From an uncultured Clostridia bacterium (lineage in GTDB: Bacteria; Bacillota; Clostridia; Christensenellales; Borkfalkiaceae), in assembly GCA_944343275.1 (NCBI GenBank), contig CALVMH010000018.1:1-33818 (forward strand): a DNA stretch of 33,818 nt, in the 5' to 3' direction. Below the pieces are notes generated by a model. That model had not been told where the DNA came from and searched no databases. It saw only the letters and a list, made by a program, of their open reading frames with translations. This document shows, piece by piece, positions 1 to 33,818 of the stretch (position 1 is its first letter; every line of letters starts with the position of its first letter). Made by a program: the position numbers and the translations under genes.

Positions 1-125
1 GGCCGAGGCCGCCGGGGGTTTCTGCCGGGCGGGATGCGAACGGGCGCGCCGCGCCTTCCGCTTCCGTCTGACGGAGCACGGGGGGGGGGTAACGGGATCC
101 CGGAACCGGGGAGGAGGGAACAGTC

Positions 126-785
126 ATGACGCTCTCGGACATCACGGTGGAAGCGCTCTTCGATCTTGCGCATACCGTCGCGGCGCCGCTCGGCGCATGC
201 CGCTATCCGTGGGAATTTCTGGCGGACATCGTGCGCTTTCTGGCGCAGTGGCAGCCGCCGCAGGGGTATCGGGACCTCGGCGGCGGGCGGTTCGTGCACG
301 AGCACGCGGACATTGCCGCAAACGCGCGCATCGAGGGCCCCTGCATCATCGGAGCGGGGACGCAGATCAGGCACTGCGCATTTTTGCGCGGCAACGTCAT
401 CGTGGGGGAAGGGTGCGTCGTGGGCAATTCCACGGAGCTGAAAAACGCCGTGCTCTTTGACGGCGTGCAGGTCCCGCACTTCAATTACGTCGGGGACAGC
501 ATCCTCGGCTACAAGGCGCATCTGGGCGCGGGGGCGGTCGCCTCCAACGTCAGGGCGGACAGGGCGGAAGTCGTTGTCCGCTGCGGCGGGGCGCGCCTTG
601 CAACGGGGCGCAAAAAGGTGGGCGCCATGCTGGGCGACCGCGCCGAAGTCGGCTGCAACTGCGTTCTCAATCCGGGGACCGTTCTCGGCAGGGATTGCAT
701 CGTCTATCCGCTCTCCTGCGTGCGCGGCGCCGTTCCCGCAAACGCGATCTACAAATCGCCGACGGACATCGTGCGGCGGCGCTGA
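126..785 (+). CDS. GlmU-like left-handed beta-helix acyltransferase-type protein
   Basis: This 219-residue protein has a short helical N-terminus (about 1-50) followed by imperfect hexapeptide repeats typical of a left-handed parallel beta-helix (about 55-205, e.g. ARIEGP, CIIGAG, TQIRHC, VIVGEG, CVVGNS). The segment GNSTELKNAVLFDG, followed by HFNYVGDSILG and LGAGAVASN, closely resembles the C-terminal acetyltransferase half of GlmU (GN.VE.KN...GxGxKxxHLxYxGD). The nucleotidyltransferase half of GlmU is absent, so it is probably a stand-alone acyltransferase or sugar-nucleotide-binding relative; the substrate is not evident. A strong GGAGGAGGG ribosome-binding site precedes the ATG. It is followed by the promoter of the ATP synthase operon, so it belongs to an upstream unit. 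Confident of the fold, not of the reaction. Confidence 0.8.
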   Translation: MTLSDITVEALFDLAHTVAAPLGACRYPWEFLADIVRFLAQWQPPQGYRDLGGGRFVHEHADIAANARIEGPCIIGAGTQIRHCAFLRGNVIVGEGCVVGNSTELKNAVLFDGVQVPHFNYVGDSILGYKAHLGAGAVASNVRADRAEVVVRCGGARLATGRKKVGAMLGDRAEVGCNCVLNPGTVLGRDCIVYPLSCVRGAVPANAIYKSPTDIVRRR

Positions 786-850
786 CAGGAAAAAAGGCGC
801 GGCGGGAAGCACCGCGGCATAAAATTTATCGGCGGCGGGGCGTCAATGGT

Positions 851-879
851 TTGACATTGCCCCGCCGCGGGACTATAAT
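851..879 (+). promoter_or_regulatory. Perfect consensus sigma-70/sigma-A promoter of the atp operon
   Basis: TTGACA at 851-856 and TATAAT at 874-879 are separated by 17 bp, an exact match to the housekeeping consensus. Predicted transcription start is near 886, giving a leader of about 50 nt before atpB. That leader contains a short inverted repeat (TGCCCGC at 901-907 with GCGGGCA at 910-916) just upstream of the GAGGAGGTG ribosome-binding site. Confidence 0.88.
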
Positions 880-936
880 AAGAGGCACCCGCGGGGGCAA
901 TGCCCGCCTGCGGGCAGAAAGAGGAGGTGCCGCGGC

Positions 937-1797
937 ATGACAAAAAAACAGACTGCCGTCTTTTTGTCCGTCGTGCTGGCGATCTGCGCCGCGCTCATCG
1001 TCGGCATCGTTCTGACGAACGGGCTGTATGAAAAGAATGCGGACATTCAGGAGTCCATGCAGGACGCCGTGCTGCACGAAGGGGACAAGATATGGCTGTT
1101 CGGGTTGCAGGTCAATCCCGGACTCATCTCCGCGTACATCGTGACGGGCGTCATTTTGCTGTTCGCGCTCGCCGTGCGCATCTTCGTCATCCCCAAATTC
1201 AAGACCATCCCCGGCAAGTTCCAGCTCGCTTTGGAATCCGCCGTCGGCATGTTCGACAACATGGCGCGGACAAACAGTCCGCACCGCAACAACTTTCTGG
1301 GTGCGTACATCTTTGCGGCGGCGGCGTACATCTTCCTCGGAACGCTCTTTGAACTTGCGGGCGTCCCGTGCGTGACGGCGGCGGGGGAGTGCGTCATCCT
1401 GCCCGCGCCCCTCTCCGACATCAACGGCGCCATCGCGCTCGGCTTTTTGTCCTACTTCATCATCCTTGCGGGCGGCATCGCCGCCAACCGCGCGCGGGGG
1501 CTGGGGCGCGCGCTCAAAGAGTTCTCCATCCCCATCTCCATGAGCTTCCGTCTCTTCGGCGCACTGCTGAGCGGGCTGCTCGTCAGCGAACTCGTGTATT
1601 CCTATCTCTCCCTTTCCTTCGTGCTTCCCGTCATCGTCGGCGTGCTCTTTACGGTGCTGCACGCGCTCGTGCAGGCGTATGTGCTCGCCATGCTCACGGC
1701 GCTCATCTACGGGGAAGTGACGGAGCCGTATGTCAAAAAACGCAAAAACCGTGTTGCAAAACACGAGACAACTTCCGAAAAAGAGGTGACTGTATGA
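937..1797 (+). CDS. atpB: F1Fo ATP synthase subunit a
   Basis: Subunit a forms the ion half-channels of the Fo sector in the cytoplasmic membrane. The 286-residue protein has an N-terminal membrane segment (about 7-29), further hydrophobic helices, and the signature helix IPISMSFRLFGALLSG containing the essential arginine (FRLFG). The usual RLFGN is RLFGA here. The conserved PLSDIN segment (equivalent of P-x-x-D-x-N) and the glutamine of the last helix (ALVQAYVLAMLTALIY) are present. First gene of the operon; GAGGAGGTG precedes the ATG at 937. Its last codons overlap the start of atpE by four bases (ATGA). Confidence 0.96.
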   Translation: MTKKQTAVFLSVVLAICAALIVGIVLTNGLYEKNADIQESMQDAVLHEGDKIWLFGLQVNPGLISAYIVTGVILLFALAVRIFVIPKFKTIPGKFQLALESAVGMFDNMARTNSPHRNNFLGAYIFAAAAYIFLGTLFELAGVPCVTAAGECVILPAPLSDINGAIALGFLSYFIILAGGIAANRARGLGRALKEFSIPISMSFRLFGALLSGLLVSELVYSYLSLSFVLPVIVGVLFTVLHALVQAYVLAMLTALIYGEVTEPYVKKRKNRVAKHETTSEKEVTV

Positions 1798-2207
1798 ACA
1801 GACTGATGTGGAAAAAAAGCATGTTGATCTTCTCGATCCTGGCGGCGGTTGTGTTTGCCGTCCTCCTTGTGTGCGGGCTGGCGGAACGGTCCGTTCCCGC
1901 GTTTGCCGAGACGTCCGTCGAGCAGACGGCGGAGACGGCGGAAACGCAGACGGACGCGCAGGAGACCGCTGCGGAGGACGACGGAACGGGCTGGAAGGCG
2001 ATCGCGGCGGGCGTCGCCATCGGGCTTGCGGCTGCGGCGGGCGCCGTCGGCATGGCGATCGCCATCGCAAAGACCAACGAATCCATCGCGCGGCAGCCCG
2101 AGGCGGAGGGCAAGATACGTTCCAACTTCATGCTGGGGCTGATCTTCATCGAGACCGCCATCATCTACGCGCTCGTCGTTGCGATCCTCATCATCTTCGT
2201 GCTCTGA
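1794..2207 (+). CDS. atpE: F1Fo ATP synthase subunit c with signal peptide and acidic N-terminal extension
   Basis: The rotor-ring subunit, 137 residues against the usual 70-90. Start chosen at the ATG in the ATGA overlap with atpB, preceded by AAAGAGGTGA. Residues 1-38 look like a signal peptide (KK, long hydrophobic core, VPAFA then ET). Residues 39-67 are a linker with nine acidic and no basic residues. The c hairpin follows: helix 1 about 69-92, the conserved loop ESIARQPEA (R100-Q101-P102), helix 2 about 111-136 with carboxylate E120 followed by T121. Aligned on the RQP loop to Ilyobacter tartaricus c, the Q32 position is Met87, and GxGxGxGxG becomes AxAxAxGxA (A80, A82, A84, G86, A88). 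Coupling ion (H+ or Na+) cannot be decided: E-T resembles Na+ enzymes, the missing Gln does not. Confidence 0.94.
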   Translation: MNRLMWKKSMLIFSILAAVVFAVLLVCGLAERSVPAFAETSVEQTAETAETQTDAQETAAEDDGTGWKAIAAGVAIGLAAAAGAVGMAIAIAKTNESIARQPEAEGKIRSNFMLGLIFIETAIIYALVVAILIIFVL

Positions 2208-2217
2208 GGGGGCGCCC

Positions 2218-2715
2218 ATGCCTTTGAATATCGATTGGCAGCAGATCCTGCTGCACCTTCTCAACTTCGTCATTCTCTTCGCGGGGCTGTGGCTGCTGCT
2301 CTATAAGCCTGTCAGAAAGTTCATGAACGCGCGCAGGGAGACGTATGAGAAGGCGGATGCCGACGCCGAACAAAAGCGTGCGGAGGCGGAACGGCTGCGC
2401 GCCGAGTATGAGAAAAAGCTCGCCGACGCCGACGTGCAGATCGCCGAACGGCGCGAGCGCGCCCGCAAAGAGGCGGAGGCGTATGAAGAGGAGCGCTGCC
2501 GCGCCGCGCAGCAGCAGGCGGAAGCTATCCTCTCCGAAGCGCAGGCAAGCGCCGAGCGCGAACGGCAGCGCGCCGTGAAGGAGGCGCGCGGCGAGATCGC
2601 GGACCTCGTCGCGTCCGCCACGGAAAAGCTGGTTTTGCACGAGAGCGCGTCCGAGGCATACGATCAGTTCCTCGACGCCGTCGAGCACGCTGACAACAAC
2701 GGAGGCAAGGCATGA
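2218..2715 (+). CDS. atpF: F1Fo ATP synthase subunit b
   Basis: Peripheral stalk subunit of 165 residues. The start is the ATG at 2218, ten bases after the atpE stop, with GAGGGGG overlapping that stop codon as the ribosome-binding site. One membrane helix near the N-terminus (about 9-27, [17 protein letters not shown]) is followed by a long charged coiled coil rich in Glu, Arg, Lys and Ala (about 30-145), as in normal b subunits. No delta sequence is fused to its C-terminus, unlike the mycobacterial b-delta fusion. It overlaps the next gene by four bases (ATGA). The partner of its C-terminal end, delta, exists here only as a domain attached to alpha. Confidence 0.94.
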
Positions 2716-4450
2716 AGCGCCGCGCCGTTCTGTATGCCGCCGTGCCTCCGGACGAAGGTCAGAGGGCGCGGTTTTCGGCATTTCTCGAAAAAAAATACGG
2801 CGAGGCGTTCGACCTCGAATTCCGCGAGAGCGCACTCTTTCCGGGCGGGTTCCGCCTCGAAGCCGGCGCGGAAGTGTACGATTGGAGCGTGGGCGGCAGG
2901 TTCCGTCAGCTGCGCGACACCCTCACGCAGGTCGCGGGGGAGGAGGGGAGCATCATCCCCCTCATGCGCACGGCGCTGGCAGGCTGGACGCCCGCGGCGG
3001 TCGCCGAAGAGGTGGGCACGGTGCGTGCGGTCGGGGACGGCATCGCCTTTGCCGACGGGCTTTCGCACGCCGAGTACGGCGAGATTTTGCTTTTTTCGGA
3101 CGGCACGCGCGGCATGGTACAGACGCTCTCCAAGGAGGGCGTCGGCTGTATCCTGTTCGGCGATGACGGCGCGGTGGAAGAGGGCAGCACCGTCCGCCGC
3201 ACCAAAAAGAGGGCGGGCATGCCCGTAGGCGAGCGCTTTCTGGGGCGCGTCGTCAACGCGCTCGGCGACCCCGTGGACGGCAAGGGCGCCGTCGAAGCGG
3301 ACGGATACCGCCCCGTCGAAGCGCCCGCGCCCTCCATTCTCGACCGTCAGCCCGTGAACGAGCCGCTCGAAACGGGGCTTGTCGCCATCGACAGCATGTT
3401 CCCCATCGGGCGGGGTCAGCGCGAACTCATCATCGGCGACAGGCAGACGGGCAAGACGGCGATCGCCGTCGACACCATTCTCAATCAGAAGGGGAAGGGC
3501 GTCGTCTGTATCTACGTCGCCATCGGGCAAAAGGCAAGTTCGGTCGCGCGCCTTGTGGAGACGCTCAGAACGCGCGGCGCCCTCGATTACACCATCGTCG
3601 TCAACGCCTCTGCGGGCGAGTCGGCGTCCATGCAGTACATCGCGCCCTATGCGGGCTGCGCGATGGGCGAATACTTCATGGAGCGCGGAAGGGACGTGCT
3701 CATCGTCTATGACGATCTGTCCAAGCATGCCGTCGCCTACCGCGCGCTCTCCCTGCTGTTGGGGCGTTCCCCGGGGCGGGAAGCGTACCCCGGCGACGTG
3801 TTCTATCTGCACTCCCGCCTTCTGGAACGTGCGGCGCACCTCTCCGAAGCGCGCGGCGGCGGATCGATGACCGCGCTCCCCGTCGTCGAGACGCAGGGCG
3901 GCGATGTCTCCGCCTATATCCCGACGAACATCATCTCCATCACGGACGGGCAGATTTTTTTGGAGAGCGCGCTCTTTTTTGCGGGGCAGCGTCCCGCGGT
4001 CAACGTGGGGCTCTCCGTCTCGCGCGTGGGCGGCGCGGCGCAGACCAAGGCGATGAAGAAGGCGGCGGGGACGCTGCGCCTCGATCTTGCGCAGTACCGC
4101 GAGATCGAGGTGTTCACCCAATTTGCAAGCGACCTCGACGAGGCGACGCGCCGCCAGCTCGCTTACGGGCAGGGGCTCATGCGCCTGCTGCGCCAGCGGC
4201 AGTCCAGCCCCGTTCCCACGGAGGAGCAGGTCGTCGTCCTCGTGGCGGCGCTTGCACGCGTCATGCAGGAGCTTCCCGCCGAACGGGTGGAGGACTTTGC
4301 GGCGCGCCTCAGGGCGTGGTTCGTGCAGAACGAGGCGCCCCTCATGGAAAGCATCCGCAGGACGGGTACGCTTTCGGAGGAGGAGAAGGCGCACATCATC
4401 GCGTGTGCGGAGGCATTCGCCCGCCGCGATGCGGAAGGCGGGGAGCGCGT

Positions 4451-4454
<4 letters not shown>
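2712..4454 (+). CDS. atpA: Fusion: ATP synthase delta C-terminal domain joined to alpha subunit
   Basis: A 580-residue protein. Residues about 4-73 match the C-terminal domain of subunit delta (AtpH): a beta strand, a helix with [12 protein letters not shown] in the position of the delta AGV/GGV turn, then [16 protein letters not shown] in place of IDGSVRGRLERL. From about residue 74 a complete alpha subunit follows: N-terminal helix region (78-95), [13 protein letters not shown], Walker A GDRQTGKT at 242-249 (169-176 in E. coli, an offset of 73), and the catalytic-interface arginine in SVSRVGG. The six-helix N-terminal domain of delta is absent, and no free atpH lies between atpF and atpA. 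There is no stop or frame change at the junction. Overlaps atpF and atpG by four bases each. See the findings for the stoichiometry problem. Confidence 0.94.
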
Positions 4455-6747
<2,293 letters not shown>

Positions 6748-6748
6748 G

Positions 6749-7156
6749 ATGTTCATGCTGCGCGTGCTCGCCGCCGACAAACCGTTTTACGAAGGGGAAT
6801 GCGCCTCGCTCGTCGTTCCCACGCTGGACGGACAGTACGGCGTGATGGCGGGGCACTGCAACACCATCCTTGCCATCGTTCCGGGAACGCTCACCTTCCG
6901 CACGCCGGACGGCGGCATGCAGGCGGCGGCGGTCGCCGCGGGCATCATGAAGGTGGAAGGGGACGAGACGCTCGTTCTGGTGGACTCCGCCCTCCGTCCC
7001 GATGAGGTGGACGAGGTGCGTCAGCGCCGCGCCGCGGATGAGGCAAAGGAGGCGCTGCTGCAAAAGCGCAGCATCGAGGAGCATCATGCGGCGCAGGCGC
7101 GCCTTGCGCGTGCCCTCGCGCGGCTGAGCGTCAAAAGCAAGTACGGCAGAAGATAA
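6749..7156 (+). CDS. atpC: F1Fo ATP synthase subunit epsilon
   Basis: 135-residue epsilon subunit, the regulatory part of the central stalk. The N-terminal beta-sandwich (about 1-85) has the family signature segments FYEGECASLVVPTLDGQYGVMAGH and GIMKVEGDETLVLVDSA. The C-terminal part (about 88-130) is a charged helical hairpin. One base separates it from atpD, and GGGGGAGG in the end of atpD serves as ribosome-binding site. Last ATP synthase gene; there is no clear terminator before comEC 29 bases downstream, so read-through is likely. Confidence 0.94.
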   Translation: MFMLRVLAADKPFYEGECASLVVPTLDGQYGVMAGHCNTILAIVPGTLTFRTPDGGMQAAAVAAGIMKVEGDETLVLVDSALRPDEVDEVRQRRAADEAKEALLQKRSIEEHHAAQARLARALARLSVKSKYGRR

Positions 7157-7185
7157 TTGAAAATCCACATAAGAGGAAACGCCCG

Positions 7186-9210
7186 ATGGTCAAGAGGAAC
7201 GAGGAGGGGAGCATGTCCGCGCCGGAGGCGCAGGGGCACCGTCATGTCCGCCTCCCGAGGCTGAATTTCCGCCCCGTTCTCGTTGCCGCGGCAGGCATGC
7301 TGTGCGGCATCTTCGTCTACGGCGCGTGCGCCTTTTCCTCAGGCGTCATAACGGGTGCGTGCGTGTTTGCGCTCGCCCTTTTCTTTTTGTGCTGTACGGG
7401 CGGACGGCGCCGGGTACTTGCCGTGTTCGGCGTCTTCTGCGCGTTCGCGCTTGCGGGCGCGGGGCTTTCACACCTGTCGGCGCGGCGCTATGCGGGCGGT
7501 CCGCCCGCAGGGGAGTATGCCGTCACGGGGACGGTGGAGTTCGCCGCCGTGGGCAACGGGTATACGAGCGTGACGCTCTCCTCCCTGACGCTGGACGGGC
7601 AGCGTGCGGGCGGCAAGATGACGGCGTCGCTTTCGGGGGAGGACGTGCGCGTGGGCGATATCCTCGCCTTTTCCGCCCGGGTGGAACGCAGTCCGCTCCC
7701 CGCGGGCGGGAACAGTTATGCCGAGAACGATTTTGCGAACGGCATCCGCTATATCGCCGCGCCCGCAGACTATACGCGCACGGGCAGGACGGCGAACATC
7801 TTCCTGCGCATCAACGGCGCGCTCTACGACGTGCTGTACGCCCGGATGGAAAAGGACGTCGCGGGATTTTCCTATGCGCTGCTCACGGGGAACATGCGCG
7901 TAATGGACGAGGATTTTGCCGAGGCGACGCGCACGGGCGGCATTGCACACGTCTTTGCCGTCTCCGGCATGCACATCGGGCTGCTGTACGGCGTTGTCAT
8001 GGCGCTCCTGCGCCGTCCGTGCGGGCGTTGGGCGGTCATCCCCGCGCTTGCATTGTCGGCGGCGTACTGCGCCATGTGCGCCTTTACCGTCTCGTCGGTG
8101 CGCTCTTTGCTCATGTGCGGATTTGCGGGCGGCGCGCGCTTTTTCGGCAAGAAGTACGATGACCTCTCCTCGCTCTCCCTTGCCGCGCTTGCAACGCTGC
8201 TCGTCTCGCCCGAACAGTACTTTTCCGTCAGTTTCCGCCTCTCCTACGGAGCCATGGCGGGCATTTTTTTGTTGGCGGGTCCGCTCTCGCGCGGGTTGAA
8301 GCGCACAAAACTTCCGCCCGTCGTCGCCGAATGCCTCGTGTCGGGCGCGGCGTCGCAGTGCTTCACCCTGCCCGTTCTCATGGAGACCTTCGGCTATCTG
8401 TCGGTGTGGGGGACGCTCATGAACCTGCTCGTGATCCCCGCGCTCCCCGTGCTCTTCTTCCCGCTGGCGGCAGGGGCGTTTTTGTCCCTCGTCCTTCCCT
8501 TTGCGGCGGGTGTGCTGCTTGCCCTGCCCGAAGGCATTCTCTCCTGCGTGCTGCTCCTCTTCACCGTTGCCGACGTCTCCTATGTTCTGGCGGGATTTTC
8601 GCTGGGCGCGGGGGCGGGCGTGTGGCTGGCGCTCAACGTGCCGCTCTCCGAACGGCTGCGCCTGCGCCCGCTGCCGCGCGCCGCGCTGTGCGCCGTGCTC
8701 GGACTGTTCTTCGCGCTGGGGGTCTTCTTGCAGAACGCCGTCGGCGCGGGCTGCCGCATCGACGTCGCGTCCACGGACAGGGGAACGTGCGCGCTCGTGC
8801 GCGGGGAGGGGCATGCCGTGCTCATCATCGACGGCGAGGCGTCCCTTTCCGTCTGCACCGATTTTCTGCGGCGCACCTACGGCGGGGAGCTGGACGCCGT
8901 CGTCGCCCTTTCGGGGGATACCATGTCCGCCGTCAACACGGCGCTCTTCGTGCATGACGGCGTTGTCCGCACGGCATATCCCGTGGAGGCGGGGCTGCGC
9001 GTGGAGCGGGTGGAGAGCGGCGATTTTGCCGTCGGGGAGATGCAATTTTGTTTTGAAGGGGCGGACTGCATGACGCTCGCTGCCGAGGGATGCGTTGTGG
9101 AAGTCTGCCTGTCGCGGGCGGAAGGGGTGCTCGGCGCTGATTTCTTTGCGGGAACGGGCGCCGCACGCTTGAAATGCTTCGTAAAAGATGGTATAATCAA
9201 AGTGCTATGA
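7186..9210 (+). CDS. comEC: ComEC/Rec2-family DNA-uptake channel with a degenerate metallo-hydrolase domain
   Basis: A 674-residue membrane protein. It has several N-terminal membrane helices, then an OB-like soluble segment (about 105-200). The Competence domain core has GFSYALLTGNMRVMDEDF and GIAHVFAVSGMHIGLLYG, which marks the ComEC family. More membrane helices follow, and a C-terminal soluble part from about residue 520 keeps the shape of the metallo-beta-lactamase-like domain (VLIIDGEAS, ELDAVVALSGD). The zinc-binding SHxxxDH-type motif is not there. ComEC forms the inner-membrane channel for transforming DNA. A second in-frame ATG at 7213 has a better ribosome-binding site (GAGGAGGGG), so the true start may be 27 bases later. 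No other competence gene is in the window. Confidence 0.9.
   Translation: MVKRNEEGSMSAPEAQGHRHVRLPRLNFRPVLVAAAGMLCGIFVYGACAFSSGVITGACVFALALFFLCCTGGRRRVLAVFGVFCAFALAGAGLSHLSARRYAGGPPAGEYAVTGTVEFAAVGNGYTSVTLSSLTLDGQRAGGKMTASLSGEDVRVGDILAFSARVERSPLPAGGNSYAENDFANGIRYIAAPADYTRTGRTANIFLRINGALYDVLYARMEKDVAGFSYALLTGNMRVMDEDFAEATRTGGIAHVFAVSGMHIGLLYGVVMALLRRPCGRWAVIPALALSAAYCAMCAFTVSSVRSLLMCGFAGGARFFGKKYDDLSSLSLAALATLLVSPEQYFSVSFRLSYGAMAGIFLLAGPLSRGLKRTKLPPVVAECLVSGAASQCFTLPVLMETFGYLSVWGTLMNLLVIPALPVLFFPLAAGAFLSLVLPFAAGVLLALPEGILSCVLLLFTVADVSYVLAGFSLGAGAGVWLALNVPLSERLRLRPLPRAALCAVLGLFFALGVFLQNAVGAGCRIDVASTDRGTCALVRGEGHAVLIIDGEASLSVCTDFLRRTYGGELDAVVALSGDTMSAVNTALFVHDGVVRTAYPVEAGLRVERVESGDFAVGEMQFCFEGADCMTLAAEGCVVEVCLSRAEGVLGADFFAGTGAARLKCFVKDGIIKVL
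9169..9197 (+). promoter_or_regulatory. Promoter predicted to give a leaderless holA transcript
   Basis: TTGAAA at 9169-9174 and TATAAT at 9192-9197 are 17 bp apart, inside the end of comEC. The holA ATG at 9207 begins nine bases after the -10 box, so the expected transcription start lies within about three bases of the start codon. No Shine-Dalgarno precedes the ATG. Confidence 0.72.
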
Positions 9211-10190
9211 AATTCGTACAGCTTGCAAAGAGCCTGAAAGAGGGGCTTGCGCCCGTCTATCTCATCGAAGGCGAGGAGACCTATTTCCGCGACCATGCCG
9301 TGGAGAGCATCCGCGCGGCGTGCGGCATTTCCAATCCCGTGCTCAACGATGCGCGCTATGAAGGGGAGACGCTCAAAGGAGAGGGGCTTTCCGCCCTCGT
9401 GCGGGCGCTCGGCACGCTGCCCTTTCTCGATGAACGGCGGCTCGTGCGCGCCTGCGAGTTTTATCCGACGGAGAAGGAGTGGGAGACGTACCTGAAAGCC
9501 TACTGCGCCAAGCCCTGCCCTTCGACGGTCTTTCTCATCGTCAACAGCGGCAAAAAACCGAATGCGGCGCAGCTCGCGCGCAAGGCGGGCGTCACCTATG
9601 TGGACTGTTCGCGCGAGGATGAGGAGACGCTCGCCCGCTGGCTGTTCGGGGTCGCGCGCCGGCAGGGGCTGTCCGTCGACGCCGATGCCGCGCAGCTTCT
9701 CGTGCGCTACTGCGCGCGGGACGCCTCCCGCATGAAGGCGGAGCTGGAAAAGTTCGCGCTGCTGTTCGGGCGGGAGGGCAGCGTGACGTGCGCCGCCGTG
9801 GAGGAATATGTCGCCAAGGACGTCGAATATAAAATTTACGAGCTGACGCAGGCGGCGTCGAGAAGGAACTTTGCCGCTTTTTCCGTCATTCTCTCCGACA
9901 TGCTGGATAAGGGTTCGGATGAACAGGCGGTGCTTGCGGCGCTCGTCTCCCATTTCCGCACGCTGTGCGAGATCTCCCTTGCGCGGGGCACGGACGCGGA
10001 GACGGCGAAGCTGCTGGGCGTCAAGCCCTATGCCGTGCAGAAGAACCGCGAGACGGTCTCCCGCCTCGGCGCGGCGCGCGTGCGGGCGTATTATGACGGG
10101 CTGTATTCCCTGTCGGCGGGGGCAAAGTGCGGCGTCTACGGCAAAAAGGGTGCTCTTTTTGCGGCGGTCGCGCAAATATTTTTTGCGTGA
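9207..10190 (+). CDS. holA: DNA polymerase III delta subunit (clamp loader)
   Basis: A 327-residue HolA homologue. The N-terminal part has YLIEGEETYFRDHAVESIR, the usual 'G-E-E-x-Y-x-x-D' entry of the family; there is no functional P-loop, as expected for delta. The middle contains GVARRQGLSVDADAAQLLVRYCARDASRMKAELEKFALL, the conserved helix that precedes the collar domain. The C-terminal collar includes SDEQAVLAALVSHFRTL. Delta opens the beta sliding clamp during replication. The ATG at 9207 overlaps the comEC stop (ATGA) and is chosen because the protein match begins at MKFVQLAKSLKEG; see the promoter feature for the leaderless prediction. The gene rpsT, often next to holA, is not here. Confidence 0.92.
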   Translation: MKFVQLAKSLKEGLAPVYLIEGEETYFRDHAVESIRAACGISNPVLNDARYEGETLKGEGLSALVRALGTLPFLDERRLVRACEFYPTEKEWETYLKAYCAKPCPSTVFLIVNSGKKPNAAQLARKAGVTYVDCSREDEETLARWLFGVARRQGLSVDADAAQLLVRYCARDASRMKAELEKFALLFGREGSVTCAAVEEYVAKDVEYKIYELTQAASRRNFAAFSVILSDMLDKGSDEQAVLAALVSHFRTLCEISLARGTDAETAKLLGVKPYAVQKNRETVSRLGAARVRAYYDGLYSLSAGAKCGVYGKKGALFAAVAQIFFA

Positions 10191-10204
10191 CGGAGCGAAA
10201 TACT

Positions 10205-10232
10205 TTGCATTTTTGCACAAAATCGGTATAAT
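10205..10232 (+). promoter_or_regulatory. Promoter of the cdaA gene group
   Basis: TTGCAT at 10205-10210 and TATAAT at 10227-10232 with a 16 bp spacer. The predicted start is near 10239, giving a leader of about 34 nt before the cdaA GTG. Confidence 0.72.
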
Positions 10233-10272
10233 AGGGTAAAACCGCCGTGCGCGGCGGAGGGGAGGTCATGCA

Positions 10273-11121
10273 GTGCGTTCGCCTCAGGAAGTTGCAGACG
10301 GCATCGTCGGGGTATTCACGGGCTTTGCGCAGAATTGGATCATCGTCATCGAGTCGGTGTTCTTATTCCTGCTTATCTATTTCGTGCTCAAAACGCTCTG
10401 GGAGAACAATGCCAAAAAGCTCGTTCCGCTCTATATCTTTCTGCTGCTGAGCGTCGGAGCGGTCGCGCTCTTTTCGGAGCACCTCACGGTCGCGGTCTAC
10501 TATGTTTTTATCCTGCTCATGTCCCTCTTCTTTTTGCTCCTGTTCAGCGTGGAAATAAAGCGCAGCATCTGGAACGTGGGGGCAAAGCGGGTGAGCAGCA
10601 CCGCCGGTTTGCAGGCGGCAAAGAACAGCGCGGTCTCGGCACGCGCCGACGAATATATTGCGGGCATCGTCAAGGCGGTGCAGAACCTCTCCAAGAACAA
10701 CACGGGCGCGCTCATCGTCCTTTCGGGCGGGAACCTGCCCAAGGAGATCATCGACAGCGGCGTCATCCTCAATGCCAACATCTCCAATCAGCTCATCGAG
10801 GGCATCTTCATCAACAAGGCGCCCCTTCACGACGGGGCGATGATCATCTACGGCGACAAGATCCAGGCGGCGGGCTGCTTTCTGCCCCTCACGCAGAAGG
10901 ACTTTCCCAAGGACTACGGCACCCGTCACCGCGCGGGCATCGGCGTGACGGAAGTGGCGGACGTCTCCGCCATCATCGTCTCGGAGGAGACGGGCATCGT
11001 CTCCTATGTGCGCCGCGGGGACATCACCCGCTATGTCGATTCGGAGAGCCTGAAACGCTATCTGAAAGATTATTATTGGAAGGAATTCAACAGCAACGGC
11101 AGGACCGACAGGAGACCGTAA
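10273..11121 (+). CDS. cdaA: Membrane diadenylate cyclase CdaA
   Basis: Makes the second messenger c-di-AMP from two ATP; in Gram-positive bacteria this controls potassium, osmotic balance and cell-wall homeostasis. The 282-residue protein has three membrane helices (about 23-42, 50-68, 73-92) and a C-terminal DAC domain (about 125-260) with the catalytic DGA (187-189) and RHR (218-220, in GTRHRAGIG) motifs. The start is GTG at 10273, six bases after GGAGGT; the ATG at 10268 is out of frame. The usual partners are CdaR and GlmM. Here a tiny CdaR-like frame follows directly and glmM is absent. Confidence 0.95.
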   Translation: MRSPQEVADGIVGVFTGFAQNWIIVIESVFLFLLIYFVLKTLWENNAKKLVPLYIFLLLSVGAVALFSEHLTVAVYYVFILLMSLFFLLLFSVEIKRSIWNVGAKRVSSTAGLQAAKNSAVSARADEYIAGIVKAVQNLSKNNTGALIVLSGGNLPKEIIDSGVILNANISNQLIEGIFINKAPLHDGAMIIYGDKIQAAGCFLPLTQKDFPKDYGTRHRAGIGVTEVADVSAIIVSEETGIVSYVRRGDITRYVDSESLKRYLKDYYWKEFNSNGRTDRRP

Positions 11122-11124
11122 CGT

Positions 11125-11232
11125 ATGAAATTTTTGACCTTTCTCGGAAAGCTGTTTACCCATAACATCCCCTTGAAGCTGCTCGCGCTCGTGCTCGCCG
11201 TTGCGGCGGTCATCGTCATCAACGCCGTATGA
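11125..11232 (+). CDS. 35-residue membrane protein resembling the N-terminal anchor of CdaR/YbbR
   Basis: ATG at 11125 is ten bases after AGGAG, in the end region of cdaA, and the frame ends in an ATGA overlap with the next gene. The product is a short basic N-terminus and one membrane helix: the segment HNIPLKLLALVLAVAAVIVIN matches the signature start of CdaR (YbbR) proteins, where 'N-n-x-x-L-K-l-l-a-l-x-l-A' leads into the anchor and a final VN. The YbbR repeat domains that normally follow outside the membrane are missing. It sits exactly where cdaR belongs, after cdaA. It could be a reduced CdaR that contacts CdaA in the membrane, or the remnant of a deleted gene kept by translational coupling. 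Seen: intact start, ribosome-binding site and stop. Inferred: function. Confidence 0.66.
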   Translation: MKFLTFLGKLFTHNIPLKLLALVLAVAAVIVINAV

Positions 11233-12395
11233 AGAGCTGTCTGCGCCTGCCCCGCGTACTCATCCCGCGCGAGGGGTTTGAAACATGGGCGGTCATCGCC
11301 TGCGATCAGTTCACTTCGGACAGGGAGTATTGGAAGCGTGTGGAGCGCACCGTCGGGGACGCGCCTTCCACGCTTTCCTTTATTCTGCCGGAGGTCTATC
11401 TGGGGGAAGAGGACGAGGAGCGCATCGCCGCCATCCGCGAGAACATGTACGCCGCGCTCGAAGCGGACGTCATGTCCAAACTCACGCGCGGCGCGGTGTT
11501 CACCGAACGCACCACGCGCACGGGAACGCGGCGGGGCATCGTCGCCTGCATCGACCTTGAAGCGTATTCGTGCACGCCGGGCGAGGACGCGCCCATCCGT
11601 TCGTCGGAGGCGGTCGTGCCCGCGCGCCTTCCCGCCCGCATCGCGGAGCGCAAGGACGCGCCCCTCGAATTTCCGCACGCCATCGTCTTTTACCGCGACA
11701 AAAAGGACAGGGCGGTGCGCGCTCTTCTGCGCGAGGACCTGGAACTACTCTATGACTTCGACCTCATGGAGGGCGGCGGACACCTGACGGGAAAGTTCGT
11801 CCCGCAGGACATCGGGGAAGTGATTTTGGAGATGCTGCACACCAAGGGCGAACCCATGTTCGCCGTGGCGGACGGCAACCATTCCGTTGCGGCGGCAAAG
11901 GCGCATTGGGAGGCGGTAAAGCCCTCTCTCAAAGAGGAGGAGCTTGCGCATCATCCCGCGCGCTTCATGCTCGTCGAACTTGTCAACATCTACGATGCGT
12001 CCGTGGTGTTTCATCCCATCCACCGTCTTGTGAAGGAGACGGACGCGGAGGGCTTTTGCGATTTCTTCATGAAGAACGTCAGGTGCCGCCGCGAGGGAAA
12101 CGTGCTCATCCCCGCGCTGCCCGCGGGCGCGGAGGGGGTGCGGCGGACGGATGAACTGTGCGAGCGCTTCGTGCGTGAGAGCGGCGGCGTCATCGACTAT
12201 GTGCACGGAGAAAAACAGCTTGTTCTGCGCACGCAGGAGGCGGGCTGTGCGGGCGTGCGGCTTGCGGCGATGGACAAGGACGATTTCTTCCCCGCGTTGA
12301 AGGGGGGCGTCAATCTTCCCAAAAAGACCTTCTCCATCGGGGAAGCCAAGGAAAAACGGTATTATCTGGAAGGCAGAGAGATCAGGTATGATTAA
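11229..12395 (+). CDS. DUF1015 family protein
   Basis: A 388-residue protein of the DUF1015 family, whose biochemical function is not established. Recognised from the N-terminal LPRVLIPREGFETWAVIACDQFTSDREYW, the VYLGEEDEERI segment, and the central MLHTKGEPMFAVADGNHSVAAAKAHW motif containing the conserved DGNHS. The start is the ATG in the ATGA overlap with the CdaR-like stub. It overlaps the aspartokinase gene by eight bases. In other Firmicutes DUF1015 genes are often near serine/phosphoglycerate metabolism genes; that context is not seen here, so the neighbours do not fix its role. Confidence 0.88.
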   Translation: MKSCLRLPRVLIPREGFETWAVIACDQFTSDREYWKRVERTVGDAPSTLSFILPEVYLGEEDEERIAAIRENMYAALEADVMSKLTRGAVFTERTTRTGTRRGIVACIDLEAYSCTPGEDAPIRSSEAVVPARLPARIAERKDAPLEFPHAIVFYRDKKDRAVRALLREDLELLYDFDLMEGGGHLTGKFVPQDIGEVILEMLHTKGEPMFAVADGNHSVAAAKAHWEAVKPSLKEEELAHHPARFMLVELVNIYDASVVFHPIHRLVKETDAEGFCDFFMKNVRCRREGNVLIPALPAGAEGVRRTDELCERFVRESGGVIDYVHGEKQLVLRTQEAGCAGVRLAAMDKDDFFPALKGGVNLPKKTFSIGEAKEKRYYLEGREIRYD

Positions 12396-13701
12396 AGTTT
12401 GCAAATTCGGCGGAACGTCCATGGCGGACGGGATCACCATGCTGCGCGTCAGGAAGATCGTGGAGAGCGATGCTTCCCGCCGCTATGTCGTTGTATCGGC
12501 GCCCGGGAAACGGTTCAGCGGCGACGTGAAGGTGACAGACCTTCTGTACGAGACGTATGACAATATCGCCCGCCGCGGCGAGACGGGCGCGTCGTTCGAA
12601 AAAATCTGCGAGCGGTTCCGCGGCATCGTCTCGGAACTCGGACTGCCCATGGACATCGACGGGCTGCTCGAAGAGACGGGGAAGGAGATGCTGGCGGAGC
12701 GCTCCGCGGCGTTCTGCGCCTCGCGCGGGGAATACCTGTCGGGCAGGATCATGGCGGAACTTCTTAGCGTTCCCTTCATCGACGCGCGCGACGTCGTCAA
12801 ATTCGGCGCGGACGGGCGCCTGAACGGTCCCAAGACGTATTCGCTGCTCGCGGCGGCGCTCAAAGGCAAGCGGCGCGCCGTCGTTGCGGGCTTTTACGGC
12901 TCGGACGAAGCGGGCAAGGTCGTCACGTTCTCGCGCGGCGGGAGTGACATCTCCGGCGCGATCGTGGCGCGTGCGGCGGGTGCGGGACTGTATGAGAATT
13001 GGACGGACGTGAGCGGGTTCTTGGCCTGCGATCCGCGCATCGTCGACGACCCCGTTCAGATCAACACCATCTCCTATAAGGAACTGCGCGAGCTCTCCTA
13101 TATGGGGGCGAACGTGCTGCACAGCGAATCGATTTTTCCCGTGCGCGAGGCGGATATTCCCATCCGCATCCGCAACACCTTCCGCCCGGAGGACGAGGGG
13201 ACGGAGATCGTGCCCACGTCCCGCTATACGTACAGCGGAAAGCGGGTCACGGGCATTGCCGGGAAAAAGGATTTCACCGTCATCTTCTTGGAAAAATCGC
13301 TCATGAACGCCGAGATCGGCTTCACCTACAAGGTGCTCGAAGTGTTCCTGAAACACAACGTTTCCTTCGAGCATATCCCCACGGGCATCGACACGATGTC
13401 TTTCGTCATCGACGGTTCGGAATTGGGCGGCGCGCTCGACGACATCTGCGAGGAGATCCGCGAAGCGGTGCATCCCGACAGCCTGCGCGTCATCCGTGAG
13501 ATCGCGCTCATCGCCGTCGTGGGGCACGGCATGGCGCGCAGCGTCGGCACGAGCGCGCGCCTCTTCGAAGCCATTGCCCGCGCGGGCGTCAACGTGCGCA
13601 TGATCGACCAGGGGTCTTCGGAGATCAACATCATCGTCGGCGTGGACAACGACTGTTACGAACGCACCATCAAGGCGGTGTACGAAGAATTTTTTGCCTG
13701 A
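12388..13701 (+). CDS. lysC: Aspartate kinase
   Basis: A 437-residue aspartokinase, first step of lysine, threonine, methionine and diaminopimelate synthesis (aspartate + ATP to aspartyl phosphate). The kinase domain begins with the signature KVCKFGGTSMADG (KFGGTS at 6-11) and contains TFSRGGSDISGAIVARAAGA and NWTDVSGFLACDPRIV. The C-terminal part (about 290-437) carries tandem ACT-type domains (ITGIAGKKDFTVIF...; GHGMARSVGTSARLFEAIARAGVNVRMIDQGSSEINI), the usual site of allosteric amino-acid feedback. Single-function enzyme; no homoserine dehydrogenase is attached. Overlaps the DUF1015 gene by eight bases; a strong terminator follows. Several paralogues exist in many bacteria, so the symbol is approximate. 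Confidence 0.94.
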   Translation: MIKVCKFGGTSMADGITMLRVRKIVESDASRRYVVVSAPGKRFSGDVKVTDLLYETYDNIARRGETGASFEKICERFRGIVSELGLPMDIDGLLEETGKEMLAERSAAFCASRGEYLSGRIMAELLSVPFIDARDVVKFGADGRLNGPKTYSLLAAALKGKRRAVVAGFYGSDEAGKVVTFSRGGSDISGAIVARAAGAGLYENWTDVSGFLACDPRIVDDPVQINTISYKELRELSYMGANVLHSESIFPVREADIPIRIRNTFRPEDEGTEIVPTSRYTYSGKRVTGIAGKKDFTVIFLEKSLMNAEIGFTYKVLEVFLKHNVSFEHIPTGIDTMSFVIDGSELGGALDDICEEIREAVHPDSLRVIREIALIAVVGHGMARSVGTSARLFEAIARAGVNVRMIDQGSSEINIIVGVDNDCYERTIKAVYEEFFA

Positions 13702-13755
13702 ACAACGCGTTTTTTTGCCGCGCCGGAGAGGGGCGGCGGATACGTCGGACGGCTG

Positions 13756-13792
13756 AAAAAAGCACTTTGCAGACAGCAAAGTGCTTTTTTTT
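13756..13792 (+). terminator. Intrinsic terminator (bidirectional) after lysC
   Basis: A 10-bp perfect stem AGCACTTTGC (13761-13770) / GCAAAGTGCT (13776-13785) with a 5-base loop, flanked by an A run (13756-13760) and a T run (13786-13792). It serves lysC and can also stop the convergent XRE gene. Confidence 0.92.
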
Positions 13793-13871
13793 GATCGGCA
13801 AATCTTCCGCTTTCGTCAAGCCGAAACTGCGCCGCCGCGCAGCGGCAGGTGCCCCTCGGCGCGGAAGGGGG

Positions 13872-14075
13872 CTACTGCACGAGTTCGTCCAGCGTGACGC
13901 CGTAAAGCTCGGCAAGCATCAGAAAGTGTTTGAGGGTGGGAACGGTGATCCCCGCTTCATAGGCGTGATAGGATTGGTAGGTGATCCCGAGTTTTTCCGC
14001 GACCTGCGATTGTGTCAATCCGAATTCCTTGCGCAGTGCCTTCAGGTTTTCGGAAAGTTTGTATAATTGCTGCAT
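13872..14075 (-). CDS. XRE-family helix-turn-helix regulator
   Basis: A 67-residue protein that is almost entirely one Cro/cI-type HTH domain: ENLKALRKEFGLTQSQVAEKLGITYQSYHAYEAGITVPT, then a short helical end TLKHFLMLAELYGVTLDELVQ. The start is taken at 14075 because AAGGAAAGGG lies just upstream; an in-frame ATG at 14099 would add eight residues but has no ribosome-binding site. Divergent from the gene at 14162, with two identical palindromes in between, which suggests it represses both genes and itself. No toxin, phage or conjugation gene is next to it. Confidence 0.88.
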   Translation of the reverse strand: MQQLYKLSENLKALRKEFGLTQSQVAEKLGITYQSYHAYEAGITVPTLKHFLMLAELYGVTLDELVQ

Positions 14076-14092
14076 GATGTTCTTCCCTTTCC

Positions 14093-14149
14093 TTGACATT
14101 TTATAGTTTCAAACTGTAAAATAGATATAACTAAGTTTCAAACTATATT
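14093..14149. promoter_or_regulatory. Divergent overlapping promoters with two palindromic operators
   Basis: Two copies of the palindrome AGTTT-C-AAACT lie at 14105-14115 and 14134-14144, 29 bp apart centre to centre. Plus strand: TTGACA 14093-14098 and TAAAAT 14117-14122 (18 bp). Minus strand: TTGAAA read from 14141-14136 and TACAGT from 14118-14113 (17 bp). Operator 1 sits in the plus spacer and over the minus -10; operator 2 covers the minus -35 and the early transcribed plus region, so a bound repressor would block both directions. These are predicted XRE sites. Confidence 0.68.
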
Positions 14150-14161
14150 ACGGAGGAGGAA

Positions 14162-14620
14162 ATGGACCTGCAACTCACGTTTGAGGAAGCGGAAATTTTG
14201 TTGAAGCTCGCATGTCTCGGCGTGCACGTTCTGCGCGGCGGGGCGGGCGCCGATGCGCACGAGGCGTTTTTGCTGCGCTTGTACCGCCGCGTGCACAGGG
14301 ATGTGCCGACGGACGGCGCGGCGCAGATGTGCCTGCTCGACCTGTTTGAATCCCTCCGCGGTCAGTGTGAGGAATATGACCGCAAAGCATGCATCGCGGA
14401 GCTTGCGGAGCAGACGGCGGAACGGCTGTATCCGCATCCCCTGCGCACGCGGGAGCGGCTCTTCGGGCATCTTGCCGTACAGCGGGCTGTCCGTGAAAAG
14501 CTGTGCGGCGAGGGGCTTGGCTGCGTGACGGTGGATACATCCTGTCTGCCGGGCGATGTCCCGCAGGCGCAGACGGACGCCCCGCAGGGGGCGCCGGGGA
14601 ATCTTGCCGAAAATGCTTGA
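14162..14620 (+). CDS. Unknown protein, divergent from the XRE regulator
   Basis: A 152-residue protein I do not recognise. It is predicted largely alpha-helical, soluble, with no signal peptide or membrane helix. It is acidic and leucine/alanine-rich in the N-terminal 110 residues (FEEAEILLKLACLGVHVLRGG; LYRRVHRDVPTD; LLDLFESLRGQCEEYDRKACIAELAEQTAERLY). The C-terminal 30 residues are Pro/Gln/Gly-rich and probably disordered. Cysteines are scattered (at LACLG, MCLLD, GQCEE, KACIA, LCGEG, GCVTV, SCLPG). A very good ribosome-binding site (GGAGGAGG) precedes the ATG. The only clue to its job is the divergent repressor and shared operators, which suggest expression on demand. Its stop codon lies within the -35 box of the FMN riboswitch promoter. 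Confidence 0.75.
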   Translation: MDLQLTFEEAEILLKLACLGVHVLRGGAGADAHEAFLLRLYRRVHRDVPTDGAAQMCLLDLFESLRGQCEEYDRKACIAELAEQTAERLYPHPLRTRERLFGHLAVQRAVREKLCGEGLGCVTVDTSCLPGDVPQAQTDAPQGAPGNLAENA

Positions 14621-14645
14621 CAGGGCGCGGACGGCGGACTATAAT
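14617..14645 (+). promoter_or_regulatory. Perfect consensus promoter of the FMN riboswitch-ribU unit
   Basis: TTGACA at 14617-14622 and TATAAT at 14640-14645 with a 17 bp spacer. The -35 box overlaps the stop codon of the preceding gene. Transcription should start near 14652, just upstream of the aptamer. Confidence 0.88.
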
Positions 14646-14659
14646 AATGGCAATCGAAT

Positions 14660-14772
14660 ATTCTTTGGGGCGGAGTGGAAGTCTCCACCGGCAGTATAGT
14701 CTGCGAAGGGCGCAAGCCCCCGAACGGGTGCAATTCCCGTACCGACGGTCATAGTCCGGATGAGAAAAGGAA
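14660..14772 (+). ncRNA. FMN riboswitch (RFN element)
   Basis: The conserved RFN blocks appear in order: TTCTTTGGGGCGGAGTGGAA (14661-14680), TCTCCACCGGCAGTATAGTCTGCGAAG, an AAGCCCCCGAACGGGTGCAATTCCCGTACCGACGGT-type region read in segments at about 14713-14752, then CATAGTCCGGATGAGAAAAGG closing the P1 helix. Block order and spacing match the six-stem FMN aptamer. It binds flavin mononucleotide and controls the riboflavin transporter downstream, here by transcription termination. Confidence 0.96.
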
Positions 14773-14786
14773 CAAAGCGCAAGTTT

Positions 14787-14815
14787 GCGCGCCCCTTTTC
14801 GGGGCGCGCTTTTTT
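14787..14815 (+). terminator. Riboswitch-controlled intrinsic terminator
   Basis: A 9-bp GC-only stem GCGCGCCCC (14787-14795) / GGGGCGCGC (14801-14809) with loop TTTTC and a T run at 14810-14815. It lies 15 bases after the FMN aptamer, so it is the expression platform: FMN binding should favour this hairpin and stop transcription before ribU. Confidence 0.92.
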
Positions 14816-14858
14816 GCGGCGGGCAAAGAATATCCGAAAAATTTTTTGAGGTGTTCTT

Positions 14859-15608
14859 ATGGCTGCAAAAACGTACTTCTCCTCCACGCGCATCGCAATG
14901 ATCGCGCTCTTCTCGGCGCTCGCGGCGCTCCTCTACATCTTCAACTTCGCGCTCCCGTTCGCCTTTCCCGCCTTTCTGGAATTCCGCTTTTCGGACGTCC
15001 CCGTCCTCATCGGCACGTTTGCGTTGGGACCCGTATCGGGCTGCGTCATCGTCGTCATGATGGTGCTTATTAAGCTCGTGTGCGTGTCCACGTCCACCAT
15101 GTTCGTGGGGGATGCGGCGGACATTCTCGTCGGGTTCGCCCTCGTCATCCCCGCGGGGCTCATCTACGGCCGTCACCGCACCTTCCGCGGGGCGCTTTTA
15201 TCGCTTGCGGTCGGCTCGCTCGTCTCCACGGCGCTCGCGGTGCTGCTCAACCGCTTCGCCCTCGTGCCCGCCTACGTCGTTCTGATGTTCGGCGGGAGCT
15301 GGGAACCCATCCTCGGCATGATGACGCCGCTCTTTCCCTCCTGCACGCAGGAAAATTTCTATGCGCTCTATCTCTGGGCTGCCGTGCTGCCCTTCAATCT
15401 GTTGCGCTGCCTCGTCGCGTCGCTCGTGACGCTGCCCGTCTATAAGCACATTTCGCGCGCCATCAACCGCCTCAACGCAAAACTCACGCCCAAACAACAG
15501 GCGGAGGGCGACGGGCGCCTTCACACGGCGCTCATCCTTTTAGGTTTTGCGCTCGCCGTCCTCGTCCTCATCTTTTTCGCCCTCCTGCATTACCTGCTCA
15601 CGGCGTGA
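14859..15608 (+). CDS. ribU: Riboflavin ECF transporter substrate-binding component RibU
   Basis: A 249-residue membrane protein with about six hydrophobic helices, of the S-component family of energy-coupling-factor transporters. The N-terminal IAMIALFSALAALLYIF and the following FLEFRFSDVPVLIGTFALGPVSG are typical of RibU. The FMN riboswitch upstream fixes the substrate as riboflavin or a close flavin. It needs a shared EcfT/EcfA module, which is not in this window. The C-terminal extension (INRLNAKLTPKQQAEGDG, then a last hydrophobic helix) is longer than in the shortest family members. GAGGTG at 14848-14853 precedes the ATG. Confidence 0.93.
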   Translation: MAAKTYFSSTRIAMIALFSALAALLYIFNFALPFAFPAFLEFRFSDVPVLIGTFALGPVSGCVIVVMMVLIKLVCVSTSTMFVGDAADILVGFALVIPAGLIYGRHRTFRGALLSLAVGSLVSTALAVLLNRFALVPAYVVLMFGGSWEPILGMMTPLFPSCTQENFYALYLWAAVLPFNLLRCLVASLVTLPVYKHISRAINRLNAKLTPKQQAEGDGRLHTALILLGFALAVLVLIFFALLHYLLTA

Positions 15609-15645
15609 AGGGCGGCGCGGAAATTGCCGTGCCCGTGCAAAATTC

Positions 15646-15674
15646 TTGCAAAAAGTCGCCGTATGCGGTATAAT
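15646..15674 (+). promoter_or_regulatory. Promoter predicted to give a leaderless tsaE transcript
   Basis: TTGCAA at 15646-15651 and TATAAT at 15669-15674, 17 bp apart. The tsaE ATG at 15683 starts eight bases after the -10 box, at the predicted transcription start, and no Shine-Dalgarno is present. Confidence 0.72.
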
Positions 15675-15682
15675 GACCGTGT

Positions 15683-16081
15683 ATGGCGGTTTTTCTTTCA
15701 CATTCGCCCGATGAAACGCGTGCGTGGGCGGAACGATATGCAAAGACGCTCTCGCCCGGCGACGTCGTTTTGCTGGACGGCGAGATGGGCGCGGGGAAGA
15801 CGGTGCTCGCACAGGGCATCGCGCGGGGGCTTGGCGTCCAAGAGGATGTTCTCTCGCCCACCTATGCCTATGTCAACAGCTATGCGCCCATGTTCCATTT
15901 CGACTGCTACCGCATCGAAAGCGTGCGGCAGGCGGAGGAGCTCGGCTTTTCCGACTATTTCGACGCGGGCAAAATTTGCCTCGTCGAATGGAGCGAGAAC
16001 ATCGCGCCTCTTCTGCCCGAAGGCTGCAAAAAAGTTATCATCCGCAAGAGGGGAGAGGAGACGAGGGAGATCGTCACATGA
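15683..16081 (+). CDS. tsaE: tRNA t6A modification ATPase TsaE
   Basis: 132-residue TsaE, the ATPase of the TsaBDE complex that makes threonylcarbamoyl-adenosine at position 37 of ANN-decoding tRNAs. Walker A GEMGAGKT is at 33-40; the following LAQGIARGLGVQEDVLSPTYAYVNSY and the FHFDCYRIES motif (Walker B region) are diagnostic. The ATG at 15683 is the only good start and lies directly after a -10 box. Overlaps tsaB by four bases. tsaD and tsaC are not in the window. Confidence 0.95.
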   Translation: MAVFLSHSPDETRAWAERYAKTLSPGDVVLLDGEMGAGKTVLAQGIARGLGVQEDVLSPTYAYVNSYAPMFHFDCYRIESVRQAEELGFSDYFDAGKICLVEWSENIAPLLPEGCKKVIIRKRGEETREIVT

Positions 16082-16683
16082 AATTTCTTGCCATCGACAC
16101 GAGCGGGAAGGCGCTCAACGTCGTCGCCGTGAACGGGGAGAAGGAAATCGTCTCCCGCCGCGACGACTGTGCCATGCGGCACTCCGTTCTTCTGATGGAG
16201 ACGATCGATGCCGCGCTGAAAGAGGCGGGGCTGACGCCCGCCGCCTGCGATTTTTTCGCCTGCGTGGCGGGTCCCGGTTCGTTCACGGGCATCCGCATCG
16301 GCATCGCCACCGTCAAGGGGCTGTGCCTTGCCTGCGGAAAGCCCGCGCTTTCCCTCACCTCCTTCGATACGCTCGCATATACTGACAGGAGCGGGAAAAA
16401 GCTCTGCCTTGTGGACGCGGGGCACGGGAACGTGTACGCCTGCGCCTATGACGGCGTGACGGTAAGCCGCCCGCCCGCGTTTCTTGCGCGCGGGGAGGCG
16501 GAAGCGCTCATCGCGGAGGGGTTTGCTCCCGTCGCGCATGCGGTGCTCTTTGGCGGCGTGAAGGCGGCGGACGCCGCGCGGGGGCTGCTTGCCGCCGCAC
16601 GGTCGAAGGCGGGCGAGGCGTGCGCGGCGCACCGTCTGGAAGCGGTGTACCTGCGCAAGAGCTCGGCGGAGGAAGCACGGTGA
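16078..16683 (+). CDS. tsaB: tRNA t6A modification protein TsaB
   Basis: 201-residue TsaB, the non-catalytic ASKHA-fold partner of TsaD. The start MKFLAIDTSGKALNVVAV matches the family N-terminus, and the signature FACVAGPGSFTGIRIGIATVKGL is complete. The start is the ATG in the ATGA overlap with tsaE. The C-terminal domain is short, as in Firmicutes TsaB. It ends in a GTGA overlap with rimI, the usual tsaE-tsaB-rimI order. Confidence 0.94.
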   Translation: MKFLAIDTSGKALNVVAVNGEKEIVSRRDDCAMRHSVLLMETIDAALKEAGLTPAACDFFACVAGPGSFTGIRIGIATVKGLCLACGKPALSLTSFDTLAYTDRSGKKLCLVDAGHGNVYACAYDGVTVSRPPAFLARGEAEALIAEGFAPVAHAVLFGGVKAADAARGLLAAARSKAGEACAAHRLEAVYLRKSSAEEAR

Positions 16684-17114
16684 ACGGGCGGCTGTGGCAG
16701 TATGCGGATCTTGCGCAGATCGCAGCCCTCGAACGGGACTGCTTTTCCGACCCGTGGAACGTGCGCATGCTCGCGGAGAGCTTTCTTTCGGAACGCTTTT
16801 TCGGTTCCCTTCTGGAAGAGGACGGCGCGGTCACGGCATACGGCGGCGTTCTGTGTGAGGGCGAGGAGGCGGAAGTGCAGCTCATCGGCGTGCCGGAGAT
16901 GTACCGCCGCTGCGGAAGGGGAACGCGCATCCTCGAAGACCTGGAAGCCTTTGCCCGTGCGCACGGCGCGCGCCGCGTCCTGCTTGAAGTGCGCGTCTCC
17001 AATTCGCCCGCGCTCTCGCTCTATCTCAAAAACGGGTATCACGGCGTGTATGTGCGTTCGCGCTACTATGCGGACGGCGAGGATGCCGTCGTCATGAAAA
17101 AGGAGTTTGTTTGA
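16680..17114 (+). CDS. rimI: RimI-like ribosomal-protein/GNAT N-acetyltransferase
   Basis: 144-residue GNAT acetyltransferase. The start is GTG at 16680 in a GTGA overlap with tsaB, eight bases after GGAGGAA; the frame could also be read from an upstream ATG inside tsaB but that would have no ribosome-binding site. The RimI-type features are ALERDCFSDPWN near the N-terminus, the acetyl-CoA loop YRRCGRGTRIL (Q/R-x-x-G-x-G/A form), and LEVRVSNSPALSLYLKNGYHGVYVRSRYY. It acetylates N-termini, typically of ribosomal protein S18, although targets in Gram-positive bacteria are less clear. Confidence 0.9.
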   Translation: MNGRLWQYADLAQIAALERDCFSDPWNVRMLAESFLSERFFGSLLEEDGAVTAYGGVLCEGEEAEVQLIGVPEMYRRCGRGTRILEDLEAFARAHGARRVLLEVRVSNSPALSLYLKNGYHGVYVRSRYYADGEDAVVMKKEFV

Positions 17115-17809
17115 GGCTTTCGTATGTGCAGCGCGGCGAGGGGAAGGACGTGCTCTTCCTGCACGGATATCTTGCGAGCAAGGCGTGTTTCGCGCCGCAG
17201 ATCGCCTATTTTTCGCGGTATTTCCGCGTGACGGCGCTCGATTTTCCGGGGTTCGGCGGGGCGGAGGCGCTGCCTGCGGCGTGGTCGGTCTCCGAGTATG
17301 CCGATTGGCTGCTCGGCGCGCTTGCGGCGCTCGGGATTGCCTTTCCGCACGTCGTCGCCCATTCCTTCGGCGGCAGGGTGGCGGTGAAGTGCCTTGCGCG
17401 CGGGAACGTGTTCGACAGGGCGGTGCTCGTCGGGTGCGCGGGCATCGTCCCGCGCCGCACGCTTGCCTACCGCCTGCGTGTGGGAACATACCGCGCCGTC
17501 AGAAAATTTGCGCCGCGGTTTGCCGAAAGAACGTTCGGCAGCGCGGAATACAGAACGCTTTCCCCCCTCATGCGGGAGAGCTATAAAAAGATCGTGAACG
17601 AGGACCTGCGGGAGGACGCGAAGCGTATTTCCCGCCCCGTGCTGTTTATAAACGGCACCGAGGACACCGCCGTTCCGCCCGCTGCCGTCAAGGTGTATCT
17701 TGCGAGCGTGCGGGAGAGCAAGGTGTTCTGGATGGAGGGATGCGGGCATTTTGCCTTCCTCGACGATCAGATCGCATTCAATGCGGCAGCGGAGGAGTTT
17801 TTACGATGA
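17111..17809 (+). CDS. Alpha/beta-hydrolase
   Basis: A 232-residue alpha/beta-hydrolase. TTG at 17111, in a TTGA overlap with rimI and just after AAGGAG, is taken as the start. The fold elements are clear: LFLHGYLASK (oxyanion-hole HG), DFPGFGGAE, nucleophile elbow AHSFGG, acid in INGTEDTAVPP, and histidine in GCGHFAFLDD, so a full Ser-Asp-His triad is present. The substrate is unknown. The gene overlaps the membrane MurF gene by four bases, which ties it to the t6A/peptidoglycan unit, but that does not define its reaction. Confidence 0.9.
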   Translation: MRLSYVQRGEGKDVLFLHGYLASKACFAPQIAYFSRYFRVTALDFPGFGGAEALPAAWSVSEYADWLLGALAALGIAFPHVVAHSFGGRVAVKCLARGNVFDRAVLVGCAGIVPRRTLAYRLRVGTYRAVRKFAPRFAERTFGSAEYRTLSPLMRESYKKIVNEDLREDAKRISRPVLFINGTEDTAVPPAAVKVYLASVRESKVFWMEGCGHFAFLDDQIAFNAAAEEFLR

Positions 17810-19389
17810 CAGATTCGACCATCTTTGCGGTGATTGCGGGCGGCACTTTGGCGGGAATGGCTTTTTCCCTGTGTTCGCGGCGGCTCGCCGCCATTTTGCA
17901 GCAGACGGGATACGAGGGGCGTGCCTTTCTCGGATGGTATTACCGTTTGCGCAACATCGAGCGCAAAAAGGCGTCCATCCTTGCGCTTTTGCTGGCGCTT
18001 TCCACGGCGCTCGTGTGCGTCGTCTTTTCCTTTGCGGGATACAAGGCAGCCAATCTCATCGCGCTCGCGCCCTTCTTCGGGCTGACGCTGCTCTATGTCT
18101 TTGCGGAAGAGCGGCGCGCGCTCAAAGTGCCCGCCCGTCCGACGGCGCGCTATCTCAGGCTGTGGATCGTCTACTGCATCGTGCTCTTTGCCGTCTGTAT
18201 CGGGCTGGGGTTCGCGCTCACGGCGCTTTCCGTCGCCGTCGGCGCGGGGTGGCTGTATCTTCTGCGCTACGTTCCGTTCTGCCTCGTTCCCTTCCTGTGC
18301 CCGCTTCTTTTGGCATTCGTCAATCTGTGCATGAAGGCGTATGAGGTGCCGCATACAAAAAAATTCGTCGCGCGCGCCGCGGCAGCGCTTGCCGCGTCCC
18401 CCTGCAAAAAGGTCGGCATTACGGGAAGTTTCGGCAAGACGTCGGTGAAAAATATTGCCGCCGTCCTGCTTGCGGAGCGGTGCAGGGTCATCGCCACACC
18501 CGCCTCCTTCAACACGCCCGCGGGCATCGCAAGGGCGGTGAACGAAGGGGGGCTTTCCTGCGACGTCTTCCTCGCCGAAATGGGCGCGCGCAGGGCGGGG
18601 GACATCGCTGCGCTGTGCGATATGGTGCAGCCGGAGATCGGCGTCGTGACGGGCGTCACCTGTCAGCATATCGAAACGTTCGGCAGCACGGATGCCGTCC
18701 GCGCGGAAAAAAGCGTGCTCGCCGCGCGCACCGGGACGTGCGTTCTCGGGCGTTCGTGCGCGGACATGGCATGCCCCGATGCGGTCGTCATGGGGCGTGA
18801 TTTCGATGCGGAGGATGTGCGGATCGCGCAGGACGGGACGTCGTTCACCCTGCGCCTGCCCGACGGGCGCTTCCCCGTCTGCGTGCCCCTTCTGGGCAGG
18901 CATGCCGCCGAGGATTGCGCGCTCGCCGCGGCGCTCTGCCATGTGCTCGGCATGCCGGGGGAGGAGATCGCGGCGGGGCTTTGCAAGGTGCAGCCCGTTC
19001 CGCACCGCTTAGAGCGCAGGGACGAAAACGGCATCGTCATCCTCGACGACGCCTACAACTGCAACATCGAAGGCGCCAAAAACGCCGTGGAAGTGCTGCG
19101 GCTCGCGGCGGGGAAGAGGGCGGTGGTCACGCCCGGCATCGTGGAATTGGGGCAGCTCGAAGAGGAGGTGAACGGGCAGCTCGGCGCCCTGCTTGCGGGG
19201 CTCGATCTCGTCATCCTCGTGGGGGAGACGCTCGTTCTCGACGTGCGCGGCGGGTATCTTGCGGCGGGCGGCGACGCGCAGAAACTGCACGTCGTTCCCA
19301 CGCTGGCGGCGGCGCAGTCCCTGCTCGCGGAGGAGCTCTCCGCAGGCGATTGCGTGCTCTTTCTCAACGACCTGCCCGATCGGTATTGA
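17806..19389 (+). CDS. murF: MurF-like Mur ligase with an N-terminal membrane domain
   Basis: 527 residues. Residues 1-175 carry about five hydrophobic helices (about 5-22, 55-75, 82-100, 118-140, 143-171) instead of the soluble UDP-MurNAc-binding domain of ordinary MurF. From about 200 the Mur ligase core follows: P-loop GITGSFGKTS (204-213), EMGARRAGDIAALCDMVQPEIGVVTGV (the MurF-type EMG...GDI...P.I..IT signature), and PHRLERRDENGIVILDDAYNCN (the PxR-DDxYN region). It probably adds D-Ala-D-Ala to UDP-MurNAc-tripeptide, because ddl follows at once. The start is the ATG in the overlap with the hydrolase gene. It could instead be a specialised ligase on a membrane-bound substrate. Confidence 0.86.
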   Translation: MTDSTIFAVIAGGTLAGMAFSLCSRRLAAILQQTGYEGRAFLGWYYRLRNIERKKASILALLLALSTALVCVVFSFAGYKAANLIALAPFFGLTLLYVFAEERRALKVPARPTARYLRLWIVYCIVLFAVCIGLGFALTALSVAVGAGWLYLLRYVPFCLVPFLCPLLLAFVNLCMKAYEVPHTKKFVARAAAALAASPCKKVGITGSFGKTSVKNIAAVLLAERCRVIATPASFNTPAGIARAVNEGGLSCDVFLAEMGARRAGDIAALCDMVQPEIGVVTGVTCQHIETFGSTDAVRAEKSVLAARTGTCVLGRSCADMACPDAVVMGRDFDAEDVRIAQDGTSFTLRLPDGRFPVCVPLLGRHAAEDCALAAALCHVLGMPGEEIAAGLCKVQPVPHRLERRDENGIVILDDAYNCNIEGAKNAVEVLRLAAGKRAVVTPGIVELGQLEEEVNGQLGALLAGLDLVILVGETLVLDVRGGYLAAGGDAQKLHVVPTLAAAQSLLAEELSAGDCVLFLNDLPDRY

Positions 19390-19413
19390 AGGCGCTTATT
19401 GCCCGTACTTCCG

Positions 19414-19454
19414 AAACACCTTCCGATGAAAAATCATTGCGGAGGTGTTTTTTT
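19414..19454 (+). promoter_or_regulatory. Terminator-shaped hairpin that contains the ddl ribosome-binding site
   Basis: Left arm 19414-19429 pairs with 19434-19450 (15 pairs, a two-base and a one-base bulge, AAAA loop) and is followed by a seven-T run at 19448-19454. The ddl Shine-Dalgarno GGAGGTG (19441-19447) lies inside the right arm and the ATG is at 19456. The element can act as terminator of the murF unit or as a switch on ddl translation. Confidence 0.7.
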
Positions 19455-19455
19455 G

Positions 19456-20586
19456 ATGCGTCGGCAAACACAAGGGCATGATACGCAAAACGTCGCCGTG
19501 TTCTTCGGCGGAAATTCGAACGAGGCGGAGATCTCCGTCATCACGGGGATGTATGCCGTCAATCTGCTGCGCGGGACGCGCTTTGTGCCGCTGCCCGTCT
19601 ATCTTCCGCCGGAGGGCGGCATGCTGCTCGGAACGTGGAAGCGCGTCGGCGACCTCGCGGGGGAGGTGCGGGGCACGCCCGTCCGCCTCGGACGCGGCGG
19701 GCTGTATTCTTGCAGGAGCGGGCGGCGGCTGCGGAAGGCGGACGTCGCGCTCAACTGCTGTCACGGCGGCATGGGCGAGGACGGCACGCTTGCGGCGCTG
19801 CTCGCATGGAACGGCATCCCGTCCGCCTCGCCGTCCGCGGCGGAGAGCGGCATCTTTATGGATAAGCGCTTTTCCAAGCTCGCCGCGCGCGGGCTGAACA
19901 TTCCCGTCGCGCCCGCTTTTGCCGTGACGGAGGCGGAGCATACGGCAGACCCCGCAGAGGCTGCCCGCCGCGCCGCCGCCTTCGGCTATCCCGTCGTCGT
20001 CAAGCCCGCGCGGCTGGGGTCGAGCATCGGGCTGACGGTGGCGCACGGGGAGGCGGAATTGTTCTCCGCGCTGGAACTTGCCTTTTCGCTGGACGGCGCC
20101 GTGCTCGTCGAACGCTATTTTGCAAACAGGCGGGATATCAACTGCGCTGCCTGCCGCATCGGGGGCGAAGTGCGCGTTTCGCTCTGCGAAGAGGTCTTTT
20201 CGGAAGGGGAATTGCTGTCGTATGCGGAAAAATATCGGGCGGGGAAGGGCGCGCGCCTTCCCGCGCAGCTGCCCGCGCCGCTCGCGGAACGCATCCGCGC
20301 GGACACGCGGCGGCTGTATGAGGCGTTCGGCATGCGCGGCGTCGTGCGCGCCGACTTCCTCGTTGCGGGGGAGGAGGCGTACTTCAACGAACTCAACACC
20401 GTTCCCGGCTCCCTTGCGGGGTATCTCTTTGCCGATTCGCTCGCGGGCATCCGCCGCTTTTTTTGCGCGCTGCTCGAAGAGGGCATGCGTCCCGTTCCCT
20501 CCAAGCAGGTCATCCGCACGGGCATTCTGCGCGAAAAAATATTTACGGGCGCAAAAGGTTGCAAACGGCGGGGGAATTTACTATAA
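19456..20586 (+). CDS. ddl: D-alanine--D-alanine ligase
   Basis: A 376-residue ATP-grasp ligase that makes the D-Ala-D-Ala dipeptide for peptidoglycan. It has AVFFGGNSNEAEISVITG at the N-terminus, NCCHGGMGEDGTLAALLAWNGIP, KPARLGSSIGLTV (ATP-grasp loop), and NELNTVPGS (metal and substrate loop). The start at 19456 is chosen for GGAGGTG at 19441-19447; a TTG one codon upstream is possible. It follows murF by 66 bases containing the hairpin described separately. Its stop codon overlaps the -10 box of the icd promoter. I cannot tell D-Ala from D-Lac specificity with confidence; the preceding murF favours D-Ala-D-Ala. Confidence 0.94.
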   Translation: MRRQTQGHDTQNVAVFFGGNSNEAEISVITGMYAVNLLRGTRFVPLPVYLPPEGGMLLGTWKRVGDLAGEVRGTPVRLGRGGLYSCRSGRRLRKADVALNCCHGGMGEDGTLAALLAWNGIPSASPSAAESGIFMDKRFSKLAARGLNIPVAPAFAVTEAEHTADPAEAARRAAAFGYPVVVKPARLGSSIGLTVAHGEAELFSALELAFSLDGAVLVERYFANRRDINCAACRIGGEVRVSLCEEVFSEGELLSYAEKYRAGKGARLPAQLPAPLAERIRADTRRLYEAFGMRGVVRADFLVAGEEAYFNELNTVPGSLAGYLFADSLAGIRRFFCALLEEGMRPVPSKQVIRTGILREKIFTGAKGCKRRGNLL

Positions 20587-20587
20587 T
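20559..20587 (+). promoter_or_regulatory. Promoter of icd
   Basis: TTGCAA at 20559-20564 and TATAAT at 20582-20587, spaced by 17 bp, inside the end of ddl. GAGGT at 20605-20609 follows as the icd ribosome-binding site. Confidence 0.78.
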
Positions 20588-20614
20588 AGGAAGAAAAAGA
20601 CCGCCGAGGTAGTT

Positions 20615-21820
20615 ATGAAAAAAATTCAGATGACGACGCCCCTCGTGGAGATGGACGGCGACGAAATGACCCGCGTCCTTTGGAAGGACATCAAGGAGAT
20701 CCTCATTCTTCCCCATGTGGACCTGAAGACGGAATACTACGATCTGGGGCTGCCCAACCGCGACGCGACGGGGGATACCGTCACCGTGGAGAGCGCGCTG
20801 GCGACCAAGAAGTACGGCGTTGCCGTCAAATGCGCGACCATCACGCCCAACGTCCAGCGGATGTCCGAGTACAACCTGCACGAGATGTGGAAGAGCCCCA
20901 ACGGCACCATCCGCCGCATTCTGGACGGAACGGTGTTCCGCGCACCCATCCTGTGCGATGGCATCCGCCCCTACATCCCTTCGTGGAAGAAGCCCATCGT
21001 GCTTGCCCGTCATGCCTACGGCGACGTGTATTCCGCCGTGGACGGCGTTGCCGCAGAGGGGAACAAAGTGTATCTCGTCACCGAGAACAAGGAGGGGCAG
21101 GTGCTTTCCAAGCAGCTTGTGCACGACTTTAACGGCACCGCGGGCGTGGTGCAGGGCATGCACAACTGCGATGCGTCCGTGCGCTCCTTTGCGCATTCCT
21201 GCTTCACCTATGCGCTCGATGCGGGGCTGCCCGTCATGTTCGCCACCAAGGACACCATTTCCAAGGTATATGACGGACAGTTCAAAAAGATTTTTGCGGA
21301 AGTGTATGAGGAATACAGGGAGCGCATGGAGGCAAAGGGGCTGTGGTATCTCTATACCCTCATCGACGACGCCGTGGCGCGCATCGTGCGCTCGGAGGGC
21401 GGCATCCTGTGGGCGTGCAAGAACTATGACGGCGACGTCATGAGCGACATGGTGGCGACCGCCTACGGCTCTCTCGGGATGATGACCTCCGTGCTCGTTT
21501 CGCCCGACGGCAAGTATGAGTTCGAGGCGGCGCACGGAACGGTGACGCGGCACTATTATAAGTACTTAAAAGGCGAGGAGACGTCCACCAATTCGGTGGC
21601 GACCATCTTCGCGTGGACGGGCGCCCTCAAAAAGCGGGGCGAGCTGGACGGCAACGCGCCCCTTGCGGCGTTCGCCGAGAAGCTGGAACGCGCCACCCTC
21701 TCCGCGATCGAGGAGGGGGAGATGACGGGCGATCTCATCCCGCTCTTCTCCCGCGAGGGCATCGTCCCCCAAAAGCTCTCCTCGGAGGAATTTTTGCGCG
21801 CCGTTGCAAAGCGGCTGTGA
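20615..21820 (+). CDS. icd: NADP-dependent isocitrate dehydrogenase, eukaryotic-type subfamily
   Basis: 401 residues. Oxidatively decarboxylates isocitrate to 2-oxoglutarate with NADP+, supplying carbon skeletons for glutamate and NADPH. The sequence follows the homodimeric IDH1/IDH2 pattern rather than the E. coli Icd pattern: EMDGDEMTRVLWKDIKE, YDLGLPNRDATGD, VKCATITPNVQRM, MWKSPNGTIRRILDGTVFR, WACKNYDGDVMSD, YGSLGMMTSVLV, AAHGTVTRHY and ETSTNSVATIFAW. The conserved substrate serine and arginines of these motifs are present. The start is the ATG at 20615, fixed by the family N-terminus and GAGGT upstream. It is transcribed alone and ends at a strong terminator. Confidence 0.96.
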   Translation: MKKIQMTTPLVEMDGDEMTRVLWKDIKEILILPHVDLKTEYYDLGLPNRDATGDTVTVESALATKKYGVAVKCATITPNVQRMSEYNLHEMWKSPNGTIRRILDGTVFRAPILCDGIRPYIPSWKKPIVLARHAYGDVYSAVDGVAAEGNKVYLVTENKEGQVLSKQLVHDFNGTAGVVQGMHNCDASVRSFAHSCFTYALDAGLPVMFATKDTISKVYDGQFKKIFAEVYEEYRERMEAKGLWYLYTLIDDAVARIVRSEGGILWACKNYDGDVMSDMVATAYGSLGMMTSVLVSPDGKYEFEAAHGTVTRHYYKYLKGEETSTNSVATIFAWTGALKKRGELDGNAPLAAFAEKLERATLSAIEEGEMTGDLIPLFSREGIVPQKLSSEEFLRAVAKRL

Positions 21821-21860
21821 GTCGGCGGCGGGGTGCCCGCGCGCTTGTTGCAATAAGAGG

Positions 21861-21897
21861 GGAGCGCCCGTGCCGGACGGCACGGGCGCTCCTTTTG
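21861..21897 (+). terminator. Intrinsic terminator after icd
   Basis: A 14-bp perfect stem GGAGCGCCCGTGCC (21861-21874) / GGCACGGGCGCTCC (21879-21892) with loop GGAC and a TTTTGT tail. It lies between convergent icd and the zinc peptidase gene. Confidence 0.88.
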
Positions 21898-21923
21898 TAT
21901 GGGAAAAAAGAGTGAGGGATGAG

Positions 21924-22637
21924 CTATTTTCTGTTCACCATGGAGGAGAACACGAGCGCGAACCGCAGGAAATAGATGAGGGAGACGAGCATGGAGGCGA
22001 CGTAAGTGAGCGCCGCCGCGGAGAGGACTTTGTTCGCCGCGGGGAGTTCTTCGTCCGTCAGGATGCCGTCTTCTATAAGCATCTGTTTTGCCCTGCGCGA
22101 AGCGTTGAATTCGACGGGCAGCGTCACCAGCATGAAGAGGGTGGACAGCCCGTAGAGGGCAATGCCCGCATACACCGCCCATTCGCCGAAGGGAACGGTG
22201 ACCCAGAAGATGTCCAAAAGCAGCCCGATGATGACGAGGGGGAGCGCCAGGCGGGAACCGATGTTCGCAACGGGAACGAGCACGTTGCGGATCTTGTACG
22301 GAACATATCCCGTGCGGCTCTGCATGACGTGCCCCACTTCGTGCGCGGCAACGGCGACCGCCGCCACCGACGCGCTGCCGTAGGTGCTCATGGAGAGGTT
22401 CACCGTCTTGTGCGCGGGGTGAAAGTGGTCTGTCAGCCTGCCTTCCACGCGGTTGACGGAGATGTCCGTCACGCCGCGTTCGCGCATGAGGCGGGTCGCC
22501 GTGTCGTATCCCGTCATGCAGGAATGCGTCTGCACGCGGTCGTATTTGGAGTACGTCGTATTGACGCGCGCCGACGCCCATGCCGAGAACGCAAGAAAGG
22601 GCACGAGGATCAGCAAAAAGAGCAAATAGTCGAACAT
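21924..22637 (-). CDS. yugP: YugP-type membrane zinc metallopeptidase
   Basis: 237 residues, minus strand. The N-terminal membrane helix is about 3-22; VAVAAHEVGHVMQ contains the zinc-binding HExxH; further hydrophobic helices lie about 132-165 and 205-232. The pattern AARLMRERGVTDISVNRVEGRLTDHFHPAHKTVNLS fits the YugP family of putative zinc-dependent neutral peptidases, a family of unknown physiological target. The ATG at 22637 has GGAGGAG seven bases upstream on this strand. Confidence 0.92.
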   Translation of the reverse strand: MFDYLLFLLILVPFLAFSAWASARVNTTYSKYDRVQTHSCMTGYDTATRLMRERGVTDISVNRVEGRLTDHFHPAHKTVNLSMSTYGSASVAAVAVAAHEVGHVMQSRTGYVPYKIRNVLVPVANIGSRLALPLVIIGLLLDIFWVTVPFGEWAVYAGIALYGLSTLFMLVTLPVEFNASRRAKQMLIEDGILTDEELPAANKVLSAAALTYVASMLVSLIYFLRFALVFSSMVNRK

Positions 22638-22657
22638 GGCATACTCCTCCTTGATTT

Positions 22658-22685
22658 ATTATACCGCATTTCGCGCATTTTGTAA
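22658..22685 (-). promoter_or_regulatory. Promoter of the zinc peptidase gene
   Basis: On the minus strand TTACAA (22685-22680) and TATAAT (22663-22658) are 16 bp apart, about 20 bases upstream of the start codon, with GGAGGAG between. Confidence 0.7.
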
Positions 22686-22768
22686 CAAGCGGGGCGATAT
22701 TTTCATACAAGAATGCGGAAATTTTTTGCGTGAGCGGGCAAAGCGGGGCGGCGGCGGGCAAAAACGCC

Positions 22769-22797
22769 TTGCCTTTTTTGCGGAAAATTGGTATACT
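22769..22797 (+). promoter_or_regulatory. Promoter predicted to give a leaderless obg transcript
   Basis: TTGCCT at 22769-22774 and TATACT at 22792-22797, 17 bp apart. The obg ATG at 22804 starts six bases after the -10 box, so transcription should begin on or next to the start codon. No Shine-Dalgarno is present. Confidence 0.68.
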
Positions 22798-22803
22798 TTG
22801 GGC

Positions 22804-24078
22804 ATGGATAACAAAGTGTTCACGGACAAAGTGCGCATCACCGTCAAGGCGGGTGACGGCGGCGACGGCATGAATTCCTTCAAGGCGTACAAGGGCAAGC
22901 CCGCCTGCGGACCGGACGGCGGCGACGGCGGCGACGGCGGCAGCGTCTACATCGTCGCGGACGAAAACGTGCACGACTTGCTCGCTTACCGTTTCACGGG
23001 CAAGTACTTCGCGGGCAACGGCGAGCGCGGCGGTACCAATCAGTGCGCGGGGAAGCGCGGCGCGGACGTCGTGCTCAAAGTCCCCTGCGGAACGCTCGTG
23101 CGGGACGCCGAGAGCGGCAAGATCGTCTGCGATGCCTATGAAAACGGCGAAAAGATCCTGCTGCTCGCGGGCGGCAGAGGGGGCAAGGGGAACGTGCGGT
23201 TCACCACCGCCCGCCGCCACGCACCCAACTTCGCCCAGAAGGGGGTACACGTCAAGCCGCATGCCCTCATCCTCGAAATGAAGGTGATCGCCGACGTGGG
23301 GCTGGTGGGCTTTCCCAATGTGGGTAAGTCGACGCTGCTCTCCAAAATTTCCGCGGCGCGCCCCAAGATCGCCGATTATCACTTCACCACCCTTTCCCCC
23401 AATCTCGGCGTCGTGCGCTATTATGAAGGTTCCTTTGTCGTCGCCGACATCCCGGGGCTCATCGAGGGCGCCGCGGACGGCGCGGGGCTGGGACATGACT
23501 TTTTGCGGCACATTGAGCGCACCCGCATGATCTGCCACGTTCTGGACATTGCGGGCACCGAGGGACGGGACCCGCTCGACGACTACGAGAAGATCAACTT
23601 GGAACTTGCGGCGTATTCCCAAAAACTTGCCGCGCTCCCGCAGATCGCCGTCCTGAACAAGTGCGACTGCGCGGGCGCGCAGGAGAACGCGGCGCGCTTC
23701 CGTGCGGCGCATCCGGACGTGCCCGCCGTGGAAATTTCCGCCCTGCGCGGCGAGGGGGCAAGGGCGCTGCTCGATGCGGTGTGGAAGCTGCTCGAAACGC
23801 TCCCGCCCGCCGAAAAGATCGCTTCGGACGAGTTTGCCTTTGAGGAAGAGGATACATGGCAGTTCGAAGTCTCCCGCGACGGGACGGGTGCGTTCGTCGT
23901 TACGGGTGGTTTGGTCGATCTGCTGTGCCGCAACGTCGTCCTCAACAATCCCGACTCCATGGCGTATTTTCAGCGCATGTTAAAGACGCGCGGCGTCTTC
24001 AAGGCGCTTGCGGAAGCGGGCTGCAAGGAGGGGGACACCGTCGTCGTCGGCGACGTCGAATTTGATTACATCCCATAA
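22804..24078 (+). CDS. obg: GTPase Obg (CgtA), ribosome assembly factor
   Basis: 424 residues. The N-terminal Obg fold (about 1-158) is glycine-rich with three GDGGDG-type turns. The G domain has G1 GFPNVGKST (169-177), G3 DIPGLIEGA, G4 NKCD and G5 SAL. The C-terminal OCT domain (about 345-424) is that of Gram-positive Obg proteins (TWQFEVSRDGTGAFVVTGGLVDLL...; DTVVVGDVEFDY). Obg binds the 50S subunit and links ribosome maturation to ppGpp. The start is set by the family N-terminus; a longer reading frame upstream has no support. Confidence 0.96.
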   Translation: MDNKVFTDKVRITVKAGDGGDGMNSFKAYKGKPACGPDGGDGGDGGSVYIVADENVHDLLAYRFTGKYFAGNGERGGTNQCAGKRGADVVLKVPCGTLVRDAESGKIVCDAYENGEKILLLAGGRGGKGNVRFTTARRHAPNFAQKGVHVKPHALILEMKVIADVGLVGFPNVGKSTLLSKISAARPKIADYHFTTLSPNLGVVRYYEGSFVVADIPGLIEGAADGAGLGHDFLRHIERTRMICHVLDIAGTEGRDPLDDYEKINLELAAYSQKLAALPQIAVLNKCDCAGAQENAARFRAAHPDVPAVEISALRGEGARALLDAVWKLLETLPPAEKIASDEFAFEEEDTWQFEVSRDGTGAFVVTGGLVDLLCRNVVLNNPDSMAYFQRMLKTRGVFKALAEAGCKEGDTVVVGDVEFDYIP

Positions 24079-24093
24079 ATCACGGAGACATCT

Positions 24094-24384
24094 ATGACAA
24101 GCAAGCAAAGAAGCAAATTGAAATCCATCGCGGCGAACCTTTCGCCCGTCACGCAGATCGGCAAGGGCGGCATTTCGGAGAACCTTTTAAGGACGCTCTC
24201 CGAGGCGCTCGACAAGCGCGAGATCATCAAAGTGAACGTGCTGCCCACCGCCGAGGCGGACGCGGACACCATGGCGCAGAACGCGGCGGACCTGCTGGGG
24301 GCGGAAGTCGTGTACGTCATCGGCAGAAAGGCGGTCTTCTACCGCCGCTCGCAGCGGGACGACGTGGAGCACATCGAACTGTAA
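24094..24384 (+). CDS. yhbY: YhbY-family ribosome-associated RNA-binding protein
   Basis: 96 residues, the CRM/YhbY domain: LTSKQRSKLKSIAANLSPVTQIGKGGISENLL (KQR...LK..A..L.P....GK.G) at the N-terminus and VVYVIGRKAVFYRRS near the end. It acts in 50S assembly. The start is 15 bases after the obg stop and the two form an operon, a common pairing in Firmicutes. Only a weak Shine-Dalgarno (GGAGA, at CACGGAGACATCT) precedes it. Confidence 0.93.
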   Translation: MTSKQRSKLKSIAANLSPVTQIGKGGISENLLRTLSEALDKREIIKVNVLPTAEADADTMAQNAADLLGAEVVYVIGRKAVFYRRSQRDDVEHIEL

Positions 24385-24462
24385 GGCGGCGCGGACGTTT
24401 TTTCGTCCGCGCCGCGGCTGCAAATTTTCTGCGCAAAATACGGGGAAAGTGCGGGCAACCTC

Positions 24463-24491
24463 TTGTCTTTTTTGCGCGGATATGATAAAAT
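24463..24491 (+). promoter_or_regulatory. Promoter of the NifU-like/GGGtGRT pair
   Basis: TTGTCT at 24463-24468 and TAAAAT at 24486-24491, spaced by 17 bp. A leader of about 45 nt follows, with GGAGG at 24531-24535 before the ATG. Confidence 0.68.
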
Positions 24492-24542
24492 AGGGCGGAA
24501 AGGTTCCCGAACGGGTCGAACATTTTTTATGGAGGATACAAG

Positions 24543-25244
24543 ATGCAATATTCACGCGAAGTGGAAGAGATGTGTTGCGTTGCGAAGGGTCCCAAACATG
24601 ACCCCGCGCCCATTCCCGAAGAGGGCAAGTGGGTCTGCGCAAAACAGATCACGGACATCAGCGGCTTCACGCACGGCGTGGGCTGGTGCGCACCGCAGCA
24701 GGGCGCCTGCAAACTGACGCTCAATGTCAAGGAGGGCGTCATTCAGGAGGCACTCGTCGAGACCATCGGCTGCTCGGGCATGACGCATTCGGCGGCGATG
24801 GCGGCGGAAATTCTTCCCCACAAGACCATTCTCGAAGCGCTCAACACCGACCTTGTGTGCGACGCCATCAACACGGCGATGCGCGAGCTCTTTTTGCAGA
24901 TCGTCTACGGCAGAACGCAGTCGGCGTTCTCGGACGACGGGCTCACCGTCGGCGCGGGGCTTGAGGACCTCGGCAAGGGGCTTCGTTCTCAGGTCGGCAC
25001 GATGTACGGCACGGCATTGAAGGGCGTAAGATACCTCGAAATGGCGGAGGGCTATGTCACCCGCCTTGCGCTCGACAAGGACAACCAGGTCATCGGCTAT
25101 GAGTTCGTGTCTCTCGGAAAAATGACCGACTTCATCAAGAAGGGCATGGAACCCAACGAGGCGTGGACGAAAGCGATGGGCCACTACGGCAGGTTCGCGG
25201 AAGAACAGGGTGCGGTGAAGTACATCGACCCTCGTAAGGAATAA
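24543..25244 (+). CDS. NifU/IscU-like iron-sulfur cluster scaffold-type protein, partner of the GGGtGRT protein
   Basis: 233 residues. The middle, GACKLTLNVKEGVIQEALVETIGCSGMTHSAAMAAEIL, has the IscU/NifU N-terminal fold pattern (KL.I.V..G.I..a.f...GC..s.aSAS...e). Candidate cluster-binding cysteines are C49, C56, C77 and C106; C11-C12 and C32 are additional. The protein is about 90 residues longer than IscU, with extra N- and C-terminal regions (YGRFAEEQGAVKYIDPRKE at the end). This subfamily is typically found next to a GGGtGRT gene, as here, only 12 bases away. Function is not established; cluster scaffold or cluster-dependent enzyme are both possible. Confidence 0.85.
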   Translation: MQYSREVEEMCCVAKGPKHDPAPIPEEGKWVCAKQITDISGFTHGVGWCAPQQGACKLTLNVKEGVIQEALVETIGCSGMTHSAAMAAEILPHKTILEALNTDLVCDAINTAMRELFLQIVYGRTQSAFSDDGLTVGAGLEDLGKGLRSQVGTMYGTALKGVRYLEMAEGYVTRLALDKDNQVIGYEFVSLGKMTDFIKKGMEPNEAWTKAMGHYGRFAEEQGAVKYIDPRKE

Positions 25245-25256
25245 GGAGGGGTAGTC

Positions 25257-26258
25257 ATGGCTCTGTTCGAAGGTTATGAAAGAAGAGTAGAGAAGATCAA
25301 CGCGGCGCTCAAAGAGTACGGCATTGCTTCCATCGAAGAATGCAAAAACATCTGCCTTTCCAAGGGCGTCGACTGCGAAAAGATCGTGCGCGGCACGCAG
25401 CCCATCTGCTTCGACAACGCGGTGTGGGCATACACGGTGGGCGCAGCCATCGCCATCAAAAAGGGCTGCAAGAAGGCGGCGGACGCCGCGGCAGCCATCG
25501 GCGAGGGTTTGCAGGCGTTCTGCATCCCCGGGTCCGTTGCGGAAAACCGCAAGGTGGGGTTGGGACACGGCAACCTCGGCAAGATGCTCCTTTCCGAAGA
25601 GACGGACTGCTTCTGCTTTTTGGCGGGGCATGAATCCTTCGCGGCGGCGGAGGGCGCCATCTCCATTGCGATGAACGCCAACAAGGTGCGCAAAAAGCCG
25701 CTGCGCGTCATCCTGAACGGGCTCGGCAAGGACGCCGCGTTCATCATCTCCCGCATCAACGGCTTCACCTATGTGGAGACGGTGTTCGACCCGTATACCG
25801 AGACGGTGACGGTCGTCAAGGAAGTTCCCTATTCGGATGGTCCCCGCGCCAAGGTCAAGTGCTACGGCGTGGACAACGTTCCCGAAGGCGTTGCCGTCAT
25901 GAAGCTCGAAAAGGTGGGCGTCTCCATCACGGGCAACTCCACCAATCCCACCCGTTTCCAGCATCCCGTCGCGGGAACGTATAAGAAGTGGTGCAACGAG
26001 AACGGCTTCAAATACTTCTCCGTCGCATCGGGCGGCGGTACGGGCAGAACGCTCCACCCCGACAACATGGCGGCGGGTCCTTCCTCCTACGGCATGACGG
26101 ATACGATGGGCAGGATGCACTCGGACGCACAGTTCGCGGGCAGCTCGTCCGTCCCCGCGCACGTCGAGATGATGGGTCTCATCGGCATGGGCAACAACCC
26201 GATGGTCGGCGCAACCGTTGCGGTTGCAGTTGCCGTACAAGAAGGCATGAGCAAATAA
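25257..26258 (+). CDS. GGGtGRT family protein
   Basis: 333 residues of the family named for the motif, seen at 259-265 in SVASGGGTGRTLHPDN. Other features are GLGHGNLGKMLLSEETDCFCFLAGHESFAAAEGA, FDPYTETVTVVKEVPY and VGVSITGNSTNPTRFQHPVAGTYKKW. It has ten cysteines (29, 33, 40, 51, 71, 89, 118, 120, 202, 246), no signal peptide and no membrane helix. AAGGAGGGG precedes the ATG. The function of the family is not known to me; it co-occurs with the NifU-like partner upstream, and the pair has its own promoter and terminator, so the two probably work as one unit. Confidence 0.92.
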   Translation: MALFEGYERRVEKINAALKEYGIASIEECKNICLSKGVDCEKIVRGTQPICFDNAVWAYTVGAAIAIKKGCKKAADAAAAIGEGLQAFCIPGSVAENRKVGLGHGNLGKMLLSEETDCFCFLAGHESFAAAEGAISIAMNANKVRKKPLRVILNGLGKDAAFIISRINGFTYVETVFDPYTETVTVVKEVPYSDGPRAKVKCYGVDNVPEGVAVMKLEKVGVSITGNSTNPTRFQHPVAGTYKKWCNENGFKYFSVASGGGTGRTLHPDNMAAGPSSYGMTDTMGRMHSDAQFAGSSSVPAHVEMMGLIGMGNNPMVGATVAVAVAVQEGMSK

Positions 26259-26340
26259 CGATCCCTCCGTCACCTTTGGCGCCCCTTCATGCGCTTCGCG
26301 CGGGAAGGGACGCCCGAAGGACAGGAAAGGGGCTTATCAA

Positions 26341-26380
26341 AAGCGTCCCCCTGCGGAAATTCCGCAGGGGGACGCTTTTT
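26341..26380 (+). terminator. Intrinsic terminator between the GGGtGRT gene and the AraC gene
   Basis: A 16-bp perfect stem (26341-26356 with 26362-26377), loop AAATT, followed by TTTTT. It lies between two convergent genes and has A residues on the other side, so it may act in both directions. Confidence 0.9.
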
Positions 26381-26403
26381 CAGGGGCGTGGACGGGGCGC
26401 GCA

Positions 26404-27285
26404 TTACTCCGTCTGTTCCGTGCTTTCGATGAGTTCGCAGCCGTAGAGATTGGGGTCTGTTGCCTGATCGCTCTGACAGGAGAAGCGTTCGCTCAGCACA
26501 AAGTCCTCCGGGAGGCGGGTGGGGGACGTCCCCGTCAGTTCGCGGAAGATGCGGTTGAAGTTGCGGATGGTGGAAAATCCGCACCGTTCGGCGATCTCCG
26601 TCATCGTCATGCCCGTGCCCGAACGCAGCAGCCGCACGGCGTTGTCCGTGCGGACGTAGTTGAGATACTGCGAAAAGGTCGTTCCCGCCAGCGCCTTGAA
26701 GTAACGGGAAAAGTAGGCGTCGCTCATGCCCATATAGCGCACCGCCTCTTCAAAGGTGTATTCGGCGTACCGCTTATGGATGTCCTCCAAAAGGTTCTTG
26801 AACGCCTCCTCCGCGCGGTCGTTCCCGAAGCGGTGCACGAGCTGTTCCCTGCGGAACACGCCGATCATCAACTCCTTCACCGCACATTCCGCCTCCTCGC
26901 CGTAAAACAGGCTGCGCGTTTTCAAAATGTCTTTGAGGCGGGCGTAACAGGCGGGAACGGGACAGGGGTGATACAGCTTGGGGCTGGCGAGCTGATAGGG
27001 TTCGAAGAAGGGCCGGATGATGTTGTAGCCGAACACGATGACGATGAGCACGGTGTCCGGTTCGCGGGCGCGCTGATAGTGCATCTGCCCGCTGTCCGCG
27101 AACAGGGCTTCCCCCTGTGTGAGGGTGTGCTTTTTTTTCTCGCAGAAGATGTCGACGGAACCGCGTTCCACATAGACGAATTCGCAGTCGTAATGCCAAT
27201 GCAGCAGGTTGTGGGAATTGCGGTATTTGCCCGCCCACACCTTGACCTCTTCGGGATAATTCCAGATCTCTCGTTTGGCGATCAT
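26404..27285 (-). CDS. AraC-family transcriptional regulator
   Basis: 293 residues, minus strand. The N-terminal cupin-like sensor domain (about 1-150) has LLHWHYDCEFVYVERGSVDIFCEKKKHTLTQGEALFADSGQMHY, including the histidine-rich strand typical of sugar-sensing AraC proteins. The C-terminal double HTH (about 165-270) has TFEEAVRYMGMSDAYFSRYFKALAGTTFSQYLNYVRTDNAVRLL and MTEIAERCGFSTIRNFNRIFRELTGTSPT. It is divergent from galT-galK-alpha-galactosidase, so it probably activates these genes in response to galactosides. GGAGG lies six bases before the ATG. Confidence 0.93.
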   Translation of the reverse strand: MIAKREIWNYPEEVKVWAGKYRNSHNLLHWHYDCEFVYVERGSVDIFCEKKKHTLTQGEALFADSGQMHYQRAREPDTVLIVIVFGYNIIRPFFEPYQLASPKLYHPCPVPACYARLKDILKTRSLFYGEEAECAVKELMIGVFRREQLVHRFGNDRAEEAFKNLLEDIHKRYAEYTFEEAVRYMGMSDAYFSRYFKALAGTTFSQYLNYVRTDNAVRLLRSGTGMTMTEIAERCGFSTIRNFNRIFRELTGTSPTRLPEDFVLSERFSCQSDQATDPNLYGCELIESTEQTE

Positions 27286-27305
27286 CGCAAGCCTCCGTTT
27301 ATTTT

Positions 27306-27334
27306 ATCATAAACTAAAACAGTTTATATGTCAA
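27306..27334 (-). promoter_or_regulatory. AraC-gene promoter with a palindrome in the spacer
   Basis: On the minus strand TTGACA (27334-27329) and TATGAT (27311-27306) are 17 bp apart. The spacer is filled by the inverted repeat TAAACT-AAAAC-AGTTTA (27310-27326 on the plus strand), a candidate operator. Confidence 0.75.
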
Positions 27335-27377
27335 GCGGATAATATCAATAAATGTCCGAAATGCGTCAATACATTGC

Positions 27378-27406
27378 TTGCAAAAACACTGCGCATGCGG
27401 TATAAT
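27378..27406 (+). promoter_or_regulatory. Promoter of the galactose operon
   Basis: TTGCAA at 27378-27383 and TATAAT at 27401-27406 with a 17 bp spacer. The predicted start near 27413 leaves a leader of almost 200 nt before galT. Confidence 0.78.
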
Positions 27407-27412
27407 GAGAAT

Positions 27413-27610
27413 CGTTGAAAGGGACGGCGGCCGACCGGGTACCATATCGCCGACGGTCGCAAAGCTATGTTCTTTCCCGAAATCGCTTATATCTTCATTC
27501 CCCCAATATAGTTTTGGCAAAGAGGCGGTAGTTTCTATCGTCTTTTTGTCATGTCTTTTTTGCGGGAGTGCAAGATCCGATCACGATCATATTTCAAAGG
27601 GAGGCAAGGG
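27413..27610 (+). other. Long untranslated leader of galT, content unexplained
   Basis: The interval between the AraC and galT genes is 325 bases. After the two promoters it holds this leader, which I cannot assign to a known class. Short pairings are possible (GGGA 27421-27424 with TCCC 27475-27478; CGACC 27432-27436 with GGTCG 27455-27459), enclosing GTCGCAAAGCTATG at 27456-27469. That phrase resembles one part of c-di-GMP-I aptamers, but the rest of the aptamer is not visible. The last bases GGGAGG are the galT ribosome-binding site. Confidence 0.4.
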
Positions 27611-29074
27611 ATGAAAGAAGTTTGTGAAGCGCTCGACAGGCTGATCGCTTACGCGCGCGCGCGTTTGGGATTGTCCGCGCGCAACGAGACGTATGTGCGC
27701 AATACGCTCATCGATCTCGTCGGGGCAGAGAGCTATGAGGGCGCGGGGCAGGAGTATGACGGCAGGAGCGTTTCGGCGCTGCTCGGCGAACTCGTGGACG
27801 CATGCACACGTGCGCAGCTCCCCGCTGCGGAGAATGCGGAACGCCTGACGGACAGCGTGATGGGGGCGCTCATGCTTCCGCCCGAAGCGGTGGAAGAGGC
27901 GTTTGCGGCGCACATGGCGATCTCCTCCGAGGAGGCGACGAAGTGGCTGTATTCCTATTCCGTGCTCTCCGACTATGTCAAGAAGGAGAAGCTGGACAAA
28001 AACCCGCGCTTTACGGCGGAGAACGGGCTTGTCGTCACCATCAACTGCGCAAAACCCGAATTCCGCGATCCCAAAAAGGCGGCAAGCGGGAACAGCGTCA
28101 AGGGCGGGTATCCCAAGTGCACCATCTGCCGCGAGAACGAAGGATTCTTCGGCAGGAACAAGCGCACGCTGCGCACCGTGACGCTCGAACTCGGCGGCGA
28201 GGAATGGTTCTGGCAGTTCTCCCCCTACGGGTATTTCCATGAACACGGCATCGCCGTCAACGCAAAACATATCCCCATGCATGTGGACAGGGCGACGTTC
28301 GTCAAGCTCATGGACTTCGTCGACCTCTTCCCGCACTACTTCATCGGCTGCAACGCGGCGCTGCCCCGCATCGGCGGGAGCGTGCTCGCGCACGACCATT
28401 TCCAGGGGGGCGGCGAGGTGCTTCCGCTGCACCGCGCGCCCGTCTCCATCCCGCTCTCGCACCCCGATTTTCCCGATATTTCGGCGGGCGTGCTCGACTG
28501 GCCGGGCACGGCGCTCAGGCTGTGCGGCGCCGACAAACAGCGCCTTGCCGACCTTGCGGACATCGTGCGGGAGACGTGGGTGTCGTACAGCGATCCTGCG
28601 CGCGGCATCGTCGCCGAGGACAAGGACGGCGTCCACAGCGCCGTCAGCCCCACCGTCGTCAAAACGCACAAGGGGTACGAGATGACGCTCATCCTGCGCA
28701 ACAACATTACCTCCGAACAGTATCCGGACGGCGTGTTCCACGCGCATCCCGAATTCCACGTCATCAAGAAGGAGTCCATCGGGCTCATCGAAGCGCAGGG
28801 ACTGTTCATTCTCCCCGGACGGCTCGTGGAAGAGCTCGCCGCGCTCGAAGCACTGCTCGTTGCGGGCAAGCCGCTTCCCGCGGAGTATGCGGATTTCTCC
28901 ATGGTCTATCGGGAGTTGCAGGCAATGGCGCCCTCCTTTACCGCGGAGTCGGCGCATGAGGCGGTCAAACGGGAACTTGCAAGCATCTGCGAACGCATCC
29001 TCGGCAACACCGCCGTGTTCAAGACGCAGCCGGAAACGGCACAATTCATGCAAAAGGCAGGGTTTTTGAAATGA
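27611..29074 (+). CDS. galT: Galactose-1-phosphate uridylyltransferase, Gram-positive (type 2)
   Basis: 487 residues, the length of the type-2 enzymes rather than the 350-residue E. coli type. Exchanges UMP between UDP-glucose and galactose-1-phosphate in the Leloir pathway. Typical segments are FGRNKRTLRTVTLELGGEEWFWQFSPYGYFHEH, INAKHIPMHVDRATFVKL-like, GCNAALPRIGGSVLAHDHFQGG and HAHPEFHVIKKESIGLIEAQGLFILPGRL. GGGAGGCAAGGG precedes the ATG at 27611; an upstream in-frame ATG at 27551 lacks a ribosome-binding site. Overlaps galK by four bases. No galE is in the window. Confidence 0.95.
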   Translation: MKEVCEALDRLIAYARARLGLSARNETYVRNTLIDLVGAESYEGAGQEYDGRSVSALLGELVDACTRAQLPAAENAERLTDSVMGALMLPPEAVEEAFAAHMAISSEEATKWLYSYSVLSDYVKKEKLDKNPRFTAENGLVVTINCAKPEFRDPKKAASGNSVKGGYPKCTICRENEGFFGRNKRTLRTVTLELGGEEWFWQFSPYGYFHEHGIAVNAKHIPMHVDRATFVKLMDFVDLFPHYFIGCNAALPRIGGSVLAHDHFQGGGEVLPLHRAPVSIPLSHPDFPDISAGVLDWPGTALRLCGADKQRLADLADIVRETWVSYSDPARGIVAEDKDGVHSAVSPTVVKTHKGYEMTLILRNNITSEQYPDGVFHAHPEFHVIKKESIGLIEAQGLFILPGRLVEELAALEALLVAGKPLPAEYADFSMVYRELQAMAPSFTAESAHEAVKRELASICERILGNTAVFKTQPETAQFMQKAGFLK

Positions 29075-30201
29075 TCGACGAAAAACAGTACGCATACAAG
29101 GTCTCCGCTGCGGGACGGGTCAATCTCATCGGCGAGCATGTCGATTACTGCGGAGGGAAGGTGCTTCCCGCCGCCCTCTCTTTGAAGAATACCATCTATG
29201 TGCGTCCCAACGGAACGGACAAGATCAACCTTTCCTGGACGGACATCCCCGCGCGCATCACGCTGGACATCGCACGGCTGGGGGAATACAAGGACGTCAA
29301 ATATGCCAACTATCCCGCGGGCTGCGCCTATTTGTGGCAGAAGGCGGGGCACAAGATCGTCGGGTGCGACATGGTGCATGACTGCACCGTTCCCTTCGGC
29401 AGCGGGCTTTCGTCCTCCGCGGCGATCGAAGTCTCCACCATCGCGGCGCTTGCAACGCTGGCGGGGGAGACGCTCGACCCCGTCGAGATCGCGCTCGTCG
29501 CGCAGAAGGCGGAACAGGAATATGCGGGCGTCAACTGCGGCATCATGGACCAATACGCGTCCGCCTGCGGCAAAAAGGACAACGCCATTCTGCTCGACTG
29601 CAAGACGCTTGTCCGCGAATACGTCCCCATCCTTCTGGGGGACTACACGCTCGTCATCGCCAACTGCAACAAGCCGCATTCCCTTGTGGAGAGCAAGTAC
29701 AACGAGCGCCGCGCCGAAACGGAGCGCGCCCTCGAACTGCTCAAAACCAAGGCGGACATCGCCTGCCTTGCCGAGCTCACGCCCGACGCCTTCGCGCGCA
29801 TTTCGGATGTGCTCAAAGGGGAGGGGAAGGTGTGTGACCGCGCGCGCCACGTCGTGGAGGAGTGCGACAGGGTGCGCCGTGCGGCAGGTGCCATGAAGCG
29901 CGGGGACGTCGCCGCGCTCGGCGAGCTGCTCAATGCGTCGCATGCCTCTTTGCGCGATCTGTATGAGGTCACGGGCGCCGAGCTCGACGCGCTCGCCGAG
30001 GCGGCGCAGGCACATCCCGCATGCGCGGGGTCGCGCATGACGGGTGCGGGGTTCGGCGGATGTACCGTCTCCGTCGTCCGGAAGGACGGCGTTGCGGACT
30101 TCAAAAAGACGGTCGCGGCGCACTATACGCGCAGAGTGGGATACGAGCCCTCCTTCTATGACTGCACGGTGGAAGACGGCATCATCGTCACAAAATTATA
30201 A
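29071..30201 (+). CDS. galK: Galactokinase
   Basis: 376-residue GHMP kinase that makes galactose-1-phosphate. The galactokinase signature GRVNLIGEHVDYCGG is near the N-terminus. The ATP-binding motif VPFGSGLSSSAAIEVS, the catalytic-aspartate region GVNCGIMDQYASACG, and the C-terminal GSRMTGAGFGGCTVSVV are all present. It starts in an ATGA overlap with galT and is followed 18 bases later by the alpha-galactosidase, so released galactose passes directly into the pathway. Confidence 0.96.
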   Translation: MIDEKQYAYKVSAAGRVNLIGEHVDYCGGKVLPAALSLKNTIYVRPNGTDKINLSWTDIPARITLDIARLGEYKDVKYANYPAGCAYLWQKAGHKIVGCDMVHDCTVPFGSGLSSSAAIEVSTIAALATLAGETLDPVEIALVAQKAEQEYAGVNCGIMDQYASACGKKDNAILLDCKTLVREYVPILLGDYTLVIANCNKPHSLVESKYNERRAETERALELLKTKADIACLAELTPDAFARISDVLKGEGKVCDRARHVVEECDRVRRAAGAMKRGDVAALGELLNASHASLRDLYEVTGAELDALAEAAQAHPACAGSRMTGAGFGGCTVSVVRKDGVADFKKTVAAHYTRRVGYEPSFYDCTVEDGIIVTKL

Positions 30202-30219
30202 ATTCAGGGAGTGGATTCC

Positions 30220-32388
30220 ATGATTCGTTACGATAAACAAAGCCGCCTGCTCGTCCTCGACAACGGCAGCATCGGGTATGTTCTCTATGTCAACGAGGCG
30301 GGGTACATAGAGACGCTGTACTTCGGGAAGAAGCTCTCCGACTATACGGAGCTGCTTGCCGTCCGCGGCGGAGAGGTCGGCTGTTCCTCCTATTACGACC
30401 CCGTAAAAAACGAGGAATGGTCGTATGCGGACAAATACAGGGATGACCGTACCCCTTTGGAAGTGTCCTCTCACGGGCTTGCCGACAAGCGCGGCGCACC
30501 CGTTGTCGTGCGCGGGGCGGACGGCTCGTTCGTCACCGACCTGCGCTTTGCGGGCGTCAGGCGCAGCAAGGGCGCGCCCGTTCTGGAGGGGCTGCCCTGC
30601 GCGCACGGCAACTGCGAGACGGCGGACATTCTGCTCGAAGACGCCCGCCTTCCCGTGCGCGTGCACCTCTATCTCTCCATCTATGCCGATAAGGACGTTC
30701 TGCTGAAGAGCTTCCGCATCGAGAACGCGGGCAGGAAGGCGGTGCGCCTCGTACGGGCGATGTCCATGCAGCTCGACCTGCCGCGCAGGAATTACGACCT
30801 CGTGCACTTCCACGGGCGCTGGGCAAAGGAACGCGACCTCTGCCGCGACGAGGTGAAGGACGGCGTGCGGGAAATTTCCTCCAATCACGGGCGTTCGTCC
30901 GCGGAGGAAAATCCCTTCGTCTATTTGCAGGAACGGGGCGGGAGCGCCGACCGCGGCGAAGCCATCGGCTTCAACCTCGTGTACAGCGGGAATTTTAAGT
31001 TCCGGCTGTTGTCCGATAAATTCTGCGGCGTGCACGTCACCTACGGCATGAACGACGAGGACTTTGAATGGAAGCTCGCGCCGAAGGAGAAGTTCTATAC
31101 CCCGCAGGCGGTCATCGCCTACTCCGCCGAGGGCACGGACGGGATGTCGCAGGCGTTCCACCGCTTTATCCGCGAGGACCTCGTCCGCTATGCCTTTGAC
31201 GGGGCATATAAGCCCGTCCTGTTCAATTCCTGGGAGGGGTGCTATTTCAACTTCGACACCGAGCTCATCCTGTCCTACATCGACGACGCGGCAACAATCG
31301 GCACCGAACTCTTTGTGTTGGACGACGGCTGGTTCGGCGCGCGCGATCACGACCGCGCGGGGCTGGGCGATTGGACGGTCAACAAAAAGAAGATCGACCT
31401 TGCGCGCGTGATGGCGCACTGCCGTGAACGCGGCATGAAGTTCGGCATCTGGTTCGAGCCGGAGATGGTCAATCCGGACAGCAGCCTGTTCCGCGCGCAT
31501 CCCGAATATGCGCTCGGCGGGGAGGGGACGCTCGGGCTCGGGCGCCATCAGCTCCACCTCGATTTTGCGAACGCGGACGTCGTGGAGAACATCTATCGGC
31601 AGATGAAGGCGTTCTTCGACGAATACCCCGTCGATTATGTGAAGTGGGACTACAACCGCACGGTGACGGACCACATCTCGCGCGCGCTGCCCGCCGACCG
31701 TCAGGGGGAGGTGTATCATCGCCTCGTGCTCGGCTATTATGCGCTTCTCGGAAGGCTGACGAGCGAATATCCCCATATCATGTTCGAGGGCTGCGCTTCG
31801 GGCGGCGGCCGCTTCGACATGGGAACGCTGTGCTACTGCCCGCAGATCTGGTGCTCGGACGAGTCCGATCCCGCCCAGCGCATCGATATTCAGTTCAACA
31901 CGTCTTTGGGCTATCCGCTCTCCTCGATCGGCTCGCACGTCAACGACAGTCCCGTCGCAAGCTATGCCGCCAAAGCCGCGCTCGCCCTGTTCGGCACCTA
32001 CGGCTATGAGATGGACCCGCGCAAGCTCACCGAACAGGAATGCAGCGCCCTTTCCGAGACGACGGCGCTCTACAAAAAATACCACGGCGACGTCATCGAA
32101 CGGGGCACGCTCTATCATCTGCTTTCGCCTTCGGAAGGCAATACGATGTGCATGCAGTGCGTCTCGCGGGACAAGTCCGCCTCCCTCGTCCTGTTCATGA
32201 ACAAGCTGAAGGAGTGGGATATTTTCCGCTTTGTCAGGCTCAGGGGGCTGGACGCCAAAAAGCGGTACGCCTGTTCCTTCGACGGGCGCACGTATTCGGG
32301 CGAATACCTCATGCGCGTGGGACTGAATTTCAGCGAAGAGATGCTTGCGGAGTTTGATTTCCGCCTCGTCGTCCTCACCGAGGCATGA
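30220..32388 (+). CDS. Alpha-galactosidase, family GH36
   Basis: 722 residues, no signal peptide, so it acts in the cytoplasm on imported alpha-galactosides such as melibiose or raffinose. The beta-sandwich N-terminal region (about 1-320) is followed by the TIM barrel with LDDGWFGAR, WFEPEMV, VKWDYNR (predicted nucleophile D477), EGCASGGGRFD, WCSDESD (predicted acid/base D547) and GSHVNDSP. These positions agree with those known for Geobacillus AgaA (D478, D548). The start at 30220 lies six bases after AGGGAGTG; a GTG at 30211 in frame is less likely. Confidence 0.95.
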   Translation: MIRYDKQSRLLVLDNGSIGYVLYVNEAGYIETLYFGKKLSDYTELLAVRGGEVGCSSYYDPVKNEEWSYADKYRDDRTPLEVSSHGLADKRGAPVVVRGADGSFVTDLRFAGVRRSKGAPVLEGLPCAHGNCETADILLEDARLPVRVHLYLSIYADKDVLLKSFRIENAGRKAVRLVRAMSMQLDLPRRNYDLVHFHGRWAKERDLCRDEVKDGVREISSNHGRSSAEENPFVYLQERGGSADRGEAIGFNLVYSGNFKFRLLSDKFCGVHVTYGMNDEDFEWKLAPKEKFYTPQAVIAYSAEGTDGMSQAFHRFIREDLVRYAFDGAYKPVLFNSWEGCYFNFDTELILSYIDDAATIGTELFVLDDGWFGARDHDRAGLGDWTVNKKKIDLARVMAHCRERGMKFGIWFEPEMVNPDSSLFRAHPEYALGGEGTLGLGRHQLHLDFANADVVENIYRQMKAFFDEYPVDYVKWDYNRTVTDHISRALPADRQGEVYHRLVLGYYALLGRLTSEYPHIMFEGCASGGGRFDMGTLCYCPQIWCSDESDPAQRIDIQFNTSLGYPLSSIGSHVNDSPVASYAAKAALALFGTYGYEMDPRKLTEQECSALSETTALYKKYHGDVIERGTLYHLLSPSEGNTMCMQCVSRDKSASLVLFMNKLKEWDIFRFVRLRGLDAKKRYACSFDGRTYSGEYLMRVGLNFSEEMLAEFDFRLVVLTEA

Positions 32389-32402
32389 CTTGAAAAAAAC
32401 CC

Positions 32403-32443
32403 AAAAAAGCAAGAAAAAACGCCGTGTTTTTTCTTGCTTTTTT
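32403..32443 (+). terminator. Intrinsic terminator after the galactose operon
   Basis: An 18-bp perfect stem, 32403-32420 with 32426-32443, loop GCCGT, with A and T runs forming the ends of the arms. It separates the alpha-galactosidase from the MFS gene. Confidence 0.92.
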
Positions 32444-32489
32444 GATGCGGATATGATAGGATAATACGACTTTTCCAAACAGGTGTCCT

Positions 32490-33668
32490 ATGGCTTCGTT
32501 GCTTCTCGCCGTCATCTATCTCGCCTTCATTTCGCTCGGCTTGCCCGATTCGCTGCTCGGCTCCGGCTGGGCGTCCATGCGCGTCGAACTCGGCGCGCCG
32601 CTCTCCGCCATGGGGCTCATCTCCATGATCATTGCGGCGGGGACGGTCGTCTCGTCGCTCGCCTCCGATTTTCTCACGCGCAAGCTGGGAACGGGGCTCG
32701 TCACCGTCATCAGCATCCTGCTCACGGCGGGCGCCATGCTCGGTTTTTCGTTCGCGGGCACCTATTGGCTGCTGTGCGTCCTCGCCGTGCCTTACGGTCT
32801 GGGCGCGGGCGGCGTGGACGCCGCCCTCAATAACTATGTGGCGCTGCACTACAAGGCGCGCCACATGAGCTGGCTGCACTGTTTCTGGGGGCTCGGAGCG
32901 CTCGTCAGCCCCTTCATCATGGGCGCCGCCATCGCGGGGGAAGCGGGCTGGCGGGGCGGGTATTCCCTCGTCTCCTATGTGCAGTTCGGCATTATGGCGC
33001 TCGTGGGCATCAGTCTTCCGCTGTGGAAGAAGGGAAAGGAGGACGGCAAAGAGGCGAAGGCACTCACCCTGCCGCAGACGCTGCGCTTAAAAGGTGTGTT
33101 CTTCATCCTCATCGCCTTCTTTTGCTATTCCGCCGTGGAAGCGACCGCCATGCAGTGGGCAAGCAGCTATTTCAAGGAATACAGGGCGCTTCCCGACGAC
33201 CTTGCTGCCATGCTCGGCTCTCTCTTCTACATCGGCATCACCGTCGGCAGGTTCGCCTGCGGATTCTTCTCCGAGCGGGCGGGGGACAAGGCGCTCATCC
33301 GCGGGGGCGTTGCCGTCATTGCCGTCGGCATCGTCCTCTTGGCGCTGCCCGTCGGGGGATACGCCGTCTCGGTGGCGGGCTTTCTCGTCATCGGGCTGGG
33401 CTGCGCGCCCGTCTATCCGTCCATCATCCATTCCACGCCCTATAATTTCGGCGCGGAGCACTCCCAGGCGGTCATCGGCGTGGAGATGGCGTTCGCCTAC
33501 ATCGGCACCACGTTCATGCCGCCGCTGTTCGGGGTCATCGCCCAATATGCGGGCATTGCGTTCATGCCGCTCTGGCTGGCGCTCTTTGCCGTGTTCCTCT
33601 TCTGCATGACCGAACTGCTCAACCGCTCCAACCGCGGCAGGCAGTCCGCAGCGCCGCCGACGCCCTGA
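32490..33668 (+). CDS. Major facilitator superfamily transporter
   Basis: 392 residues with about twelve membrane helices and the MFS arrangement: LGLPDSLLGSGWASMRVELG near the N-terminus, a basic loop after helix 2 (FLTRKLGTGL), a charged central loop (KKGKEDGKEAKALTLPQTLRLKG), and FYIGITVGRFACGFFSERAGDKALIRGG in the second half, where a GRF...G...ER motif is common in sugar (FucP-type) MFS carriers. The substrate is not evident. It follows the galactose operon on the same strand but is separated by a strong terminator, so a role in galactoside uptake is only a guess. AGGTG at 32481-32485 precedes the ATG. Confidence 0.88.
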   Translation: MASLLLAVIYLAFISLGLPDSLLGSGWASMRVELGAPLSAMGLISMIIAAGTVVSSLASDFLTRKLGTGLVTVISILLTAGAMLGFSFAGTYWLLCVLAVPYGLGAGGVDAALNNYVALHYKARHMSWLHCFWGLGALVSPFIMGAAIAGEAGWRGGYSLVSYVQFGIMALVGISLPLWKKGKEDGKEAKALTLPQTLRLKGVFFILIAFFCYSAVEATAMQWASSYFKEYRALPDDLAAMLGSLFYIGITVGRFACGFFSERAGDKALIRGGVAVIAVGIVLLALPVGGYAVSVAGFLVIGLGCAPVYPSIIHSTPYNFGAEHSQAVIGVEMAFAYIGTTFMPPLFGVIAQYAGIAFMPLWLALFAVFLFCMTELLNRSNRGRQSAAPPTP

Positions 33669-33674
33669 ACGCTT

Positions 33675-33717
33675 CCGCGGGCGCCTTCCCGACAGGGAAG
33701 GCGCCCGCGGCGTATTT
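33675..33717 (+). terminator. Strong hairpin after the MFS gene, probable terminator
   Basis: A 16-bp perfect GC-rich stem (33675-33690 with 33695-33710), loop GACA, then CGTATTTTC. The T run is short and interrupted. It lies between two convergent genes. Confidence 0.7.
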
Positions 33718-33818
33718 TCAGACGATGTCGAAGAGAACGGTGACTTCCTCGGTGAGTTCCGCCTCTTCGGGGGCGAGGTCGGAGAGGGCGTCCGCCCGCG
33801 CCGCCATAGCGCGCACGG
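33718..33818 (-). CDS. C-terminal end of a gene cut by the window edge
   Basis: On the minus strand one frame is open from the window edge to a TGA at 33720-33718. The last 32 residues include RADALSDLAPEEAELTEEVTVLFDIV, an acidic end. Its position, directly behind a convergent terminator, supports a real gene. It is too short to identify, and start and length are outside the window. Confidence 0.5.
   Translation of the reverse strand, partial: VRAMAARADALSDLAPEEAELTEEVTVLFDIV

Follow-up and report, generated by a model that had tools for sequence, protein, structure and literature searches.

In-frame fusion of the C-terminal domain of subunit delta to subunit alpha in a clostridial ATP synthase operon, a possible natural multi-stalk layout

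The locus and the fused gene

The window, by which we mean the whole stretch of 33,818 nucleotides that was analysed, carries a complete set of F-type ATP synthase genes, arranged as a, c, b, delta/alpha, gamma, beta, epsilon (Table 1). All eight subunit families are recognized by Pfam in open frames of this operon. The stop codon of atpF overlaps the start codon of the fusion gene (ATGA), and the stop codon of the fusion gene overlaps the start of the gamma gene likewise.

Table 1. Features of the ATP synthase operon in the window, and the two b-delta(CTD)-alpha genes found at other loci
Feature	Position	Strand	Remarks
atpB, subunit a	937..1797	+	286 aa; Pfam PF00119, 57.9 bits
atpE, subunit c	1794..2207	+	137 aa; N-terminal extension of about 65 residues; PF00137 at residues 70-133
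atpF, subunit b	2218..2715	+	165 aa; Pfam PF00430, 74.0 bits
delta(CTD)-alpha fusion gene	2712..4454	+	open frame, 580 aa; the main finding
delta C-terminal domain, residues 4-71	2721..2924	+	OSCP profile match and AF2 fold
join and alpha N-terminal helix, residues 72-101	2925..3014	+	ends before barrel Gly102
alpha barrel, nucleotide-binding and C-terminal domains	3015..4454	+	Pfam and TIGR00962 matches
atpG, subunit gamma	4451..5350	+	Pfam PF00231, 295.1 bits
atpD, subunit beta	5347..6747	+	Pfam PF00006, 247.8 bits
atpC, subunit epsilon	6749..7156	+	PF02823, 68.8 bits; PF00401, 26.2 bits
b-delta(CTD)-alpha gene	L133:3895-6105		open frame, 745 aa; record RUG13159
b-delta(CTD)-alpha gene	L151:3829-6093		open frame, 769 aa; record RUG282

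The initial annotation proposed that the atpA product begins with a delta subunit reduced to its C-terminal domain and continues in frame into alpha, and the profile searches bear this out. Residues 4-71 of the product match the Pfam OSCP profile (PF00213) at positions 104-172 of its 172 positions (cut-off 22.3 bits), scoring 27.3 bits when the entire protein is searched and 31.7 bits when its first 93 amino acids are. The remainder is a full alpha subunit with the domains ATP-synt_ab_N (residues 98-164), ATP-synt_ab (222-437) and ATP-synt_ab_C (444-569); TIGR00962, the atpA profile, covers residues 81-572 at 728.5 bits, where the cut-off is 484.45. The Walker A motif GDRQTGKT lies at residues 242-249, where it had been placed before, and its start presumably corresponds to position 169 of E. 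coli alpha. All of its residues are invariant except Q245, and the catalytic stretches of the fused alpha are conserved in the alignment.

By our own domain boundary, 32 residues lie between the end of the delta domain and the alpha barrel. In an AF2 model of the fusion protein, residues 3-74 form a strand, a helix, three strands and a helix, with block pLDDT values of 79-88 over residues 1-70, and a further helix at residues 81-90 is, judging from the alignment, probably the alpha N-terminal helix. Note that the model, calculated from 14 sequences, is poor in the alpha core (mean pLDDT 65, pTM 0.49). The delta N-terminal domain, the helical bundle said by the initial annotation to be missing, gave no match anywhere in the window operon to a profile that we built from 48 full-length deltas, which very divergent domains may escape. 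At the level of sequence comparison, the atpA product is confirmed as a delta C-terminal domain placed in frame ahead of a complete alpha, without the delta N-terminal domain.

The draft genome that contains the window consists of 92 contigs and is 92% complete, so that a second gene set could sit in the missing 8%. It gave one match each to OSCP, atpA (TIGR00962) and atpB, all inside the operon; the absence of a separate atpH from the operon, noted earlier, thus holds for the genome-wide search as well, the single OSCP match (profile positions 102-172 of 172 in this search) being the one in the fusion. Since a single alpha gene was found, all three alphas should carry a delta domain, and each F1 is expected to bear three of them. 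Outside the operon there is a distant match to the alpha/beta family (G000:C35, 26% identity).

Forms of delta across operon loci

We examined 137 operon loci and recovered alpha in 136 of them. Delta is complete and free at 65 of the 136 and fused as delta(CTD)-alpha at 46; a free delta without a recognized N-terminal domain occurs at 14, four of them doubtful (L147, L156, L202 and L216). A complete delta fused to alpha was found at six loci and a b-delta(CTD)-alpha chain at two, and at the remaining three no delta lay within reach. Free deltas that show the C-terminal domain only are those of L065, L066, L070, L071, L075, L076, L077, L079, L209 and L215.

Eight loci with a free delta C-terminal domain belong to the window's own order, and the loss of the N-terminal domain therefore does not require fusion. 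Taken together with the six loci that have both the link and the bundle, these eight loci, which have neither, indicate that the two changes are separable. The idea that a covalent link to alpha makes the bundle unnecessary is thus only partly supported. In both of the complete-delta-alpha genomes that were checked (those of L093 and L103), a second, unfused alpha is present.

Several irregular arrangements were also seen. L090 has a tandem pair of delta C-terminal domains ahead of alpha, and L225 (G276) and L269 (G440) each have a separate delta with two C-terminal-domain matches in one frame. At L137 (Paenibacillus sp. D2_2) two different open frames hold the N- and C-terminal domains of delta, perhaps through a frameshift.

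In the two b-delta(CTD)-alpha chains (L133 and L151), ATP-synt_B, OSCP and the three alpha domains all score over their Pfam cut-offs. L133 was assigned to this form by hand, as our own b profile missed its b domain, which Pfam confirms barely over the cut-off (29.9 versus 28). The chain is the only alpha found in either genome, and in both a short separate b gene lies directly upstream; the two alphas differ much in the alpha tree. RUG in the names of both records presumably stands for rumen genomes. A search for b-delta-alpha in the phylum sample of 299 genomes returned 15 matches, all in frames of 159-204 aa, the size of an ordinary b, and the form therefore rests on these two loci. Judged from its sequence, the b-delta-alpha chain is the strongest natural hint of a multi-stalk enzyme, as every alpha would bring along a membrane-anchored b.

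Occurrence among genomes

The same fused gene is present in 10 of the 36 other genomes of the genus, and in one more (G028) the F-type operon has delta as a free C-terminal domain. In the other 25 of the 36, an F-type alpha was not found: ten gave no match at E <= 1e-20, and 15 (among G001-G036) gave weak matches only, at 25-27% identity, which are perhaps V/A-type subunits. The operon is accordingly patchy in the genus, occurring in 12 of 37 genomes with the window's own included.

Over the own genome, the genus and the order, 28 of 61 genomes have an OSCP match over the cut-off, of which 19 are fused to alpha, eight are a free C-terminal domain and one (G047) is complete. For 21 of these 28, profiles of alpha and delta were used to check the frame; the remaining seven are same-genus genes, each in one open frame that matches the window protein from residue 1-5 onward.

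The class sample comprised 293 genomes, each at least 90% complete, and 168 of them have an OSCP match. A new result is that delta and alpha share a single open frame in at least 37 of these 168 delta-bearing genomes. The alpha profile confirmed 29 of the 37, and eight were assigned by frame length alone (639-679 aa); seven class genomes with two matches (G066, G083, G115, G126, G202, G235 and G252) were left out of the second look. Eight of the 37 match more of delta than the C-terminal domain, and at the three of these eight loci that were tested (L194, L195 and L207) the delta N-terminal domain is present.

In the phylum sample, at least 10 of whose 299 genomes come from the class, 247 genomes have an OSCP match, mostly with a strong whole-delta score. 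Among those re-queried, 11 genomes outside the class have the fusion, nine confirmed by the alpha profile and two (G444 and G666) assigned by frame length; genomes with multiple matches (G415, G421, G482, G501, G517, G535, G572, G588, G596 and G651) were left out of the re-query. A scan of contig records returned the best 80 matches, and counts from these are no census.

In five single-contig genomes from other families (G123, G191, G081, G296 and G417), the fused gene is the only alpha, whereas a canonical operon exists alongside the fused one in G110, G266, G217, G181, G328, G136 and G263. An assembly error at the join, considered in the initial annotation, was rejected, since the same join occurs in the 10 same-genus genomes and in the five single-contig genomes.

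Evolution of fusion and domain loss

A quick, unrooted tree of alpha was calculated from 121 rows, after 15 of the 136 loci had been dropped. The window falls in a group of 39 rows (SH-aLRT 99) with 30 delta(CTD)-alpha, six complete-delta-alpha and three free complete deltas. The complete-delta-alpha rows suggest that in this group fusion came first and domain loss later. Another group of 20 (SH-aLRT 99) includes the eight loci of the own order with a free delta-CTD, together with nine fused loci from other families of the order; its mixture of free and fused delta C-terminal domains, with no complete delta, suggests that here domain loss came first. Fused rows also form groups in families f62, f99 and f47, and in f120 and other families beyond the class.

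Constraint tests were carried out on 85 chosen alpha rows with a quick LG+G4 tree, the groups being set by delta state after the tree had been seen. Joining the 47 fused rows into a single group costs 460 log-likelihood units (p-AU 1.6e-50), and a single group of all 54 rows without the N-terminal domain is likewise rejected (p 8.5e-10). Because both constraints are rejected, fusion and domain loss were each repeated or moved between lineages; that the fused forms do not make up one clade is a new observation.

The subunit c genes of the window's branch differ from the usual type. In the window, the extra N-terminal residues look like a signal peptide by eye and are followed by an acidic linker. 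An N-terminal extension of 35-78 residues occurs at most loci of the branch and is common to the fused relatives; these c subunits are also poor in the usual helix-1 glycines and have a FIETAIIYAL-like stretch at the ion site. Of the loci that lack the delta N-terminal domain, 30 of 55 have the changed type, against 0 of 64 of those that possess it, a pattern chosen post hoc and counted without the doubtful L147, L156, L202 and L216. When relatedness is considered, there are two independent pairs on well-supported branches (four on all branches), too few to conclude; L156, L202 and L216 were again set aside here, and L147 was already out. L076 and L077, of the own order, have an alpha of another group together with a and c like those of the window, as though the membrane part had been swapped.

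Number of peripheral stalks

In the textbook view, an F-type ATP synthase has a single peripheral stalk and a single a-subunit, and its ion/ATP ratio follows from the size of the c-ring alone. In the available text of Ueno et al. 2025 (PMC12229609), it is argued that the delta N-terminal domain, by its position on the threefold axis, restricts the enzyme to one stalk. According to the same text, this domain was deleted from the delta of Bacillus PS3 and the C-terminal domain was fused to alpha; the resulting enzyme bound up to three b2 dimers through its delta domains and an a-subunit for every one of them, averaged about two stalks, and had a roughly doubled H+/ATP ratio (5.8 versus 3.0). Triple-stalk particles were rare in cryo-EM, ATP-driven pumping was lower, and stalks were readily lost, as reported there.

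We put the probability that the native enzyme of the window is a multi-stalk ATP synthase with a high ion/ATP ratio at about one half. In this reading, the only alpha found would supply the b-binding delta C-terminal domain three times per F1, and without an N-terminal domain on the threefold axis more than one stalk would become possible, as in the engineered enzyme. The native enzyme would then fill more than one delta domain with b2 and a, and the additional stalks and a-subunits per ring would raise the ion/ATP ratio. Since the layout is the same as that of the engineered enzyme, it would allow the same multi-stalk result; the shared anatomy with the 9JC1 construct and its up to three stalks, the single fused alpha gene of the window genome and of the five single-contig genomes, and the b-delta-alpha chains as the only alpha of two genomes all favour this reading. 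So do the Rnf-Nqr genes of the window genome, which is among the seven of nine genomes checked that have genes of this family. Rnf is a weak ion pump, and these genes fit life on a weak ion gradient, although they prove nothing.

Other evidence counts against a multi-stalk enzyme. Each operon has a single gene for a and a single gene for b, placed as usual, and one a gene was found in each of the nine genomes checked, the window's included. The rarity of triple stalks and the reduced pumping of the engineered enzyme, as described in the text available, point the same way, and the six complete-delta-alpha loci indicate that fusion can arise for other reasons.

The main rival explanation is a tethered single stalk, which we consider a serious possibility at rather less than even odds. 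Here the fusion would only anchor delta to F1 and fix its supply; one of the three delta domains would be filled by b2 and a, and the other two would stay empty, either because b and a are limiting or because extra a-subunits do not fit the c-ring. This reading would lead one to expect the single a and b genes of each operon, and likewise the ease with which the engineered enzyme is reported, in the available text, to lose stalks. At the complete-delta-alpha loci, moreover, three N-terminal domains would hardly fit one central site, so that unused copies seem to be tolerated. However, the engineered enzyme of like layout is described there as averaging about two stalks, and a tether to alpha leaves the free delta-CTD genes and the b-delta-alpha chains unexplained.

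The initial annotation had left it undecided whether three delta domains are made or only some alphas are fused. If fused and delta-free alphas were both produced, by internal initiation or cleavage, a complex might contain one fused alpha and a single normal stalk. A start-like codon with a Shine-Dalgarno-like site does occur in the linker at 5 of the 45 fused loci scanned (of 54; the other nine fell outside the pattern used). In the linker of the window gene, however, there is no in-frame start with such a site, the in-frame Met85 is replaced by Leu in L080 of the same genus, and a second alpha gene was not found. A conserved internal start that yields a delta-free alpha was therefore rejected; the question is largely settled in favour of three delta domains, and we regard mixed alphas as improbable. 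That the operon is decayed or non-working and the cell uses another rotary ATPase, as its patchiness in the genus and the distant match G000:C35 might suggest, is very improbable given its eight open subunit families, the conserved catalytic stretches and the five single-contig genomes in which the fused gene is the sole F-type alpha.

The multi-stalk reading can be extended, tentatively and at rather less than even odds, to a broad class. Loss of the delta N-terminal domain might mark multi-stalk enzymes in anaerobic Bacillota, reached repeatedly by way of a free delta-CTD, delta(CTD)-alpha or b-delta(CTD)-alpha, and accompanied in the window's branch by a remodelled c. Two or three stalks and a-subunits per ring would then be a normal way to a higher ion/ATP ratio, and b-delta(CTD)-alpha would fix one b anchor per alpha. 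By analogy, the high gear of the engineered enzyme may already exist in some natural ATP synthases. If natural delta(CTD)-alpha enzymes do carry two or three stalks, the textbook rule would not hold for many anaerobes, and larger c-rings would not be the only solution for living on weak ion gradients.

Comparison with known systems

The delta of the mycobacterial b-delta fusion is complete. The initial annotation held that this fusion is a different one, and we agree: the b of the window is a separate gene and delta is on alpha, so that membership in the mycobacterial type was rejected. In the available text of PMC5709465, the b-delta fusion of mycobacteria and Gordonia is adjoined by a second b gene; it too is a fusion of peripheral-stalk subunits, but its alpha is separate.

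The delta of N-ATPases is described as absent or fused with b (PMC11738941, in the part available), and N-ATPases without delta and with a longer b are mentioned in the available part of PMC5706428. As described in the former source, the b-delta of N-ATPases resembles the window in having the delta C-terminal domain without the N-terminal one, but carries it on b rather than on alpha, and the gene order given there is beta-epsilon-X-X-a-c-b-alpha-gamma as opposed to a-c-b-delta/alpha-gamma-beta-epsilon in the window. The window alpha scores 600.5 bits against the TIGR03324 cut-off of 750.5, and with the differing gene order we rejected membership in the N-ATPases. Among the loci examined, L279 (G577) is an N-ATPase-like operon whose b, a frame of 285 aa, has a delta C-terminal domain at its end.

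The same anatomy is found in the engineered delta-deltaN-alpha enzyme of PS3 (PDB 9JC1), as in the window too the delta C-terminal domain is in frame with alpha and the N-terminal domain is gone. Chain 9jc1_I is the best PDB match for the first 93 amino acids of the window protein; with the whole protein it aligns to residues 4-561 in one stretch and ranks fourth by score, after three plain alphas. In a Foldseek search with the AF2 model, the three 9jc1 chains rank 1-3 over 566-575 columns, whereas the others among the best 50 listed reach at most 522. The construct, as far as its published description was available, is man-made, comes from a thermophile and had its epsilon C-terminal domain removed; in contrast, the window epsilon still matches that domain. 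With their single alpha, free delta-CTD genes and b-delta-alpha chains, the window and its relatives separate domain loss from fusion, which the engineered enzyme combines.

The initial annotation knew of no described delta-alpha fusion; this did not stand, since Ueno et al. 2025 (PMC12229609) built one and, in the part of the Discussion available, named natural cases, namely Acidaminococcus fermentans and the UniProt entries G4Q3K6 and A0A1I2C5T3. By that description alone, the A. fermentans gene has the same fusion and the same missing domain as the window, and the two entries, compared by description only, have 'similar features' in the wording of that text. Of the open-licence literature on the Acidaminococcus ATP synthase and, judged by title and abstract, on multiple peripheral stalks, this was the only relevant paper found; a search there for the delta-alpha fusion under that name yielded none. 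In the available text of the open-licence papers on delta fusions and N-ATPases (including PMC5376962 and PMC6131620), we did not find the free delta-CTD or b-delta-alpha, neither of which was sought by name. The window is thus a further natural case of the delta(CTD)-alpha kind already described, and what is new is the free-CTD form, the b-delta-alpha form and the spread of the fusion beyond a single clade.
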